A stretch of DNA of 64,000 nt, taken from assembly GCF_019924635.1 (NCBI RefSeq), contig NZ_CP065037.1, positions 248,001 to 312,000 of the forward strand, given 5' to 3'. Positions 1-64,000 of this stretch are shown one piece after another. Positions within the stretch are counted from its first letter, which is position 1. Each line of letters starts with the position of its first letter. This DNA is from Leifsonia sp. ZF2019. Its GTDB lineage: Bacteria > Actinomycetota > Actinomycetes > Actinomycetales > Microbacteriaceae. The notes under the pieces are model-generated. The model saw only the letters and a program-made list of their open reading frames with translations. It was not told the origin of the DNA and ran no database searches. The position numbers and the translations under genes were made by a program.

Positions 1-62
1 GCAACGGCTCGCTCTCCGGCGCCGACTTCATGCAGCAGGTCCAGACCGCGCTCGGTCAGTAG
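1..62 (+). CDS. C-terminus of a probable sugar-binding lipoprotein (partial)
   Basis: Only the last 19 codons are inside the window, in the frame beginning at base 3 and ending with TAG at 60-62; the tail reads SGADFMQQVQTALGQ. A short tail like this cannot identify a family on its own. The call rests on position: it lies directly upstream of two CUT1-type sugar permeases on the same strand, where the solute-binding protein normally sits, and a strong stem-loop follows, as after the other three binding-protein genes in this window. Confidence 0.55.
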   Translation, partial: NGSLSGADFMQQVQTALGQ

Positions 63-69
63 CCCGCTC

Positions 70-107
70 GGCGGGATGCGGCGGAACACCGTCCGCCGCA
101 TCCCGCC
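70..107 (+). other. Stem-loop between binding-protein and permease genes
   Basis: The arms at 70-85 and 92-107 (GGCGGGATGCGGCGGA and its exact complement) form a perfect 16-bp stem with a 6-nt loop. There is no T-run after it, so it is unlikely to be a full terminator. Such stem-loops after binding-protein genes can protect the upstream mRNA and reduce read-through, so that more binding protein than permease is made. That role is inferred here. Confidence 0.75.
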
Positions 108-128
108 CTACGAGAAAGCACCCGCACC

Positions 129-1013
129 ATGAACTCCGTGCTCGGCAGCAGACGCACCGCCCTCCTCCTGGTCGGCCCCGCGCTCCTCGTCTACACCGCG
201 ATCACGCTCGTCCCGATCGTGTGGTCGTTCGGCTACACCTTCTTCTCCGGCGGCCTCATCCAGGGCTTCACCTTCGCCGGCCTCAAGAACTTCCAGACCT
301 TCTTCACCGACCCGAACGCGTGGAACGCGCTGCTGTTCACGGCGAAGTACGCGATCATCGTGACCATCGGCCAGGTCGTCATCGGCTACCTGCTGGCGCT
401 GATGTACGTGTTCTTCCTGCGCCGCGCCTCCAGCTTCGTCCGCACCGTCGTGTTCTTCCCGGTCGTGCTCCCGACCGTCGCGGTGTCGCTGCTCTTCCAG
501 CGCATGTTCCAGCTGACCCCGCAGCCCGGCCCGGCCAACGCACTGATCCAGGCCTTCGGCGGCACCGGCACCGACTTTCTCGGGCACGCCGACAGCGCGT
601 TCTGGGTGCTGATCATCATGGACATCTGGCGCTCGATGGGCTTCTACGCCGTGCTGCTCTTCGCCGGCCTGGTCGACATCCCCGACGAGATCATCGAGTC
701 GGCGCGCCTCGACGGCGCGGGCCGCTGGTCCCTCGTGCGCAACATCATCCTGCCGCTGTCGGCGCCGGTGCTGCTCTCGTCGATCATCTTCTCCATCAAC
801 GGCACGCTGAAAGTGTTCGACTCCGTCGTCGCCCTGACGAACGGAGGCCCGGGCAGCGCGACCACGCCGCTGACCCTGTACATGTTCCAGACCTCGTTCA
901 CGTACGGCGACTACGGCTACGGCTCCACCATCGCGTTGATGCTGACCATCCTGTGCCTCATCGTGACCGTCTTCATCTTCCGCGGCTCCCGGCGCGACCT
1001 GACGAAGGGCTGA
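129..1013 (+). CDS. Sugar ABC transporter permease (MalF/UgpA type)
   Basis: This 294-residue inner-membrane permease belongs to the CUT1 carbohydrate ABC importers (BPD_transp_1 family). It has about six hydrophobic segments, starting with one at residues 12-36. The cytoplasmic EAA loop near residues 185-205 (ESARLDGAGRW) docks the ATPase. A hydrophobic stretch and a basic tail close the protein. The ATG at 129 follows the stem-loop at 70-107, and the next permease begins 3 bases after the stop, so the two are one unit. No ATPase gene is adjacent. The substrate cannot be read from the sequence, as the binding protein lies outside the window. Confidence 0.93.
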   Translation: MNSVLGSRRTALLLVGPALLVYTAITLVPIVWSFGYTFFSGGLIQGFTFAGLKNFQTFFTDPNAWNALLFTAKYAIIVTIGQVVIGYLLALMYVFFLRRASSFVRTVVFFPVVLPTVAVSLLFQRMFQLTPQPGPANALIQAFGGTGTDFLGHADSAFWVLIIMDIWRSMGFYAVLLFAGLVDIPDEIIESARLDGAGRWSLVRNIILPLSAPVLLSSIIFSINGTLKVFDSVVALTNGGPGSATTPLTLYMFQTSFTYGDYGYGSTIALMLTILCLIVTVFIFRGSRRDLTKG

Positions 1014-1016
1014 CCC

Positions 1017-1919
1017 ATGACCGCCGTCACCGACCTCGACCACGGCGTCGCGCTGAAGCGCGGGCCCGCAGGAGCCCCCGGCCGTTCGGGCCGCCGCTTC
1101 CTCGGCCGCCTGCCGATGAACATCCTCATCGGCCTGCTGCTGATCGTGGAGATCTACCCGCTGGTGTGGATCCTCCTCGGTTCGTTCAAGACGCAGGACG
1201 AGTTCCTCAACGACCCCTTCTGGACGCTGCCCAGCTCGTGGGACCTGAGCAACTACGTCAGCGCGTTCACGACGGGCAACCTGGGCCAGTACATCCTGAA
1301 CAGCGTCCTCACCGTGTTCCCGGCGCTGTTCCTCATGCTGGCGCTCGGCGTCGCCGCCGCGTTCGCCCTCGAGATCCTGGTGTGGAAGGGGCGGGGCACC
1401 ATCCTGCTGCTGTTCCTGGCCGGGATCATGGTGCCCGGGCAGATGGTGCTGCTGCCGTTGTTCTCCATCTACTTCAACCTGCAGCTGACCGGGACGCTCT
1501 GGCCGCTCATCATCACGTACACCGCGTCGGGTCTGCCGCTGACCGTGTTCATGGTGGCGACCTACTTCCGGGCGGTGCCGCGCGAACTGTTCGAGGCGGC
1601 CACTCTCGACGGTGCCGGAATGCTCCGGCAGTTCTGGTCCATCGGCGTGCCGATCGTGCGCAACGCGATCTTCACCGTCGGCCTCGTGCAGTTCTTCTTC
1701 CTCTGGAACGACCTGCTCATCGCGCTGACCTTCACCAACAGCGAGAGCCTGCGCACCATCCAGGTGGGCCTGCTCAACTTCACGGGGCAGTACGGGGCCA
1801 TCCAGTACGGGCCGCTGTTCGCCGCGATCTGCGTCAGCATCTTCGGCACCCTGCTGCTGTACCTCTTCCTCAACCAGCGCGTGATGAAGGGCCTCGCGGC
1901 GGGCTCGGTCAAAGGCTGA
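1017..1919 (+). CDS. Sugar ABC transporter permease (MalG/UgpE type)
   Basis: This is the second half of the CUT1 permease pair, 300 residues. It opens with a basic cytoplasmic N-terminus, followed by a membrane segment near residues 37-55 (ILIGLLLIVEIYPLVW) and about five more. The EAA loop (LFEAATLDGAGM, about residues 187-198) is the ATPase contact. The tail VMKGLAAGSVKG is typical of MalG-like permeases. It follows the first permease with a 3-base gap and ends the operon. The next gene is on the opposite strand, and the gap between them holds TCCGGA-rich inverted repeats. Confidence 0.93.
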   Translation: MTAVTDLDHGVALKRGPAGAPGRSGRRFLGRLPMNILIGLLLIVEIYPLVWILLGSFKTQDEFLNDPFWTLPSSWDLSNYVSAFTTGNLGQYILNSVLTVFPALFLMLALGVAAAFALEILVWKGRGTILLLFLAGIMVPGQMVLLPLFSIYFNLQLTGTLWPLIITYTASGLPLTVFMVATYFRAVPRELFEAATLDGAGMLRQFWSIGVPIVRNAIFTVGLVQFFFLWNDLLIALTFTNSESLRTIQVGLLNFTGQYGAIQYGPLFAAICVSIFGTLLLYLFLNQRVMKGLAAGSVKG

Positions 1920-1956
1920 GGGGCGCCCACCGACGAGTCGACGTGCCGCGGCAGCA

Positions 1957-2158
1957 ATTCCGGAGACGAGCCCTACTGAGTACCGAATCTCCGGAGCTGC
2001 GGAGGAATTTACGGCGCGTCGGCGCGGAAGTCCGGAGTTCCGGAGTCTCGTCGGGTGCAGGCGGCGGCGCTGGGCAACGACGGAGTTCTCTGCCGCCACT
2101 CCGCTCAGTTCTCCGTCGGAACGGAGGATCGGGCAGCTTCGGCCTCCTTCTCCGGAAT
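1957..2158. repeat. TCCGGA-rich compound inverted repeat between convergent genes
   Basis: The 269-base gap between convergent genes has no convincing gene. ATTCCGGAGA at 1957-1966 is mirrored by TCTCCGGAAT at 2149-2158. Inside lie TCTCCGGAGC (1988-1997), a doubled TCCGGAGT block (2031-2046) and an inverted pair CGACGGAG/CTCCGTCG (2078-2085 and 2111-2118). A related pair occurs at 43272-43359, also between convergent genes. The layout suggests a bidirectional terminator or a decayed repeat element; neither role is shown. Confidence 0.55.
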
Positions 2159-2188
2159 AGGTCGGGGGGCCGGGCGGGGCTCGGCGGG

Positions 2189-3496
2189 TCAGGAGGTGCG
2201 CGTGGCGGTGGCCTCGGTGTCCGCGAGCTCCTCGCGGAGCTGCTCGCGGGGGTTGAGCACGACGCGGGGGCGCACGCCGGTGAAGCGCACGCGGAGGCCG
2301 CGATACCTGACGAGGTAGAAGACGCCGACGAGGGCGGCGGCGAATCCGCTCGCCGCGCCGACGCCCATCGCCCATCGTGGGCCGAACGTGTCGGCGACCC
2401 AGCCGACGATCGGCGCGCCCACCGGCGTCCCGCCCATGAAGATCGCCATGTAGATGGCCATCACCCGGCCGCGCAGCACGGGATCCGTGGTCATCTGCAC
2501 CGTGCCGTTCGCGGTCGTCATGAGGGTCTGCGACGAGACGCCCACGAGGATGAGCGCGATCGCGAAGAGCCAGTAGGTCGGCATGACGGCGGCGAGGGCG
2601 CATCCCGCACCGAACAGGGCCGCACCGGCGAAGAGCAGGGCGACGCGCGGGCGCTCGCGCCGCGCCGAGAGCAGAGCGCCGACGACCGAGCCGATCGCCA
2701 TGACCGACGACAGGATGCCGTACTCGCCCGCCCCCTGGTGGAACACCGTCACGGACATGGTCGAGATGAAGATCGGGAAGTTGAGGCCGAACGTGCCGAT
2801 GAGGAAGACCATCACCAGGATCACGAGGATGTCCGGGCGGTTGCGCACGTAGCGGAAGCCGTCGACGAGGCCGCCGCGCGTCCGCTTGGCCCGCTCCGTG
2901 CGGTAGAGCTGCTCGCGACGCAGGGTCATCAGCGAGAGGAGGACGGCGCCGAAGGTCGCGGCGTTGATGAGGAACACCCATCCCGCCCCCACTGCGGCCG
3001 TCAGCAGACCGGCGACGGCGGGACCGAGGAGCCGCGCCGCGTTGAACGACGCCGAGTTGAGGGCGACCGCGTTGGAGAGGTTGGGGCCCGCGACGAGCTC
3101 GGAGACGAAGGTCTGCCGGGCGGGCGCGTCGAACGCCGCGACCACGCCGAGCAGCAGTGCGAACACGTACACGTGCCACAGCTCCACCACGCCGGTGACG
3201 GTCAGCAGGCCGAGACCGAGGCCGAGCACTCCCATCGCGCCCTGCGTCGCCATGAGGAGCTTGCGCCGGTCGAGGTGGTCGGCCGCCCACCCCGTGATGG
3301 GGAGGAGGAGGAGCTGCGGGCCGAACTGCAGCGCCATCACGAACCCGACGGCGGCGGCGTTGTTGTGGGTGAGCTGGGTGAGGACGATCCAGTCCTGCGC
3401 CGTGCGCTGCATCCACGTGCCGACATTGGAGACCAGCGCGCCGGCGGCCCAGATGCGGTAGTTGACGCCGGCCAAGGAGCGGAACATGGCGCTCAC
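2189..3496 (-). CDS. MFS transporter (EntS-like, MFS_3 type)
   Basis: This 435-residue membrane protein has about 12 hydrophobic segments and the layout of MFS_3 exporters. The N-terminal FRSLAGVNYRIWAAG leads into TM1, and a basic loop between TM2 and TM3 (WAADHLDRRKLL) is the MFS motif A. Relatives export siderophores, macrolides or other small molecules; the substrate here is unknown. The start is GTG at 3496, overlapping the stop of the MarR gene (GTGA), so the two are translationally coupled. An internal ATG four codons in is an alternative start. The coupling suggests that the regulator senses a compound the pump expels. Confidence 0.9.
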   Translation of the reverse strand: MSAMFRSLAGVNYRIWAAGALVSNVGTWMQRTAQDWIVLTQLTHNNAAAVGFVMALQFGPQLLLLPITGWAADHLDRRKLLMATQGAMGVLGLGLGLLTVTGVVELWHVYVFALLLGVVAAFDAPARQTFVSELVAGPNLSNAVALNSASFNAARLLGPAVAGLLTAAVGAGWVFLINAATFGAVLLSLMTLRREQLYRTERAKRTRGGLVDGFRYVRNRPDILVILVMVFLIGTFGLNFPIFISTMSVTVFHQGAGEYGILSSVMAIGSVVGALLSARRERPRVALLFAGAALFGAGCALAAVMPTYWLFAIALILVGVSSQTLMTTANGTVQMTTDPVLRGRVMAIYMAIFMGGTPVGAPIVGWVADTFGPRWAMGVGAASGFAAALVGVFYLVRYRGLRVRFTGVRPRVVLNPREQLREELADTEATATRTS

Positions 3497-3924
3497 GAGT
3501 CGGCGACCTCGCGCATGATCGCGGCGGCCTCCACCAGCACGGCGCGCTGCTCGGCGGTGAGGCCGCGGAGGCGCTGGTGCAGCCAGGCGTCGCGCCGGCG
3601 GCGCGTCTCGGCGACGAGCCCGCGCCCGGCCTCGGTCGGGACGACAACGACCTTGCGTCCGTCCTCGGCGTCGGCCGTGCGCGCGACGTAGCCCGCCTGC
3701 TCCAGGTGGTTGACGATGCGGTTCATCGAGGGCGGCTTGACGCGCTCGTGCTCGCTGAGCCTGCCGATCGTCCCGGAGCCCTCGCGCACGAGGAAGGCGA
3801 GCGTGGAGGTCTGGGAGTCGCTGAGCTCGTCGTCCTCCTTCTCGGCGCGCAGCCGACGTGAGAGACGCGCGACCGCGATGCGCAGTGCGCTGCTGAGGTC
3901 GTGCGTCGTGATGCGGGAAGCCAC
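3493..3924 (-). CDS. MarR-family transcriptional regulator
   Basis: The protein has 143 residues, the usual MarR size. The winged-helix core covers about residues 35-105, with recognition helix and wing in GTIGRLSEHERVKPPSMNR followed by AEDGRKVVVVPTEAG. MarR proteins are dimeric repressors that usually bind palindromes at their own promoter and release when bound to small aromatic or toxic ligands. The GTG start at 3924 has no clear ribosome-binding site; a TAGGCT box ends 8 nt upstream, so the mRNA may be leaderless. A palindrome overlapping that box is the probable operator. The gene is coupled to the downstream MFS pump. Confidence 0.92.
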   Translation of the reverse strand: MASRITTHDLSSALRIAVARLSRRLRAEKEDDELSDSQTSTLAFLVREGSGTIGRLSEHERVKPPSMNRIVNHLEQAGYVARTADAEDGRKVVVVPTEAGRGLVAETRRRRDAWLHQRLRGLTAEQRAVLVEAAAIMREVADS

Positions 3925-3936
3925 AAATACTTAGCC

Positions 3937-3955
3937 TAGCAATTTAGACTTGCTA
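3937..3955. promoter_or_regulatory. Probable MarR operator
   Basis: TAGCAA (3937-3942) and TTGCTA (3950-3955) form an inverted repeat with a 7-nt spacer. It lies just upstream of the MarR gene and overlaps its putative -10 box TAGGCT (minus strand, 3933-3938). Size and AT-richness in a GC-rich setting fit MarR operators. Autoregulation is inferred. Confidence 0.6.
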
Positions 3956-3976
3956 AACAAAATGCCTCGCTGCGCC

Positions 3977-4031
3977 GAGGTTCACGTGGTTGCGGCCATC
4001 CGGCTCGAATGGGCGCAACCACGTGAACCTC
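3977..4031. repeat. Long perfect inverted repeat, family copy A
   Basis: The arms GAGGTTCACGTGGTTGCG (3977-3994) and its exact complement (4014-4031) flank a 19-nt loop. A near-identical element (17 of 18 arm positions, same loop length) lies at 47938-47992. It sits between divergent genes, so a simple terminator role is unlikely at this copy. See the related hairpins at 18098 and 22668. Confidence 0.85.
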
Positions 4032-4071
4032 AGTCGTCTGCCGGCGTCTATTTGTGGGTCAGAATGATCCC

Positions 4072-4926
4072 GTGCAGCACACCTTCACCGACGACGACGG
4101 CATCCGCATCCACTACGACGCGTATCCGGCCGTCGGTCCGGCGCGGGCCGCCGTGCAGATCGCCCACGGTGTCGGGGAGCATGCGGCCCGTTACCGGCCG
4201 CTCGCAGAGCGGCTGGCCGCCGCCGGATACGCGGTCTACGCCGACGACCATCTCGGCCACGGGCGCACGGGCATGGAGCAGTGGGGCGGCGACGCGACGA
4301 AACTCGGAAGGCTCGGTCCCGGGGGCCTCCGCGCGGCGATCCGGGACGTGCGCGCCTTCAGTCATCTCGTCCGGGCCGAGAACCCGGCTGTGCCGCTGGT
4401 CTACCTCGGACACAGCTGGGGCTCGCTGATGGGCCAGATCATCCTGAACCGGCACAGCGACGAGTACGACGCCGCCGTGCTCTCGGGCACGGCGTACCGG
4501 ATGGTCGGGTCGATGAACAGCGGCGACCTCAACAAGCGGCACGCCCACCTGGGCACCACCGGGGCGGAATGGCTGAGCCGCGACCCGCGGGTCGCCGAGG
4601 AGTTCGTGGACGACCCGCTCACCACCCTGACTCCGCTGCAGAAGCTGTTCGGGCTGACGGACGCCGCGCGGATGCTGGGGCGCCCGGCGCGCGGGCTGGC
4701 CCGCGACCTCCCGCTGCTCATCCAGGTGGGGAGCGACGACCCGCTCGGCGGGGAGGCCTCCGCCCGCCGCCTCGAGCGGGCGTACCGCACGCGGTCCGGG
4801 CTCAGCGACGTCACCACGATCGTCTACCCCGGCGCCCGCCACGAGATCTACAACGAGACCAACCGCGACGAGGTCGTCGCCGACCTCCTCGCCTGGCTCG
4901 ACCCCCGCCTTCCCGCGCGCGCCTGA
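4072..4926 (+). CDS. Alpha/beta hydrolase (monoacylglycerol lipase-like, S33 type)
   Basis: This 284-residue cytoplasmic hydrolase has the alpha/beta fold of the Hydrolase_4 / serine aminopeptidase S33 group. The oxyanion region is AHGVGEHAARY, and the motif YADDHLGHGRT is typical of monoglyceride lipases. The nucleophile elbow is GHSWGS (Ser near residue 125), the acid is the Asp in VGSDDPLGG, and the base is His in YPGARHEIYNE. Members cleave monoacylglycerols or related esters; the true substrate is not known. The GTG at 4072 was chosen because a CAGAAT box ends 6 nt upstream (leaderless pattern); a GTG at 4054 would add six residues. Confidence 0.88.
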   Translation: MQHTFTDDDGIRIHYDAYPAVGPARAAVQIAHGVGEHAARYRPLAERLAAAGYAVYADDHLGHGRTGMEQWGGDATKLGRLGPGGLRAAIRDVRAFSHLVRAENPAVPLVYLGHSWGSLMGQIILNRHSDEYDAAVLSGTAYRMVGSMNSGDLNKRHAHLGTTGAEWLSRDPRVAEEFVDDPLTTLTPLQKLFGLTDAARMLGRPARGLARDLPLLIQVGSDDPLGGEASARRLERAYRTRSGLSDVTTIVYPGARHEIYNETNRDEVVADLLAWLDPRLPARA

Positions 4927-4966
4927 CCGGCACCTCGCGCTCGGACGGCCTCCGGCTCGTCGTGGT

Positions 4967-5422
4967 TCATCGGGACGCGCGGGCGCGGTGGTATGCGTCG
5001 AGGATCGGCGGCAGACCGGTCGTGAGCATCTTCTTCCGCACGCTGCCCAGCAGGCGCGCCATCGCGAACCCGCCGATGCCCGTGAAGCCCGAATGGCTCC
5101 AGGTGAATCGTGTCCCGCCCGGTGTCTCCTCGAGGAGGTAGCGCACGTCGGTGACCGCATCGCTACCCTCGTCGCCCCGCCAGGTGTAGTGCATCGCGTG
5201 TGGCGCGTCGACGCTGACGATCTCGCAGTAGACGGTCCCCGCCCACCCGATGGTCGGCTTCCCGACGAACCGGAATCGGGTGCCCGGCTCCGGCACGAAG
5301 CCCTCGGGCCGTCCGCCCTGCCCGGTGGTGGTCCACTGGGCGACCTGCGCCGGATCGGTCAGCACTGCCCACACCTCCTCGATCGGATACGCGTACTCGC
5401 GGACGATCTCGTATTCGGCCAT
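4967..5422 (-). CDS. SRPBCC (START-like) family protein
   Basis: This small cytoplasmic protein of about 151 residues has the polyketide cyclase / AHSA1-like helix-grip fold. It starts MAEYEIVREYAYPIEEVWAV and contains WTTTGQGG, then TRFRFVGKPTIGW, and an amphipathic C-terminal helix. The family forms a hydrophobic pocket for lipids or other ligands; no catalytic activity can be claimed. The ATG at 5422 was chosen over an ATG nine codons upstream because GTGAGG lies just ahead of it as a ribosome-binding site and the upstream start would fall inside operator DNA. It faces the TetR gene and shares its control region, so it is a likely TetR target. Confidence 0.82.
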   Translation of the reverse strand: MAEYEIVREYAYPIEEVWAVLTDPAQVAQWTTTGQGGRPEGFVPEPGTRFRFVGKPTIGWAGTVYCEIVSVDAPHAMHYTWRGDEGSDAVTDVRYLLEETPGGTRFTWSHSGFTGIGGFAMARLLGSVRKKMLTTGLPPILDAYHRARASR

Positions 5423-5448
5423 CTGCCTCACCTTCTCGTTCGAGAACA

Positions 5449-5493
5449 ATCTACCTATCGGTAGGTAGATTGTCTACCTCCGGGCAGGTAGAC
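5449..5493. promoter_or_regulatory. Two tandem TetR-type operators
   Basis: TACCTATCGGTAGGTA (core of a 22-nt, 20/22-symmetric palindrome at 5449-5470) is followed 1 nt later by a second palindrome at 5472-5493 with arms GTCTACCT and AGGTAGAC. Both lie between the divergent SRPBCC and TetR genes. The second overlaps the TetR -10 box TAGACT (5489-5494). TetR binding here would control both genes. Confidence 0.8.
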
Positions 5494-5500
5494 TGTCGCG

Positions 5501-6112
5501 GTGCCAGAAGCGAAGCGCGATCCCCGGAGGCGTGGAGCCGCCACGCGCGAGCGAGCCCAGCAGGTCGCCCTCCGGCTCTTCACCGAGCAGGGCTATGAAG
5601 CGACGTCCCTGCGACAGATCGCAGACGAGCTCGGGATCAACAAGGCGTCGCTCTACTACCACTTCGATGGCAAGGAGGCGATTCTCCAGTCGGTGCTCGA
5701 CCAGCGCGGGGATGAAGCGGAGGGCCTCCTCGACTGGGCGCGCCGGCAGCCCCCGTCGCCGGGTCTGCTCCGAGAAGCGGTCTCCCGCTGGGTCGACTCG
5801 TTCACCACGGACAAGCTGCAGGGCATCCGGTTCCTCGCCGCCAATCCGAATCTGCTGTCGGGCTTCCATGGTCGTGTCGCGCCTCCGCGGGTCGGCGTCG
5901 GCCTGTCGGAGCTCGCGGAGCACCTGATCGATCTGCTCCCGACGCCGTCCGCCGCGGATTCCGTGATGCTCCGGATGGCCCTTCTCTCCATCAACGCCGC
6001 CGTCCAGGCGTCGGCCGGAACGGGCGTTCCCGACGAGGCCGTCGTCGCCGCCGCCCGCCGGACCGCGGACGTCATCACTGCCTCCCTCACCGCACCTGCC
6101 GCGACGGTGTAG
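5501..6112 (+). CDS. TetR/AcrR-family transcriptional regulator
   Basis: The protein has 203 residues. The TetR N-terminal HTH spans about residues 11-57, with recognition helix LRQIADELGINKASLYYHF. The C-terminal ligand-binding half is divergent, as usual. The GTG at 5501 is 6 nt after the box TAGACT and has no ribosome-binding site, so the mRNA is probably leaderless. Two palindromes overlap this promoter and suggest autorepression and control of the divergent SRPBCC gene. The inducer is not predictable. Confidence 0.92.
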   Translation: MPEAKRDPRRRGAATRERAQQVALRLFTEQGYEATSLRQIADELGINKASLYYHFDGKEAILQSVLDQRGDEAEGLLDWARRQPPSPGLLREAVSRWVDSFTTDKLQGIRFLAANPNLLSGFHGRVAPPRVGVGLSELAEHLIDLLPTPSAADSVMLRMALLSINAAVQASAGTGVPDEAVVAAARRTADVITASLTAPAATV

Positions 6113-6168
6113 CCGGTCCGGAGCGACGTGCTGCGGTTCCGTCGACCCGGCGGTTCTAGGGTGGTGGT

Positions 6169-7218
6169 ATGCATGGTGAGTACAAGGTCCCGGGTGGCAA
6201 GCTCGTCGTCGTCGACCTGGAGGTCGTGGATGGCCGGATCAGCGGGTTCCGCCTGGCGGGCGACTTCTTCCTGGAGCCCGACACGGCGCTGGAGGCGATC
6301 GACGCGGCGGTGAACGGCCTACCGGCCGAGTCGGACGCGAAGACCATCGCGTCGGCCGTCAAGGACGCTCTTCCCGAGGGTGCCATCCTGCTCGGCTTCT
6401 CGCCCGACGCCGTCGCCGTCGCCATCCGCCGCGCCCTGGCCAAGGCGACCAGCTGGCGCGACTATCCGTGGGAGATCGTGCACGCCAAGGCCGTCTCGCC
6501 GTTGATGCACCTGGCGCTCGACGAGGTCCTCACGACCGAGGTCGGCGACGGACGCCGCGGTCCCACGCTGCGCATCTGGGAGTGGGACGAGCCCGCCGTG
6601 GTGATCGGCAGCTTCCAGTCGGTGAAGAACGAGGTCGACCCCGAGAACGCCGAGAAGTACGGCATCCAGGTGGTGCGGCGGATCACGGGCGGCGGCGCGA
6701 TGTTCATGGAGGCCGGCTCGGTGGTCACGTACTCGATCTACGCGCCCGCCGACCTGGTGCAGGGGATGAGCTTCGCCGACAGCTACGCGTTCCTCGACGA
6801 ATGGGCGATCATCGCCCTCAAGTCGCTGGGCATCGACGCGGTGTACCAGCCGCTCAACGACATCACGAGCCCGTCCGGAAAGATCGGCGGTGCGGCGCAG
6901 AAGCGGCTCGGCTCGGGTGCGGTGCTGCACCACGTCACCATGAGCTACGACATGGACGGCCAGAAGATGACGGAGGTGCTCCGCATCGGTCGAGAGAAGA
7001 TCAGCGACAAGGGCATCACCAGCGCCGCCAAGCGCGTCGACCCGCTCCGGAGCCAGACGGGCCTCAGCCGCGCCGAGATCATCGAGCGGATGAAGCAGAC
7101 GTTCGCGGGTCTGTACGGCGCGACGGAGGGCGACATCACGGACGCGGAGTACGCGGAGGCGGAGCGCCTGGTCGAGGAGAAGTTCGGCAAGGACGAGTGG
7201 CTGTACCGGGTGCCGTAG
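6169..7218 (+). CDS. Lipoate-protein ligase A family protein with N-terminal accessory domain
   Basis: This 349-residue protein has the biotin/lipoate A/B ligase catalytic domain from about residue 100 onward. The lipoyl-AMP motif RRITGGGAMF is near residue 166, and the conserved lysine is in SPSGKIGGAAQKR. Residues 1-90 (GKLVVVDLEVVDGRISGFRLAG) resemble the small domain normally found at the C-terminus of LplA, or as a separate LplB protein, so the domain order looks permuted. It would transfer lipoate or octanoate to 2-oxoacid dehydrogenase or GcvH lysines; the exact acyl donor is uncertain. The ATG at 6169 is 6 nt after TAGGGT (leaderless pattern). A terminator follows. Confidence 0.82.
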   Translation: MHGEYKVPGGKLVVVDLEVVDGRISGFRLAGDFFLEPDTALEAIDAAVNGLPAESDAKTIASAVKDALPEGAILLGFSPDAVAVAIRRALAKATSWRDYPWEIVHAKAVSPLMHLALDEVLTTEVGDGRRGPTLRIWEWDEPAVVIGSFQSVKNEVDPENAEKYGIQVVRRITGGGAMFMEAGSVVTYSIYAPADLVQGMSFADSYAFLDEWAIIALKSLGIDAVYQPLNDITSPSGKIGGAAQKRLGSGAVLHHVTMSYDMDGQKMTEVLRIGREKISDKGITSAAKRVDPLRSQTGLSRAEIIERMKQTFAGLYGATEGDITDAEYAEAERLVEEKFGKDEWLYRVP

Positions 7219-7241
7219 GCGCGCATCCACCTGACGAAGAG

Positions 7242-7273
7242 CCCGTATGCCGCTTCCGGCATACGGGTTTTTT
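7242..7273 (+). terminator. Intrinsic terminator after the lipoate ligase-like gene
   Basis: A perfect 10-bp stem CCCGTATGCC / GGCATACGGG (7242-7251 and 7258-7267) with a 6-nt loop is followed directly by six T residues (7268-7273). It is the clearest Rho-independent terminator in the window and insulates the haem operon from upstream transcription. Confidence 0.95.
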
Positions 7274-7308
7274 CGTGCGGGCTCTTGCATTCATCCCTGA
7301 ACGTTCTG

Positions 7309-7347
7309 TTAGGTTAGCCAAGGCTTAGTTAGCTGAGCCTTACCTAA
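7309..7347 (+). promoter_or_regulatory. Tandem DtxR/IdeR iron boxes
   Basis: Two 19-nt boxes lie one base apart: TTAGGTTAGCCAAGGCTTA (7309-7327) and TTAGCTGAGCCTTACCTAA (7329-7347). Both match the actinobacterial DtxR/IdeR consensus TTAGGTTAGSCTAACCTAA at most positions. The first is strongest in its left half and the second in its right half. They stand 59 bases before the HtaA gene, so the haem operon should be repressed when iron is sufficient. Confidence 0.85.
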
Positions 7348-7405
7348 ACCTCACCGTCAGAGATCGCTGCGGATCGGCCCGTGCCGACCGTCGCTCAGGA
7401 GTGCC

Positions 7406-10400
7406 ATGACAGCGTCCCGAACTGCTACGCCCGCCCCCGATCCCGAGAGGCGCGCGGCGCGCCCCGCGCGCCGCATCCTCGCCGCCGCGCTCGCCGGCCT
7501 GCTCGCCGCAGCAGGCATGACGGCCGTCGGCGCCACGCCGGCTCTGGCCGCGTCGGCGTCCGTCTCGGTCGCCCCGGCCACCGGCATCGATGCCGACAAC
7601 GGCACCGTCACCGTCACCGGCTCCGGGTTCACCCCCACCGGCGGCGGCGTCAACGGCGTCTACGTGGGCGTCGGGCCCAAAGCGGCGCTCGACGACTCGA
7701 CCTGGTTCGTCAACGCGTCGTTCTATCAGGGCGTCAAGTGGGTCAGCACCATCGCGGCGGACGGTTCGTTCACGTCGACGCTGACCGGACTGAAGAAGGT
7801 CTTCACGGCGAACGGCCGCACCGTGGACTGCTCGACCGAGGAGTGCGGGGTCTTCACGTTCGCCGCCCACGGCTCGACGGATCGCACCCAGGACACCTAC
7901 ACGCCGATCGCGTTCGCGGCACCGCAGCCGGCCAGCACCTCCGTCGCGCTCACCAGCAGCGCCGCGAGCGTGCAGGAGGGCTCGCCGGTCACGCTGACCG
8001 CCACGGTGTCGCCCGCGGACGTCGCCGGAACGGTGACGTTCGCCGAGGGCTCGACCACGCTGGGCAGCCAGGCCGTCTCCGCGGGCACTGCCGCCTTCAC
8101 GAGCAGCGCCCTGGGCGTGGGGACGCACAGCATCACCGCCGCGTTCGCTCCAGCCGACAGCGCGGCGTACGGAGGCTCGACCTCCTCGGCCACGACGGTC
8201 ACCGTCACCGCCGCCCCCCAGCCGACCGGCCCGTCCGTGACCGTCGCGCCCAGCACCGGGATCGACCCCGCCGCGGGCACGGTGACCGTCACGGGCTCGG
8301 GCTTCTCCACCACGGGCTCCGGCTTCTACATCGGCGTCGGACCCAAGTCCGCCGTGGACAACGCCGACTGGTTCGTGAAGGCGAGCTACTACCAGGGCGT
8401 CAAGTGGGCGACCACCGCCGGCACCTACGGCGCGAAGATCAACGCCGACGGCACCATCTCGATCTCTCTGACCAACCTGAAGCGCGTCTTCACGTCGAAC
8501 GGCGCGTCGGTCGACTGCGCCGCCGTCGAGTGCGGCGTCTACACGTTCGCCGCGCACGGCTCCGCCGACCGCAGCCAGGACACCTACACCCCGATCGCCT
8601 TCGCCGAGCCGAAGACGACCACCACCGAGCTCTCGGTGAACGCGACGGCCGTCCAGGCCGGCCGCACGGTCACCCTCACCGCGACCGTCTCGCCGGCCAC
8701 GGCAGGCACGGTCGAGTTCTTCGACGGCACGACCTCGCTCGGCTCGAGCACCGTCACCGACGGCGTCGCCTCGCTCGGCACGACCTCGCTCGCCTCCGGG
8801 GCTCGCTCGCTCACGGCGGCCTTCACCCCCAGCGACGCGACCGTCGCCACGGCGTCGACCTCCTCGGCCAGCACGGTCACCGTGTACGGCGACTCGGACG
8901 CGCTCCCGGTGCTCGTCAGCCTCTCGGTCACGCCGGCCACCGCGGTCGAGGGCACCGAGCTCACCTACACGGCCACCCTGTCCGCGAACCTCGAGGGCGA
9001 CGACCTGCCGACCGCGTTCCCCGGCTCGATCGTCTTCGGCGAGGGTGGCGGGACGTCCGGTCCCGACGCCGGCAGCAGCTATGGCACCGTCTCCGTCACC
9101 GGGAACACCGCGGTGTTCCGCACCTCGACCCTCGCGGTCGGCGAACACAAGGTGCGCGGCTGGTACACGCCGGCGGATGCGACGACGTTCGCCTCCGCTC
9201 GCTCCAACTCGATCACGGCCACGGTGACGGCCAAGCCGGTCACGCCGGGCGTCCCGACCGTGAGCGTGCCGCAGGTCCCCGCGGGCGGCGGAACCGTCAC
9301 GGTGACCGGAAGCGGCTTCTCGACCGCCTCGCCCGGGATCTACCTGGCCCTCGGCCCGGCGGGCCTGCGCGGGTTCTACCAGGACTCGGCCCGGCTGATC
9401 CCGAGCCAGACGGTGTGGATCGCCGTGGGCAACCCCTCGGTGCCCTCCGGCACTACCCGCACCGCGCCGCTGAACGCGGACGGCACGTTCGCCGTGGACA
9501 TCACCGTTCCCGCTCCGGACGCGATCACACCCGCCTACGCCGTCTACACCTCCAAGGCGCACGGCCAGGGCCTGGTCGACACGACCCAGGACACGAACAC
9601 CCCCGTGGCGTTCGCCTCGTCCGGCACCGCGGTCACGCCGACCGTGACGGTATCGACGTCCAGCGGCACCGGCAACACGGGCGACCCGGTCGACGTCACC
9701 GTGCGGGTCACCCCCGCCGCCGAGGGCACGATCGCCATCCTCGACAACGGCAAGGTCGTCGCCAGCGGGCTCCGCCTCGTCGCGGACACGGTCGCGCCGG
9801 CGTCGGGCGTCGTCACCTTCGCCGCCCTCGCCGCTGCGAGCTCGTCGTCGGTGACCGCACGGGTGCCCGGCCTCGCCTCCGGAACGCACGCCTTCTCGGC
9901 GAGCTTCACGCCGGACGACCCCACGTTGTTCACGCCCGTGGTCTCGCCCTCCGTCGACGTCGTCATCGCCCCCGCGGCCGCCGTGACCCCGCAGGCCCCG
10001 GCCCCCGTCGCCGCGGTGCAGCCGACCTGCGTGGCGCGCGCCGTCGGCGACGCGACGCTCGACTGGGGCGTGAAGACGAGCTTCCGCAACTACATCAGCG
10101 GTGGCATCGCCAACGGATCGTGGACCCTCTCGGGAGTGACCTACGCCGGCGGCCAGTACGGCTGGAGCGGCGGAAAGGGCAGCTTCAACCCGGACGAGAC
10201 GCGCGGACTCGTGCGCTATTCGGGCTCGGTCTCGTTCACGGGACACGACGGAGTGCTGAACCTGGTGCTCTCGAACCTCGCGACCCGGGTCACCAGCGCG
10301 ACGCAGGCGACCCTCATCGCCGACGTCCACTCGACCGACATGAGCGGCAACCCGAGCGACTACTCGGGCGTCTCGTTCGCGACGATCGCGCTCGGCGGCG

Positions 10401-10699
10401 GCACGGCCTCCGGCTCGACGTTCGCGGTCGACGGCGCGGCCACCGCGCTGACCGCGGACGGCGCCAAGGCGTTCGCCGGCTTCTACAACGCGGGCGACGC
10501 GCTGGACCCGATCTCGTTCCGGTTCCCGCTCGGCGGCGAGGTGGAGTGCGACAGCACCACCGCCTCCTCGCTGGCGTCGACCGGCAGCACCGGCTCGGCC
10601 GCCGTGCCCCTGCTCGGCGGTCTGCTGATCCTCGCGGGCGTCGCCGCCGTCGCGGCCATGCGCCGCCGGTCGGTGCGCGCGGACGTGGAGGCTGTGTGA
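7406..10699 (+). CDS. Wall-anchored HtaA-domain haem-binding surface protein with repeated modules
   Basis: This 1097-residue exported protein begins with a signal peptide (cleavage probable after ALA near residue 48). Three related modules follow at about 52-171, 277-401 and 618-740. Modules 1 and 2 each carry a Cys pair in VDC...ECGV(F/Y)TFAAHG and end QDTYTPIAFA. Ig-like repeats lie between them. An HtaA domain spans about 874-1050 (DWGVKTSFRNYI). The C-terminus has an LASTG sorting-like motif near 1055, a membrane segment and a basic tail. HtaA proteins bind haem or haemoglobin at the surface and pass haem to HmuT. The start has AGGAG upstream. It opens the iron-regulated operon and overlaps HmuT by GTGA. 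Confidence 0.88.
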   Translation: MTASRTATPAPDPERRAARPARRILAAALAGLLAAAGMTAVGATPALAASASVSVAPATGIDADNGTVTVTGSGFTPTGGGVNGVYVGVGPKAALDDSTWFVNASFYQGVKWVSTIAADGSFTSTLTGLKKVFTANGRTVDCSTEECGVFTFAAHGSTDRTQDTYTPIAFAAPQPASTSVALTSSAASVQEGSPVTLTATVSPADVAGTVTFAEGSTTLGSQAVSAGTAAFTSSALGVGTHSITAAFAPADSAAYGGSTSSATTVTVTAAPQPTGPSVTVAPSTGIDPAAGTVTVTGSGFSTTGSGFYIGVGPKSAVDNADWFVKASYYQGVKWATTAGTYGAKINADGTISISLTNLKRVFTSNGASVDCAAVECGVYTFAAHGSADRSQDTYTPIAFAEPKTTTTELSVNATAVQAGRTVTLTATVSPATAGTVEFFDGTTSLGSSTVTDGVASLGTTSLASGARSLTAAFTPSDATVATASTSSASTVTVYGDSDALPVLVSLSVTPATAVEGTELTYTATLSANLEGDDLPTAFPGSIVFGEGGGTSGPDAGSSYGTVSVTGNTAVFRTSTLAVGEHKVRGWYTPADATTFASARSNSITATVTAKPVTPGVPTVSVPQVPAGGGTVTVTGSGFSTASPGIYLALGPAGLRGFYQDSARLIPSQTVWIAVGNPSVPSGTTRTAPLNADGTFAVDITVPAPDAITPAYAVYTSKAHGQGLVDTTQDTNTPVAFASSGTAVTPTVTVSTSSGTGNTGDPVDVTVRVTPAAEGTIAILDNGKVVASGLRLVADTVAPASGVVTFAALAAASSSSVTARVPGLASGTHAFSASFTPDDPTLFTPVVSPSVDVVIAPAAAVTPQAPAPVAAVQPTCVARAVGDATLDWGVKTSFRNYISGGIANGSWTLSGVTYAGGQYGWSGGKGSFNPDETRGLVRYSGSVSFTGHDGVLNLVLSNLATRVTSATQATLIADVHSTDMSGNPSDYSGVSFATIALGGGTASGSTFAVDGAATALTADGAKAFAGFYNAGDALDPISFRFPLGGEVECDSTTASSLASTGSTGSAAVPLLGGLLILAGVAAVAAMRRRSVRADVEAV

Positions 10700-11844
10700 C
10701 GCCCGACGGCACCTCGCCCATGGGCGGCGCTTCCCGCGCCGCCCATGGGCGTTCCCGCACCCTCCGCGCCGCGCGCGCTGTCGCCGTCGCCGTCCTCGTC
10801 GGCGTGCTGACGGGATGCGCGGCGGGCACGCCGGCGGTCTCGCCGACGAGCGCGAAACCATCGCCCTCCGCGACCGTGACCGGCGAGACGCTCCCGGACC
10901 CCCGCACCATCACCGGCCCGTCGACGGCCGCCTCCATCGCCGAGATCGTCCCCGTCGAGAAGAGCCCGAAGCCGTCGCTGCCGGTCACGGTCACCGACAC
11001 GACCGGCACCTCCGTGACCGTCACCGACACCAGCCGCATCCTCGCCCTCGACATCTACGGCACCCTGGCCGAGACGGTCGTCGGGCTGGGCCTGGGCGAC
11101 AAGCTCGTCGGGCGCGGCTCCTCCAACACGCTCGACGTGATGAAGGACCTCCCCCTGGTCACGCAGAACGGCCACGAGCTCAACGGCGAGGCGATCCTCG
11201 CCCTGCGGCCCACACTCGTGCTCACCGACACCACGCTCGGCCCGCGCGAGGTGCAGGACCAGCTGCGCGCCTCCGGTGTCCCCGTCGTGTTCTTCGACCC
11301 GAAGCGCAGTATCGCGACGGTCGGCGAGCAGACGCGGGCGGTCGCGCACGCGGTGGGGCTCGACGCCGTCGGCGAGAAGCTGGTGAAGCGCACGGACGAG
11401 GAGCTCGTCGCGGCCAAGGCGGACATCGCGAAGCTCGCCCCGCGCTCCGACGCGGACAGGCTGCGCGTCGCGTTCCTGTACGTGCGCGGCACCGCCGGGG
11501 TCTTCTTCCTCTTCGGCAAGGGGATGGGCGCCGACGACCTGATCTCGGGCGTCGGCGCGGTGGACGTCGCCTCGGCCGCCGGCATCACCGGCGCGAAGCC
11601 CGCGAACAGCGAGGCCCTGCTGGCGACCAACCCGGACGTCTTCCTGATGATGACGGACGGACTCGAGTCGACGGGCGGCGTCGACGGCCTCCTGAAGCGG
11701 CCCGGGGTGGCGGACACCCTCGCGGGTCAGCACCGGCGCATCGTCGACATGTCCGACGGGCAGATCCTCTCGTTCGGTCCGACCACGCCCGCGGTGCTGC
11801 GCTCGCTCGCCGACGCGCTGTACCGGCCCGGGGCGACGGGATGA
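10696..11844 (+). CDS. hmuT: Haem ABC transporter substrate-binding lipoprotein
   Basis: This 382-residue lipoprotein has the lipobox LTGC at residues 38-41, so it is anchored outside the membrane. The remainder is a class III (Peripla_BP_2/TroA-like) binding protein, with the core beginning near residue 110 (SRILALDIYGTLAETVVGLG). This family takes haem, siderophores or B12. Location directly after an HtaA protein and before FecCD-type permease and ATPase genes points to haem. The GTG start overlaps the HtaA stop (GTGA), and the stop overlaps the permease start (ATGA), so translation is coupled through the operon. Confidence 0.88.
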   Translation: MTPDGTSPMGGASRAAHGRSRTLRAARAVAVAVLVGVLTGCAAGTPAVSPTSAKPSPSATVTGETLPDPRTITGPSTAASIAEIVPVEKSPKPSLPVTVTDTTGTSVTVTDTSRILALDIYGTLAETVVGLGLGDKLVGRGSSNTLDVMKDLPLVTQNGHELNGEAILALRPTLVLTDTTLGPREVQDQLRASGVPVVFFDPKRSIATVGEQTRAVAHAVGLDAVGEKLVKRTDEELVAAKADIAKLAPRSDADRLRVAFLYVRGTAGVFFLFGKGMGADDLISGVGAVDVASAAGITGAKPANSEALLATNPDVFLMMTDGLESTGGVDGLLKRPGVADTLAGQHRRIVDMSDGQILSFGPTTPAVLRSLADALYRPGATG

Positions 11845-12959
11845 CCGCTCACGGCGTACGCGCCGGTCGGACCTCACGCGCGGGCCGGCCGGAGCAGCCC
11901 GATCGCTCGACCGTCGCCGCTGTGACCAGGGCGCGCGGCCGGCGGGCGCTCGTCATCGGAGCGATGGTGGTGCTGCTGCTCGCCGTCGTGCTGACGTCGT
12001 CCGCTCTCGGCCAGTTCTCGCTCTCCCCGGCCGAGATCGTCGGCTCCTTCGCGCGCCGCCTCGGCCTCGTGCCGTCGGCGCCGGCCGACGCCTATGCCGA
12101 TGGCGCACTCTGGAACGTGCGGTTCCCGCGCCTCGTGCTCGGCCTCGTCGTCGGCGCCGCGCTCGGCGTCGCGGGCGCGCTGATGCAGGGCGTGTTCGCG
12201 AACCCGCTCGCAGAGCCCGCCGTGGTCGGCGTCTCCGCGGGCGCCGCGGTCGGGGCGTGCGCCGCCATCGTCTTCGGGCTGCAGACGTTCGGCGCGGCGA
12301 CCGTGCCGGCGGCGGCGTTCGTCTCCGGAGTGATCACGACCGTGCTCGTCTACGTGCTGGCGCGCGCCCGCGGACGCACCCGCGTGCTCATGCTCGTGCT
12401 CACCGGCATCGCCGTCAACGCGATCGCCAATGCAGTGATCGCGCTCTTCGTGTTCCTCGCCGACACCGCGAGCCGTGAGCAGATCATGTTCTGGCAGCTC
12501 GGCTCCCTCAACGGCGCGTCCTGGTCGGCGGTGGGCGTCACCCTGCCGCTGCTGGTCGTCGGCGTCGTCTGCGCCTGTCTGATGTCGCGGCGCCTGGATG
12601 CGCTCGCGCTCGGCGACCGCAGCGCCCGCCACCTCGGGGTGCCCGTCGAGCGCGTGCGGCTGGTCTCCATCCTCCTGGTGGCCCTGCTCACCGCGGTCGC
12701 CGTCTCGTTCGCCGGGATCATCGCCTTCGTCGGCCTGATCGTGCCGCACCTGCTCCGGCTGCTGATCGGACCGGGGCACGGCGCTCTGCTGCCCGCGAGC
12801 GCCCTCGGCGGCGCACTGCTGATCTCGATCGCCGACGTGGTCGCCCGCACGGCCATCCCGTTCGCCGACCTGCCGATAGGCATGTTCACCGCCCTGGTCG
12901 GCGGCCCCGTGTTCTTCATCCTGCTGCGGAGGACCGTGGCGGCGGGGGAGAGCGCATGA
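11841..12959 (+). CDS. hmuU: FecCD-family haem ABC permease
   Basis: This 372-residue integral membrane protein of the FecCD/BtuC family has about 9-10 TM helices after a basic N-terminus of some 40 residues. Typical FecCD sequences are visible: RFPRLVLGLVVGAALGVAGA, LMQGVFANPLAEPAVVG and the cytoplasmic segment GFVGLIVPHLLRL-like AFVGLIVPHLLRLLIGPGH. It moves haem from HmuT through the membrane using HmuV. The ATG overlaps the hmuT stop and the stop overlaps the hmuV start. Confidence 0.92.
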   Translation: MTAHGVRAGRTSRAGRPEQPDRSTVAAVTRARGRRALVIGAMVVLLLAVVLTSSALGQFSLSPAEIVGSFARRLGLVPSAPADAYADGALWNVRFPRLVLGLVVGAALGVAGALMQGVFANPLAEPAVVGVSAGAAVGACAAIVFGLQTFGAATVPAAAFVSGVITTVLVYVLARARGRTRVLMLVLTGIAVNAIANAVIALFVFLADTASREQIMFWQLGSLNGASWSAVGVTLPLLVVGVVCACLMSRRLDALALGDRSARHLGVPVERVRLVSILLVALLTAVAVSFAGIIAFVGLIVPHLLRLLIGPGHGALLPASALGGALLISIADVVARTAIPFADLPIGMFTALVGGPVFFILLRRTVAAGESA

Positions 12960-13798
12960 GCGCGCCGGCCCCGGGGGGCGCGGCGATCACGACCGGCGGA
13001 GCGGAACTGCACGGCGTCGGTGTGACGATCGCCGGCCGTCGCATCCTCGACGGCGTCGACATCGCCGTCCGCCCGGGCGAGCTGGTGGCCCTCATCGGCC
13101 CGAACGGAGCGGGCAAGTCGACCGCGCTGGGCGTGCTCGCCGGCGACACGGCTCCTGACAGCGGCGTCGCCCTGATCGGCGGGCGGGACGCGCGCACGGT
13201 GAAGGTCGCGGAGCTCGGCCGGATGCGCGCCGTGCTGCTGCAGCAGAAGGGCGTCTCGTTCTCCTACCCCGTGCGCGAGGTCGTGGCGATGGGACGGATG
13301 CCGTGGGCGCGCACGCCGCAGAGCAGCGACGATGACGCCATCGTCGCCGACGCTCTGGAGCGCACGTCCACGGAGCACCTCGCGGATCGCGACGTGACCA
13401 CGCTCTCCGGGGGTGAGCTCGCCCGCGTCTCCCTCGCCCGCGTGCTCGCCCAACGCTGCCCGATCGTGCTGCTCGACGAGCCGACGGACGCGCTCGACCT
13501 CGGCCACCAGGAGCAGGTGCTCGCCCTCGCCGCCGAGCTCGCCCGCTCCGGCTGCGCCGTGCTCGCCGTGCTGCACGACCTCAACCTGGCGGCCGCGTAC
13601 GCCGACCGCGTCGTGCTGCTGAGCGACGGCCGCGTGGTCGCCGACGGCACGCCGGAGGACGTGCTCACGGCCGAGCGGGTGGCTGCGGTCTACGCCTATC
13701 CGGTCGATGTCATCCCGCACCCGGGGAGCGGGGCACCCTTGGTGCTTCCTGTGCGTCCACCGGGTGCGCGACGCCCCTCCGGTACCATCGAGGGGTGA
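12956..13798 (+). CDS. hmuV: Haem ABC transporter ATP-binding protein
   Basis: This 280-residue ATPase energises HmuU. It has Walker A GPNGAGKST (about residues 45-53), a Q-loop LLQQKG, the signature TLSGGELARVSLARV, Walker B IVLLDEPTDALD and switch His in AVLHDLNLA. Length and motif order fit FecE/HmuV ATPases. It overlaps hmuU by ATGA. Its TGA overlaps the GTG of the next small membrane protein, which could therefore belong to the operon or have its own promoter (a TACCAT box lies inside the hmuV end). Confidence 0.93.
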   Translation: MSAPAPGGAAITTGGAELHGVGVTIAGRRILDGVDIAVRPGELVALIGPNGAGKSTALGVLAGDTAPDSGVALIGGRDARTVKVAELGRMRAVLLQQKGVSFSYPVREVVAMGRMPWARTPQSSDDDAIVADALERTSTEHLADRDVTTLSGGELARVSLARVLAQRCPIVLLDEPTDALDLGHQEQVLALAAELARSGCAVLAVLHDLNLAAAYADRVVLLSDGRVVADGTPEDVLTAERVAAVYAYPVDVIPHPGSGAPLVLPVRPPGARRPSGTIEG

Positions 13799-14166
13799 AT
13801 TGGTGGGTCGTGGGCGTCATCGTGGCGCTCGTCGTGGTGATCGTCGTGGCCGTGCGGCTCGGCTGGATCGACCTCTCCAACAAGACGCAGCGCGGCTCCG
13901 GCACCATGACCGGCGCCCTCGGCGGATCGTTCGACGAGATCTTCGCGCCGACCCGGCACGAAGCGCAGCAGGAGCTCGACCGCCAGTCGTTCCTCCCCGC
14001 GCCCGCACCCCTCCCCGGCGACGGCGAGAAGGGCGTCTGGGAGGGCGGCAAGATCACGATCGACGTCGGTGCGCAGGGCAACGGCCAGCGCGCGGCGGGC
14101 CGCGACGTCGACGACGACGGCCGGGCTACCGTCGTTGCAGGTCGGCGTACTCGGGATGCTCGCTGA
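13795..14166 (+). CDS. Small single-pass membrane protein of unknown function
   Basis: The predicted protein has 123 residues. One membrane segment lies at about residues 3-21 (WWVVGVIVALVVVIVVAV), followed by a soluble part with LGGSFDEIFAPTRHEAQQELDRQ and a low-complexity Asp/Arg-rich tail. The middle part recalls small actinobacterial DUF6191-like proteins, but I am not certain. The GTG at 13795 overlaps the hmuV stop and also stands 6 nt after TACCAT, so it may be made both by coupling and from a leaderless mRNA. The last 41 bases overlap the convergent acetyltransferase gene, so the tail is little constrained. Confidence 0.65.
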   Translation: MNWWVVGVIVALVVVIVVAVRLGWIDLSNKTQRGSGTMTGALGGSFDEIFAPTRHEAQQELDRQSFLPAPAPLPGDGEKGVWEGGKITIDVGAQGNGQRAAGRDVDDDGRATVVAGRRTRDAR

Positions 14167-14410
14167 TCCAGCTCCGCACATAAGGGCAGGACGCGACCAC
14201 CCGACGCTCTGAGTTGTCGCGCACGTCATCGAGCGCCGTCTGCACGAGCGTCGACGCCATCCCCTTCTCACGTTTCTCCGGGTCGACCTCGGTGTGCGTG
14301 AACACGATCGCGTCGTCCCGCAGGTCGTACTCGGCGACGCCGATGCGCTCGCCGTCCTTGTAGAGCGCGTAGCGCGACTCGTCCGGTTCGTTCTGCACGG
14401 TCAGGCTCAT
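14126..14410 (-). CDS. Small GNAT-like acetyltransferase (YidJ/NATD1 type)
   Basis: The protein has 94 residues, typical of the short N-acetyltransferase-like family (PF14542). The beta strands of EPDESRYALYKDGERIGVAEY are followed by IVFTHTEVDPEKREKGMAS, where the acetyl-CoA loop is shortened, and by ASCPYVRSWISEHPEY, a hallmark of this family. The substrate is unknown. The ATG at 14410 is preceded by TAGCGT and a 7-nt gap, so it is probably leaderless. It overlaps the convergent small membrane protein gene by 41 bases. Confidence 0.87.
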   Translation of the reverse strand: MSLTVQNEPDESRYALYKDGERIGVAEYDLRDDAIVFTHTEVDPEKREKGMASTLVQTALDDVRDNSERRVVASCPYVRSWISEHPEYADLQRR

Positions 14411-14441
14411 GGGGCTCACGCTACCCCGGATGGCCGCCGAG

Positions 14442-14465
14442 TTTTCTGGACGCGTGTCTAGAAAA
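14442..14465. promoter_or_regulatory. Probable TetR operator
   Basis: A 24-nt palindrome with 20 of 24 positions symmetric: outer arms TTTTCT/AGAAAA surround the core GGACGCGTGTCT. It lies 6 nt before the TAGAGT -10 box of the downstream TetR gene and between two divergent genes, so TetR autoregulation is likely. Confidence 0.65.
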
Positions 14466-14482
14466 TGGCGTAGAGTCACGGT

Positions 14483-15157
14483 GTGACCCCCTCCGAGAGG
14501 ACGACGCCGTCCGAACCCGCCCTCGCCGCCGTGCGCGGCGGCCTGCGTGATTCGGCCGATCCGCGTGTCCAGCGCACCCGCCAGAAGCTGTTCGACGCCG
14601 TCGAGCGGCTCTCCGCCCGGCCGGGGGAGGTGACGGTGAGCGCGATCGTCGCCGAGTCCGGAGTGAGCCGCGCCACCTTCTACACGCACTTCGCCGACAT
14701 CGACGAGCTGGCGCTGCGGATGCAGGAGTCGGCCTTCGCGGCGATCGCCGCCTCCGAGCGAGACGGGCACGCGGGCGACCACACCGCCGCGATGCTCGAC
14801 TCCCAGCGCCTGCTGGTCGAGCACTATGCCGACCACCGCTCGCTCTACGCCGCCGTCTACCGCCTGCCCGCGGGACGCGGCGTGCAGGCGCGGGTCGCCT
14901 GGGTCATGGCCGGGAGCATCCGGTCGCACATCCAGGACACCGGCGCGCTGCCGGCCGGGCTCGACGTCGACCTCGCCGCCACCTACATCGCGAACGCCGC
15001 GACCGGCCTGCTCGTGTCGTGGGTGCTCGGCGAGGTGGAGGCCGAGCCCGAGCAGCTCGCCGAGCACCTCCTCGAACTCATGCCCGCGTGGATGCATGCC
15101 GGGCACCCCGCCGCCGGAGACACCGGCGACATCACACCCGAAAGGAACACCCCATGA
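14483..15157 (+). CDS. TetR/AcrR-family regulator coupled to alcohol dehydrogenase
   Basis: The protein has 224 residues. The HTH lies at about residues 30-78, with VSAIVAESGVSRATFYTHF as the recognition region. A TetR_C-like ligand domain follows. The GTG at 14483 is 6 nt after TAGAGT (leaderless pattern). The stop overlaps the alcohol dehydrogenase start (ATGA), so regulator and enzyme are coexpressed. The natural inducer may be a substrate or product of that enzyme; this is inference. Confidence 0.9.
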   Translation: MTPSERTTPSEPALAAVRGGLRDSADPRVQRTRQKLFDAVERLSARPGEVTVSAIVAESGVSRATFYTHFADIDELALRMQESAFAAIAASERDGHAGDHTAAMLDSQRLLVEHYADHRSLYAAVYRLPAGRGVQARVAWVMAGSIRSHIQDTGALPAGLDVDLAATYIANAATGLLVSWVLGEVEAEPEQLAEHLLELMPAWMHAGHPAAGDTGDITPERNTP

Positions 15158-16242
15158 AAGCAGTCGTCGTGCGCGAGATCGGCGCAGGCTTCGAGACCGC
15201 CGAACTGCAGATCGCGACACCACGGGGCCGGGAAGTGCTGCTCGACGTCAAGGCGTCCGGGCTCTGCCACACCGACCTGACCATGTCGCGTCACGAGATG
15301 GGCACACCGCTGCCCGCCGTCTTCGGTCACGAGGTCGCGGGTATCGTCACCGAGGTCGGCCCCGATGTGACCGAGCTCGCCGTCGGCGACCACGTGGTCG
15401 GGTGCCTCGTGCAGTACTGCGGCGCGTGCGAGAGGTGTCTCTCGGGTCGCGTCTACCAGTGCCTCCACCCCGAGAAGACGCTCCGTGCCGACGACGAGCC
15501 GGCCCGGCTCAGCGAGGACGGTTCCCCGGTCTTCCAGGCGTTCGGGCTGGGCGGCTTCGCGCAGCAGGCTCTCATCCACGAGAACCAGCTGGTGAAGGTG
15601 CCCGACGAGATCCCGTTCCCGCAGGCCGCGCTGCTCGGCTGCGGCGTCGTCACCGGTGCGGGAGCCGTCATCAACACCGCGAACGTGCAGGCGGGCGACT
15701 CCGTGGTCGTCATCGGCGCGGGCGGCGTCGGGCTCAACGCGATCAACGGGGCCCTGGTCGCCGGGGCGGCCACGATCATCGCGGTCGACATCGCCGACGA
15801 CAAGCTCGAGAAGGCGCGCAGCTTCGGGGCGACCCATGTCGTCAACTCGACCGCGGGCGACCCTGTCGCCGCCGTGCTCGGGATCACCGGCCGGGGCGCG
15901 GACGCGGTGTTCGACTTCGTCGGCATCAAGCAGGTCGCCGAGCAGGGCCTCCAGATGGTCGCGCCCGGCGGGGGTCTCTACCTCATCGGCGTGATCGACC
16001 CGACCTCCGAGATCGCGGTGCACCAGGTCGGCCTGATCGGCTCCCAGCGCCGCATCCAGGGCGTCTACATGGGCTCGACGACCGCCAAGCGCGACATCCC
16101 GCTCTACGCGAACCTGTACCTCCAGGGGCGCTTCGAACTCGATGCGCTGCTGTCGAAGGAGATCGCGCTCGACGAGATCGAGCAGGGGTACGAGGCCTTG
16201 AAGGACCCGAACGTGACCCGCGTCGTCGTCACCTCTCTCTGA
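15154..16242 (+). CDS. Zinc-dependent alcohol dehydrogenase (class III/NDMA-type MDR)
   Basis: This 362-residue cytoplasmic medium-chain dehydrogenase oxidises an alcohol with NAD or a bound nicotinamide. The catalytic zinc ligands are the Cys in SGLCHTDL (about 37) and the His in GHEVAG. The structural-zinc Cys cluster is near residues 86-105 (YCGACERC plus a later Cys). The Rossmann fold shows VVVIGAGGVGLNAI. Sequence style resembles class III and NDMA-dependent enzymes; the substrate cannot be fixed. The ATG overlaps the TetR stop, with AAGGA upstream as ribosome-binding site. Confidence 0.9.
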   Translation: MKAVVVREIGAGFETAELQIATPRGREVLLDVKASGLCHTDLTMSRHEMGTPLPAVFGHEVAGIVTEVGPDVTELAVGDHVVGCLVQYCGACERCLSGRVYQCLHPEKTLRADDEPARLSEDGSPVFQAFGLGGFAQQALIHENQLVKVPDEIPFPQAALLGCGVVTGAGAVINTANVQAGDSVVVIGAGGVGLNAINGALVAGAATIIAVDIADDKLEKARSFGATHVVNSTAGDPVAAVLGITGRGADAVFDFVGIKQVAEQGLQMVAPGGGLYLIGVIDPTSEIAVHQVGLIGSQRRIQGVYMGSTTAKRDIPLYANLYLQGRFELDALLSKEIALDEIEQGYEALKDPNVTRVVVTSL

Positions 16243-16294
16243 CCGGCCCGCTCCGCACGGAGCGATGGCGGCGGGGCGCTGCGAGAATGGACCC

Positions 16295-17191
16295 ATGCTC
16301 GAGACCGTCCCCGCCGCCGGCGCGCCCGCGCCGTTGTGGCACCCCGCGGCCCCGAGCACCGTCGTGCACGCCGACAACCTCGACGTCGTCGCCGCCCTCC
16401 CGGACGAGTCGTTCCGGCTGATCTACCTCGACCCTCCCTTCAACACCGGCCGGTCGCAGGCGCGGCGCGCGATGAAGGCCGTGCGGTCGGAGCCCGGCGC
16501 GGGAGGCAGCGTGATCGGCTTCAAAGGCCGCAGCTATGAGCGCATCAAGGGCGACCTCCTCAGCTACGACGACCGGTTCGAGGACTACTGGGAGTTCCTG
16601 GAGCCGCGGCTCATCGAGGCCTGGCGGGTGCTCGCCGACGACGGGACGCTGTATCTGCACCTCGACTACCGGGAGTCGCACTACGCGAAGGTGCTGCTCG
16701 ACGCGCTGTTCGGCCGTGAGAGCTTCCTCAACGAGATCGTGTGGGCTTACGACTACGGGGCCAAGTCGAAGACCCGCTGGCCGGCGAAGCACGACACCAT
16801 CCTCGTGTACGTGAAGAACCCCTCCGCCTACTTCTTCGACTCCTCCGCCGTCGACCGGGAGCCGTACATGGCGCCCGGGCTGGTCACACCCGAGAAGGCG
16901 GAGCTGGGCAAACTGCCGACCGACGTGTGGTGGCACACCATCGTGTCGCCGACGGGCCGCGAGAAGACGGGCTACCCGACCCAGAAGCCCGAGGGCGTGC
17001 TGCGCCGCGTCGTGCAGGCGTCGAGCCGCGAGGGCGACTGGGTGCTCGACTTCTTCGCCGGCAGCGGCACCACCGGCGCGGTGGCCGCCGCGCTCGGCCG
17101 GCGCTTCCTCCTGGTCGACAGCAACCCCGAGGCGGTCGCCGTGATGCGGGACCGTTTCGCCGGGCACGAGCGTGAGGTGCGCTTCGTCTGA
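16295..17191 (+). CDS. Solitary DNA methyltransferase (N4/N6, beta class)
   Basis: The protein has 298 residues. Catalytic motif IV is LDPPFNTGRSQ near residue 45, and the SAM-binding motif I, DFFAGSGTTG, is near residue 254. The order IV then I marks a beta-class amino-methyltransferase. Between them is a target-recognition region with FLNEIVWAYDYGAKSK. It would methylate adenine N6 or cytosine N4 in a specific DNA sequence. No restriction endonuclease is adjacent, so it is an orphan enzyme, possibly regulatory. The ATG at 16295 is 6 nt after GAGAAT (leaderless pattern). Confidence 0.9.
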   Translation: MLETVPAAGAPAPLWHPAAPSTVVHADNLDVVAALPDESFRLIYLDPPFNTGRSQARRAMKAVRSEPGAGGSVIGFKGRSYERIKGDLLSYDDRFEDYWEFLEPRLIEAWRVLADDGTLYLHLDYRESHYAKVLLDALFGRESFLNEIVWAYDYGAKSKTRWPAKHDTILVYVKNPSAYFFDSSAVDREPYMAPGLVTPEKAELGKLPTDVWWHTIVSPTGREKTGYPTQKPEGVLRRVVQASSREGDWVLDFFAGSGTTGAVAAALGRRFLLVDSNPEAVAVMRDRFAGHEREVRFV

Positions 17192-17266
17192 GCCGGAGCG
17201 CCTGCGCGGCGCCTTCCCGGCGACCGTCCGGAGTTTTCCGAGCCGTCTGTGGAAGGGTTGGTGACT

Positions 17267-18091
17267 ATGCGACCCGTCCTGCGAGCCCTGCCCTTCCTGT
17301 GGGGAGCGATCGGGACCGCACTCGCCTTCACCGGCGTCTACTTCCTGTTCGTGCGCAGCTACGTCGGCCAGGTGATCGACGAGCGGGCGTTCGCCGGGGC
17401 GGACGCGTGGAAGGGCGATCTGATCGACTTCGCGCACACGTTTCTCAACGCGCTCCCGGTCGCGGCGGTGTTCATCGGCGCGGTGATCGCGCTCATCGTG
17501 GTGATCGTCCGGCGCAACTGGCTGGTGTTCGCGGTCGCCGTCGGCGCCGCCATCGGTGCGAACGTCAGCACGCAGATCCTCAAGTACTCCATCCTGTCGC
17601 GGCCGGAGAAGGGCGTGGACGCCGGGCTCGCCAACTCGTTGCCATCCGGGCACACCTCGGTGGCGGCGTCGGCGGCCCTCGTCGTCTTCCTCGTCGCGTC
17701 CCCGCGGTTCCGCCCGCTCGCGGCGGTGGTCGGGGCGGTCTTCACCATCGCAGCGGGAGCCTCCACGCTCGTCGAGCAGTGGCACCGGCCGAGCGACGTG
17801 ATCGCCGGGATGCTGGTCGTCGCGTTCTGGGGCTGCATCGCCGGGCTCGTGCTCAGCGGTCTGCGCCTGCGGCCGGCCGACCCTCCGGTGCGGACGAAGC
17901 TGTGGCCGCTGGTGTGGATCGCCGTCGTCTGCGCGGTGGGTGCACTGGTCTCGCTGCTGGTCACCTACTTCTCGGCGCAGCAGGGATCGTCGCACCTCTT
18001 CATCGCGTACGCGGGCGGCGTCGCCGCGATCGTGGCGACGGGCTTCCTCCTTGCCGCGCTCGGCAACCGCGTGTACCGCGCGCTCCCGTAG
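17267..18091 (+). CDS. PAP2-family membrane phosphatase
   Basis: This membrane protein of about 274 residues has six hydrophobic segments. The three PAP2 motifs are visible: KYSILSRPEK, LPSGHTSVAA and TLVEQWHRPSDV. The family removes phosphate from lipid pyrophosphates or phosphatidic acid on the outer membrane face, for example in undecaprenyl-phosphate recycling. The ATG at 17267 is preferred over a GTG six codons upstream, since GGAAGGG lies upstream of it. It is monocistronic and converges with a LacI gene across a repeat element. Confidence 0.88.
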   Translation: MRPVLRALPFLWGAIGTALAFTGVYFLFVRSYVGQVIDERAFAGADAWKGDLIDFAHTFLNALPVAAVFIGAVIALIVVIVRRNWLVFAVAVGAAIGANVSTQILKYSILSRPEKGVDAGLANSLPSGHTSVAASAALVVFLVASPRFRPLAAVVGAVFTIAAGASTLVEQWHRPSDVIAGMLVVAFWGCIAGLVLSGLRLRPADPPVRTKLWPLVWIAVVCAVGALVSLLVTYFSAQQGSSHLFIAYAGGVAAIVATGFLLAALGNRVYRALP

Positions 18092-18097
18092 CGCTGT

Positions 18098-18159
18098 CGA
18101 TTTGGTCCAAATGTCGCGATAGCCGGGCGCCATTCCCGCGATTTGGTCCAAATGTCGCG
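18098..18159. repeat. Duplicated palindromic element, family copy D
   Basis: CGATTTGGTCCAAATGTCGCG occurs twice (18098-18118 and 18139-18159), 41 bases apart; both contain the palindrome ATTTGG-T-CCAAAT. Because the core is symmetric, the pair also folds as a hairpin with inner CGCG ends and an 18-nt loop beginning ATAGCC. It lies between convergent genes. Its layout is like the hairpins at 3977, 22668 and 47938. Confidence 0.8.
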
Positions 18160-18166
18160 CCGGGGA

Positions 18167-19216
18167 TCAGGTGGAGGCGCGGATGGTGAGGGTTGCGGCG
18201 AGGGGGCCGGGAGGTGCCTCCGGGAGCGCGACCAACGGAGTCGCGTCGGCCGGCGGAGGCGCCGGCGCGACGAGTGCCAGCAGCCGGTGCGCAGCCGCGC
18301 GGCCCAGCGCATCTCCGGGGAGGGCGACGCTGGTCAGGCTCGGGGCGGTCACGGCCGAGGCCGGGAGGTCGTCGAACCCGGCGACGGCGAGGTCCTCCGG
18401 AACGCGGATCCCCGCGGACGCGCACGCGGCGAGGACCCCGTGGGCCAGCGTGTCGGCAGCCGCGACGACGGCGGTCGCACCGGCGGCACGCCAGGCGGGG
18501 AGGGCGGCGAGCGTCGCCGCGGCGGCCTCCGCGAGGTCGGGCCCGCTGCGCACGTCCGGCTCGGCGAGCAGGATCATCCCGTGCCGCTCGGCCGCCGCGC
18601 GCAGCAGCTCCCGCCGCAGCGTGTAGGTGGCGGCCGGTGTCGCGCCGTCGAGGTAGCCGATCACGCGGTGCCCGCGGGCGGCGAGGTGCCGGGCGAGGGC
18701 CTCCACGCCGGGAGCGAGGTCGTAGTTGACGGTGGCGGCGCGCTCCTCGAGGCCGGGAGCATCCAGCAGCACCAGCGGGATGCCCGGGGGGACGTCGTCC
18801 AGGAAGTCGGAGCCCGGCGCCGAGACGAGCAGCCCGGCCGGGCGCAGGGAGGAGAGGCGGCGCACGTCGGAGGCGGTCGGCTGCTCGCCGCTCGCCGCGG
18901 CGGAGAGGAGCAACTGGTAGCGCTCGCTGAGCTCCTCCTGCACGCCCTTGATCACGCGCCCGAAGAACGGATTCGGGAGGTCGGGGGCGAGGAGCACGAC
19001 GATGTCGCTCGTCCCGCGGGCCAGCGCGCTCGCCGCACCGTCGACCACATAGCCGAGCTCGGCGACGGCCGCGAGCACGCGAGCGGCGTTCTCGTCGGAG
19101 ATGCGGCCGCGGGCCTTGCCGTTGACCACCAGCGAGACGGTCGCGATGCTCGTGCCCGCGCGCTCCGCGACCATCGCGGCGGTCACCCGGCGCGGCGCGG
19201 GGGAGGGCGTCGACAT
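18167..19216 (-). CDS. LacI-family regulator of nucleoside use
   Basis: The protein has 349 residues. The LacI HTH is at about residues 10-58 (VTAAMVAERAGTSIATVSLV, hinge LGYVVDGAASALARG). The periplasmic-binding-protein-like core covers about residues 68-330 (IVVLLAPDLPNPFFGRVIKG). It is divergent from the nucleoside hydrolase operon, and two LacI-type palindromes lie between them, so it probably represses that operon until a nucleoside or ribose ligand is present. The ATG at 19216 is 7 nt after TACGAT (leaderless pattern). Confidence 0.9.
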   Translation of the reverse strand: MSTPSPAPRRVTAAMVAERAGTSIATVSLVVNGKARGRISDENAARVLAAVAELGYVVDGAASALARGTSDIVVLLAPDLPNPFFGRVIKGVQEELSERYQLLLSAAASGEQPTASDVRRLSSLRPAGLLVSAPGSDFLDDVPPGIPLVLLDAPGLEERAATVNYDLAPGVEALARHLAARGHRVIGYLDGATPAATYTLRRELLRAAAERHGMILLAEPDVRSGPDLAEAAAATLAALPAWRAAGATAVVAAADTLAHGVLAACASAGIRVPEDLAVAGFDDLPASAVTAPSLTSVALPGDALGRAAAHRLLALVAPAPPPADATPLVALPEAPPGPLAATLTIRAST

Positions 19217-19247
19217 GCTCTCGATCGTATCGGCGGCACCTCCCGGT

Positions 19248-19291
19248 TTGCGGCGTCAAGCGCTTTACGCTTACAGTGTCAAGCGTTTGAC
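19248..19291 (+). promoter_or_regulatory. Promoter and two LacI operators of the nucleoside operon
   Basis: A -35-like TTGCGG (19248-19253) and -10-like TACAGT (19272-19277) are 18 bp apart. GTCAAGCGCTTTAC (19255-19268) lies in the spacer, and the palindrome GTCAAGCGTTTGAC (19278-19291) lies just after the -10. Binding at these two sites would block the promoter. The -35/-10 call is less sure than the operators. Confidence 0.75.
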
Positions 19292-19317
19292 GTCCTCGAC
19301 GAAGCGGAGGCTCCCCG

Positions 19318-20304
19318 ATGGAGAAGATCATCCTGGACTGCGATCCGGGGCATGACGACGCGATCGCGCTCATGCTGGCCCACGGCAGTCCCCACATCGA
19401 CCTGCTGGCGGTCACCACCGTCGCGGGCAACCAGACCCTCGAGAAGGTGACCCGCAACGCCCTGGCCGTGGCCCGCGTCGCGGGGATCACCGGCGTGCCG
19501 TTCGCCGCCGGCGCCGACCGGCCCCTCGTGCGTCCGGTCGAGGTCGCCCCGAGCATCCACGGCGAGTCCGGCCTCGACGGCCCGCAGCTGCCCGAGCCGG
19601 CGTTCGAGCTCGACGAGCGGCACGCGGTGCAGCTCATCATCGACACGGTCATGGCGCACGAACCGGGGACGGTCACCCTCGTCCCGACGGGTGCGCTCAC
19701 CAACATCGCGCTCGCCGTGCGGCAGGAGCCGCGCATCGTCGAGCGCGTCAAGCAGGTCGTCCTCATGGGCGGCGGCGTGCACGTCGGCAACTGGAGCCCG
19801 GTCGCGGAGTTCAACATCGTGATCGATCCCGAGGCCGCCGACATCGTCTTCAGCGCCGGATGGAGAGTCGTCATGTGCGGCCTCGACGTCACGCACCAGG
19901 CGCTCGCCACCCCCGCTGTCGCGGAGCGCATCGAGCGTGTCGGCACCGCCCCCGCCCGGTTCGTGGGGGAGCTGCTCGAGTTCTTCGGCCGCACCTACGC
20001 CGATGTGCAGGGCTTCGACAGCCCGCCCGTCCACGACCCCGTCGCCGTCGCCTACGTGATCGACCCCTCGGTCGTCCGCGCCGTGCAGATGCCCATCGTG
20101 ATCGAGACGCAGGGCCGCCTGACCACCGGGATGACGGTCGCCGACCTCCGCTCGGCTCCCGCCGCCGACTGCCCGACCTGGGCTGCGATGGAGCTCGACC
20201 CCGAGCGTTTCTGGGGCATGGTCGTCGACGCGCTCGAGCGCATCGGCGAGCCCGCCGCCCTCGAATCCGCGATCGCCGACCTCGCCGCGGGAGATCTCGC
20301 GTGA
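19318..20304 (+). CDS. Ribonucleoside hydrolase (inosine-uridine preferring type)
   Basis: This 328-residue cytoplasmic enzyme splits nucleosides into base and ribose. The calcium-binding N-terminal signature DCDPGHDDAIA is at residues 7-17. Further family sequences are LVPTGALTNIALA, MGGGVHVGNWSPVAEFNI and the late active-site His/Asp in SPPVHDPVAVAYVI. Length is normal for the family. The base preference is unclear. GGAGG precedes the ATG. It overlaps the MFS gene by GTGA; the third gene is ribokinase, so freed ribose would enter the pentose phosphate pathway. Confidence 0.93.
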   Translation: MEKIILDCDPGHDDAIALMLAHGSPHIDLLAVTTVAGNQTLEKVTRNALAVARVAGITGVPFAAGADRPLVRPVEVAPSIHGESGLDGPQLPEPAFELDERHAVQLIIDTVMAHEPGTVTLVPTGALTNIALAVRQEPRIVERVKQVVLMGGGVHVGNWSPVAEFNIVIDPEAADIVFSAGWRVVMCGLDVTHQALATPAVAERIERVGTAPARFVGELLEFFGRTYADVQGFDSPPVHDPVAVAYVIDPSVVRAVQMPIVIETQGRLTTGMTVADLRSAPAADCPTWAAMELDPERFWGMVVDALERIGEPAALESAIADLAAGDLA

Positions 20305-21752
20305 GCGCCACCGCCCCCACCCCGGTCGCAGCGGTCGGAGGCCCGGGGCGCCCCGTCCGCATCGCGGCCCTGACGGCGGCGTTGCTCGCCGCGTGCGTCG
20401 CCTTCCAGCTCAACGCCAGCATGATGAGTCCCGTGCTCGTCACCATGTCGCACGAGCTGAACACCGATGAAGCCACCATCGGCCTCTCGCAGACGCTCTT
20501 CTTCACGATCGCCGCGCTCTTCTCGCTGTTCCTCCCGCGCTTGAGCGACATCGTCGGCCGCAAGCGCGTGCTGCTCGGGATGCTCGTCGTCATGTTCGTC
20601 GGCAGCGTCGTCGCGGCCCTGGCCATGAACGTGGGCATGCTGTTCGCCGGTCGCCTCATCCAGGGCGTCACCGGGCCGGTCGTGCCGATCTGCCTCCTGA
20701 TGCTGCGCGCCGAGATCACCGATCCGCGCAAATACGGTGCGGCGATGGGCCTCCTCACCGCGGTCAACGGCGGCATCGCCGGCATCGACGCCATCGCCGG
20801 CGGCTGGCTGGCGACGACCTTCGGCTTCCGCTCCGTGTTCTGGACGATCGCCGTCATCACCGTGATCGCCGTGGCGATGGTCGTCTTCTGGGGCGCCGAG
20901 TCGCGGCCCTCCGCGGGCGTGCGGATGGACTGGTGGGGCGTGCTCCCCCTGGTCGTCTCCATCGGTGCCCTGCTCACGGGCCTCAACGAGGCGGGCCGTC
21001 TGGCCTCGGCGAACTGGCTGCTCGTCGCGCTCTCCCTCGCCGTCGCCGTGATCGCCTTCGCGATCTTCTGGCGGGTGGAGAACCGGGTCGCCCAGCCGCT
21101 CGTGCCCACCCCGCTCCTGAAGCGCCGCGCCACCTGGGCGCTGCTCACAACCACTCTGCTCACCATGACCGGCGTGTTCGCCGTCGTGAACGGCCTGGTG
21201 ACCTCCCTGGCCCAGAACGCCGACGCAGGCTTCGGGATGGCGCCCGACCTGGCCTCCCTCGCCTTCCTCACCCCGTACGCCATCGTCGGCTGGATCGTCG
21301 GTCCGCTCGCAGGCCGCCTCGCTCCGGTGCTCGGCTACCGCCGCATCCTGCGCATCGGCCTCGCAGGCACGATCGTCGCGACGGTCGCGATGGCGTTCGT
21401 GGGCGTGCACTCGCTGCCCGTGCTCATCGCGACCACTGTGGTGATCGGCATCGGCTACGCGGGCATCGGCAACATCATGCTCAACGGTCTGGGCATCGTG
21501 CTGTCGCCGGCGGAGAACCCCGGCTTCCTGCCCGGGCTCAACGCGGGCGCGTTCAACCTCGGCGCCGGGCTGAGCTTCGCGCTCCTCCCGGCCCTCCAGG
21601 TCGCGACCTCGGCCGCGCCGAGCTCGACGACCGGATACTCTGCGGGCATGATGCTCGGAGCCGCAATCACTGCCGGAGCCCTCGCCGTCTCGTTCCTCAT
21701 CCCGCGCCCCGCCTCGGCCGAGGTCGTGACCGAAGCGGCGGGCGCGCGATGA
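20301..21752 (+). CDS. MFS transporter, probable nucleoside uptake
   Basis: This 483-residue MFS permease has about 14 hydrophobic segments (DHA2-like layout). Motif A is LPRLSDIVGRKRVLLG after TM2. The fold is often found in drug exporters, but here the gene is tightly coupled by GTGA and ATGA overlaps between a nucleoside hydrolase and a ribokinase. Import of a nucleoside or ribose is therefore more likely. This is inference from context. Confidence 0.85.
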   Translation: MSATAPTPVAAVGGPGRPVRIAALTAALLAACVAFQLNASMMSPVLVTMSHELNTDEATIGLSQTLFFTIAALFSLFLPRLSDIVGRKRVLLGMLVVMFVGSVVAALAMNVGMLFAGRLIQGVTGPVVPICLLMLRAEITDPRKYGAAMGLLTAVNGGIAGIDAIAGGWLATTFGFRSVFWTIAVITVIAVAMVVFWGAESRPSAGVRMDWWGVLPLVVSIGALLTGLNEAGRLASANWLLVALSLAVAVIAFAIFWRVENRVAQPLVPTPLLKRRATWALLTTTLLTMTGVFAVVNGLVTSLAQNADAGFGMAPDLASLAFLTPYAIVGWIVGPLAGRLAPVLGYRRILRIGLAGTIVATVAMAFVGVHSLPVLIATTVVIGIGYAGIGNIMLNGLGIVLSPAENPGFLPGLNAGAFNLGAGLSFALLPALQVATSAAPSSTTGYSAGMMLGAAITAGALAVSFLIPRPASAEVVTEAAGAR

Positions 21753-22657
21753 GCGGCCGCATCCTCGTCGTCGGGTCGCTGAACGCGGACCTCGTCGTGC
21801 AGACCGCCGCCTTCCCGCGGCCCGGAGAGACCGTCACCGGCGGCGATCTGTCGACCGGCGCCGGTGGCAAGGGCGCCAATCAGGCTGTCGCCGCCGGGCG
21901 TCTGGGCGGTGCAGTGAGCCTCGTCGGCGCGGTCGGTGCGGATGCCCACGGCGAGCTGCTGCGCGCGTCCGTCGCGGGTGCGGGCGTCGATGTCTCCACG
22001 GTCGCGGTGCGCGACGATGCGGCGACCGGGACCGCGCTCATCACCGTGGACGCGCACGGCGAGAACACGATCGTCGTGTCGCCGGGCGCAAACGGCACAC
22101 TCGCTCCGGCCGACCTCCCGGACTCCGCCGTGGCGGGGGCCGCCGTGCTCGGACTGTGCCTCGAGGTCCCGGAGGACGTGGTCGTCGACGCGGCGCAGCG
22201 CGCACGCGCGTCCGGTCTGACCGTCGTGCTGAACCCGTCGCCTTTCCGCGCGGAGGCGCGCGGGCTGCTCCCGCTGGTCGACGTGCTCCTCGTCAACGAG
22301 GGGGAGGCCGCTGCGCTGCTCGGCGTCGCGGAGGACGCGGCGCCCGGGGAGCTGCGCGACGGCTTCGCCGCGCTCGGCATCGCGCGCGCCGTGGTGACGC
22401 GCGGGGCCGACGGCTGCGTGGTCATCGACGCCGCCGCCGCCCCCGTCGCCGTCTCTGCGGTGCGGGTCGAGGCCGTGGACACCACCGGCGCCGGGGACGC
22501 CTTCATGGGCGCGCTGCTGCTGCGCCTCGCCGACGGCGACTCCCTGCTCGACGCGGCCCGCTTCGCGGTCGGCGTCGGAGCCTTCGCCGCCTCCCGCGCC
22601 GGAGCGCAGGCCTCCTACCCGACCTCCGACGCCCTGGCCGCCTTCCTCCGCCGCTGA
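21749..22657 (+). CDS. rbsK: Ribokinase (PfkB family)
   Basis: This 302-residue PfkB-family sugar kinase has the N-terminal substrate motif VVGSLNADLVVQTAAFPRPG, the GGKGANQAVAA loop of ribokinases and the C-terminal catalytic motif DTTGAGDAFMGAL with the base Asp. It phosphorylates ribose released by the hydrolase encoded two genes upstream. The ATG overlaps the MFS stop. A perfect 23-bp stem-loop follows the gene and faces a convergent LacI gene. Confidence 0.92.
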   Translation: MSGRILVVGSLNADLVVQTAAFPRPGETVTGGDLSTGAGGKGANQAVAAGRLGGAVSLVGAVGADAHGELLRASVAGAGVDVSTVAVRDDAATGTALITVDAHGENTIVVSPGANGTLAPADLPDSAVAGAAVLGLCLEVPEDVVVDAAQRARASGLTVVLNPSPFRAEARGLLPLVDVLLVNEGEAAALLGVAEDAAPGELRDGFAALGIARAVVTRGADGCVVIDAAAAPVAVSAVRVEAVDTTGAGDAFMGALLLRLADGDSLLDAARFAVGVGAFAASRAGAQASYPTSDALAAFLRR

Positions 22658-22667
22658 CCCCCATGCA

Positions 22668-22724
22668 ACATTCGTGCCGAATGGTGCGATAGCGGCGCTC
22701 GATCGCACCATTCGGCACGAATGT
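22668..22724. repeat. Long perfect inverted repeat, family copy C
   Basis: Perfect 23-bp arms at 22668-22690 and 22702-22724 (left arm starts ACATTCGTGCCGAATGG) flank an 11-nt loop. Counted from the inner TGCG/CGCA ends, the loop is 15 nt and starts ATAGC, like copy D at 18098. It lies between convergent rbsK and LacI genes and could act as a bidirectional terminator, though no T-run is present. Confidence 0.9.
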
Positions 22725-22751
22725 GCGACGAAAGGGAGAGGGGGAGGGGCG

Positions 22752-23774
22752 CTAGGTCGACTCGCGGATGACCAGCTCGGTGGGGAGGAGGGTGACGCGC
22801 TCGACAGGCTCACCCTGGATGCGGCGCACCAGCACGCGGGCCATCGTCTCGCCGAGCCCGATGGACGGCTGGTGCACGGTAGTCAGCGGCGGCGCGGCGG
22901 TGATGCCGAAGTTGTCGTCGTCGAAGCCGACGACGGCGATGTCCTCCGGGATGCGGAGGCCCGCCTCCCGGATCGCGGAGTACGCGCCCGCGGCCATCTG
23001 GTCGTTCGCGGCGAACAGGCCGTCGATCGGCACGCCGCGGGCGAGCAGCCTCCGCATGGCCTCCTTGCCCGAGAGCGGGGAGAAGTCGCCGAGCTCGATG
23101 AGCGAGGTGTCGAGGCCGTGCGCGTCGAGAGCCCGCCGCCAGCCGGTGAGGCGGTCGAGGCCGGCGGGCATGTCCTGCGGGCCGGTGACGAGCGCGATGT
23201 TCCGGCGGCCCCGGGCGATCAGATGCTCGGTGGCGCCCGCGGATCCCGAGACGTTGTCCACGTCGACGAAGTAGGAGTCGCCCATCGCGTCGCCGACGGG
23301 CCGTCCGCCGAACACGATCGGCAGGGTCGTTCCGAGCTGTGCGTAGGAGTGGTCGCCGGAGTGGTGCGAGACGACGAGCGCGCCGTCCACGTTGCCGCCC
23401 ATCAGATAGCGACGGGTCTTGTCGGGGTTCGTCTCCGACGAGATGACCATGTTGAGCGTGTACTCGGTGTCGGCGAGGCTCAGGGCGACGCCCTGCACGA
23501 TGGAGGCGAAGAACGGGTCGGCGAAGACCTTTGCGGTCGACTCCGGCACGACCAGGGCGATCACCTGGGTGCGGCGGGAGGCGAGGGAGCGGGCGGCGCG
23601 GTTCGGGACGTAGTTGAGGTCGGCGATGGCGGCCGTCACCACGGCGACGACCTCCGGCGTGACCTTCGGCGAGCCGTTGACCACGCGGGAGACCGTGGCG
23701 CGCGAGACCCCCGCGCGTGCCGCCACCGCCTCCAGGGTGGGGACGGCCGCGGCGTCCGCCGGCTCGGTCCTCAT
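22752..23774 (-). CDS. LacI-family regulator of the beta-glucoside operon
   Basis: The protein has 340 residues. The HTH is at about residues 10-58 (LEAVAARAGVSRATVSRVVN), the hinge is YVPNRAARSLASRR and the sugar-binding core starts near residue 68. It resembles CelR/CebR-type actinobacterial regulators of cello-oligosaccharide use. The TGAGAGCGCTCTCA operators in front of the nearby binding-protein gene are close to the known CebR/CelR box. GAAGGAG precedes the ATG. It lies just downstream of the GH1 gene on the same strand but has its own gap of 27 bases, so it may be cotranscribed with the operon. Confidence 0.9.
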   Translation of the reverse strand: MRTEPADAAAVPTLEAVAARAGVSRATVSRVVNGSPKVTPEVVAVVTAAIADLNYVPNRAARSLASRRTQVIALVVPESTAKVFADPFFASIVQGVALSLADTEYTLNMVISSETNPDKTRRYLMGGNVDGALVVSHHSGDHSYAQLGTTLPIVFGGRPVGDAMGDSYFVDVDNVSGSAGATEHLIARGRRNIALVTGPQDMPAGLDRLTGWRRALDAHGLDTSLIELGDFSPLSGKEAMRRLLARGVPIDGLFAANDQMAAGAYSAIREAGLRIPEDIAVVGFDDDNFGITAAPPLTTVHQPSIGLGETMARVLVRRIQGEPVERVTLLPTELVIREST

Positions 23775-23801
23775 CGGTCTCCTTCTCGTCCGTCGTCCAT
23801 G

Positions 23802-25271
23802 TTAGGCGCGTGCCGGGGCGATGCCGGCTTCGGCGGCCCGCGCTGCGGCGATGACCCGGGCGAATGCGCGACCCGACTCCTTCACCGTGCGCGTCTGCGT
23901 CCCGTAGTCCACCGACACGATGCCGAAGCGCTTCTCGTAGCCCCACGCCCACTCGAAGTTGTCGAGCAGCGACCATACGAAGTAGCCGCGCACGTCGGCG
24001 CCCTCGCCGATCGCGGCGTGCACAGCGTCGATGTGGGCGAGGATGTACGCCTCGCGGTCGGTGTCGACGATGCGTCCGTCCGGGTCGGTCGCATCGTCGT
24101 AGGAGGCGCCGTTCTCGGTGATGTACAGCGGAGGGAGCGTCGGGTAGTCGGCGGTGAGGCGTACCAGGAGGCGGCGGAGGCCGTCGGGGTTGACCTCCCA
24201 GCCCATGGCGGTCGTGGGCAGGTGCCGCGACGGGAAGGTCACGAACTCGCTGCCGACGAACGGCGTCGACGTCGGCCGGTCGGTCGGGACGATCGCCGGG
24301 GGAGTGCCGGCCGGCAGCGGGTGGCCGCTGACGTTGTCGTCGTGGTAGTGGTTCACGCCCAGGAAGTCGAGCGGTTGTGCGATCACGTCGAGGTCGCCCT
24401 CCCGCACGAACTGCTCGAACCGGTGCTCGCTCAGATCCTCCAGCACGTCGGCGGGGTAGGCGCCCAGCAGCAGCGGCTCCAGGTACATGCGGTTCCACAG
24501 CCCGTCGATCCGGCGCGCGGCGTCGAGGTCGGCCGGGTCGGCGGGGTCGTTCGGGACGGCGGTGGTCAGGTTGAGGGTGATCCCGAGGCGGAGGCGCTCG
24601 GCGCGGCCCGCATCCCCGGCGGTCGTGGCAGGGAAGCCCGCCCGCTCGCGGATCGCCTGCGCCGCCAGCCCGTGCGCGAGGTGCTGGTGGTGCAGCGCGG
24701 CGAGGGCGGCGGCCGGCTCGCGGCGACCCGGCGCGTGCTCGCCCGCCGCGTAGCCGATGAGGGACGAGCAGAGCGGCTCGTTGAACGTCGTCCAATGGTC
24801 GACCCGGTCGCCGAGGGCGTCGTAGACCGCGAGCGCGTAGTCGCGGAAGCGGTAGGCCGTGTCGCGGTTCGCCCAGCCGCCGCGCTCCTCCAGGGCCTGC
24901 GGCAGATCCCAGTGGTAGAGGGTCAGCCAGGGGAGGATGCCCGCGCCGAGCAGCTCGTCCACCAGCCGGCTGTAGAAGTCGATCCCGGCCGGGTTGACGG
25001 CGCGGTCGCCCGGCCTGACCCGGGCCCAGGAGGTCGAGAAGCGGTACGACTGGAGGCCGAGCGACGCCATCAGTGCGACGTCCTCCGGCATGCGGTGGTA
25101 GTGGTCCACGGCGCGCTCCGGGGTGTCGCCCCCGGCGATGGCGTTCGGGACGCGGGCGAAGGCGTCCCAGATGGAGTCCTCCTTGCCGTCCTCGTGGGCG
25201 GCGCCCTCGATCTGCGCGGCGGCTGTGGCGGAACCCCACAGGAAGCCGTCGGGCCAGCGGTCGTCGGTCAT
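23802..25271 (-). CDS. Beta-glucosidase, glycoside hydrolase family 1
   Basis: This 489-residue cytoplasmic GH1 enzyme (no signal peptide) has the N-terminal GH1 signature FLWGSATAAAQIEGA, acid/base Glu in TTFNEPLCSS and nucleophile Glu in LYITENGASY. It would hydrolyse cellobiose or other beta-glucosides brought in by the neighbouring ABC importer. It follows the second permease with a 2-base gap and is the last enzyme of the operon before the LacI gene. Confidence 0.94.
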   Translation of the reverse strand: MTDDRWPDGFLWGSATAAAQIEGAAHEDGKEDSIWDAFARVPNAIAGGDTPERAVDHYHRMPEDVALMASLGLQSYRFSTSWARVRPGDRAVNPAGIDFYSRLVDELLGAGILPWLTLYHWDLPQALEERGGWANRDTAYRFRDYALAVYDALGDRVDHWTTFNEPLCSSLIGYAAGEHAPGRREPAAALAALHHQHLAHGLAAQAIRERAGFPATTAGDAGRAERLRLGITLNLTTAVPNDPADPADLDAARRIDGLWNRMYLEPLLLGAYPADVLEDLSEHRFEQFVREGDLDVIAQPLDFLGVNHYHDDNVSGHPLPAGTPPAIVPTDRPTSTPFVGSEFVTFPSRHLPTTAMGWEVNPDGLRRLLVRLTADYPTLPPLYITENGASYDDATDPDGRIVDTDREAYILAHIDAVHAAIGEGADVRGYFVWSLLDNFEWAWGYEKRFGIVSVDYGTQTRTVKESGRAFARVIAAARAAEAGIAPARA

Positions 25272-25273
25272 TC

Positions 25274-26173
25274 TCAGCCTTTCACCGCGCCGGCCATGAT
25301 GCCGGAGACCAGCTGCCGGCCGGCGAGCACGAAGAGGAGGAGCAGGGGGATGGTGGCGAGCACGGCGCCGGCGAGCACGATCGAGTAGTCGACGTACTTC
25401 GCCGACTGCAGCTGGCTCAGGGCGACCTGCAGGGTCGGGTTCTGCGGCGCGACGAGGAGGGGCCAGAGGTAGTCCGTCCACGCCGTCATGAAGGTGAAGA
25501 GGCCGAGGATCGCCATGGCCGGGCGTGCTGCGGGGACGCCGACGTGCCAGAAGGTGCGGATCATGTTCGCGCCGTCGACGCGGGCGGCCTCGATCAGTTC
25601 GTCCGGGATGACGTCGACGAGGTACTGGCGCATGAAGAACACGCCGAAGGCGGTGACCAGGGTCGGCACGATCACGGCGCCGAGAGTGCCCGTCCAGCCG
25701 AACTGCTTCATGACCATGAAGAGCGGGATGATGCCGAGCTGGGTCGGCACCGCCAGTGTCGCGATCACGAACACCATCAGGCCCTCGCGGCCGCGGAAGC
25801 GCAGCTTGGCGAACGCGTAGCCCGCCAGTGTCGAGAAGAGCACGACCGAGGCGGTGATGACAGTGGAGACGATGAGCGAGTTGCCGAGCGCCTGCCAGAA
25901 CGGCACCGTGCCGAGCACCTCGCCGATGTTCTTCCAGAACTGGCCGCCCGGCAGCAGCGGCGGCCAGGTGGCGGTGAGCACGGTGCTGTCGCTGGATCCG
26001 GCGACGTACGACCACCACAGCGGGTAGGCGCCGCCGACGAAGATGACGAACAGGATGCCGTAGGTGAGGAAGCCGGGGCGGCGATCGATGCCCAGCGCTT
26101 TGCGCTTGGGTGCACGCTGGGGCGCGGGGCGCGGCGACGTGCTCGATGTCGGCCGGGAGGCGGTGGTGGTCAC
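25274..26173 (-). CDS. Sugar ABC permease (MalG type), beta-glucoside operon
   Basis: The protein has 299 residues, with a Ser/Pro/Arg-rich cytoplasmic N-terminus and then about six TM helices. The EAA loop reads LIEAARVDGANMIRTF and the tail GIMAGAVKG. It pairs with the upstream permease for import of a probable beta-glucoside oligosaccharide. The GTG start overlaps the stop of the upstream permease (GTGA). No ATPase is encoded here. Confidence 0.93.
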   Translation of the reverse strand: MTTTASRPTSSTSPRPAPQRAPKRKALGIDRRPGFLTYGILFVIFVGGAYPLWWSYVAGSSDSTVLTATWPPLLPGGQFWKNIGEVLGTVPFWQALGNSLIVSTVITASVVLFSTLAGYAFAKLRFRGREGLMVFVIATLAVPTQLGIIPLFMVMKQFGWTGTLGAVIVPTLVTAFGVFFMRQYLVDVIPDELIEAARVDGANMIRTFWHVGVPAARPAMAILGLFTFMTAWTDYLWPLLVAPQNPTLQVALSQLQSAKYVDYSIVLAGAVLATIPLLLLFVLAGRQLVSGIMAGAVKG

Positions 26174-27303
26174 AGGTTCTTCTCCTCGCTGGCGGCGACC
26201 AGGGTGCGGGCGCCTTCTGCGGTGGGGGCGTCGGGGTCGGCGGAGCCGGATCCGTCTCCGGCTGCGGCTGCGGCGTCGGCGGCCCGGCTGCGCGCCAGGC
26301 GTTTCGCCGTCCGTTTCGTGTGCAGGCGCGCCTCGGTGGAGGCGATCCGCCGCGAGATCAGGAAGTTGAGCAGGCCGAACAGCACGATCAGGAGGAACAG
26401 CATCCACGCGATCGCGGAGGCTTTGCCGAAGTTCTGCCGGTTGAAGGCCATGTCCCAGAGGTAGAGCACGGTGGTCTGGTACTGCCGCTGCGGTCCTCCC
26501 GGGACCGCACTGGACGGGTTGAACAGCTTCGGCTCCGTGAAGATCTGGAGGCCGCCGATGGTCGCCGTGATGATCACGAAGATCATGGTGGGGCGGATGC
26601 TCGGCAGCGTGATCGAGAAGAACCGGCGGAACGACCCGGCGCCGTCGAGGGACGCCGACTCGTGGATGTCGCGCGGCACGGCCTGCATGGCGGCGAGCAG
26701 GATGAGCGCGTTGTAGCCCGTCCAGCGCCAGTTGACCATCGTGGCGATGGCGACGTGGGCCGGGAAGGTCTCCGTCTTCCACATCACCGGGTCGAGGCCG
26801 ACGGCCTGCAGCATGTTGTTGATGAGCCCGTACTTCTCGTCGAACGCGCTCGAGAAGATCAGCGTGACGGCGACGGGGGTGACGACGTAGGGGAGCAGGA
26901 CGCTCATCCGCCAGAAGGTCTTCGCGCGGATGTTCTGGTCCAGGACGGCCGCGATGAAGACGGCGGCGATGAGCTGGGGGATGGCGGAGAGCAGGAAGAT
27001 GCTCACCGTGTTGAAGAGGGAGTTCCAGAAGAACGGGTCCTGCAGCTCGGCGACGTAGTTGCCGAAGCCGACCCATTCGCCGGGGCCGGTGAGGAGGTTC
27101 CACTTGTTGAGCGACACGACGAACGTGTAGATCAGCGGGAACAGCCCGACGAGCCCGAAGAGGACGAAGAACGGCGCCACGTAGAAGTACGGCGACGCCT
27201 TGACGTCGAAGCGGCTGAGCTTCTGCTTGAAGGTGAGCGCCTTGCGCGCATCCCGGTCGCGCCGGACCGCGGTGGCGGTCTCCGGGCGGGTGGCGGTGGT
27301 CAT
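26170..27303 (-). CDS. Sugar ABC permease (MalF type), beta-glucoside operon
   Basis: This 377-residue CUT1 permease has the EAA loop IHESASLDGAGSFRRF. It has a long basic N-terminus and an unusually long Ala/Asp-rich C-terminal tail of about 55 residues after the last membrane segment (AADAAAAAGDGSGSADP). The tail looks disordered and may be clade-specific. Its ATG at 27303 follows the binding-protein gene by about 100 bases, which contain a GC-rich stem-loop. Confidence 0.92.
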   Translation of the reverse strand: MTTATRPETATAVRRDRDARKALTFKQKLSRFDVKASPYFYVAPFFVLFGLVGLFPLIYTFVVSLNKWNLLTGPGEWVGFGNYVAELQDPFFWNSLFNTVSIFLLSAIPQLIAAVFIAAVLDQNIRAKTFWRMSVLLPYVVTPVAVTLIFSSAFDEKYGLINNMLQAVGLDPVMWKTETFPAHVAIATMVNWRWTGYNALILLAAMQAVPRDIHESASLDGAGSFRRFFSITLPSIRPTMIFVIITATIGGLQIFTEPKLFNPSSAVPGGPQRQYQTTVLYLWDMAFNRQNFGKASAIAWMLFLLIVLFGLLNFLISRRIASTEARLHTKRTAKRLARSRAADAAAAAGDGSGSADPDAPTAEGARTLVAASEEKNL

Positions 27304-27358
27304 GCGGTTCTCCGATGAGGTGGGAGGGCGGTGCGGTGGTGGAGGCGGTGCGTGGTGC

Positions 27359-27392
27359 GGGCCCCCGCCGCCGAGGGGAGCGGCGGGGGCCC
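27359..27392 (-). other. Stem-loop between binding-protein and permease genes
   Basis: GGGCCCCCGCC (27359-27369) pairs perfectly with GGCGGGGGCCC (27382-27392) across a 12-nt loop. It lies just after the binding-protein stop, with no T-run, as at the other three sugar ABC loci in this window. It probably limits read-through or stabilises the upstream mRNA. Confidence 0.75.
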
Positions 27393-27404
27393 GGACGGTG
27401 CCTG

Positions 27405-28730
27405 CTACTTGTTGACGACCAGCTGGTTCAGCAGCTTCATCGCGTTGTCCCACGCCTGGTCACCGTTCGCCTTGCCGGAGTCGAGTTCCTGGACGGACGG
27501 GCCGAAGACCTGCGACTGGATGACCGAGTCGTCCGGTCCCTTGTACTGGGCCACGACGCCCTTGGCGCGCTGGGCGAGGATCTCACCGATCGGGGCGTTG
27601 TCGAAGAACTTCGTCAGGTCGCTCTGACCGGTCACGCCGGGGTCGGACTGCGCCGCGGTCACCGACGGGAACGTGCCGGCGGCCTGGAACGTGGCGACCT
27701 GCGACTTCGCGGTGGTCAGCCAGGCGGCGAGCTCGGCCGCCTCCTTCGGGTGCTTCGACTGCTTCGGCACGGTCAGGAACGAGCCGCCCCAGTTGGCCGC
27801 GCCGCCCGGGAACACGTTGGCGAAGTCCCAGCCGGTGTCGGCGCTGCCGCCGCCCGCCTCGACCTGGCCCTTGACGACGCCGAGCATCCAGCCCGGGCAG
27901 ACGAAGGTCGCGAACGAGCCGTCCGTGAACGCCTTGCCCTTGCCCCAGTCCCACTGGGTCTGGTTGGAGGAGAGCCCGGCGGCGGCACCGGCGGCCAGCT
28001 GCCCCCAGAGCGCCTTGAGGTCGGAGTTGTCCTCGATGTTCAGCTTGCCGTCCTTGGTGTAGTAGCCCTCGGGCTGCTGGTTCACCATCGCGTTCCAGAG
28101 GAAGCCGGACTGGTCGTAGAAGGCCTTGCCGGTGGCGGCCTTGTACTGCTCGCCGACCTTGAAGTAGTCCGCCCAGGTGGCGTTGTCGCCGCCGAAGAGC
28201 TTGGCGACGGACTCGCGGTCGCTCGGCAGGCCGGCCGCGGCGAAGAGCTTGCCGTTGTAGCAGAGGCCCTCCGGCCCGATGTCCGTGCCGTAGCCGATGA
28301 TGCGGCCGTCCTTGTCGGTGGCCTGCTTGAGCTTCCAGTCGACCCAGCGGTCCTTGATCTTGTCGGCGCCGTAGTCCTTCAGGTCGTTGAACTGGTCGGA
28401 GACCTGCATGACCTTGGAGAGCCAGCCCTCCTCGACGGCCTGCACATCCGGGAGGCCGCTGCCGGCCGCCTGCTTGGTCTGCCAGTCGGTCAGGGCGTTG
28501 TCACCGGTGTCGATGTTGGTCGCCTTGATCTTGATGTTGGGGTGCTCCTTCTCGTATTCCGAGTAGAGCTTGTCGAAGCCCATCGTGCCGAACGTGGTGA
28601 CGGTCAGCGTGATGGGGTCCGAGCTGCTCCCGCCGTCGCTGCCGCTCGATGAGCAGCCGGCGGCGAGGAGGGCGAAGGACGCGGCGCCGGCAATGGCGGC
28701 CGCGACCTTGGTGCGTCGTGAAAGCTTCAC
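27405..28730 (-). CDS. Sugar ABC transporter binding lipoprotein, beta-glucoside operon
   Basis: This 441-residue secreted lipoprotein has a signal peptide ending in the lipobox LAAGC (Cys near residue 26) and a Ser/Gly-rich linker. The remainder is a class I extracellular solute-binding domain (SBP_bac_1) with ITLTVTTFGTMGFDKLYSEY and YGTDIGPEGLCYNGKLF. It captures an oligosaccharide for the two downstream permeases. The GTG start is preceded by AAGGGAG. The promoter and LacI operators lie upstream at 28774-28878. Confidence 0.92.
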   Translation of the reverse strand: MKLSRRTKVAAAIAGAASFALLAAGCSSSGSDGGSSSDPITLTVTTFGTMGFDKLYSEYEKEHPNIKIKATNIDTGDNALTDWQTKQAAGSGLPDVQAVEEGWLSKVMQVSDQFNDLKDYGADKIKDRWVDWKLKQATDKDGRIIGYGTDIGPEGLCYNGKLFAAAGLPSDRESVAKLFGGDNATWADYFKVGEQYKAATGKAFYDQSGFLWNAMVNQQPEGYYTKDGKLNIEDNSDLKALWGQLAAGAAAGLSSNQTQWDWGKGKAFTDGSFATFVCPGWMLGVVKGQVEAGGGSADTGWDFANVFPGGAANWGGSFLTVPKQSKHPKEAAELAAWLTTAKSQVATFQAAGTFPSVTAAQSDPGVTGQSDLTKFFDNAPIGEILAQRAKGVVAQYKGPDDSVIQSQVFGPSVQELDSGKANGDQAWDNAMKLLNQLVVNK

Positions 28731-29059
28731 GGATCACTCCCTTGTGGTGTGTGCTGGGTCTGATGTGGCGCCGTGAGAGCGCTCTCAGTTCGCGACCGTG
28801 AGAGCGCTCTCACGCGTTGCTGGAGAATCTAGAACGAGTCAGGAGGGGATGTCAAGCCGATCTGTGATCGCGCTCTCACGCCCGGGATTCCGGGGTTTCC
28901 TCCACCGCGGGATTCCGCGGATCTCGGTTGGTCGCGTCGCCGTGCCGTGACCTAATCGTTACCTGATCGACCTCGTGTCCCGGTGGAGGCGCGTCCCGTG
29001 ATCCGACGAGACTGGACACCTCCCCGACGGTCGGGGCGGATGCCGAGGGAGGGGTCAGG
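28731..29059 (-). promoter_or_regulatory. Control region of the beta-glucoside operon: sigma-70 promoter with three LacI sites
   Basis: This 329-base gap holds no gene. On the minus strand a -35 TTGACA (28850-28855) and -10 TAGATT (28826-28831) are 18 bp apart. Two perfect palindromes TGAGAGCGCTCTCA lie downstream of the -10 at 28774-28787 and 28799-28812. A partial copy (28863-28878, GCGCTCTCA half intact) lies upstream of the -35. They resemble the CebR/CelR box of other actinobacteria. The rest, toward the antiporter gene, shows no clear element except GAGGGG before its ATG. Confidence 0.85.
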
Positions 29060-30379
29060 ATGCCCGTCATCATCCTCATCGGCTTCGCCGCGGTCGCGCT
29101 CTGGTCACTGGTCGCCCACCGCTTCGAGCGCGTCGGGATCGCAGGTCCTGCCGGCCTCGCCGCCCTCGGCGCCCTGGTCGTCATCCCCGGCGTCCCTGCG
29201 TTCACCGCAGCCATCGACAGCGACGTGTCCGAGCACGTGGTCGAGCTCATCCTGGCCGTCCTGCTGTTCGTCGACGCCTGTGAGGTCCGCGGCGGGCTGT
29301 TCGGCGGGGAGGGGCGCTCGCTCGCGCGTCTCGTCCTCATCGCCCTGCCGCTCTCGTTGGTCCTGGTCGTCCTCGTCGGCGTGTGGCTGCTGCCGCAGAT
29401 CGGCGTGTTCGTGCTCATCGTCATCGCCTGCGTCCTGATGCCGACCGACTTCGCCCCGGCCACGGCCCTGCTGCGCTCGGAGCGCATCCCGGCCCGTGTG
29501 CGCCGCATCCTCAACGTCGAGAGCGGCTACAACGATGGTCTCATCTCGCCGGTGTTCGGGATCTCGCTGGCCATCGCCGTCGCGCTTCCCACTCTCATCC
29601 GCATCGCCGAGTCCGGCTCCGAGGCGTCCGGGGACGAGGCGCAGCTGGAGAAGAACATCACCGACCTCCTGCAGGCGTTCTTCGGCGCCGTGCCCGCGAC
29701 GGCCATCGCCATCCTGATCGGCGTGCTCCTCGGCGGCACGCTGGGTCTCCTCACCCGCTGGGCCGCGCGCCGCGGCTGGGCCGACGCCACCGGCATCCGA
29801 TTCGTCACCCTGCTGACCCCGCTGCTCGCCTTCGGGATCGCGACCGTGCACGAGCTCGCCGCCAACGGCTTCGTCGCGGCGTTCGTCGCCGGCGTCATCT
29901 ACCGCGTCGCGCGCACCAGGCGCACGGAGCTCGACGCTGTCCCGCACACCGAGCTCCTGCTGGTCGAGGAGGTCAGCGCGGTCGCGGCGAACTTCGTCTG
30001 GTTCATCCTCGGCGGGATGACGACCGCGGTGATCGTGGACGGCATCGACTGGCGGCTGCTCGTCGTCGCCGTCCTGGCCCTCACCGTCTTCCGTGCGGTG
30101 CCCGTCTACATCGCGATGCTCGGCTCGTCCGTCGGCTGGAGGGATCGCACCTTCCTCGGGCTGCTGGGACCGCGCGGCACGGCGTCGATCGTGTTCGGTC
30201 TCCTGGCCTTCAATCAGCTGCCGGAATCCGTCAGTGGCGATGTGCTGAGCGTGACCGTGTTGACCGTCGTGGGCAGCATCCTGCTCCACGGCGTCGCCGC
30301 ACCATTCGCCCTGCGGAGGATCGTGCCGGCGGCGGCGACGACGGCCGCCGTCCCGGAGGACGACGGCCGTCGTGGGTGA
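29060..30379 (+). CDS. CPA1-type sodium/proton antiporter
   Basis: This 439-residue integral membrane protein of the cation:proton antiporter family has about 12 TM helices. The ion-binding region is VLMPTDFAPATALL, and ILNVESGYNDGLISP carries the conserved Glu-Ser-Asn-Asp pattern. GPRGTASIVFGLLA in the late part is another family mark. The N-terminus begins directly with a membrane helix. It exports Na+ or K+ for protons, for pH and salt balance; the ion is not certain. A GAGGGG site precedes the ATG. It is monocistronic. Confidence 0.9.
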   Translation: MPVIILIGFAAVALWSLVAHRFERVGIAGPAGLAALGALVVIPGVPAFTAAIDSDVSEHVVELILAVLLFVDACEVRGGLFGGEGRSLARLVLIALPLSLVLVVLVGVWLLPQIGVFVLIVIACVLMPTDFAPATALLRSERIPARVRRILNVESGYNDGLISPVFGISLAIAVALPTLIRIAESGSEASGDEAQLEKNITDLLQAFFGAVPATAIAILIGVLLGGTLGLLTRWAARRGWADATGIRFVTLLTPLLAFGIATVHELAANGFVAAFVAGVIYRVARTRRTELDAVPHTELLLVEEVSAVAANFVWFILGGMTTAVIVDGIDWRLLVVAVLALTVFRAVPVYIAMLGSSVGWRDRTFLGLLGPRGTASIVFGLLAFNQLPESVSGDVLSVTVLTVVGSILLHGVAAPFALRRIVPAAATTAAVPEDDGRRG

Positions 30380-30394
30380 GGCGCAGGCGCCCGG

Positions 30395-32527
30395 CTACTC
30401 GCCGGCAGAGGTCTGCGGGCGCTGAGCCCGCAGGGACGCGGTGTCCGCGCCCGGTTCGATCAGCGCGCCGACCTCGGCGGCCGCGCGGCTGGCGAGGATG
30501 CCGACATCCTCGTCCTCCTCCTCGCGGCGCGCGGCGGCGTCCTTCTCCGCGGCGTCGTCCGCGGCCTCCTGCAGTGCGGACTTCGCGCGCAGCGGCGGGG
30601 TCTTGAAGAACCACGTCAGCACGAAGGCGATCAGCACGACCATCAGAGCCACCCAGTAGACCTCGACCGCGGACGCGTTGAAGCCCACGAGGAACGGCTT
30701 CGACAGGCGCGGGTCGGCGTCGTTCAGGAACGACGTGTCGTCGAGGTTGCCACTGCCGGCGTTCGCGCTGGTCGACTTCTTGAGGGTGCTGGACAGGCTC
30801 GGCGCGACGGAGTCGACGAAGTTCTGACGGACGGTGTCGTTCGAGAAGTCCAGCGTGACGGTCCCGTCGGGAGCGACGGACGCGTACGGGGCCTTCGCCG
30901 TGATCGCAGCACCCGCGGCCGCGGTCGCCTTCTCGACGGCTGCGGTCGTCGCCTGCTCCTGCGCGGCGGCCGGGATCTGGCCGGCCGCCACCGCGTCGGC
31001 GACAGCCTGCTTGGCGGCGTCCTGCGCCTTGGTGACGTTGGCCTGGATGCCGGACGTGGTCTTGTCGGTCAGCTCGGAGACGATCTTGTCGTAGCTCTGC
31101 TCCATGATCTTCTTGTTCTCGGGAGCCTGTGCGACCGACGGGTCGAGGGCCGCGTTCAATGCGCTGTTCAGCGTCGGCTCATCCGCGAGGGACGTCTTGA
31201 CGTTGCCCGGCATGACCGTGAAGAGCAAGGAGAGCAGCACCGCGGTGCCCAGCGTCCCACCGATCTGACGGAAGAAGGTGGAGGCACTGGTCGCCACGCC
31301 CATGTCGCGCACGCCGACCGAGTTCTGGCTGGCGATGGTCAGGGTCTGCATCAGCTGGCCGAGACCGAGGCCGATCAGCAGCATGGCACCGGCGATGAAC
31401 CAGTACGACCCGTCGTACTTGACGAAGGTCAGGTAGAAGAATCCGCCGCTGAGCAGCGCGGTGCCGATGATCGGGAACTGGCGGTAGTGGCCGGTGCGGG
31501 CGATGATCTGACCGGAGGCGATCGAGGAGATCATCAGGCCGAGGATCATCGGGAGCATCTGCAGACCCGACTCGGTCGGCGTCGCGCCGAGCACCAGCTG
31601 CAGGTAGAGCGGGAGGGTCAGCATGGCGCCGAACATCCCGAAGCCGACGAACACGCCGATGACGGTGGCCATCGAGAAGGTGTTCGAGCGGAACAGCTTC
31701 AGCGGGATAAGCGCGTCGTCCTTCATCGTCCTCTCGATGAGGATGAAGGCCACGACGCCGACCGCTCCGATCACGTAGCAGGCGATGGCCCCGGCGCTGT
31801 CCCAACCCCAGTCACGACCCTCTTCGGCGACGAGCAGCAGGGGGACGAGGGCGACCACGACGGCTGTCGCGCCCCACCAGTCGATCCGTGCGGAGCCGCG
31901 GGCGTGCTTGGGCAGGTGCAGGAAGCGCAGCACCATCGCCAGCGCGATGAGGCCGATCGGCACGTTGACGAGGAACACCCAGCGCCATCCGGCGATCCAG
32001 AGGATCTGGTCCGCGCCGGCGAACAGGCCGCCGACCAGCGGGCCGATGAGGCTCGAGATGCCGAAGACGGCGAGGAAGTAGCCCTGGTACTTGGCGCGCT
32101 CGCGGGGGGCGAGCATGTCGCCCATGATCGCGAGCGGCATCGACATCAGGCCGCCGGCGCCGAGGCCCTGGATGGCGCGGAACGCGGCCAGCTCGACCAT
32201 CGAGGTCGAGAAGGAGGCGAGGATCGAGCCGATGATGAAGACGACGATCGCGAAGATGAACAGCGGGCGCCGGCCGAAGATGTCGGAGAGCTTGCCGTAG
32301 ATCGGCGTCGCGATCGTGGAGACGATCAGGTAGGCCGTGGTCACCCACGCCTGCTGGCTCAGGCCGTGCAGGTCGTCGCCGATGGTGCGGATGGCCGTGC
32401 CGACGACCGTCTGGTCGAGGGCCGAGAGGAACATGCCGGCCATGAGACCGAAGATCACGAAGAGGATCTGTCGGTGCGACATGATCGGTTGGGGTGCGGG
32501 CGGGGCCGCTGGGGCAGTGCTGGACAT
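30395..32527 (-). CDS. DHA2-family MFS multidrug exporter with large external insert
   Basis: This 710-residue EmrB/QacA-type exporter has 14 TM helices. Motif D1 is near residue 35 (LDQTVVGTAIRTIGDDL), motif A is GKLSDIFGRRP, and motif C is around GISSLIGPLVGG. The last two membrane segments are separated by an Ala/Thr/Asp-rich insert of about 180 residues (about 440-620), probably outside the membrane. The C-terminal tail is long, charged and cytoplasmic. The ATG at 32527 has GGAG upstream. A perfect palindrome lies 48 bases before the start and may bind its repressor, which is not encoded nearby. Confidence 0.9.
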   Translation of the reverse strand: MSSTAPAAPPAPQPIMSHRQILFVIFGLMAGMFLSALDQTVVGTAIRTIGDDLHGLSQQAWVTTAYLIVSTIATPIYGKLSDIFGRRPLFIFAIVVFIIGSILASFSTSMVELAAFRAIQGLGAGGLMSMPLAIMGDMLAPRERAKYQGYFLAVFGISSLIGPLVGGLFAGADQILWIAGWRWVFLVNVPIGLIALAMVLRFLHLPKHARGSARIDWWGATAVVVALVPLLLVAEEGRDWGWDSAGAIACYVIGAVGVVAFILIERTMKDDALIPLKLFRSNTFSMATVIGVFVGFGMFGAMLTLPLYLQLVLGATPTESGLQMLPMILGLMISSIASGQIIARTGHYRQFPIIGTALLSGGFFYLTFVKYDGSYWFIAGAMLLIGLGLGQLMQTLTIASQNSVGVRDMGVATSASTFFRQIGGTLGTAVLLSLLFTVMPGNVKTSLADEPTLNSALNAALDPSVAQAPENKKIMEQSYDKIVSELTDKTTSGIQANVTKAQDAAKQAVADAVAAGQIPAAAQEQATTAAVEKATAAAGAAITAKAPYASVAPDGTVTLDFSNDTVRQNFVDSVAPSLSSTLKKSTSANAGSGNLDDTSFLNDADPRLSKPFLVGFNASAVEVYWVALMVVLIAFVLTWFFKTPPLRAKSALQEAADDAAEKDAAARREEEDEDVGILASRAAAEVGALIEPGADTASLRAQRPQTSAGE

Positions 32528-32831
32528 TGAACTCCGAGTCGAGAGTCGAGGAGGGGACGCCCGGCGCTCGGGCGTCACACCGGTGTGAGAGTCGTGAAGA
32601 TTTTTGCGGAGAGTGCAAAGTTACACCCGGTGCGCGTCTTTCGGCAACGCGCCGAGGCCCGACCGGGGCGGGTTCGCCACGGGCGAACGTCCGCCCGCGA
32701 TCCCCGGGATGACGCGGATCTCCTCGGAAGCTGCGCCAGATGACACCCCCCGTCCAGGTGGCACATAGGGAGGAGGCGTAGCGTGGAAGCTACCCGAACC
32801 CGTCCCCCTCCGAATCCCCTCCGAAGGATGT
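32528..32831. promoter_or_regulatory. Divergent control region with perfect palindrome TCACACCGGTGTGA
   Basis: This 304-base gap between the divergent MFS pump and amidase-domain lipoprotein genes holds no gene. A perfect 14-bp palindrome TCACACCGGTGTGA is at 32575-32588. A related imperfect copy, TTACACCCGGTGCG, lies about 45 bases further at 32623-32636. These are candidate operators, perhaps TetR-type, for the pump. Short direct repeats of GAGTCGAG lie near the pump start. GAAGGA precedes the lipoprotein ATG. Confidence 0.6.
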
Positions 32832-33740
32832 ATGAGTTCTCTCAGCTCCTCCCCTCGTCTCCGCCTCCGACGCGTCTCCCTCGTCGCCGTCGCAGCCGCC
32901 GCTGCGCTCCTCTTCACCGGCTGCGCGGGCGAGCCCTCCGTCGCGACCAAAGCCCTGGCCGGTGCGGCCGAGAAGTCGACCCCGCGCACCGCGAGCGTCT
33001 CCGCGGTCGAGCCCGCCGCGGGGAGCGTCTCCGGCGGGACCGTCACCCTCACCGGTTCGAACCTCCAGAATGTGGCGAGCGTGCAGATCGGCGGCCAGCC
33101 CGCCGCGGTCACCGCCACCACCGCAGACGCGGTCACGGTAGCCGTCCCGGCCGCGCAGAGCTTCGCCGCGGGTGCCGTGCCGATCGCGGTGACCGACAAG
33201 TCGGGCAAGCCGGTCGCGACCGATGGCAAGACGTACGACTACCAGGTGCAGACCCCGGTCGACAAACAGCTCGCGTACGCCATGACCTATTGGAAGAACT
33301 ACAACTCGGCCGAGTGGGGCGACCTCAACTCGGTGGGAGGCGACTGCGCCAACTTCGTCAGCCAGACCCTCATCGCTCGCGGCTGGACCATGAACGCCGA
33401 CTGGTACAACAAGGACGCCGCCGCCGACTGGAGCCCGGCCTGGGGGTACGTGCCCTCGATGGACCAGTACTTCAGCGAGAACGCCGCGGCCCTCGGTCTG
33501 ACCGAGTACTCCTTCGACCAGCGGGACAAGATCAAGGTCGGCGACATCGTGATGTTCGACTGGAACGACAACGACTCGCTCGACCACGTGCAGATCGTCT
33601 CGGCCGTCGAGCACGTGAACGGCCAGATCAAGATCAAGATGGTCGGGCACAACGAGGACACCGACTACCGCGACCTCGACACCACCATCACGGTCGACCA
33701 CCCGGGCGCGATCGGCCACTTCTGGAGCCTCTCGAAGTAG
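32832..33740 (+). CDS. Lipoprotein with IPT/TIG and putative amidase (Amidase_6) domains
   Basis: The protein has 302 residues. The lipobox LFTGC places the lipid-modified Cys at residue 31. An IPT/TIG Ig-like domain covers about residues 55-130 (SVSGGTVTLTGSNLQNVASV). A papain-fold amidase domain follows from about 140, with the probable catalytic Cys in GGDCANFVSQTL and His in DHVQIVSAV. The family is often linked to cell-wall peptides, but activity is not demonstrated. GAAGGA precedes the ATG. It is followed on the same strand by a D,D-carboxypeptidase gene, suggesting a wall-remodelling pair. Confidence 0.85.
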   Translation: MSSLSSSPRLRLRRVSLVAVAAAAALLFTGCAGEPSVATKALAGAAEKSTPRTASVSAVEPAAGSVSGGTVTLTGSNLQNVASVQIGGQPAAVTATTADAVTVAVPAAQSFAAGAVPIAVTDKSGKPVATDGKTYDYQVQTPVDKQLAYAMTYWKNYNSAEWGDLNSVGGDCANFVSQTLIARGWTMNADWYNKDAAADWSPAWGYVPSMDQYFSENAAALGLTEYSFDQRDKIKVGDIVMFDWNDNDSLDHVQIVSAVEHVNGQIKIKMVGHNEDTDYRDLDTTITVDHPGAIGHFWSLSK

Positions 33741-33813
33741 TCCGTTCGCGGGGCGGCGCGGTTCGCAGCCGGCCGTACACCGTCCGGTCGGCGGGACGGG
33801 CTATGCTCAGCCC

Positions 33814-34659
33814 GTGACCATGGGGGGAGCCCGGCTGCGGGCGACGACGATGGGCGTCGGCCTGGTCGGCGGCGCCCTCGCGGTGCTGCTCGCCCTCGGC
33901 GGCTGCGCGGCCGAGCCGAGCGTCGACGCGGGCGCCCGCGGTGGGGGCCACAGTCCGACGGAGCATCCGCACACCCCGCCGCCCACGCCCGATGCCATCC
34001 CGAAGCACCGCCCCGTGCCGTCGGCGGCGCCACCGCCGCAGAGCGTGGGCTTCGACGCGACCGCCCAGTCCGTCGACGACCCCGTGAGCACCTGGGTCGT
34101 GGTGAACAAGCCGCGTGCCCTCCAGCCGATCGGCTTCGTCCCGCCGGACCTGGTCTACCCCGACGTCACATACGTCAACCGCCAGCCCATGCGCCAGCCG
34201 GTCGCCGACGCACTGGTCGCGATGTTCCAGGCGGGCAAGCAGGAGGCCGGCCTCGACTTCTCGGTGCAGAGCGCCTACCGCTCCTTCGACTCCCAGACGC
34301 GGGTCTACGACGACGACGTCGCCCGCAACGGTCAGGATTTCGCCGACACGGACACCGCCCGTCCGGGCCACAGCGAGCACCAGACCGGTCTCGCCGTCGA
34401 CATCAGCGCCGTTCCGGCGAAGTGCTCCCTCGCGGCCTGCTTCGGCGAGACGCCGCAGGGTGTCTGGCTGGCGGCGAACGCCTGGCGGTTCGGCTTCCTC
34501 CTGCGGTATCCGGCCGACAAGGTGGAGGTGACCGGATTCACCTACGAGCCGTGGCACTTCCGGTTCGTCGGCGTGCCGCTCGCGACGCAGCTGCACGCGA
34601 CCGGCGTCACGACGCTCGAGGAGTTCTTCCACTGCGACGGCGGCACGCGGTACCACTGA
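33814..34659 (+). CDS. D-alanyl-D-alanine carboxypeptidase lipoprotein (M15B, VanY type)
   Basis: The protein has 281 residues. The lipobox ALGGC puts the lipid Cys at residue 31, followed by a Pro/His-rich linker. The VanY domain has SAYRSFDSQ, then zinc ligands in GHSEHQTGLAVDIS (His and Asp) and EPWHFRF (His), with catalytic Glu before WH. It trims the terminal D-Ala from peptidoglycan peptides on the outer membrane face. The GTG at 33814 is 6 nt after TATGCT (leaderless pattern). Confidence 0.92.
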   Translation: MTMGGARLRATTMGVGLVGGALAVLLALGGCAAEPSVDAGARGGGHSPTEHPHTPPPTPDAIPKHRPVPSAAPPPQSVGFDATAQSVDDPVSTWVVVNKPRALQPIGFVPPDLVYPDVTYVNRQPMRQPVADALVAMFQAGKQEAGLDFSVQSAYRSFDSQTRVYDDDVARNGQDFADTDTARPGHSEHQTGLAVDISAVPAKCSLAACFGETPQGVWLAANAWRFGFLLRYPADKVEVTGFTYEPWHFRFVGVPLATQLHATGVTTLEEFFHCDGGTRYH

Positions 34660-34705
34660 CACGCACGTGGCGGGCATCCTCGTGCGCCGCGGCCGGGCGG
34701 CGGCC

Positions 34706-35622
34706 TCAGCTCGCCATCGCCTCCGAGACCCGCTTCGACTTCTTCTTGCCCTTCGCGTGCTTCGCCGGTGCGGGCAGGTAGGGGTGCACATCGGTCGCCG
34801 CCACGTGCTCGGCGACGAGCTCGCCGGCGACGTCGGTCGCGACGACACGGCCGAGCCGCGACGATTCGCGGATACCGTCCTCGGGCCGCGGCGGGATCTC
34901 GATCTGCTCGGTGACGATCGGCTCCCAGGGGATCGTGTTCAGGATGTACGCGATCGAATTGAGGCGTGAGCGCCGCTTGTCCTCGGAGTCGACGATCACC
35001 CACCGCGCCCACGGCACATCGGTGTCGGCCAGCATCCGCTCCTTCGCCGCCGTGTAGGCGTCCCATCGAGTGATCGACTCGAGGTCCATCGGCGACAGCT
35101 TCCACTGCCGCAGCGGGTCCACGGCACGGGACCGGAACCGCTTGTGCTGGACGGATTCCGAGACCGAGAACCAGAACTTGATCAGGTGGACGCCGTCCTC
35201 GACGAGCATCTTCTCGAAGGTCGGCGCCTGCCGCAGGAAGCGCTCGTACTCGTCGTCCGTGCAGAATCCCATGACCCGCTCGACCCCGGCCCGGTTGTAC
35301 CAGGAGCGGTCGAAGAGCACGATCTCGCCTTCGGCCGGCAGATGCTGCACGTAACGCTGGAAGTACCACTGGCCGCGTTCACGCTCCGTGGGAGCGGGGA
35401 GGGCGACGGTGCGTGCGATGCGGGGGAGAGGTATTGCGTGATGCGCTTGATCGCAGAGCCCTTGCCCGCCGCGTCGCGCCCCTCGAAGAGGATGACCACT
35501 CGCGCCCCGGTCGCCTTCGTCCACATCTGGAGCTGAACCAGGTCGGCCTGGAGCTTCTCGAGCTCGGCCTCGTACAGGTCCAGCGGTATGCGCGGCGTCG
35601 ACGCCTTCCGGTCACGTGCCAT
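34706..35622 (-). pseudogene. ppk2: Polyphosphate kinase 2, frameshifted
   Basis: The gene is in two frames. The first frame starts MARDRKASTP and carries Walker A EGRDAAGKGSAIKRI; it is correct until QYLSP. The sequence then continues in another frame as RIARTVALPAPTERERG and on through Walker B LFDRSWYNRAGVERV to the normal end. The break is in a run of five G at 35424-35428 (plus strand); six would restore one frame. PPK2 uses polyphosphate to phosphorylate nucleotides. The change may be a real inactivating deletion, a slip-prone phase-variable tract or a sequencing error. The whole length (about 305 residues after repair) is normal. Confidence 0.88.
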
Positions 35623-35634
35623 GGGAACTCCTCC

Positions 35635-35674
35635 GACTTCTACGAATCGTAGAATTCTACGAGACGTAGAAGTC
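35635..35674. promoter_or_regulatory. Two tandem 17-bp palindromes upstream of ppk2
   Basis: TTCTACGAATCGTAGAA (35638-35654, a perfect 8+1+8 palindrome) is followed directly by TTCTACGAGACGTAGAA (35655-35671, 7+3+7). Their junction forms a further palindrome CGTAGAATTCTACG, and the block is bounded by GACTTCTACG/CGTAGAAGTC. It lies 12 bases ahead of the ppk2 ATG, after the pgm stop. A dimeric repressor acting in tandem is likely, but its identity is unknown. Confidence 0.75.
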
Positions 35675-35707
35675 GGTGGGAATGCCCGGGGAGGATCGCG
35701 CCCGGAC

Positions 35708-37324
<1,617 letters not shown>

Positions 37325-37548
37325 GCCCCTATGCTTCCACGGTCGCGCGGCGGAGGGGAGGGGCGGGTGCGCTGCGCAGGCATTACGCAGGAACAGCACT
37401 CGACAGGCTCGTAGAAGTTCCTGTCTACGGAGATCTTCGGCGGCTGCTACTCAAACAGTCCGATCGCTGTGGTTCGACCGGCCAGGCGATGGAAATCTTC
37501 TGTCGACGCGCCAGTATCCGACGGGCGACATGATGAGGGGAGAACGCG

Positions 37549-37650
37549 ATGGAGCATTCGTACGAGGACATCGTGGCCGAGATGCAGGACCCGCAGGGTT
37601 TCGTGGCCAGCCTGTTCGCAGGCTGGAACCACGGGGCGGCGATGTTCTGA
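37549..37650 (+). CDS. Small 33-residue peptide, candidate exported peptide precursor
   Basis: A short gene beginning MEHSYEDIVAEMQDP and ending FAGWNHGAAMF. The first half is acidic and leader-like; the second half is hydrophobic and aromatic without Lys or Arg. GAGGGGAG ends 6 bases before the ATG, one of the best ribosome-binding sites in the window, which argues that it is translated. It is followed 51 bases later, in the same frame, by a TPR-like protein gene and then an ABC-2 exporter. I do not recognise the peptide. It could be a pheromone, bacteriocin or RiPP precursor exported by the transporter, or only a regulatory leader ORF. The 224-base upstream gap includes CGTAGA-N8-TCTACG (37410-37429). 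Confidence 0.6.
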   Translation: MEHSYEDIVAEMQDPQGFVASLFAGWNHGAAMF

Positions 37651-37701
37651 GTCCGACGGGCCGGTCGCTCTGCGCGGCCGGCCTCCCGGGCCTCGACTCT
37701 C

Positions 37702-38979
37702 ATGCTCGCACCGACACAACGCCTGGCTTCGGCGGTGCTGGCCTCGATCGAGGTCGCGCCGCCGGGGACCGTCGCCCCACGCTTCCATGATGCGATGCGC
37801 CACACCCTCCTCCCGGCACGGGAGTACCTGATCGCATCGCGCGAGGACCACGCACCCTTGACAGACCTTCGGATCCACCGGGATGAGAGCTCGCGCGCGA
37901 TGCTGGACCTCAACATCGCCGCGCTCGTCGAGGCGATCGGCTCCGACTGGCTGGGTCGCGCCATCGAAGGCGGCCCCGCAGACGAGACGATCAGAGGCAT
38001 TGTCGAGGCGTTCGCGTTGAACGTGCAGACGTCCGCGTACGCGCGACCACGCGACGGAGGCGGCGCTGAGGACGTCTACGTCGCCCTTCTCACGTACGTC
38101 AACGGCTTCGGCGGCTGGGACGACGCCCTCGCCATCGCCTCGGGTTTCGCTGCTCGGTGCGAGCGTCACGAAGAGGCTCGACCGCGGTGGCTCGCCTCGA
38201 TGCTCGCAGGCGTCGTCCTCGGACTCCACCGACGTGAACACGAGGGCGCTGCCCTCGTGGATCAGGCCATGACCGGCCTCGCGGGAACGGCGGAGGCGTT
38301 CTTCGCCGGGCTTCGCTGGGCATCCCTCGAGGTGAAGCGTCGCGGGCGGCTCGACGTCGCCGAACGCTACCTGGATCGCGCAGCAGACATCGCCGTTGCG
38401 GACACGGGAGCTGACAGGCTGTTGTTCTTGGGGTTGCGCGACAACGTGAGGGGCCTCATCGCTCTCAAGCGAGGAAGCAAGGAGGAAGCGCTCAGTCTCG
38501 TCGACAGCGCGATCGCCTGCCTGCGAGCCAGCGCCGAGTCCGATGACGAGAGCGGAGCCGGTCTCGCGCTGGCGGAGCGGGCGCGTTATTACTGGATGGC
38601 TCGACTCAATCGCATCCAGCTCGATATCTTCGCCGGCGCGCTCGACAGCGCTGCGCGATCCCTCCGCGAGCTCGTCGTGTGGGCGGAGGCGCACGATGCG
38701 CGGGCAGTCCACTCCACGCTGTCGGTGCTCGGCTTCGTCCTCGTCCGGCAAGGGCGCCCGGCCGAGGCCGTCTCCGTGCTCAGTGCGAGTCTCGATCGGC
38801 TTCGGACCGAGTACGACCCGTCCGTCGTCCGGCAAGTCCGAAAGATGCTGATCCGTTGCTTCGGCGAGCTGGGGGAGGAGTCGCTCGAAAAGCGGGTCAG
38901 GGACCTCACACCGTACTTCTGGCAAAAGTCAGCGGCTTTCGGCCGATCCACCGTCGCGGCGGAAAGCTCCACGCCATGA
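37702..38979 (+). CDS. TPR-like cytosolic protein coupled to an ABC-2 exporter
   Basis: This 425-residue soluble protein has no signal peptide or membrane segment. Residues about 190-410 are helical pairs of TPR style (for example YLDRAADIAVAD, LIALKRGSKEEALSLVDSAI, LVRQGRPAEAVSVLSAS). The N-terminal 190 residues match nothing I recognise and lack an obvious HTH, so it is not a plain RRNPP-type regulator. The ATG at 37702 has no clear ribosome-binding site. The 18 codons between it and the peptide's TGA are open, so translation may depend on the upstream peptide gene. Its stop overlaps the ATPase start (ATGA). It may bind or present the peptide, or regulate export. Confidence 0.8.
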   Translation: MLAPTQRLASAVLASIEVAPPGTVAPRFHDAMRHTLLPAREYLIASREDHAPLTDLRIHRDESSRAMLDLNIAALVEAIGSDWLGRAIEGGPADETIRGIVEAFALNVQTSAYARPRDGGGAEDVYVALLTYVNGFGGWDDALAIASGFAARCERHEEARPRWLASMLAGVVLGLHRREHEGAALVDQAMTGLAGTAEAFFAGLRWASLEVKRRGRLDVAERYLDRAADIAVADTGADRLLFLGLRDNVRGLIALKRGSKEEALSLVDSAIACLRASAESDDESGAGLALAERARYYWMARLNRIQLDIFAGALDSAARSLRELVVWAEAHDARAVHSTLSVLGFVLVRQGRPAEAVSVLSASLDRLRTEYDPSVVRQVRKMLIRCFGELGEESLEKRVRDLTPYFWQKSAAFGRSTVAAESSTP

Positions 38980-39932
38980 TCGAGCTCACCGACCTCACCC
39001 GCACCTTCACCACCCGCCGTGGGGCGCCGCCCGCCCGCGCACTGGCCGGGATCTCTTTCGGCATCGATCGCGGCGAGATCTTCGGACTCCTCGGACCGAA
39101 CGGGGCGGGGAAGACGACGACGGTGCGCATCCTCTCGACTCTGCTGACGCCGACGACGGGCACGGCCACCGTTGCCGGGTTAGACGTCGTGACGGAGGCG
39201 ATGGCGGTGCGGCGTCGCATCGGGGTCGCGTTCGGTGGGGAGCGCGGACTGTACGACCGGCTGTCGGCGCGGGACAACCTGCGCTTCGCCGCCCAGCTCT
39301 ATGACCTCCCCCGTCGAGACACGAAGCGGCGGATCGCTGAGGTGCTCGACGTGGTCGGGCTGGCAGATGCCGCGGACCAGCGAGTGGAGGCATTCTCGCG
39401 CGGGATGAAGCAGCGGCTCCACCTCGCGCGCGCCCTCATCCATGACCCCGAGATCGTCTTCCTCGACGAGCCGTCGTCCGGGTTGGATCCCGTCGCCGCG
39501 CGCGCCCTCCGCGAGCTTGTGCTCGAGCTGCGGCTCCGGGGCAAGACCGTGTTGTTGACCACTCACTACATGTTCGAGGCGGACGAGCTCTGTGATCGTC
39601 TCGCCGTGATCTCGGAAGGACGGGTGATCGCGCTCGACTCGCCGGAGAGGGTGAAAGCATCCGTCCGTGTCGCGAGCGTGTTGGAGGTCGACGTACTCGA
39701 CGATCACACCGGCGCCGTGCGAGCCGTCTCCGCGCTGCCGGGAGTCGTAAGTGTGCAGGTCGAGCAGACGGCCGCGGCGAGCCGGCTGATCGTCCGGATC
39801 GCGAGCGAGGGGGCGACGGACCTCCCGATCGTGCTCGGCGTCCTGGCCGACGTGCGCACCGGTGCCGCATTCGAGCGCCGTCCGACGCTTGAGGACGCCT
39901 ATGTCGCCCTGCTCGAGGAAAGGGCCTCGTGA
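38976..39932 (+). CDS. ABC-2 exporter ATP-binding protein (DrrA/CcmA-like)
   Basis: The protein has 318 residues. Walker A is LGPNGAGKTTT (about residues 40-50), the signature is AFSRGMKQRLHLARAL, Walker B is IVFLDEPSSGLD, and the H-loop is LLTTHYMFEADEL. A C-terminal domain of about 90 residues follows, as in DrrA-type exporter ATPases. It powers the two downstream permeases. It is stop/start coupled on both sides, so the TPR protein, ATPase and permeases should be made in fixed proportion. The substrate is unknown; the small peptide upstream is the obvious candidate. Confidence 0.93.
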   Translation: MIELTDLTRTFTTRRGAPPARALAGISFGIDRGEIFGLLGPNGAGKTTTVRILSTLLTPTTGTATVAGLDVVTEAMAVRRRIGVAFGGERGLYDRLSARDNLRFAAQLYDLPRRDTKRRIAEVLDVVGLADAADQRVEAFSRGMKQRLHLARALIHDPEIVFLDEPSSGLDPVAARALRELVLELRLRGKTVLLTTHYMFEADELCDRLAVISEGRVIALDSPERVKASVRVASVLEVDVLDDHTGAVRAVSALPGVVSVQVEQTAAASRLIVRIASEGATDLPIVLGVLADVRTGAAFERRPTLEDAYVALLEERAS

Positions 39933-40684
39933 GGCTGGCCGTCGCGGCGTGGCTGCTACAGCTGCGCCTGCTCTCACGGTCGCCGTTCTTCGTGTGGATG
40001 GCGCTGCTCACGCCACTCGTCTACTGCTCGCTGGCGGCCATGATGTCCGGAGGGCACGCCTCGACGCGCACGATCATCGGCGCCGGACTGATGGGCGCCT
40101 GGTCGACGACCCTCTTCGGTGCGGCGGAGGCACTCTTCATGCAGCGCTTCTCCGGGACGCTCGAGCTCCTCGTGGGTGGGCCGCGCTCGCTCGTCGCTCC
40201 GGTGCTCGGGTTCTCGCTCGCAACGGTCACGCTCGGCGTCTACTCGGTCGGCGCGGCATGGCTGTGGGCGCTGCTGGTGTTCCGCACGGGCGGTGCCTCC
40301 GGGGGTGCCGGAGACGCCGGAGCGATGGTGATCGCGGCGGTCGTCGCGATGGCCGGGCTGGTCGCTGTCGGGGTCTTCCTCGCGGCACTGTACGTCGTCA
40401 CCCGCAAGGCGATGGAGCTGACCAACATCCTCGAGTATCCGATCTGGCTGATCTGCGGGGTGCTCGTTCCGTCTGCAACGCTGTGGCCGCCGCTCGCGAT
40501 CGTGGGCCGCGTCCTCCCACTCGGCTGGGCGACGCCTGCCCTGGACCTGCCTTTCGGCACCGACTGGGCAGCCACACTCGGAGTCTCGCTGCTGCTTACG
40601 GCCGGCTACTTCGCAGCGGGCGTCGTGCTGCTGCGGCGAGTGGATGCGCTCGCTCGTGTGCGGGGAACGCTGAGGCTGCGATGA
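39929..40684 (+). CDS. ABC-2 type permease, first subunit
   Basis: This 251-residue membrane protein has six hydrophobic segments (for example RSPFFVWMALLTPLVYCSLAA near residues 16-36). It has an internal ELTNILEYPIWLICGVLVPS stretch typical of ABC-2 permeases. It starts with GTG overlapping the ATPase stop and ends overlapping the second permease. With that subunit it would form a heterodimeric exporter channel. Confidence 0.9.
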   Translation: MRLAVAAWLLQLRLLSRSPFFVWMALLTPLVYCSLAAMMSGGHASTRTIIGAGLMGAWSTTLFGAAEALFMQRFSGTLELLVGGPRSLVAPVLGFSLATVTLGVYSVGAAWLWALLVFRTGGASGGAGDAGAMVIAAVVAMAGLVAVGVFLAALYVVTRKAMELTNILEYPIWLICGVLVPSATLWPPLAIVGRVLPLGWATPALDLPFGTDWAATLGVSLLLTAGYFAAGVVLLRRVDALARVRGTLRLR

Positions 40685-41469
40685 CCTCCTGGCTCCGCAC
40701 GGCCCTGCTCTCGGGTGTCCTCGGCTATCGCGCGCTCTTCGCCTGGAGCACGCCCGGCCTGTTCGTCGCGTCGCTGGTGCTCGCTCCGGTGCTTCAGCTC
40801 GTCTTCTTCCTCTCGCTCGGCTCATCGCTCCGCTACGGCGACCCGGAGTTCTTCGTCGTAGGCAACGCGATCCAGGTCTCGGCTGCGGCGGGCGTGTCCG
40901 GACTCGTGTCCGTGATCGCCGACGAGCGTCGCTTCGGCACGCTCTCCGTCATCCTCGGCTCGCCGGGATCCGCCGTCGCGGTGTTCGTCGGACGGCTGAT
41001 CCCCGGAGTCGTGCTCGGCACTTCCGTCTCGGTCATGACCGGCCTCGTCGGTCTGGCGTTCACAGGCTCCGGCACAACGCTCGCAGGGTCGCTCTTCTTC
41101 GTGCTGACTGCCGTCGTCGCCGCTTCGTCCTGCTCGGCGCTCGGCCTGGCTTTGAGCGCTCTCGGGCTCGTCTACCGGGACATCTACCAGGTCGCGACCG
41201 CAGCGTACCTCGCCCTGCTCGTCTTCAGCGGCTCCAACGTCGACCGCGCCGACATCCCGCCCGTCGTCCGCTGGATCGGCGACCTGCTTCCCACGACGCA
41301 CGCGATCGAGGCGGCACGTGGTGTACTGGCGGGCGGGTCTGCGGGGGCCGCGGCACCCCTGCTTCTCGCCGAGCTCGGAGTCGGGGTCGCCTGGGGAGCA
41401 GCTGCGCTGATCGGAATGCGGATCCTTGCCCATCGGGCGCGCGTGCTGGCGCGGGTGGAGCTGTTCTGA
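40681..41469 (+). CDS. ABC-2 type permease, second subunit
   Basis: This 262-residue membrane protein has six hydrophobic segments. An extended loop, VIADERRFGTLSVILGSPGS, resembles the ABC-2 cytoplasmic loop (ERRxGTLE-like), and a late LPTTHAIEAARGVLAGG segment is typical of the family. The ATG overlaps the first permease stop. It is the last gene of the operon; pheA has its own promoter 100 bases later. Confidence 0.9.
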   Translation: MTSWLRTALLSGVLGYRALFAWSTPGLFVASLVLAPVLQLVFFLSLGSSLRYGDPEFFVVGNAIQVSAAAGVSGLVSVIADERRFGTLSVILGSPGSAVAVFVGRLIPGVVLGTSVSVMTGLVGLAFTGSGTTLAGSLFFVLTAVVAASSCSALGLALSALGLVYRDIYQVATAAYLALLVFSGSNVDRADIPPVVRWIGDLLPTTHAIEAARGVLAGGSAGAAAPLLLAELGVGVAWGAAALIGMRILAHRARVLARVELF

Positions 41470-41570
41470 GCGACTCCGCCCCGCCGGGACGACGGCGCCC
41501 CGGCGCCGGAGCGCATTCGTCCCGAAACGCCGCAGTCGGCTCCCCGCCACCCCTCGCTAAGCTGAACGCC

Positions 41571-42572
41571 ATGTCCACACCCCCCGCCGAGCCCACCGCC
41601 GAGCCCACCGCCGAGCTGCCTGCGTCCGTCGACGAGGTGTACAGCTTCCTGGGGCCGTCGGGCACGTTCACGGAGGCCGCGCTGGCGCAGGTGCCGGAGG
41701 CGCGGGGCAAGCGGTGGCGGGCCGTCAACAACGTGGGGGAGGCGCTCGCCGACGTGGTCGCGGGGCGCAGCGTCGCCGCGATGATCGCGATCGAGAACTC
41801 GATCGAGGGCGGGGTCTCGGTCGCGCAGGACGCGCTCGCGACCATCCCGGGCTTGCGGATCGTCGGCGAGTACCTGGTGTCGGTGAACTTCGTGCTCGTG
41901 GCCCGGCCGGGGACGGCGCTCTCCGACGTGAAGACGGTGAACGCCCATCCCGTCGCCTACGCGCAGTGCCACCAGTGGCTGGATGAGCACCTGCCGGAGC
42001 ACGGCCACCTTCCGGCGTCGAGCAACGTCGCCGCAGCGCGGTCGCTGTTCGAAGGCAGCACGGCGGATGCGGCGGTCGCTCCTCCCGGAATCGTCGACCA
42101 CCTCGACGTGGAGGTGCTCGCCGAGAACATCGGCGACAACCCGAACGCCGTCACGCGGTTCGTGCTCGTCAGCACCGCCCGCACGGTGCCCCCGGCGACC
42201 GGCGCAGACAAGACCAGCCTCATCGCCGAGCTGCCGGACGACCGGCCGGGGTCGCTGCTCGACCTGCTGGAGCAGTTCTCCACGCGGGGCATCAATCTGA
42301 GCCTCATCGAGTCGCGCCCCATCGGCGACGCTCTCGGCCGCTACCGGTTCGTGATGGACGCGGACGGGCACATCCACGACGAGCGCGTGGCGGACGCCCT
42401 GCTCGGCCTGCGCCGGTTCAGCCCCTCCGTCATGTTCCTCGGCTCGTACCCGCGCGCCGACCGGGTGCCGGTGGACTTCGATCAGCGCTACCGTGACGAG
42501 GTCTTCACCGAGGCACGGGAGTGGCTGGCGTCGCTCACAGAGGGGCCGGACGGGGACACCCCGCGGGGGTAG
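41571..42572 (+). CDS. pheA: Prephenate dehydratase
   Basis: This 333-residue cytoplasmic enzyme converts prephenate to phenylpyruvate in phenylalanine synthesis. The catalytic domain covers about residues 20-210, with YSFLGPSGTFTEAAL, IENSIEGGV and the catalytic TRF motif in NAVTRFVLV. The ACT regulatory domain begins near 220, with RPGSLLDLLEQFSTRGINL and IESRP, the Phe-binding motif for feedback inhibition. There is no chorismate mutase part. The ATG at 41571 is 7 nt after TAAGCT (leaderless pattern). Confidence 0.95.
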   Translation: MSTPPAEPTAEPTAELPASVDEVYSFLGPSGTFTEAALAQVPEARGKRWRAVNNVGEALADVVAGRSVAAMIAIENSIEGGVSVAQDALATIPGLRIVGEYLVSVNFVLVARPGTALSDVKTVNAHPVAYAQCHQWLDEHLPEHGHLPASSNVAAARSLFEGSTADAAVAPPGIVDHLDVEVLAENIGDNPNAVTRFVLVSTARTVPPATGADKTSLIAELPDDRPGSLLDLLEQFSTRGINLSLIESRPIGDALGRYRFVMDADGHIHDERVADALLGLRRFSPSVMFLGSYPRADRVPVDFDQRYRDEVFTEAREWLASLTEGPDGDTPRG

Positions 42573-42597
42573 GCTGCGCAGCAGGAGGATGCCGACG

Positions 42598-43239
42598 ATG
42601 ATCGCGGACGACGAGCACGACACCGCCCGCTCCGGCGGGTTCGACCCTCGCTACGACCCGGCCTTCCAGCGCGGATACCGGCCGCAGCCGGGGGAGCGCC
42701 CGCGCACCACGGTGCGCTCGGCATCGGGAACACCGGCGAGCGGCCGGGTCGCGAGCGGTACACGGACGGCGTCCCCCACCTCCTCCGCCCGCGACGTCTC
42801 GCCGTTGGACGACATCGCCGCTGCCGGGACGGCGGACACCTCGTGGGAGCAGTCGGCCGAACCGGTGGCCGGTCCGGCCGTCGCGCCGTATGCGGCCGCT
42901 CCGGTCGTGCCCGCGCCGAGCCCCCTCGCGAGCGTCGAGCTGTCGCCGCGACGCAACCCGTACATGCTCGCGCTGTGGATCGTCGGCGCCGCCCTCGTGG
43001 TGCTCGGGGTCGTCGTCTACGCGGTCGCGGCCAACACCTCGTACACCAACAACTACAGCGGCACCGGCTCCGACGTGGCCACCCAGGTCTTCATCCAGAT
43101 CGGCTGGGTGCTCGCCGGCCCGATGATCACCATCGGCTTCGCGACCCTCGTCGCGCTGCTCTTCCTCACGGCGCTGACCGGCCGCCGCCGCAGTTCGGAC
43201 GTGCCACCCACCGACCCCGACGGCGAAACGGGCCTCTAG
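42598..43239 (+). CDS. Two-pass membrane protein of unknown function
   Basis: The protein has 213 residues. The first 115 residues are Pro/Ala/Ser/Thr-rich and probably disordered and cytoplasmic (RSGGFDPRYDPAFQRGY, then PLASVELSPRRNPY). Two membrane helices follow, MLALWIVGAALVVLGVVVYA (about 122-141) and a second at about 170-195, joined by an outside loop NTSYTNNYSGTGSD. I do not recognise a named family. AGGAGG lies 9 bases before the ATG at 42598, deciding this start over the ATG at 42589. It follows pheA by 25 bases. Confidence 0.85.
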   Translation: MIADDEHDTARSGGFDPRYDPAFQRGYRPQPGERPRTTVRSASGTPASGRVASGTRTASPTSSARDVSPLDDIAAAGTADTSWEQSAEPVAGPAVAPYAAAPVVPAPSPLASVELSPRRNPYMLALWIVGAALVVLGVVVYAVAANTSYTNNYSGTGSDVATQVFIQIGWVLAGPMITIGFATLVALLFLTALTGRRRSSDVPPTDPDGETGL

Positions 43240-43271
43240 CCGACGGCCCCGGGCCTCCGGTTCGCCAGCCA

Positions 43272-43359
43272 GTAATTCCGGAGCTCTCTGCCGAGCCGGC
43301 ACGAAACCCCGGAACAACGGCGAAGCGCCCGGCGTGGCGACGGCGAACTCCGGAGTTAC
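43272..43359. repeat. TCCGGAG inverted repeat between convergent genes
   Basis: GTAATTCCGGAG (43272-43283) is mirrored at 11 of 12 positions by CTCCGGAGTTAC (43348-43359), with a 64-nt interior. The right arm includes the stop codon of the lipid kinase gene. It resembles the TCCGGA cluster at 1957-2158 and occupies the same kind of gap between convergent genes. Confidence 0.6.
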
Positions 43360-44345
43360 GGTGCCGGCACCCGCACGCGCAGGCCGCCTTTGTCCACCGC
43401 CAGGTCGAGCGCGACGATGTCGCCGAAGGCGTCCCCGTCCAGCTCGAACGGCTCGGGCTGCTCGACCCGCAGCCGCACGTCCGCGCCGCGCAGATAGCTC
43501 AGCCGGGTGCGCACCGCGCGATCGGTGAAGCGGATGATCCGCCGGCCGAGGGCGCTCCTGCGGAGCACGCGGTTCTCCCACGTCACCTTGCGCCAGATCG
43601 CGAGCCAGCCGAACACCGACGCGGGCTGCAGGATGGCGACGTCGAGCAGTCCGTCGTCGACCGACCCGTCCGGGATCAGCTCCATGTTGCCCGGGAGGGT
43701 GCCGCAGTTCGCGATCAGGATGGTGCTGACGTGCGCCGAGCGCTCCTGTCCGGCGTCGAGGCGGTACCGGATGCGCACCTTGCGCGCCTTCGGCAGGGCG
43801 CGGAAGCCGGCGTCCACGTAGGCGAGCCAGCCGAAGCGCCGCTTCAGCTCGGGCCGGGCGTTGGCGATCATGGTGGCGTCGATCCCGACCCCGGCCATGA
43901 CGAGGAAGGCGTGCTCGCTGCGCTCGCCATCCGCCCGGGTCGCGGTCGCGACGCCCAGGTCGATGGGTCGCGTCTCGCCGCCGAACGCGACCGCGCAGGC
44001 CTCCTCGACGTTCGCGTAGGGGACGCCGATGTTGCGCGCGAGGAGGTTGCCCGTACCGGAGGGGAGCAGGCCGAGCGTCGCGTCGCGGTCGCGCAGGGCC
44101 TCGGCGACGGCGCGAACCGTGCCGTCGCCCCCGGCTGCGAGCACCAGGGTCGCGCCGCGTTCGAGGGCTTCCAGCGCCTGCGCCCCGCCACCGTCCTCCG
44201 GTGTCGTCTCGAGCCAGATCAGCCGGACATCGCCGGCCCGGGCGGCGGCGGATTCGACCGCCGCCCGCACTCGCCGCACGTCGACGTGGACCGGGTTGTA
44301 GACGACCGCGACCGTCGTGTCACGTGACGCACCCCGATCATCCAC
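43356..44345 (-). CDS. Diacylglycerol/lipid kinase family protein
   Basis: This 329-residue member of the DAGK_cat (YegS/DgkB-like) family has the ATP-binding motif [15 protein letters not shown] and the following [14 protein letters not shown], then AGVGIDATM and a C-terminal beta-rich domain ending near [11 protein letters not shown]. It would phosphorylate diacylglycerol or a related lipid at the membrane. The GTG at 44345 is 7 nt after TAGCGT on the minus strand (leaderless pattern); a GTG nine bases upstream overlaps that box and is less likely. It is divergent from serS. Confidence 0.9.
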
Positions 44346-44414
44346 GGGGTTCACGCTACCCGTTCCCTGTGGAGAACCAGGAGACGCGGGTGCACGGTCG
44401 ATAAGCTGGAGCAC

Positions 44415-45680
44415 GTGATCGATCCAGTCCTGCTCCGCGAGAATCCCGATGTCGTCCGTCGTTCGCAGGAGGCGCGCGGCGATTCCGTCGAGGTCGTCGA
44501 CGAGGCCCTGCAGGCCGACGTCGAGCGCCGCGCTGCCATCACGGCCTTCGAGGAGCTCCGCGCCGAGCAGAACACGTTCGGCAAGCAGGTCGCGCAGGCG
44601 CCCAAGGAGCAGAAGAAGGAGCTCGTCGCCCAGGCGCAGGAGCTGGCCGGCCGCGTCAAGGAGGCCCAGCGCGCCGCGGGGGAGGCCGAGACGCGCTTCT
44701 CCGACGTGCTGCGCCGCATCGGCAACCCGATCGTCGAGGGTGTGCCCGCGGGCGGCGAGGACGACTTCGTGGTGCTCAAGACGGTCGGCGAGATCCCCGC
44801 ATTCGACTTCGAGGCCCGCGACCACTTGGAGCTCGGCGAGCTGCTCGGCGCGATCGACATGGCGCGCGGCGCGAAGGTCGCCGGCGCGCGGTTCTCGTAC
44901 CTGCGGGGCATCGGCGCCCGCCTTGAGATCGCCCTGATGAACATGGCGCTCGACAAAGCGGTGGGCAACGGCTTCATCCCGATGATCACCCCGACGCTGG
45001 TGAAGCCCGAGATCATGCAGGGCACCGGATTCCTCGGCGCCCATGCCGACGAGGTCTACCACCTGCCCGCCGACGATCTCTACCTCACCGGAACGAGCGA
45101 GGTCGCTCTCGCGGGCTATCACGCCGACGAGATCATCGACGTGACGGAGCCGCTGCGCTACGCCGGCTGGTCCACCTGCTACCGGCGCGAGGCGGGCTCG
45201 GCGGGCAAGGACACCCGTGGCATCATCCGCGTGCACCAGTTCAACAAGCTCGAGATGTTCGTCTACACCCTTCCCGAGAACGCCGAGGCGGAGCACGCGC
45301 GACTCCTCGGCTGGCAGGAGGAGATGATGCAGGCGCTCGGGCTCAGCTACCGGGTGATCGACACCGCCGCCGGCGACCTCGGATCGAGCGCGGCGCGCAA
45401 GTACGACGTGGAGGCGTGGATCCCGACCCAGGGCCGCTACCGCGAGCTCACCTCGACCTCCAACTGCACGACGTTCCAGGCCCGCCGTCTCGAGGTCCGC
45501 CACCGCGGCGAGAACGGCAAGACCGCGCCGGTCGCGACGCTCAACGGAACGCTGGCGACCACCCGCTGGATCGTCGCCATCCTCGAGACGCACCAGCAGG
45601 AGGACGGCTCGGTGCGCGTGCCCGAGGCACTGCGCCCGTACCTGGGCGGCCTCGAGGTCCTGGAGCCGATCGCCCGGTGA
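44415..45680 (+). CDS. serS: Seryl-tRNA synthetase
   Basis: This 421-residue class II synthetase charges tRNA-Ser. The N-terminal coiled-coil tRNA-binding arm covers about residues 30-100 ([20 protein letters not shown]). Motif 2 is [22 protein letters not shown], shown here in part as [16 protein letters not shown]; the serine-binding [10 protein letters not shown] and motif 3 [14 protein letters not shown] follow. The GTG at 44415 is 7 nt after TAAGCT (leaderless pattern). It is coupled to a HAD phosphatase gene. A tRNA-Ser gene lies 2.4 kb downstream. Confidence 0.96.
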
Positions 45681-46498
45681 ACGCCTCCGCTCCCGACGAC
45701 GGCGGCCGCCGTCTGCTCATCGCGCTCGACGTCGACGGCACGCTGATCCACGAGGACGAGACCATCGGCGACGCGGTGCGCGCAGCCGTCACGCGCGTGC
45801 GTGAGGCGGGTCACCAGGTGATGCTCGCCACGGGGCGCAGCTGGGAGACCGCGCGGCCCATCCACGAGGCGTTCGGGCTCGACAGCGACTTCGTGGTCTG
45901 CGCGAACGGCGCCCTCACCATGCGCCGCGATGACACTGTCGAAGGGGGTTACCGGCGCGAGTTCGTCGAGACCTTCGACCCGACGGAGGTGCTGCGCACC
46001 ATCCGGCCGCACCTCCCCAGCGGCAGTTTCATGGTCGAGGACCCGATGGGCTACCGCCGCTACACCGAGGGCATGACCGACTGGGAGCTCGTGAACGCCG
46101 AGCAGGTGACCTTCGAGGAGCTCTCGGAGCATCCCGCCACCCGCGTGGTCGTCGTCTCGCCGCAGCACGACGAGGACGAGTTCCTCTCCATCGTCGAGCG
46201 GATGGGTCTGCACAAGGTGAGCTATGCGATCGGCTGGACCGCGTGGCTCGACATCGCGCCGGACGGCGTCAACAAGGCCACCGCGCTCGAGCGTGTGCGA
46301 GCGGCGCTCGACATCCCGCACACGGACGTCGTCGCGGTGGGCGACGGTCGCAACGACATCGACATGCTGAACTGGGCCTCCGCCCAGGGCATCGGCGCGG
46401 CGATGGGCCAGGCGCCCGACGAAGTCAAGGCCGTTTCCTCCCGCGTGGTCGGGACGGTCGTCGAAGATGGGCTCGCCGAGCTGCTCGACAGCCTCTGA
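45677..46498 (+). CDS. HAD-superfamily hydrolase, Cof type
   Basis: This 273-residue cytoplasmic phosphatase has motif [14 protein letters not shown] (residues 15-27), motif II in [10 protein letters not shown], the catalytic Lys of motif III near DGVNKATAL, and motif [17 protein letters not shown]2-type cap lies between motifs II and III, as in Cof-like enzymes that act on sugar phosphates or flavin/nucleotide phosphates. The substrate is unknown. The GTG overlaps the serS stop (GTGA). Confidence 0.9.
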
Positions 46499-46638
46499 GC
46501 CGCCGCAGCGTCTGAGCCGCCGCTTTACGGTCCGGATCAGGACTTTCGCTCCCGTCGTCCAGACCTTTGCCAGGGTGACGTGCGAGTCTGGGAGATGGTG
46601 TGCCCGTCGGCGCGCCGTTCGATCGTGAAGGGGAGTGA

Positions 46639-47934
46639 ATGAACGAGGTGCCCACCCGCGCCCAGGCGCGTGCCCAGGAGAAGTCCGCAGGACCATCCGT
46701 CGCCCGCCACGGCCGGCTCCAGCAGCACCACCCGCTCCGCACCCTCCTCATGGTCTTCGTCTCGGTGATCGCCGTGCTCGGCGTCTCGACGGCGGGCGTC
46801 GCCGCCTACGCCGTCCTCGACGTCACCGGAACGGTGGCCTCCAAGAAGGCCGTCACTCTCGTCGACGCCAAGGGCAAGGCCGTCGTCCCCAAGGTCGGCG
46901 CCATGGACGGCGCGTTCAATGTGCTCCTCGCGGGTTCCGACAGCGGCGGCGGCAACGCGGCCTACGGCGAACGCGGTGAGGTCCTCAACGACGTGACGAT
47001 GGTGCTCCACGTCTCGGCGGACCACAAGAACGCCACGGTCATCAGCTTCCCGCGCGACATGTTCGTCGCCATCCCCTCGTGCCCCGACCCCAACGGCGGC
47101 AGCTTCGACGCGATGAGCCGTCAGAAGATCAACAGCTCGCTCTCCTACGGCGGACTCGCCTGCACCGTCCTCACCGTCGAGAAGCTCACCGGCCTCGACA
47201 TCCCCTACGCCGGCGTCATCGAGTTCGACGGCGTCATCGAGATGTCGAACGCCATCGGGGGCGTGCCCGTCTGTGTCGCCGGCGACATCACCGACCCCTA
47301 CACCGGACTCGACGTCAAGGCCGGCGACAACACCCTCGAGGGCTCGCAGGCGCTCGCCTTCCTCCGCACCCGTCACGGAGTCGGCGACGGCTCCGACCTC
47401 GGCCGCATCAGCAACCAGCAGGTGTTCCTGTCTTCGCTCGTCCGCACGATCAAGAGCGCCGACACCCTGACCAACCCGCTGAAGGTCTACGGCCTCGCGA
47501 AGGCCGCGGTCAACAACATCCAGCTCTCCGAGAGCCTCCAGAACGTGACCACCATCGCCTCCATGGCCGTCGCGCTGAAGGACATCGACGTCAGCAAGGT
47601 CGTCTTCGTCCAGTACCCGAACCACTACGTCGACGGGGGCGTCGCGCCCACCGTCGACGCCGCGGACACCCTCATGACGGCGCTCAAGAACGATCAGGCC
47701 ATCAACCTCACCGGCGACACGGGGATCGGCTCGCAGGCGGACCCGAACGCTCCGGCCGACCAGGCCCCGGCGACGCAGGCCCCGGCGGACACGGCGACCC
47801 AGCCTCCGGCCGACGGCTCGACCGACGCCTCCGGTGGCAGCGGCGGCTCCGCGGACAGCTCCGTCAGCCTCCCGTCTGACGTGCACGGCCAGACCGCCGC
47901 CCAGTACACCTGCTCCAAGCCGTTCCAGGACTGA
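46639..47934 (+). CDS. LytR-CpsA-Psr (LCP) family wall-polymer ligase
   Basis: This 431-residue type II membrane protein has a short cytoplasmic N-terminus, a membrane helix at about 37-58 and an outside LCP domain. The domain contains FNVLLAGSDSGG, DVTMVLHVSADHKNATVIS, FPRDMFVAIPSC and LAFLRTRHGVGDGSDLGRISNQQ, which hold the conserved Asp/Arg residues. LCP enzymes join wall glycopolymers to peptidoglycan. A Pro/Ala/Thr-rich tail of about 75 residues follows. GAAGGGGAG precedes the ATG. It ends 3 bases before an inverted repeat. Confidence 0.93.
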   Translation: MNEVPTRAQARAQEKSAGPSVARHGRLQQHHPLRTLLMVFVSVIAVLGVSTAGVAAYAVLDVTGTVASKKAVTLVDAKGKAVVPKVGAMDGAFNVLLAGSDSGGGNAAYGERGEVLNDVTMVLHVSADHKNATVISFPRDMFVAIPSCPDPNGGSFDAMSRQKINSSLSYGGLACTVLTVEKLTGLDIPYAGVIEFDGVIEMSNAIGGVPVCVAGDITDPYTGLDVKAGDNTLEGSQALAFLRTRHGVGDGSDLGRISNQQVFLSSLVRTIKSADTLTNPLKVYGLAKAAVNNIQLSESLQNVTTIASMAVALKDIDVSKVVFVQYPNHYVDGGVAPTVDAADTLMTALKNDQAINLTGDTGIGSQADPNAPADQAPATQAPADTATQPPADGSTDASGGSGGSADSSVSLPSDVHGQTAAQYTCSKPFQD

Positions 47935-47937
47935 GTC

Positions 47938-47992
47938 GAGGTTCACGTCGTTGCGCTCATTCCGCCGGAATGCCCGCAACGACGTGAACCTC
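47938..47992. repeat. Long perfect inverted repeat, family copy B
   Basis: The arms GAGGTTCACGTCGTTGCG (47938-47955) and its exact complement (47975-47992) flank a 19-nt loop that itself contains ATTCCGCCGGAAT. The element is the twin of copy A at 3977. It lies directly after the LCP gene and before the tRNA-Ser promoter box TAGACT (48002-48007), where it could end LCP transcription. Confidence 0.88.
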
Positions 47993-48033
47993 GCCGCCCG
48001 GTAGACTCAGGCGGGCCGGACAGCGTCCGGCGA

Positions 48034-48121
48034 GGAGGGCTGTCCGAGCGGCCGATGGAGCCAGTCTTGAAAACTGGTGGGCAGAAATGTCTCGTGGGTT
48101 CGAATCCCACGCCCTCCGCCA
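48034..48121 (+). tRNA. tRNA-Ser (anticodon TGA)
   Basis: An 88-nt tRNA. The acceptor stem GGAGGGC pairs with GCCCTCC (48111-48117), followed by discriminator G and encoded CCA. The anticodon arm CCAGT-CTTGAAA-ACTGG gives anticodon TGA, reading UCA and UCG serine codons. A long variable arm (GGGCAGAAATGTCTC) marks a type II serine tRNA, and the T arm is GTGGGTTCGAATCCCAC. A TAGACT box at 48002-48007 is a plausible -10. Confidence 0.97.
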
Positions 48122-48156
48122 GAGCCGCCTGGCGAGCGGTACCGACCGCGGTCGCC

Positions 48157-48178
48157 GTAGAAACATCCATGTGATGGC
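48157..48178 (+). promoter_or_regulatory. Putative AraC-regulator site upstream of the DUF5107 gene
   Basis: The 22-nt segment from 48157 contains CATCCATGTGATGGC and matches the segment at 52452-52473 at 17 of 22 positions, including an unbroken TCCATGTGA. Both lie upstream of plus-strand genes flanking the AraC gene, so it is a candidate binding site of that regulator. Confidence 0.55.
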
Positions 48179-48230
48179 CGCATTCTGCTATGAATCGCCG
48201 GTCGGCAGCGCGGATACGGTGCTGTTGATC

Positions 48231-51200
48231 ATGAACACGCCATCCTCCCGCCTCATCCTCCCCGAAGCCCCCGCCGAGCAGCGCCGCATCCTCGACGACG
48301 GGGGTGTGGCGTGCTGGGAGCAGCATGTCGAGATCCTGACGTACGAGCCGGGAGAGCCGGATCGGTTCCCGATGTTCTTCGACAGGCGCGTGTACCAGGG
48401 CTCGGACGGGCGGGTGTATCCGCTTCCCTTCGTCGACCGGATCTCGCACACCCCCGTCGTGCGGTCCTGGCGGGCGATCCACCTCGAGAACCGGTGGGTG
48501 CGGTTGATGCTGCTCCCGGAGATCGGCGGACGCATCCACATCGGCTACGACAAGACGCGGGACTACGACTTCTTCTACCGCAACAACGTCATCAAACCCG
48601 CACTCGTCGGGCTGGGCGGCCCGTGGATCTCGGGTGGGGTGGAGTTCAACTGGCCTCAGCACCACCGGCCGGCGACCTACCTGCCCGTCGAGGCGATGAT
48701 CGAGCGGTCGGATGACGGGAGCGCGACCGTCTGGCACTCCGACATCGACCCCCTGCAGCGCATGCGCGGGACGCACGGCGTCCGCCTCCGGCCGGACGCG
48801 TCGACGATCGAGGTGACGGCGCGCCTTTTCAACCGGACGGACGAACCGCAGACCTTCCTCTGGTGGGCGAACGTCGCCGCCGCGGTGCACGAGGACTACC
48901 AGTCCTTCTTCCCGACGGACGTGCGCTTCGTCGCGGACCACGCCCGGCGGGCCGTGACGGCGTTCCCCGAAGCGGATCGTCCCTACTACGGTGTCGACTA
49001 TCCCGCGCTCGCGGCCGAACGGCCGGGCGCCGACCGGATCGACCTCTCCGTCGACATCCCGGTGCCGACCTCCTACATGGTCACCGACACGGAGGACGAG
49101 TTCTTCGGCGGGTACGACCACCGCGCGGGAGCAGGCTTCATCCACTGGGCCGACCGGGACATCGCTCCCGGCAAGAAGCAGTGGACGTGGGGCAACGGGC
49201 CGATCGGGCACGCCTGGGACCGGCAGCTCACCGACGAGGACGGCCCCTACGTCGAACTCATGGCGGGCGTGTTCACCGACAACCAGCCCGACTTCAGCTA
49301 TCTCGCGCCCGGTGAGACGCGCGAGTTCAGCCAGTTCTGGTACCCGATCCAGGACATCGGCGTCGCGCACCAGGCGTCCAGGGACGCCGCACTCAGCATC
49401 GACGTCGACGCCGGGCTCGCACGGATCGGAGTCGCCGCGTCGCGGCCGCTGAGCGCGGAGGTGACCGTCGGGTTCGCGGGAACGACCGTCTCCCGGCAGC
49501 GCATCGACGTCGAACCGGGGCATCCGGCGCTGCTCGAGGTCGCCGTGACGGCGAACGCCACCCGGGACGACCTCGTCATCGCGGTCACGGAGGGGGACCG
49601 GGCCGTCGTCGGCTGGAGCCGGCACGGCGAGGCGGATGCCACGGAACCCTGGCTCGCGACGGCGCCTCCGGAGGCCGCGGCGATCGAGAGCGTCGATGAG
49701 CTCCTGCTGACGGCGGAGCACCTGACGCAGTACCGGCACCCGACCCGGGCGGCGGAGCCGTACCTCCTGCGGGCGCTCGAATTGGATCCGCAGGATTCCC
49801 GGGTGCACCTCGCCCTCGCAGCGCTGACGTTCGCACGCGCCGAATACGCCACGGCCCTCCGCCATGTGGAGGCCGCCTCGGCGCGCATCACCCGCCGCAA
49901 TCTGAACCCCCGCAGCGGGGAGCTCGCGTATCGGCGCGGCCTGGTCCTCGAACGGCTCGACGACCTCGACGGGGCGGCCCGCGCTTTCGCGAAGGCCGCC
50001 TGGGACAGTGCGTACGCGGTCTCCGGCCGCCTCGGACTCGCGCGTGTCCTCCTCCGGAGCGGAGCCACTGCCGACGCCCTGGAGGCGGCACGGGACGCCC
50101 ACCGCGAGGGGCCGCGGAACACCACCGCCACGGCCTATCAGGTCGTCGCGCTGCGGCGGCTGGGCGCGATGGAGGCGGCGGACGAGCGGCTCGCCGGCGC
50201 CCGAGCCGCCGACCCTCTCGATCCGTTCCTGCTGGCGCTGGCCGGCGAGCTGGACGCCGCCGACCCCCGCACGCACCTCCTGGTCGCCCAGGAGTTCTCC
50301 CGGATCGGCGAGTCCTCCGGCGCACTCGAATGGGCGGAGCGCGCCGCCGCCGCCGGCCCGACGGTGTTCGGCAACGTGGGGCCCCAGGCTCACTATCTGA
50401 GCGCCCTGGTCCTCGACCGGGAGGGTCGCGACGAGGAGGCGGCCGCGCGACGGCGGGCCGCCCGCGAGCAGGATCCGGCTCTCGCCTTCCCGGCGGGGCT
50501 GGACGACTTCGACGCGCTGTCGGCAGCGATCGCCGCCGGCGACACCGTCGGCCGGCCCGACTCCGTCGCCCTCGGCCTGCTCGGCAGCTGGCTCCTCGGC
50601 GCACGTCGTACCGACGATGCGCGGCAGGTGCTGGAACGCGCGATGGCCGAGGGGTCCATCGACCCGGTGGCCGCGCGCAACACGGCGGTCGCGATCGTCA
50701 ACACGACCGCAGACCTCGACCGCGCCGACGACTTCCTGCAGAGAGCGATCGCCCTCGCCGGTCCGCTCGCGCGTCTCGTGTACGAGCGCGACCAGCTCTC
50801 CCGGCTCCGCGGCGTCGACGCCGAGGCGCGGATCGCCGCCATCGAATCGTCCGGGTCGGCTGTCTTCGAGCGCGACGACCTGACGATCTCGTACGTGAAT
50901 CTGCTGCTCGACGTCGGGCGGACGGGGGAGGCGCAGCGCATCCTCGACGAGCGTCGCTTCCAGCCGTTCGAAGGCGGAGAAGGGCGCGTGATCGCCGCCT
51001 ACGACCGCGCGACCCTCGCGACGGCGGCGACGCTCCGAGACGTCGACCCGCGCGCGGCGGGGGTACTGCTCGACCGGACGGTTCAGACGCCCGAGAACCT
51101 GGGCGAGGGCCGTCACCCCGCCGATCCGATGGCGCAGCTCCTGGTGGCGGCGGGCGATGCGCACTTCGCTGCCGGCGATCCCGACACCGCCCGGGCGCGC

Positions 51201-51527
51201 TGGGAGCGCGCCCGGACTGCGGGCGGGGCGCTCGCCGTGGCGCCGCGGGCGGCACGCCTCGACGACTACTGGATCGGCGTCGCGCACTGCCGGCTGGGCG
51301 AGCCGCAGAAGGCGGAGGCCGTCTGGGCTGCGCTCGACGCCGCGGCCGACGACCGCGCGGTCGCCCCGCTCGCCCCCGACTACTTCGCGACCTCCCTTCC
51401 GGAGACCCTGCTGTTCTCCGTCGACGATGTGGTCGGGCGCCGGCGCGAGGTCGACGAGCTCCGCGCGGCGGCGGAGCGCGGACGACAGCTCTCGTCGCGG
51501 ACCGGGATGAGCGAGCGGATCGGCTGA
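48231..51527 (+). CDS. DUF5107 protein with TPR-rich C-terminal half
   Basis: This 1098-residue protein has no signal peptide or membrane helix. Residues about 25-400 form the DUF5107 domain (LMLLPEIGGRIHIGYDKTRDY, GGPWISGGVEFNWPQHHR, TFLWWANVAAAVHEDYQ), whose fold in this family is likened to sugar-mutarotase-type beta sandwiches. From about 480 to 1080 it is built of TPR-like helix pairs. Such proteins occur in carbohydrate-use gene clusters; the function is not established. The ATG at 48231 was chosen because it begins the conserved part. It is the first gene of the AraC-linked sugar module, with a TACGGT box 10 nt upstream. Confidence 0.85.
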   Translation: MNTPSSRLILPEAPAEQRRILDDGGVACWEQHVEILTYEPGEPDRFPMFFDRRVYQGSDGRVYPLPFVDRISHTPVVRSWRAIHLENRWVRLMLLPEIGGRIHIGYDKTRDYDFFYRNNVIKPALVGLGGPWISGGVEFNWPQHHRPATYLPVEAMIERSDDGSATVWHSDIDPLQRMRGTHGVRLRPDASTIEVTARLFNRTDEPQTFLWWANVAAAVHEDYQSFFPTDVRFVADHARRAVTAFPEADRPYYGVDYPALAAERPGADRIDLSVDIPVPTSYMVTDTEDEFFGGYDHRAGAGFIHWADRDIAPGKKQWTWGNGPIGHAWDRQLTDEDGPYVELMAGVFTDNQPDFSYLAPGETREFSQFWYPIQDIGVAHQASRDAALSIDVDAGLARIGVAASRPLSAEVTVGFAGTTVSRQRIDVEPGHPALLEVAVTANATRDDLVIAVTEGDRAVVGWSRHGEADATEPWLATAPPEAAAIESVDELLLTAEHLTQYRHPTRAAEPYLLRALELDPQDSRVHLALAALTFARAEYATALRHVEAASARITRRNLNPRSGELAYRRGLVLERLDDLDGAARAFAKAAWDSAYAVSGRLGLARVLLRSGATADALEAARDAHREGPRNTTATAYQVVALRRLGAMEAADERLAGARAADPLDPFLLALAGELDAADPRTHLLVAQEFSRIGESSGALEWAERAAAAGPTVFGNVGPQAHYLSALVLDREGRDEEAAARRRAAREQDPALAFPAGLDDFDALSAAIAAGDTVGRPDSVALGLLGSWLLGARRTDDARQVLERAMAEGSIDPVAARNTAVAIVNTTADLDRADDFLQRAIALAGPLARLVYERDQLSRLRGVDAEARIAAIESSGSAVFERDDLTISYVNLLLDVGRTGEAQRILDERRFQPFEGGEGRVIAAYDRATLATAATLRDVDPRAAGVLLDRTVQTPENLGEGRHPADPMAQLLVAAGDAHFAAGDPDTARARWERARTAGGALAVAPRAARLDDYWIGVAHCRLGEPQKAEAVWAALDAAADDRAVAPLAPDYFATSLPETLLFSVDDVVGRRREVDELRAAAERGRQLSSRTGMSERIG

Positions 51528-51540
51528 CCCCTCGAGCGGT

Positions 51541-52404
51541 TCAGCCCTTGTGCTGTTCGCGGTACTGCGACGGGCTCAGTCCGTGCACCTTGCGGAACTG
51601 CCGCGAGAAGTAGAGGGGGTCGTGGAACCCGAGCGAGGTCGCGATCGTCGACACCGGGAGCGCGGTGGCGTCCAGGAGGGTGCGGGCGCGCGCCATCCTG
51701 AGTCCTGTGTGGTACGCGAGCACGCCCCCGCCCGTGGCCGAGCGGAACAGCGCGCTCAAGTGCGAGGCCGAGATCCCGAGCATCGCGGCGAGGTCCGGCA
51801 CCTTGATCGCGCCATCGAGCCGTTCTTGGATGTACGTCATGGCGCGCTCGAGCGGATCGCCTCGTTCGGGAAGCGTGCGATCGACCGCGATCTGGGTGAG
51901 CAGCTTCCACGCGTTTCCGGCCGCGCCGAGGAGACGGATGGGGGAGATGTCGCGCTCCATCGCCGTGATGATCTCGTCGATGAGGGCGACGGGCTTCTCG
52001 GACTCCTTCAGCGCGATGGTCGGCCGATCGGCCGTCGCCCCGGTCTCCGCCACGAGCTCGGGGACGTCCGTGCCCGCCACGTGACACCACCAGATGGTCC
52101 AGGGCGAGCGCTCAGAGGAGGCGTACCGGTGCGGGGTGCCGCCCGGGATGATGACAGCGGTGCCGGCGCCGACACCCGCGCGGGAGGCGGCCGTCTCCAC
52201 CCAGCCGGAGCCCGCGGTGCAGATCAGGACGATGGTCTCGGGGGTGCCCTCCGGACGCACGCGTTCGTGGTTCCTGGCCTCGGGGAACATCCCCGCGTCC
52301 GTCACGAGCAGCCGTCGCGTGACCGGGCGGCCGAGCGCCTCCCGAACCTGGGGCCGCGGGACGACGTGCATGCGCTGGTTGGCGAAACCCTCGATGCGCT
52401 TCAT
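51541..52404 (-). CDS. AraC-family regulator of the DUF5107/ABC module
   Basis: The protein has 287 residues. The N-terminal cupin-like sugar-sensing half (about 1-165) includes GVGAGTAVIIPGGTPHRY. The C-terminal double HTH (about 185-285) includes IKVPDLAAMLGISASHLSALF and ATSLGFHDPLYFSRQFRKVHG, then the family end LSPSQYREQH. It probably activates the flanking plus-strand genes when a sugar is bound. Its gene converges on the DUF5107 gene and is divergent from the binding-protein gene. The ATG at 52404 was chosen where the recognisable sequence begins. Confidence 0.92.
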   Translation of the reverse strand: MKRIEGFANQRMHVVPRPQVREALGRPVTRRLLVTDAGMFPEARNHERVRPEGTPETIVLICTAGSGWVETAASRAGVGAGTAVIIPGGTPHRYASSERSPWTIWWCHVAGTDVPELVAETGATADRPTIALKESEKPVALIDEIITAMERDISPIRLLGAAGNAWKLLTQIAVDRTLPERGDPLERAMTYIQERLDGAIKVPDLAAMLGISASHLSALFRSATGGGVLAYHTGLRMARARTLLDATALPVSTIATSLGFHDPLYFSRQFRKVHGLSPSQYREQHKG

Positions 52405-52451
52405 CCGGATATGATCGCACGAACCGGCCAGTGCTGTATTCCCGTCGCTGA

Positions 52452-52473
52452 GTCGAATCGTCCATGTGAACGC
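52452..52473 (+). promoter_or_regulatory. Putative AraC-regulator site upstream of the binding-protein gene
   Basis: The second copy of the motif described at 48157. It contains CGTCCATGTGAACGC and lies 48 bases before the AraC start and 96 bases before the binding-protein ATG, in the divergent control region. Confidence 0.55.
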
Positions 52474-52569
52474 TCGAGCGCTGCATGTCGCCACCGCCCT
52501 GTGGCGGGTTAGCTTCTATCAGACCCGGCGTGAGCTGGGAAGACCCGATCCAATGCAAAGGAGCATCAC

Positions 52570-53895
52570 ATGTCCTGGTCCACAGCCCGGTCGCGATGGG
52601 GGCGAGCGCTCGCCGTGGTCGCGGTCGCCGCCGCCGCGGTGCCGTTGGCGGCCTGCTCGTCGAGCACCTCCGGTTCGTCCGACGGACCGGTCACCATCAC
52701 CTTCCAGTCGTGGGTGCCCAACATCAGCACCGCCGTCGACGCGTTCAACTCCGCCCACAAGGACATCAAGGTCAAGCTGGAGACGATCACCGCCGGCCCC
52801 GACGGCGGCTACGCGAAGATGCTGTCGGCCGTGAAGGCGGGCAATCCGGCCGACGTCGCCCAGGTCGGCTACGACGAGCTGGCGACGTTCCGGCTGAACG
52901 ACGCGCTCGAGGACATCACGCAATACGTCGGAAGCAGCAAGGACAAGTTCACCGAGTGGCAGTGGGACACCGGCGTGTTCGACGGCAAGGTCTACGCCGT
53001 GCCCCAGGCGTCCGGTCCGATGGGACAGTTCTACCGCAAGGACCTGTTCGACGCCGCCGGGCTGAAGGCTCCGGCGACCTGGGACGAGTACTACCAGGCC
53101 GCGAAGGCCATCCACGCCGCCGACCCGAACCACTACATCGCGGCGTTCGCCTCCAACCAGGCGCCGTGGCTGATCGGCCTCGCGCAGCAGGGCGGAGCGC
53201 AGTGGTTCTCGACCTCCGGCGACAGCTGGAAGGTGAACATCGACGACGAGGCGACGCAGAAGGTCGCCGCCTTCTGGCAGAAGCTCATCGACGAGGGGCT
53301 GGTCAAGATCGCGCCGGACCTCTCGAACGAGTGGTACGCGGATCTCCAGCAGGGCAACATCTACAGCTGGATGAGCGGCTCGTGGGCCGGCGCGATCATC
53401 GAGGGAAACGCTCCCGACACGTCCGGTAAGTGGGCCGTGGCCGAGATGCCGCAGTGGACGGCGGGCGACCACGTCTCCGCCAGCTGGGGCGGCGGATCGG
53501 CCAACGCGGTGCTGAAGGGCTCGAAGCATCCCAAGGAGGCGGCCGAGTTCGCGCTCTGGCTGAACAGCGACCCGTCGAGCGTCAGCACGCTCAACAGCAT
53601 CGGCGCCGGATGGCCCGCGCTCGCGGACAAGTCCGCCGTCGCTTCTCTCCAGGACGACCCGAAGACCTTCGCCTTCTTCGGCGGACAGAACATCTGGGAG
53701 ACCTTCGCCACCGCGGACAAGGGCGTCGACACCTCGTGGAAGTGGCCGCCGCTGGTCGACACGCTCTACACCAAGCTGACCGACAACATGAAGGCAGCCG
53801 TCCAGAACAAGACGCCCATCGCCGATGCGTACGCCCAGACGCAGAAGGACATGGTCGCCGCCATGAAGGACAAGGGGATCTCGGTCTCCCCGTGA
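52570..53895 (+). CDS. Sugar ABC binding lipoprotein, AraC-linked module
   Basis: This 441-residue secreted lipoprotein has a signal peptide with lipobox LAAC (Cys near residue 28). The remainder is a SBP_bac_1 domain, starting ITFQSWVPNISTAVDAF, with SGPMGQFYRKDLFDAAGL and SGSWAGAIIEGNAPDTSGKW in the sugar cleft region. It binds the module's carbohydrate, whose nature is unknown; the linked cellulase-like enzyme suggests a plant-wall oligosaccharide. AAAGGAG precedes the ATG. A stem-loop follows its stop. Confidence 0.93.
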   Translation: MSWSTARSRWGRALAVVAVAAAAVPLAACSSSTSGSSDGPVTITFQSWVPNISTAVDAFNSAHKDIKVKLETITAGPDGGYAKMLSAVKAGNPADVAQVGYDELATFRLNDALEDITQYVGSSKDKFTEWQWDTGVFDGKVYAVPQASGPMGQFYRKDLFDAAGLKAPATWDEYYQAAKAIHAADPNHYIAAFASNQAPWLIGLAQQGGAQWFSTSGDSWKVNIDDEATQKVAAFWQKLIDEGLVKIAPDLSNEWYADLQQGNIYSWMSGSWAGAIIEGNAPDTSGKWAVAEMPQWTAGDHVSASWGGGSANAVLKGSKHPKEAAEFALWLNSDPSSVSTLNSIGAGWPALADKSAVASLQDDPKTFAFFGGQNIWETFATADKGVDTSWKWPPLVDTLYTKLTDNMKAAVQNKTPIADAYAQTQKDMVAAMKDKGISVSP

Positions 53896-53901
53896 CCGGG
53901 C

Positions 53902-53937
53902 GAGGGGAGCGGCGGGCCGTCGTCCACCGCTCCCCTC
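53902..53937 (+). other. Stem-loop between binding-protein and permease genes
   Basis: GAGGGGAGCGG (53902-53912) pairs perfectly with CCGCTCCCCTC (53927-53937) over a 14-nt loop. There is no T-run. Position and type match those at the other sugar ABC loci. Confidence 0.75.
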
Positions 53938-53957
53938 TCGATGGGAAAGTACGCACT

Positions 53958-54875
53958 ATGTCAGTCAGCACGCCCCGCGCGAAGCGCCGCAGCCGGAACA
54001 CCCCGGTCCTGCTGGTCCTGGTCGGCCCGTTCGTCGCGTTCTTCGTGCTCTTCTTCGTGGCGCCGATCGTCTTCGCGGTGATCCAGAGCATGTTCGTCAC
54101 GAAGACGAGCGGTCTCGGCTACGGACCGCCTCAGGAGGTCTTCGTCTTCCTCCAGAACTACGTCCAGGCGCTCTCGACGCCGAGTTTCGTGTCGAGCATC
54201 GGCCGCGTGCTCCTCTTCGCCGCGATCGAGGTGCCGCTGATGCTCGTGTGCTCGCTCGCGCTCGCGCTTCTGCTGGACTCCGGCCGCGCGCTCTTCCCCC
54301 GCGCCTTCCGCGTCTTCTACTTCATGCCCTACGGCGTGCCCGGGGTGATCGCCTCGCTGCTCTGGGGGTTCCTCTACATCCCGGCGACGAGCCCGATCCT
54401 CCAGGGCCTCGGGAGTCTCGGGATCGAGGTGGCGCCGCTGTCGAGCGGGAACATCCTGTTCGCGATCGCCAACATCGCTCTGTGGAACTTCGCCGGCTAC
54501 AACATGCTGATCGTGATCGCCTCCCTGCAGTCGGTCTCCGGCGACCTCTACGAGGCGGCCCGCCTCGACGGCGCGGGCGAGTGGGCGATCATCCGGCACA
54601 TCAAGCTCCCGCTCCTGCGCCCCACCATCATCCTGATCACGGTCTTCACGATCATCGGCACACTCCAGCTGTTCGTCGAACCACTGGTGCTGAAACCGCT
54701 CACGGCGGCCATCAACTCCGACTTCACGCCGAACCTCGCGGCGTACAACCAGTCCTTCTCGCAGGCCAACCCGAACCTCGCCGCAGCGATGGCCGTCATC
54801 GTGGCACTCATCGCCTTCGTCTTCTCGTTCGGCTTCCTGCGAGCGGTCAACCGGAAAGGCAACCGCGCATGGTGA
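53958..54875 (+). CDS. Sugar ABC permease (MalF type), AraC-linked module
   Basis: The protein has 305 residues, with a basic N-terminus and then six TM helices (TPVLLVLVGPFVAFFVLFFV near 18-37). The EAA loop is LYEAARLDGAGEWAII. It overlaps the next permease by a few bases. It resembles the permease at 61785 in layout (SGRALFPRAFR versus SGRLRGSKFAR before TM3), so the two island transporters may be related copies. Confidence 0.93.
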   Translation: MSVSTPRAKRRSRNTPVLLVLVGPFVAFFVLFFVAPIVFAVIQSMFVTKTSGLGYGPPQEVFVFLQNYVQALSTPSFVSSIGRVLLFAAIEVPLMLVCSLALALLLDSGRALFPRAFRVFYFMPYGVPGVIASLLWGFLYIPATSPILQGLGSLGIEVAPLSSGNILFAIANIALWNFAGYNMLIVIASLQSVSGDLYEAARLDGAGEWAIIRHIKLPLLRPTIILITVFTIIGTLQLFVEPLVLKPLTAAINSDFTPNLAAYNQSFSQANPNLAAAMAVIVALIAFVFSFGFLRAVNRKGNRAW

Positions 54876-55777
54876 CCCTCACCGCCCCGAGTCGGCACGA
54901 GACCGGGAGGGCGGGCTCGCTCGAACCGCGACGGACGCCGTTCGCCTGGTCGAAGATCCCCGTCACGGCCGTTCTCGTGATCGCGGCGATCTACTTCCTG
55001 ATCCCTGTCGTCTGGGTCCTGATCTCCTCGACCAAGAGCGCCGGCGACCTGTTCGGGACGCCCGGGCTGTGGTTCTCGTCGCACCCGCAGCTGCTCGAGA
55101 ACATCCAGCGGCTGTTCACCCAGGACGCGGGCTCGTACGGCATCTGGCTGCTCAACAGCATCCTGTATGCGGGTGTCGGCGCCTTCGTCGCGATGGTCAT
55201 GTCGGCGGGTGCGGGGTACGCCATCGCGAAGTACAGCTTCCGTGGCAAGGAGTTCCTGTTCGCGCTCGTGCTCGGCGGCGTGCTCGTGCCGGCGACGGTC
55301 ATCGCGCTGCCGCTGTACTTCCTCCTCAACTCGGTGGGCTTGACCGGGACCTACTGGAGCGTGCTGCTGCCCGGCATGGTGAGCCCGTTCGGCGTGTATC
55401 TGGCGCGCATCTACGCCACCGCGTCCGTACCGGATGAGATCATCGAGGCCGCCCGGTTGGACGGGGCCGGAGATCTGCGCATCTTCGCGACCATCGCGAC
55501 CAGGATGATGGGGCCGGCGCTCGTCACGATCTTCCTGTTCCAGTTCGTCGGCATCTGGAACAACTACCTCCTGCCTCTGGTGATGCTGAGCGACACGAAC
55601 ACCTTCCCGGTCACTCTGGGGCTCACGCTGTGGAATTCGCAGACACAGCGGGATCCCGCCTTCTACCAGCTCGTGGTCACCGGGTCGGCGTTCTCCGCGG
55701 TGATCCTGGTCGCGGTCATGGTCTCCCTGCAGCGGTTCTGGCGGGCCGGTCTCACGGCGGGCGCGACGAAAGGATGA
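54869..55777 (+). CDS. Sugar ABC permease (MalG type), AraC-linked module
   Basis: The protein has 302 residues, with six TM helices, EAA loop IIEAARLDGAGDLRIF and the tail RAGLTAGATKG. The ATG at 54869 overlaps the previous gene by 7 bases; a GTG directly after it is an alternative. The stop overlaps the start of the hydrolase gene (ATGA). Confidence 0.93.
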   Translation: MVTLTAPSRHETGRAGSLEPRRTPFAWSKIPVTAVLVIAAIYFLIPVVWVLISSTKSAGDLFGTPGLWFSSHPQLLENIQRLFTQDAGSYGIWLLNSILYAGVGAFVAMVMSAGAGYAIAKYSFRGKEFLFALVLGGVLVPATVIALPLYFLLNSVGLTGTYWSVLLPGMVSPFGVYLARIYATASVPDEIIEAARLDGAGDLRIFATIATRMMGPALVTIFLFQFVGIWNNYLLPLVMLSDTNTFPVTLGLTLWNSQTQRDPAFYQLVVTGSAFSAVILVAVMVSLQRFWRAGLTAGATKG

Positions 55778-57021
55778 CGACGATGGGGAAGCTCCCCGCC
55801 CACCTGCCCGCCCGGCTCGCGATCACGCTCTGGGACTTCTCCTGGTACACCAGGGCCGGCAGCGGCGAACCCTATGCCGATCTCGACACCGCCTTCGCGG
55901 AGGCGGTCGAGCGCGGCTACAACGCGGTCCGGATCTGTGCGGCGCCCCTCTACCTGTTCGGGCCGGTCGATCTTCCCGCAGACCTCGGCATCTCCGGTCT
56001 CGGCGCGACGCCCGCCGGGGGGATCTATGGCGAGGGGACCCGCTGGTACGACGTGCCGGGCGGGTACGCCGTCCCGCTGCTGGATCGACTGGTCGAGCTG
56101 TTCGAGGCGGCGGCGAGGCACGGCTGCGTGGTCATCCTCTCGACCTGGGAGTACCAGCAGTCGCCGTCATTCGCCGCGACGGACGCGTGGTGGCGGGCGA
56201 TCGACGCGATCCCGGTGCAGCGCAGGCTGGACGCGCTCGCGCGCGCGTCCGCCGCGCTGGTGCGATTCCTCGAGGAACGCGGCCACGGTGAGCGCATCGC
56301 CTTCGTCGAGCTCCACAACGAAGTCGACTTCTCGCGCGTCCCGGCGGACAGTGCGGCGATCGACGACGCCATCGCCGTCTTCCGGACCGCGGCACCCGGC
56401 CACCTGGTGACGGTGAGCTACGGCATGCCCCCGCACCTGGACATGGCGGCCGTGCCGGAGAGCCTGCAGGTCGGACAGTTCCATGTCTACGCGTACGGTG
56501 TGCTCGACGCTCTCCAGCGCGAGATCGACCTCCGGGAGACAGGCTCGGAAGGATTCCCCAACCCCGCCCTGCGGCGGCTCCTCCGAGCGGATGCTCCGCG
56601 GTGGGAGGACTACGGCCGGCCGGAGGCGTGGCGGCTGGAGGCCACGGTGATCACCGACCAGATGCTCTACGGCTACGACAACATCGACGCCACCCGATGG
56701 GATCTCTGGCTCTACGACAACTACGGTGCGCACCGCGAGGAGATGCGACGCGAGATCCGGTCCCGCGTCACCGCCGTCGCGGCGTGGTGCCGTCGGCGCG
56801 ACGTCCCGCTCGTCATCGGGGAAGGCTGGGTCGGCTACACCCCGCTCCGAGCCGGATTCGAGGAGGGCCCCGTCGGCAAGGATCTCGCCGAAGTCGGACT
56901 CCGCGCCGCCGTGGAGGCCGGCGCATGGGGCGCGGTGCTCTGCTCCAACGCGGCTCCGCACCACCCGTTCTGGGCGGATGTCGAGTGGCAGCGGCAGGCG
57001 AACCGGGAGCTGAGGGGCTGA
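55774..57021 (+). CDS. Cellulase-like glycoside hydrolase (clan GH-A style)
   Basis: This 415-residue cytoplasmic protein has no signal peptide and matches the sugar-binding cellulase-like family in style. It begins with the barrel strand LAITLWDFSWYTRAG and has the acid/base candidate Glu in FVELHNEVDF (about 180) and the nucleophile candidate Glu in VIGEGWVGY (about 349). The spacing and motifs fit a (beta/alpha)8 retaining hydrolase. The substrate is unknown, presumably the oligosaccharide imported by the coupled ABC genes. The ATG overlaps the permease stop; AAAGG precedes it. Confidence 0.82.
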   Translation: MTTMGKLPAHLPARLAITLWDFSWYTRAGSGEPYADLDTAFAEAVERGYNAVRICAAPLYLFGPVDLPADLGISGLGATPAGGIYGEGTRWYDVPGGYAVPLLDRLVELFEAAARHGCVVILSTWEYQQSPSFAATDAWWRAIDAIPVQRRLDALARASAALVRFLEERGHGERIAFVELHNEVDFSRVPADSAAIDDAIAVFRTAAPGHLVTVSYGMPPHLDMAAVPESLQVGQFHVYAYGVLDALQREIDLRETGSEGFPNPALRRLLRADAPRWEDYGRPEAWRLEATVITDQMLYGYDNIDATRWDLWLYDNYGAHREEMRREIRSRVTAVAAWCRRRDVPLVIGEGWVGYTPLRAGFEEGPVGKDLAEVGLRAAVEAGAWGAVLCSNAAPHHPFWADVEWQRQANRELRG

Positions 57022-57121
57022 GAGGGCCTGCCGTGGTCGGGCGGCGCGGGCGTGTCGATCGAGCTCGCCCGAAGCGTGCGAGCGCGGCCCGAGCCGGGTC
57101 CGGATGTGAGAGGCTTTCGGC

Positions 57122-58114
57122 GTGAAGCGGGCGACGATCTACGACGTGGCGAAGGCGGCAGGCGTCTCGCACCAGACGGTCACGCGCTATCTCAACGGAT
57201 TCGAGGGGATCCGGCCGGCCACGCGCGAACGGGTGCGGAAGGCATTGGCCGAGCTGGACTACCGGCCCAACAGTGCCGCCCGGTTCCTCCGTTCCCAGCA
57301 GACGAATCGGATCGGCCTCCTCGCGCACCGGATGGATCTGTCCGGGCCCGGACGCCTCATCGCCGGCGCCACGTCGGCGGCCCGCGAGCGCGGCTATGTG
57401 CTCGACATCGCCTCGATGGACGGCGGGGACGCGGCCTCGGTCGACGAAGCGCTCGATCTCGTGCTCGAGCATCAGATCGCCGGCGTGTTCGGCACCGCTC
57501 AGACGCACGTGGTGCGGGAGGCCATCGAGGCCCGGGCCCTGAGCGTCCCCATCGCGCTGGATGGGCAGGAGTCGGGCCCGGGCAGCGTGAACATCGGCCT
57601 TCCCGGCCATCTCGCCGCCGCGCATCTCGCCGAGCTCGGGCACCGGCGGGTCGGGTTCCTGTCCGGCCCGGCGGTGTGGATCGCGAGTGCCGCGCGCCGT
57701 GACGGATTCCTGGCGGAGGCGGCGGCCGCCGGTCTCGATGTCCGGTGGATGGGCGAGGGGGATTGGTCGGCCGAGTCCGGCTGGGCCGCTGCGCAGGAGT
57801 GCCCGGTCGGTGAACAGGGGATCACCGCGATCGCCGTCTCGAACGACAGCATGGCGGTGGGACTCATCGCGGGCCTCCATGAGCGGGGCATCGATGTGCC
57901 GGGCCACGTGAGCGTTGTCGGGATGGACGACTCCCCGGAGTCTCGGTTCCTCGTGCCCGCTCTGACGACGGTGCGCCTCGACTTCGAGGGCGAAGGCGCG
58001 CACCGCATGGCCCGTCTCATCGCGCGCATCGAGGATCGGACCGGCTCCGACGTGCCGGAGTATGACGCTCCTCGCCTGATCGTCCGGCAGTCCACGCGCG
58101 CCATCGCCGACTGA
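57122..58114 (+). CDS. LacI-family regulator of the GH42/ABC module
   Basis: The protein has 330 residues. The HTH is at residues about 3-50 (TIYDVAKAAGVSHQTVTRYL; Tyr replaces the usual Val in RVL), the hinge is YRPNSAARFLRSQQ, and the ligand core follows. Regulators with this start often control beta-galactosidase genes. It precedes the GH42 gene on the same strand, and two palindromes lie between them. The GTG at 57122 is 6 nt after GAGGCT (leaderless pattern). Confidence 0.9.
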   Translation: MKRATIYDVAKAAGVSHQTVTRYLNGFEGIRPATRERVRKALAELDYRPNSAARFLRSQQTNRIGLLAHRMDLSGPGRLIAGATSAARERGYVLDIASMDGGDAASVDEALDLVLEHQIAGVFGTAQTHVVREAIEARALSVPIALDGQESGPGSVNIGLPGHLAAAHLAELGHRRVGFLSGPAVWIASAARRDGFLAEAAAAGLDVRWMGEGDWSAESGWAAAQECPVGEQGITAIAVSNDSMAVGLIAGLHERGIDVPGHVSVVGMDDSPESRFLVPALTTVRLDFEGEGAHRMARLIARIEDRTGSDVPEYDAPRLIVRQSTRAIAD

Positions 58115-58150
58115 GATCCCCCGCGCGGCGTCGCTCTCGCCGGCGATGTC

Positions 58151-58222
58151 TTGCGCGCGAGCCTGGTGCCAGGTACTCTCATCCACAGCCCAATGTTGTC
58201 GACAACATGTTGTCGACAACAT
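58151..58222 (+). promoter_or_regulatory. Promoter and double LacI operator of the GH42 operon
   Basis: A -35-like TTGCGC (58151-58156) and -10 TACTCT (58174-58179) are 17 bp apart. The perfect palindrome ATGTTGTCGACAACAT occurs at 58193-58208 and again at 58207-58222, sharing two bases, so the centres are 14 bp apart. Both sites would cover the start of transcription. Confidence 0.85.
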
Positions 58223-58256
58223 CCGCAACGACGCAGGACTCGAGCGAAGGTCGACG

Positions 58257-60350
58257 ATGACGCAGAACCCCACATTCCCCGGAGTGCTCTTCGGGGCCGC
58301 CTACTACGCCGAGTACCAGCAGCCGGGCAGCCTCGAGCGCGATCTCGACCTGATGGTCGATGCCGGCTTCACGGTGATCCGCGTCGGCGAGTCGGTCTGG
58401 TCGACGTGGGAGCCCCGCAACGGCGAGTTCGACCTCGACTGGCTGCAGCCGGTGCTCGACGGTGCGCACGCGCGCGGGATCGCGGTCGTCCTCGGCACGC
58501 CGACCTACGCCATCCCGCCGTGGCTGCAGACGCTGCACCCCGAGATCGCCGCGATCAACGCGGACGGGCGCGCCATTGGCTGGGGCGCGCGGCAGGAGAT
58601 GGACCAGTCGCAGCCGGTGTACCGCTGGTACGCCGAGCGGATCGTCCGCGCGGTCGTGCAGCGCTACGCCGACCACCCGGCCGTGATCGGCTATCAGGTC
58701 GACAACGAACCGGGCAACAACCTCCCGCACAACCGCACGACCTTCGCGGCGTTCGTCGAGTGGCTCCGGACCCGCTACGGAACCGTCGAGCGGCTCAACG
58801 AGGAGTGGGGTCTGGTCTACTGGTCCCACCGCATCGCCGAATGGTCGGAGCTCTGGACACCCGAAGGCAATCTGATGCCGCAGTACCAGGTGGAGTGGCG
58901 GCGGTTCCAAGGCGAGCAGGCCACCGAGCTGATCCGCTGGCAGGCCGAGATCGTGCGCGAGTACGCCCGCGACGACCAGTTCGTCACGACCTGCATCTCG
59001 TACTCACGCCCCCAGATCTCCGACGATCAGCTCGTCGAATCGCTCGACATCACCGCGGGCAACCCCTACTACCTGATGCAGGACGGACTCTCCGCCGACG
59101 TCGACCTTCCACGGCAAGCGGAGTGGTGGCACACCGGGCCGTGGGCGCTGTACCAGTGGGGGGACCGCGCATTCTCCTCCGCGCAGGAGCGATTCCTCGT
59201 CACCGAGACGAACGCGCAGTCGATCGGCGGACCGTGGCAGAACCAGCCTCCGTTCCCGGGCCAGATCAAGCAGGCGGCACTCGCCCTCGTCGCCCGCGGC
59301 GCCCGGATGGTGGAGTACTGGCACTGGCACACCCTCCACTTCGGCGTCGAGACCTACTGGGGCGGGGTGGTGCCGCACAGCCAGCGACCCGGCCGCATCT
59401 ACCGCGAGGTCGCCGAGCTCGGCTCGACTCTGGGCGCACTGGGCCCCGCACTCGACGACTACCGTCCCGACGCCGATGTGCTGATGCTCTACTCGACCGA
59501 CACCAAATGGTCGTGGGAGTTCTACCCGCCGCTCGCGAACGCCGACGGCACGCCCGACACCAACAGCTATCTGCGGATCGTCGACGCTTTCTACCGCGGG
59601 CTGAACGAGGCCGGCGCACAGGTGCGCGTGCAGCACACCCGTCAGTTCCTGGCAGAGGATCCGGCGACGCTCGCACAGCGGTTCCCCGTGCTCGTCGCCG
59701 CAGCGGAGTACGTCACGCCCGACGCGACACTCGACGCCCTGCGTGCCTACGCAGAAGCGGGCGGGCACCTGGTTCTGGGCATCCGCACGGGCTATGGGGA
59801 CGACCTGGCACGGGCGCGGCGCGGCGTCGCTCCGGAGCGCCTGGCCGAGGCGGCGGGCGTCTGGTACGACGAATACTCCAACCTGGCGTCTCCTCTCGCG
59901 GTGGAGGGGACGATCCCGCTCGAAGCCGGTGCCGCCGGCACGGCCTGGACCGACATCCTGCAACTCGACGGAGCGGAGCCGATCGTGACCTACCGGGACA
60001 ACGAGCTGGGCGCCCGGGTGGCGGTCAGCACCGCCGCCGCCGGAGCCGGCCGTATCACCTACGTCGCGACGGTCCCCAACCGCGAGCTCTCCCGCTCCCT
60101 CTCCCGCTGGCTCGTCCCGCGCACCACGGCGAACGACTGGAAGGCGTCCCTCCCCGTCACCGTCGCCAGCGGCCGGAGCGCCGACCGACGGGTCGTGTTC
60201 GCACACAACTGGTCCGCGGCTTCGCACGAGATCGTCCCCCCGCGCGACGCGCTCGTGATCGAGACCGGCGAGCGCCTCGCCGCCGGCACCCCCTATCTCC
60301 TCGCGCCACGATCCGTCGTGGTCTTCGAGGTCAGCGGCTCCGACGCGTGA
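58257..60350 (+). CDS. Beta-galactosidase, glycoside hydrolase family 42
   Basis: This 697-residue cytoplasmic GH42 enzyme begins FGAAYYAEYQQPG and has the barrel strands VIRVGESVWSTWEP. The acid/base Glu is in QVDNEPGNN (about 152), the nucleophile Glu is in LVTETNAQS (about 317), then a beta-galactosidase trimerisation domain and a small C-terminal beta domain follow. It would cleave beta-galactosides imported by the following ABC genes. GAAGG precedes the ATG. It lies directly behind the double LacI operator. Confidence 0.94.
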   Translation: MTQNPTFPGVLFGAAYYAEYQQPGSLERDLDLMVDAGFTVIRVGESVWSTWEPRNGEFDLDWLQPVLDGAHARGIAVVLGTPTYAIPPWLQTLHPEIAAINADGRAIGWGARQEMDQSQPVYRWYAERIVRAVVQRYADHPAVIGYQVDNEPGNNLPHNRTTFAAFVEWLRTRYGTVERLNEEWGLVYWSHRIAEWSELWTPEGNLMPQYQVEWRRFQGEQATELIRWQAEIVREYARDDQFVTTCISYSRPQISDDQLVESLDITAGNPYYLMQDGLSADVDLPRQAEWWHTGPWALYQWGDRAFSSAQERFLVTETNAQSIGGPWQNQPPFPGQIKQAALALVARGARMVEYWHWHTLHFGVETYWGGVVPHSQRPGRIYREVAELGSTLGALGPALDDYRPDADVLMLYSTDTKWSWEFYPPLANADGTPDTNSYLRIVDAFYRGLNEAGAQVRVQHTRQFLAEDPATLAQRFPVLVAAAEYVTPDATLDALRAYAEAGGHLVLGIRTGYGDDLARARRGVAPERLAEAAGVWYDEYSNLASPLAVEGTIPLEAGAAGTAWTDILQLDGAEPIVTYRDNELGARVAVSTAAAGAGRITYVATVPNRELSRSLSRWLVPRTTANDWKASLPVTVASGRSADRRVVFAHNWSAASHEIVPPRDALVIETGERLAAGTPYLLAPRSVVVFEVSGSDA

Positions 60351-60375
60351 GCCACCACCGAGAGAAAGAACACTG

Positions 60376-61728
60376 ATGAGAATCGCAAGACGCACAGCAC
60401 TCGCGCTGGGCTCGATCGCAGTGATCAGCGCCATCGCACTCACCGGGTGCAGCTCCTCCTCCTCCTCGACGGAGTCGTCGCAGGAGAAGGTCAGCCAGTC
60501 CGAGATCGACAAGGCCCTCGACACCCCGACCACCATCACCATGTGGTCGTGGCTGCCCAACCTGCAGGACGAGATCGACCTCTTCGAGAAGAAGTACCCG
60601 AAGATCACCGTCAAACTCGTCAACACCACGGGCGGAACGCAGCAGTACCCGAAGCTGCGCAGCGCACTGAAGGCCGGCAAGGGGGCGCCGGACGTCGCCC
60701 AGATCGAGTACCAGTACATCTCCTCCTTCCGGCAGACGAAGTCCCTGGCGGACCTCACCCCTTACGGCGGCAAGGATCTGCAGAAGCAGTTCGTGCCCTG
60801 GGTCTGGAAGCAGGTCGACGACGGGCAGGGCGTCTGGGCGGTGCCGCAGGACTCCGGCCCGCTCGGCAACCTCTACCGGGACGACATCTACCGTGCCGCC
60901 GGTGTGACGGAGTCGCCGAAGACCTGGGCCGAGTTCGCCGACGCCGCCGCCAAGATCAAGTCGGCAACCGGCTCCTACATCGCCGATCTGCCGGGCAACG
61001 ACCCCGGCCAGATGGTCGGCCTGTTCTGGCAGGCGGGCGCCAAGCCGTTCGGCTACGACGGCAAGAAGACGGTCAGCATCGACATCGACAGCGCTCAGAC
61101 CCAGAAGGTCGTGTCGTTCTGGCAGGACCTCGTGCAGAAGGACCTCGTCGCGACCGACCCCGACTTCGCCGACAACTGGTACCAGGGACTCGCCCAGGGC
61201 AAGTACGCCTCGTGGCAGACCGCGGCCTGGGGGCCGGTGTTCCTGCAGGGGACGGCCAAGGACACCTCCGGCAAGTGGCGCGCGGCGGACATCCCGCAGT
61301 GGTCGGCCGGCGAGAACGTCTCGGGCAACTGGGGCGGCTCCACCAGCGCGGTGCTCGCCACCTCCACCAAGAAGATCGCCGCCTACGAGCTGGCCAAGTT
61401 CATCAACACCGACCAGGAGTCGACGCTGATGTTCGCCAACAAGCAGTTCCTGTTCCCGGTGACGACCTCGACGCTCGCCTCGTCGGACTTCGTCGACACG
61501 AAGTCGGACTTCTACGGCGGTCAGCAGGTCAACAAGCTCTTCGCCGGCGTCTCCGACACCGTCGCGACCGACTTCGAATGGCTGCCGTTCATGGACTACG
61601 TGTACTCCAGTTACACGAGCACCGTGGGCGACGCGATCACCAACCACGGTGACATGGTGTCCGCGCTCAAGAAGTGGGACGACGATGTGACCGCCTACGC
61701 GAAGCAGCAGGGCTTCACCGTCAAGTGA
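60376..61728 (+). CDS. Sugar ABC binding lipoprotein, GH42 module
   Basis: This 450-residue secreted lipoprotein has the lipobox ALTGC (Cys near residue 25), a Ser-rich linker and a SBP_bac_1 domain (TTITMWSWLPNLQDEIDLF, LVNTTGGTQQYPKLRSALKAG, QDSGPLGNLYRDDIYRAAG). It binds a probable galactoside oligosaccharide for the two downstream permeases. It follows the GH42 gene by 25 bases, and GAGAGAAAG lies ahead of the ATG. A perfect 30-bp palindrome follows. Confidence 0.93.
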   Translation: MRIARRTALALGSIAVISAIALTGCSSSSSSTESSQEKVSQSEIDKALDTPTTITMWSWLPNLQDEIDLFEKKYPKITVKLVNTTGGTQQYPKLRSALKAGKGAPDVAQIEYQYISSFRQTKSLADLTPYGGKDLQKQFVPWVWKQVDDGQGVWAVPQDSGPLGNLYRDDIYRAAGVTESPKTWAEFADAAAKIKSATGSYIADLPGNDPGQMVGLFWQAGAKPFGYDGKKTVSIDIDSAQTQKVVSFWQDLVQKDLVATDPDFADNWYQGLAQGKYASWQTAAWGPVFLQGTAKDTSGKWRAADIPQWSAGENVSGNWGGSTSAVLATSTKKIAAYELAKFINTDQESTLMFANKQFLFPVTTSTLASSDFVDTKSDFYGGQQVNKLFAGVSDTVATDFEWLPFMDYVYSSYTSTVGDAITNHGDMVSALKKWDDDVTAYAKQQGFTVK

Positions 61729-61735
61729 ACTCGAG

Positions 61736-61765
61736 CCGGGGGCCGGCCGCGCGGCCGGCCCCCGG
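61736..61765 (+). other. Perfect 30-bp palindrome between binding-protein and permease genes
   Basis: The sequence 61736-61765 is its own exact reverse complement (CCGGGGGCCGGCCGC and its complement, all G/C). As RNA it gives a very stable stem. It lies 7 bases after the binding-protein stop, where the other sugar ABC loci also carry stem-loops. Confidence 0.85.
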
Positions 61766-61784
61766 CGGAATACGGAGAACCACC

Positions 61785-62726
61785 ATGAGTGTCGCCCTCA
61801 ACCGACCCAGGCGCCCCGAGGCGGAGGCCCGCCGGCGAGATCCTCGCGCGCTGACGCGCTCGCAGACCGTCGCCGCGTGGACGCTGACCACGCCCTTCCT
61901 CCTCATCTTCGCAGCGATGTTCATCGTTCCCCTGCTGTACTCGCTCTACGAGAGCAGCTTCCAGTCGTCCCTGGTCGACGGGCAGTCCTTCGCGGGGCTG
62001 GCGAACTATGGTCGCGTCTTCACAGACCCGAGCTTCTGGGCCGGGCTGGGGCGCGTCGCCCTCTTCCTCGTGATCCAGGTGCCGATCATGCTCGGTCTCG
62101 CGCTGGCCTTCGCGCTCGCCCTCGACAGCGGCCGCCTGCGCGGCTCGAAGTTCGCCCGGCTCGCGATCTTCGTGCCGTACGCGGTGCCCGGAGTCGTCGC
62201 CACTCTCATGTGGGGGTACCTGTACGGGCCGGACTTCGGGTTGATCACCCAGATCGCCAAGGCGCTGCTGCTCCCGCCGCCGAACCTCCTGTCGTCCACG
62301 AACATCCTCGGCGCCACGATGAACATCGTCTGCTGGGAGTTCATCGGCTACAACATGATCGTCATGTACGCCGCGCTCCGGTCGGTGCCGACCGAGCTGT
62401 ACGACGCGGCGGAGGTCGACGGCGCCAGCCAGAGGCGCATCGCCTGGAGCATCAAGATCCCCGCGATCCGCAACGCGATCCTCCTGACGGTCATCTTCTC
62501 GATCATCGGGTCCTTCCAGCTCTTCAACGAGCCGAACCTCCTCTACAGCATCGCCCCGAACTCCATCGGGACGGACTTCACCCCCAACCTGTACGCGTAC
62601 AACGTGGCGTTCAAGAACCAGGACGTCAACTACGCAGCAGCCATCGCCTTCGTGCTCGGTCTCATCGTCATGGTCGTGTCGTATGTGGTCCAGCTCGTCG
62701 CCAACCGCAAGGAGAAGCTGTCATGA
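61785..62726 (+). CDS. Sugar ABC permease (MalF type), GH42 module
   Basis: The protein has 313 residues, with a basic N-terminus (LNRPRRPEAEARRRDPR), six TM helices and EAA loop LYDAAEVDGASQRRIAW. It pairs with the next gene (ATGA overlap). GGAG lies upstream of the ATG. Confidence 0.93.
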   Translation: MSVALNRPRRPEAEARRRDPRALTRSQTVAAWTLTTPFLLIFAAMFIVPLLYSLYESSFQSSLVDGQSFAGLANYGRVFTDPSFWAGLGRVALFLVIQVPIMLGLALAFALALDSGRLRGSKFARLAIFVPYAVPGVVATLMWGYLYGPDFGLITQIAKALLLPPPNLLSSTNILGATMNIVCWEFIGYNMIVMYAALRSVPTELYDAAEVDGASQRRIAWSIKIPAIRNAILLTVIFSIIGSFQLFNEPNLLYSIAPNSIGTDFTPNLYAYNVAFKNQDVNYAAAIAFVLGLIVMVVSYVVQLVANRKEKLS

Positions 62727-63667
62727 GCGCGACGACTGAACGGGTCGCCCCGGCGCCGGGCCGCCGCTCCCACCGCCCGATCGTCGCGGCGTCGGCGCGC
62801 AAGCGGCGCGTCGTCGAGCGCGACAAGCGGCGCAGCACCGTCCTCACGGTCATCGTGTGGGTGTCGCTCGCCTACTTCCTGATCCCGCTCGTCTGGCTCT
62901 TCATCGCGTCGACGAAGTCGAACAGCGATCTGTTCTCGACGTTCGGCCTCGCCTTCGGGAGCAGCTTCGATCTCTTCTCGAACATCGGGCAGGTGTTCAC
63001 ACAGCAGGGCGGGGCGTTCTCGCAGTGGTTGATCAACACGGTGCTGTACTCGGTGGGGTCCGCGGTGGGCGCTGCGGCGCTTGCGACCGCGTGCGGCTAT
63101 GCTCTCGCAAAGTACCGCTTCCGCGGCGCCACGGCCGTCTTCAGCGTGATCCTCGGCGCCGTGATGGTGCCGTTGACCGCCTTGGCGATCCCCACCTTCC
63201 TGCTCTTCAGCGCGTGGAACCTGACGGACACGCCCTGGGCGATCGTGCTGCCCTCGCTCGTCAGCCCGTTCGGCGTCTACCTGATGCGCGTCTACGCGGC
63301 GGATGCCGTCGACGACAGTCTGCTGGAGGCCGCGCGCATCGACGGTGCCGGGGAGTTCCGCATCTTCTTCTCGATCGCGTCCCGTCTCCTCGCGCCGGGC
63401 ATCGTCACGGTTCTGCTCTTCACCCTCGTCTCGACGTGGAACAACTACTTCCTGCCGTTGATCATGCTGAACAGTCCCGAGCTCTTCCCCGTCACGGTGG
63501 GCCTCGCCTCCTGGCAGGCGTCGGCCACTGCGGGCGGCGGAGGTCAGGTGCTGTTCACGACGGTGATCACCGGCTCGCTCCTGTCGATCACCCCGCTGAT
63601 CGTCGCGTTCCTCTTCTTGCAGCGGTTCTGGCAGACCGGCCTGAGCTCGGGGAGCGTCAAAGGCTGA
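62723..63667 (+). CDS. Sugar ABC permease (MalG type), GH42 module
   Basis: The protein has 314 residues, with a basic N-terminus of about 40 residues, six TM helices, EAA loop LLEAARIDGAGEFRIF and the tail TGLSSGSVKG. It ends the operon. As in the other three sugar loci, no ATPase follows, so an unlinked multitask ATPase is expected to serve it. Confidence 0.93.
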   Translation: MSATTERVAPAPGRRSHRPIVAASARKRRVVERDKRRSTVLTVIVWVSLAYFLIPLVWLFIASTKSNSDLFSTFGLAFGSSFDLFSNIGQVFTQQGGAFSQWLINTVLYSVGSAVGAAALATACGYALAKYRFRGATAVFSVILGAVMVPLTALAIPTFLLFSAWNLTDTPWAIVLPSLVSPFGVYLMRVYAADAVDDSLLEAARIDGAGEFRIFFSIASRLLAPGIVTVLLFTLVSTWNNYFLPLIMLNSPELFPVTVGLASWQASATAGGGGQVLFTTVITGSLLSITPLIVAFLFLQRFWQTGLSSGSVKG

Positions 63668-63719
63668 GTCCGGCGTCGACGGTGCCGCGACGTGGTCGCC
63701 CGCGCGTACTCTGACTGCC

Positions 63720-64000
63720 GTGCAGACATTCCTCCCGTACCCGTCCTTCGCCGACAGCGTCCGCCTCCTGGACCGCGCCAGGATGGGGAAGCAGCGCGTG
63801 GAGGCGCTGCAGGTGCTGCGGGCGATCACCGTGCCCGGGTACGGATGGCGCAACCATCCGGTGGCGATGATGTGGCGCGGGTACCTGCCCGCGTTGACGA
63901 AGTACGCGCTGGAGTCGGCAGACGCGTGGATCGAGCAGGGTCACGCGGACACCGTGCGGCCGCAGGTGCTCGCGTTCGCGCCGGAGGTCGCGGAGCTCCC
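63720..64000 (+). CDS. MSMEG_6728-type / pyrimidine-dimer DNA glycosylase-like protein (partial)
   Basis: The window holds the first 93 residues. It begins VQTFLPYPSFADSVRLLD, then RARMGKQRVEALQVLRAI and WRNHPVAMMWRGYLPALT. This matches the family of short actinobacterial proteins annotated with the pyrimidine-dimer DNA glycosylase (endonuclease V, phage T4-like) fold, in which the N-terminal region contains the conserved His/Arg-rich helices. Whether it repairs DNA is not shown. The GTG is 7 nt after TACTCT (leaderless pattern). The C-terminus is outside the window. Confidence 0.82.
   Translation, partial: MQTFLPYPSFADSVRLLDRARMGKQRVEALQVLRAITVPGYGWRNHPVAMMWRGYLPALTKYALESADAWIEQGHADTVRPQVLAFAPEVAEL

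What the first reader, a model, noticed from the sequence alone, without database searches (positions are those of the whole stretch)
37549..41469. Peptide / TPR-like protein / ABC-2 exporter operon: candidate undescribed peptide export or signalling system
Seen: a 33-codon gene with a strong ribosome-binding site, then a 425-residue TPR-like protein, then an ATPase and two ABC-2 permeases. The last four genes are joined by ATGA/GTGA overlaps. The peptide has an acidic leader-like half and an aromatic hydrophobic end (FAGWNHGAAMF). Known: small peptides next to dedicated ABC exporters are often pheromones, bacteriocins or RiPPs, and TPR proteins often bind such peptides. Inferred: the peptide is the exporter's cargo and the TPR protein its partner, receptor or immunity/regulatory factor. 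No known RiPP enzyme lies nearby and the TPR protein shows no HTH, so it does not fit the RRNPP pattern.
Basis: partly seen in the sequence, partly recalled or inferred. Interest (0 to 1): 0.85.

Follow-up and report, generated by a model that had tools for sequence, protein, structure and literature searches.

The report
Mobile peptide-export cassette in Leifsonia
A small, strongly conserved bacterial peptide gene sits in a self-contained gene cassette with a TPR protein and a two-part ABC exporter, and in relatives also with a peptide-cutting enzyme and a spare ribosome-assembly protein, which suggests an undescribed secreted-peptide system whose role is still unknown.

Summary
A 33-codon gene with a good Shine-Dalgarno, a 425-residue TPR protein, an ATPase and two ABC-2 permeases lie at 37549-41469. 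The peptide is a real gene. It precedes the TPR gene in all 5 of 28 genus genomes that carry the TPR protein (Leifsonia, by the names of its closest relatives). Its consensus is YDxIVxEMSDxQGFVASLFAGWNHGAAMx, with dN below dS in 10 of 10 pairs. A hairpin follows its stop codon in all 5. Comparison with empty sites shows a 4.18-kb insertion (37374-41553) between pgm and pheA. In the 4 relatives the cassette sits elsewhere and goes on with an M16 peptidase and an RsgA-like GTPase, both missing here. In one relative, empty sites in two genomes bracket those seven genes. Best reading: an undescribed cassette for making, trimming and exporting a ribosomal peptide, with the TPR protein as peptide-binding partner. 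Cargo identity, peptide binding and biological role are inferred. AlphaFold gave no confident docking, and one distant TPR-ABC operon (Frondihabitans) lacks a recognisable peptide. The main rival is a regulatory leader peptide. Novelty: new variant of a known kind.

The parts
37374..41553 (.). inserted cassette (4,180 bp) between pgm and pheA
   Evidence: in G001 and G013 window positions 37373 and 41554 are joined with 2 bp between them; in 24 of 27 other genus genomes the aligned flank pieces lie 120 bp or less apart. The names pgm and pheA are my reading of the translations; no family search was run on them.
37536..37542 (+). Shine-Dalgarno AGGGGAG of the peptide gene
37549..37650 (+). 33-codon peptide gene, MEHSYEDIVAEMQDPQGFVASLFAGWNHGAAMF
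   Evidence: conserved in 4 of 4 genus relatives that carry the TPR gene
37648..37695 (+). RNA hairpin that begins at the peptide stop codon
   Evidence: a hairpin at about the same place after the stop in all 5 loci, with different stem sequences
37702..38979 (+). TPR superhelix protein, 425 aa
38976..39932 (+). ABC ATPase, DrrA-like, 318 aa
39929..40684 (+). ABC-2 permease 1, 251 aa
   Evidence: below the Pfam cut-off
40681..41469 (+). ABC-2 permease 2, 262 aa

Best explanation
A horizontally moving cassette that makes, trims and exports a small ribosomal peptide. The 33-residue precursor is made in excess of the other proteins; the hairpin after its stop probably cuts transcription of the downstream genes or protects the peptide mRNA. 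The acidic N-terminal half (YDEIVAEMSDxQ) acts as a leader. The TPR superhelix binds the precursor and hands it on. An M16 protease removes the leader: the cassette's own in the relatives, a host enzyme here. The ATPase and two ABC-2 permeases export the aromatic C-terminal part (about GFVASLFAGWNHGAAMF). Shown: the peptide is a conserved coding gene, the genes form one insertable unit, and the protease and GTPase stand directly behind it in the relatives. Inferred: peptide excess, leader, TPR binding, cleavage, export. The most likely role is a bacteriocin or signal against or for close relatives; this is not shown.
For: Peptide present and first in 5 of 5 genus carriers, at 52-78% identity against 40-43% for the TPR protein, 55-64% for the ATPase and 52-63% for the permeases, and under purifying selection. 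TPR and permease 2 co-occur in exactly the same 5 of 28 genomes. Empty sites bracket these genes in the window's genome and the seven genes in G025 (two empty-site genomes read). M16 peptidases with an invariant HxxEH stand directly after permease 2 in 4 of 4 relatives. M16 proteases remove leaders of some class III lanthipeptides (PMC10885120, two passages). ABC exporters of short peptides exist (PptAB: PMC7564271 and PMC5167397, listing with the start of each abstract). The TPR model resembles peptide-binding TPR proteins such as LGN, NprR and Rap.
Against: No confident peptide docking in two AlphaFold models of linked peptide and TPR (peptide region pLDDT about 40-60). Frondihabitans G269 has TPR-ATPase-permease-permease with no recognisable peptide, and no M16 or RsgA-like match in the 13 kb fetched. 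The window's own cassette has no protease, so trimming here would need a host enzyme or no trimming. No RiPP-modifying enzyme was recognised and I see no Sec-type signal in the peptide. The DrrA-like ATPase fits drug export equally well. Borders of the longer cassette are known in G025 only; for G014 the search gave one flank and no clean empty site, and for G018 and G023 it was not tested on their own DNA.
Confidence: 0.5

Rival explanations
1. Regulatory leader peptide. The small ORF is translated only to sense a condition of the ribosome. A ribosome stalled at its end melts the hairpin that starts at or just after the stop codon and lets polymerase or ribosomes reach a resistance operon: drug exporter, peptidase that degrades a peptide inhibitor, ribosome GTPase. 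The peptide itself is not exported.
For: In 5 of 5 loci the hairpin's 5' arm starts 2 bases before to 14 bases after the last base of the stop codon and its 3' arm ends at +43 to +49, with unrelated stem sequences; fold z-scores -2.2 to -3.4. In G025 an outer stem also pairs with a GGGAGA before the TPR start. The codons near the stop are among the most conserved. A DrrA-like ATPase and an RsgA-like ribosome GTPase fit a resistance operon.
Against: The N-terminal half of the peptide is also conserved (EM invariant). No antiterminator pairing: the 5' arm pairs with the upstream RNA no better than with shuffles in 5 of 5 loci. The hairpins have no U-tract and, as read from the sequences, do not cover the TPR ribosome-binding site in all loci. 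A TPR protein is not expected in such operons (recalled).
Confidence: 0.23
2. Peptide signalling with an intracellular receptor, in the manner of Rap-Phr or Rgg-SHP. The peptide is exported by the ABC pair, trimmed, re-imported, and binds the TPR protein, which changes the activity of an unknown partner protein.
Confidence: 0.15
3. Ordinary ABC drug exporter with a TPR accessory protein, the small ORF being incidental.
For: Best ATPase model is DrrA, daunorubicin resistance (below its cut-off). The distant Frondihabitans operon lacks a recognisable peptide.
Against: Strong conservation of the small ORF at different insertion sites makes it part of the unit.
Confidence: 0.07

Closest known systems
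PptAB and short hydrophobic peptides of streptococci (Rgg/SHP)
   Same: short peptide with aromatic or hydrophobic C-terminus, ABC exporter, TPR protein as partner
   Different: here one operon with two different permeases; the TPR protein has no recognised HTH; another phylum; M16 and RsgA-like genes in relatives
Rap-Phr (RRNPP)
   Same: adjacent small peptide and TPR protein without HTH; same overall TPR fold class
   Different: peptide gene comes first, no Sec signal seen, ABC exporter genes in the operon
RiPP clusters with M16 leader proteases (class III lanthipeptides)
   Same: acidic leader-like half, small core, M16 peptidase, ABC exporter
   Different: no modifying enzyme recognised in the cassette; TPR and RsgA-like proteins not known to me from such clusters; M16 absent in the window
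LanFEG-type and DrrAB-type ABC-2 transporters
   Same: one ATPase with one or two ABC-2 permeases (drrA 1e-84, lantibiotic protection ATPase 1e-45)
   Different: below the curated cut-offs of both models; linked to a peptide and a TPR gene
Ribosome-attenuation leader peptides of resistance genes
   Same: small ORF followed by a hairpin before the structural genes
   Different: both halves of the peptide conserved, no antiterminator found, mobile unit with a peptidase in relatives

Membership tests
RRNPP quorum-sensing systems | TPR receptor encoded next to a small propeptide gene | tested here: met
   5 of 5 genus carriers
RRNPP quorum-sensing systems | receptor fold of the Rap/NprR type | tested here: inconclusive
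RRNPP quorum-sensing systems | N-terminal HTH or Rap-type effector bundle with a known target | tested here: inconclusive
   no HTH found by Pfam or NCBIfam; Rap itself lacks one
RRNPP quorum-sensing systems | mature pheromone re-imported and bound by the receptor | not testable with these tools
   needs binding and import assays
RiPP | precursor with leader and core | tested here: inconclusive
   acidic conserved N-half and aromatic C-half; cleavage unknown
RiPP | dedicated modifying enzyme in the cluster | tested here: not met
   the window insert holds the five genes and the G025 insert seven; the window's five proteins and the relatives' M16 and RsgA-like proteins matched no modifying-enzyme family
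RiPP | leader protease | tested here: inconclusive
   M16 directly downstream in 4 of 4 relatives, absent in the window's cassette (only a 26% homolog elsewhere in that genome)
DrrAB drug exporter | ATPase above the TIGR01188 cut-off | tested here: not met
   284 bits against 312
Leader-peptide attenuation | mutually exclusive terminator and antiterminator pairing | tested here: not met
   upstream pairing no better than shuffles in 5 of 5; attenuation by direct occlusion is not excluded

The most novel reading that the evidence does not exclude
A new class of mobile peptide-weapon cassette whose peptide acts on ribosome assembly. The RsgA-like GTPase in the longer cassettes would be a resistant spare of the target or of a protein at the target site, the TPR protein would keep the peptide harmless until export, and the short cassette in this window would rely on the exporter for protection.
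Probability: 0.1. Interest if true: 0.85.

Novelty: new variant of a known kind. Interest (0 to 1): 0.6.

Why it matters
Peptide signals and peptide weapons of the Microbacteriaceae are little known (recalled). A cassette defined closely by empty sites, with one small conserved peptide, a two-permease exporter and, in a longer form, a protease and a spare ribosome-assembly GTPase, gives a compact object to test. If the peptide is exported, it adds an exporter-plus-TPR route to small-peptide secretion in Actinomycetota. If it is a leader peptide, it is an unusually conserved one.

Tried and rejected
Peptide elsewhere: an LFA.W.H DNA pattern matched 55 of 398 family genomes, the window's and G018 among them. 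I read the frames of 10 of the listed places, in 8 stretches from 7 genomes of other genera. Nine lie in open frames of 85 to 754 codons, including three in G383 made by a DNA repeat; one (L042) lies in an arginine-rich 50-codon frame ending LFARWAHVSLP, without the QG or the acidic half. None of the 8 stretches holds a TPR, ABC-2 permease, M16 or RsgA-like relative; only unrelated ABC ATPases were hit, in 3 of the 8. I call these chance. The other listed places were not checked. A longer pattern over the genome-contig collection gave 2 stretches: L012 is identical to the G023 operon; L011, Bacteroidetes, is a 42-codon frame with no relative of the other genes in its 8 kb.

Wider family: a back-translated pattern search with the TPR protein in genome contigs confirmed no relative. 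Order search, 5 of 396 genomes: the four besides the window's are weak partial TPR matches (E 1e-11 to 1e-16); tblastn with the window's ABC proteins found none in their stretches, and a family search of neighbours was made for two of the four. Family search, 3 of 398: the window, G018 and Frondihabitans G269. In some searches at most 4 candidates per genome were scored, so misses are possible. No relative of the TPR protein in plasmids, phages or viral contigs; peptide not in plasmids at E up to 1.

RsgA-like homologs well above the housekeeping copies in four other genera (G360, G137, G338, G044; 218-351 bits) stand without a TPR, ABC-2 or M16 gene of this kind in the 12-19.5 kb fetched. So the GTPase subfamily is not tied to the peptide.

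PADLOC gave only generic ATPase hits for 6 proteins. PHROGs gave nothing significant for 2. No word of 7 or 8 bases is shared by three of the five 170-base upstream regions. No target-site duplication of 4-12 bases and no inverted match of 5 or more between the 60-base ends of the insert. A search for the empty site of the G014 cassette found the left flank in many genomes but no matching right flank, so its borders stay open. Peptide-TPR resemblance: MAFFT laid FAGWNHGAAM over the TPR's FGGWDDALAI; I treat this as chance. Peptide and TPR genes are in one frame in 2 of 5 loci (G000, G014) and not in the other 3, so programmed read-through is rejected.

Hairpin control: windows of 60 bases as stable or more stable make up 1.7, 1.1, 3.9, 4.7 and 17.6% of the surrounding sequence, so single hairpins are modest and only the set is notable.

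Literature: ten listings. None showed a peptide-TPR-ABC-M16-RsgA system; the library lacks most subscription journals and the searches were narrow. Of PMC10075063, PMC10885120 and PMC9290621 I saw passages; of the others only listings.
Full report
What is there. The window carries an operon-like row on the + strand: a 33-codon gene (37549-37650), a 425-residue TPR protein (37702-38979), an ABC ATPase (38976-39932) and two ABC-2 permeases (39929-40684, 40681-41469). The last four genes overlap by ATGA, GTGA and ATGA, and the peptide gene has AGGGGAG six bases before its ATG. The TPR gene has no clear Shine-Dalgarno. The 51 bases between peptide and TPR gene hold a hairpin that starts at the peptide's stop codon.

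Is the small ORF a gene? Yes. The TPR protein has relatives in 5 of 28 genus genomes, the window's included. Names given by sources call the closest named relatives Leifsonia. In all 5 a small ORF precedes the TPR gene. The five peptides are 31-33 residues long and share M1, E11, M12, Q16, G17, A20, L22, F23, A24, W26, H28 and M32. Identity to the window's peptide is 52-78%, while the TPR proteins keep 40-43%. dN is below dS in 10 of 10 pairs over the whole peptide, and in 10 of 10 over the last 18 columns; for G000 and G023 there are 6 synonymous and 0 non-synonymous codon changes in those 18. Pairs with G014, the most distant, come closest to dN = dS (0.32 against 0.41 in the tail, G014-G023).

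One unit. Permease 2 occurs in exactly the same 5 of 28 genomes as the TPR protein. The genes on both sides of the window's operon (pgm on the left, pheA on the right, named from their translations without a family search) lie side by side in other genomes of the genus. In G001 and G013 window positions 37373 and 41554 are separated by 2 bp. In 24 of 27 other genomes the aligned flank pieces lie 120 bp or less apart; in the other three (G022, G016, G023) the gap is 274, 843 and 1,319 bp. The insert is therefore 37374-41553, 4,180 bp, and holds the five genes and no other that I recognised. It shows no target-site duplication or inverted ends. Third-position GC of its four larger genes is 0.80-0.86, against 0.95-0.96 in the flanking genes.

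The longer form. In the four relatives the cassette lies at other places: by clpP-like DNA in G014, between his genes and a lexA-like gene in G018, and beside glycosylase-like and PadR-like genes in G025 and G023 (gene names from reading the translations). In 4 of 4, permease 2 is followed directly by an M16 peptidase (PF00675 and PF05193) and an RsgA-like GTPase (PF03193). The M16 proteins keep HxxEH and downstream E residues. The GTPases keep GHSGVGKS, DTPG and a C-C-H-C cluster. For G025, empty sites in G001 and G013 place the insert at about L006:2811-9250, the span of the seven genes with their promoter region; the other genomes of that call were not resolved one by one. For G014 the same kind of search gave no clean empty site; G018 and G023 were not tested with their own DNA. 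The window's genome has only distant homologs of the peptidase (26%) and the GTPase (34%) elsewhere. So the window holds a five-gene form of a cassette that has seven genes in its relatives.

The hairpin. In 5 of 5 loci a stem of 13-20 pairs starts between 2 bases before and 14 bases after the last base of the stop codon, and ends 43-49 bases after it, with unrelated stem sequences. z-scores are -3.4, -3.3, -2.7, -2.2 and -2.8. As a control, 1.1-17.6% of nearby 60-base windows are as stable, so it is the repeated placement that counts. None has a U-tract, and none has an upstream antiterminator better than shuffles. A partial terminator or an mRNA 3' end, giving more peptide than exporter, is my preferred reading. 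A ribosome-controlled switch is the rival.

How it probably works. A precursor peptide with an acidic leader-like half is made in excess, bound by the TPR protein, trimmed by M16 where present, and exported by the ABC-2 pair. Conserved coding, unit structure and gene content are shown; the handling steps are inferred. M16 proteases are known leader proteases of some class III lanthipeptides (PMC10885120, passages). PptAB shows that short peptides can leave through simple ABC exporters (listing). rsgA is listed as duplicated, though not within a cluster, in a berninamycin producer (PMC9290621 Table 3, passages). That makes a self-protection role for the RsgA-like protein thinkable but no more; the same subfamily occurs without the other genes in four other genera.

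Against this reading. Frondihabitans (G269; named through) has TPR, ATPase at 44% identity and two permeases in the same order. It has no recognisable peptide upstream, and no M16 or RsgA-like match in the 13 kb fetched. Its TPR protein is about 26% identical over part of its length, so it may be a cousin system with another cargo or an unlike small ORF. The ATPase is closest to DrrA but below that model's cut-off.

Verdict. The new facts are the mobile-cassette nature with close borders, the M16 and RsgA-like genes in the longer form, and the hairpin kept in place behind the peptide gene.

Noticed in passing
L050:3336-3401 and L050:7468-7533: The Frondihabitans TPR-ABC operon lies between two 98% identical 66-bp direct repeats, each with a GAGGAGTCGCT...AGCGACCCCTC inverted pattern and next to GC-rich short repeats; possible borders of a mobile unit.
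   Followed up: partly
G360:C1:1659683-1660657, G137:C1:854383-855327, G338:C58:2144-3064, G044:C1:52429-53283: RsgA-like GTPases close to the cassette's, well above housekeeping scores, without the other cassette genes, in four other genera of the family.
   Followed up: partly
L118 (G016) and L119 (G023), between pgm and pheA: The same pgm-pheA gap holds other DNA of 843 and 1,319 bp in two genomes; perhaps an insertion hotspot.
   Followed up: no
L006 and L009: In G025 and G023 the seven-gene cassette lies beside similar glycosylase-like and PadR-like genes but in opposite orientation to them.
   Followed up: no
L047:3158-6433: A weakly matching TPR-like protein gene overlaps a LuxR-type response regulator gene, next to a tRNA synthetase-like gene.
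   Followed up: no
G383:C1:2198528-2198792: Three tandem copies about 121 bp apart that spell LFAQWAHG in one frame; a DNA repeat rather than peptide genes.
   Followed up: partly
window 48034-48121: tRNA-Ser (TGA), the only tRNA gene found in the window.
   Followed up: no
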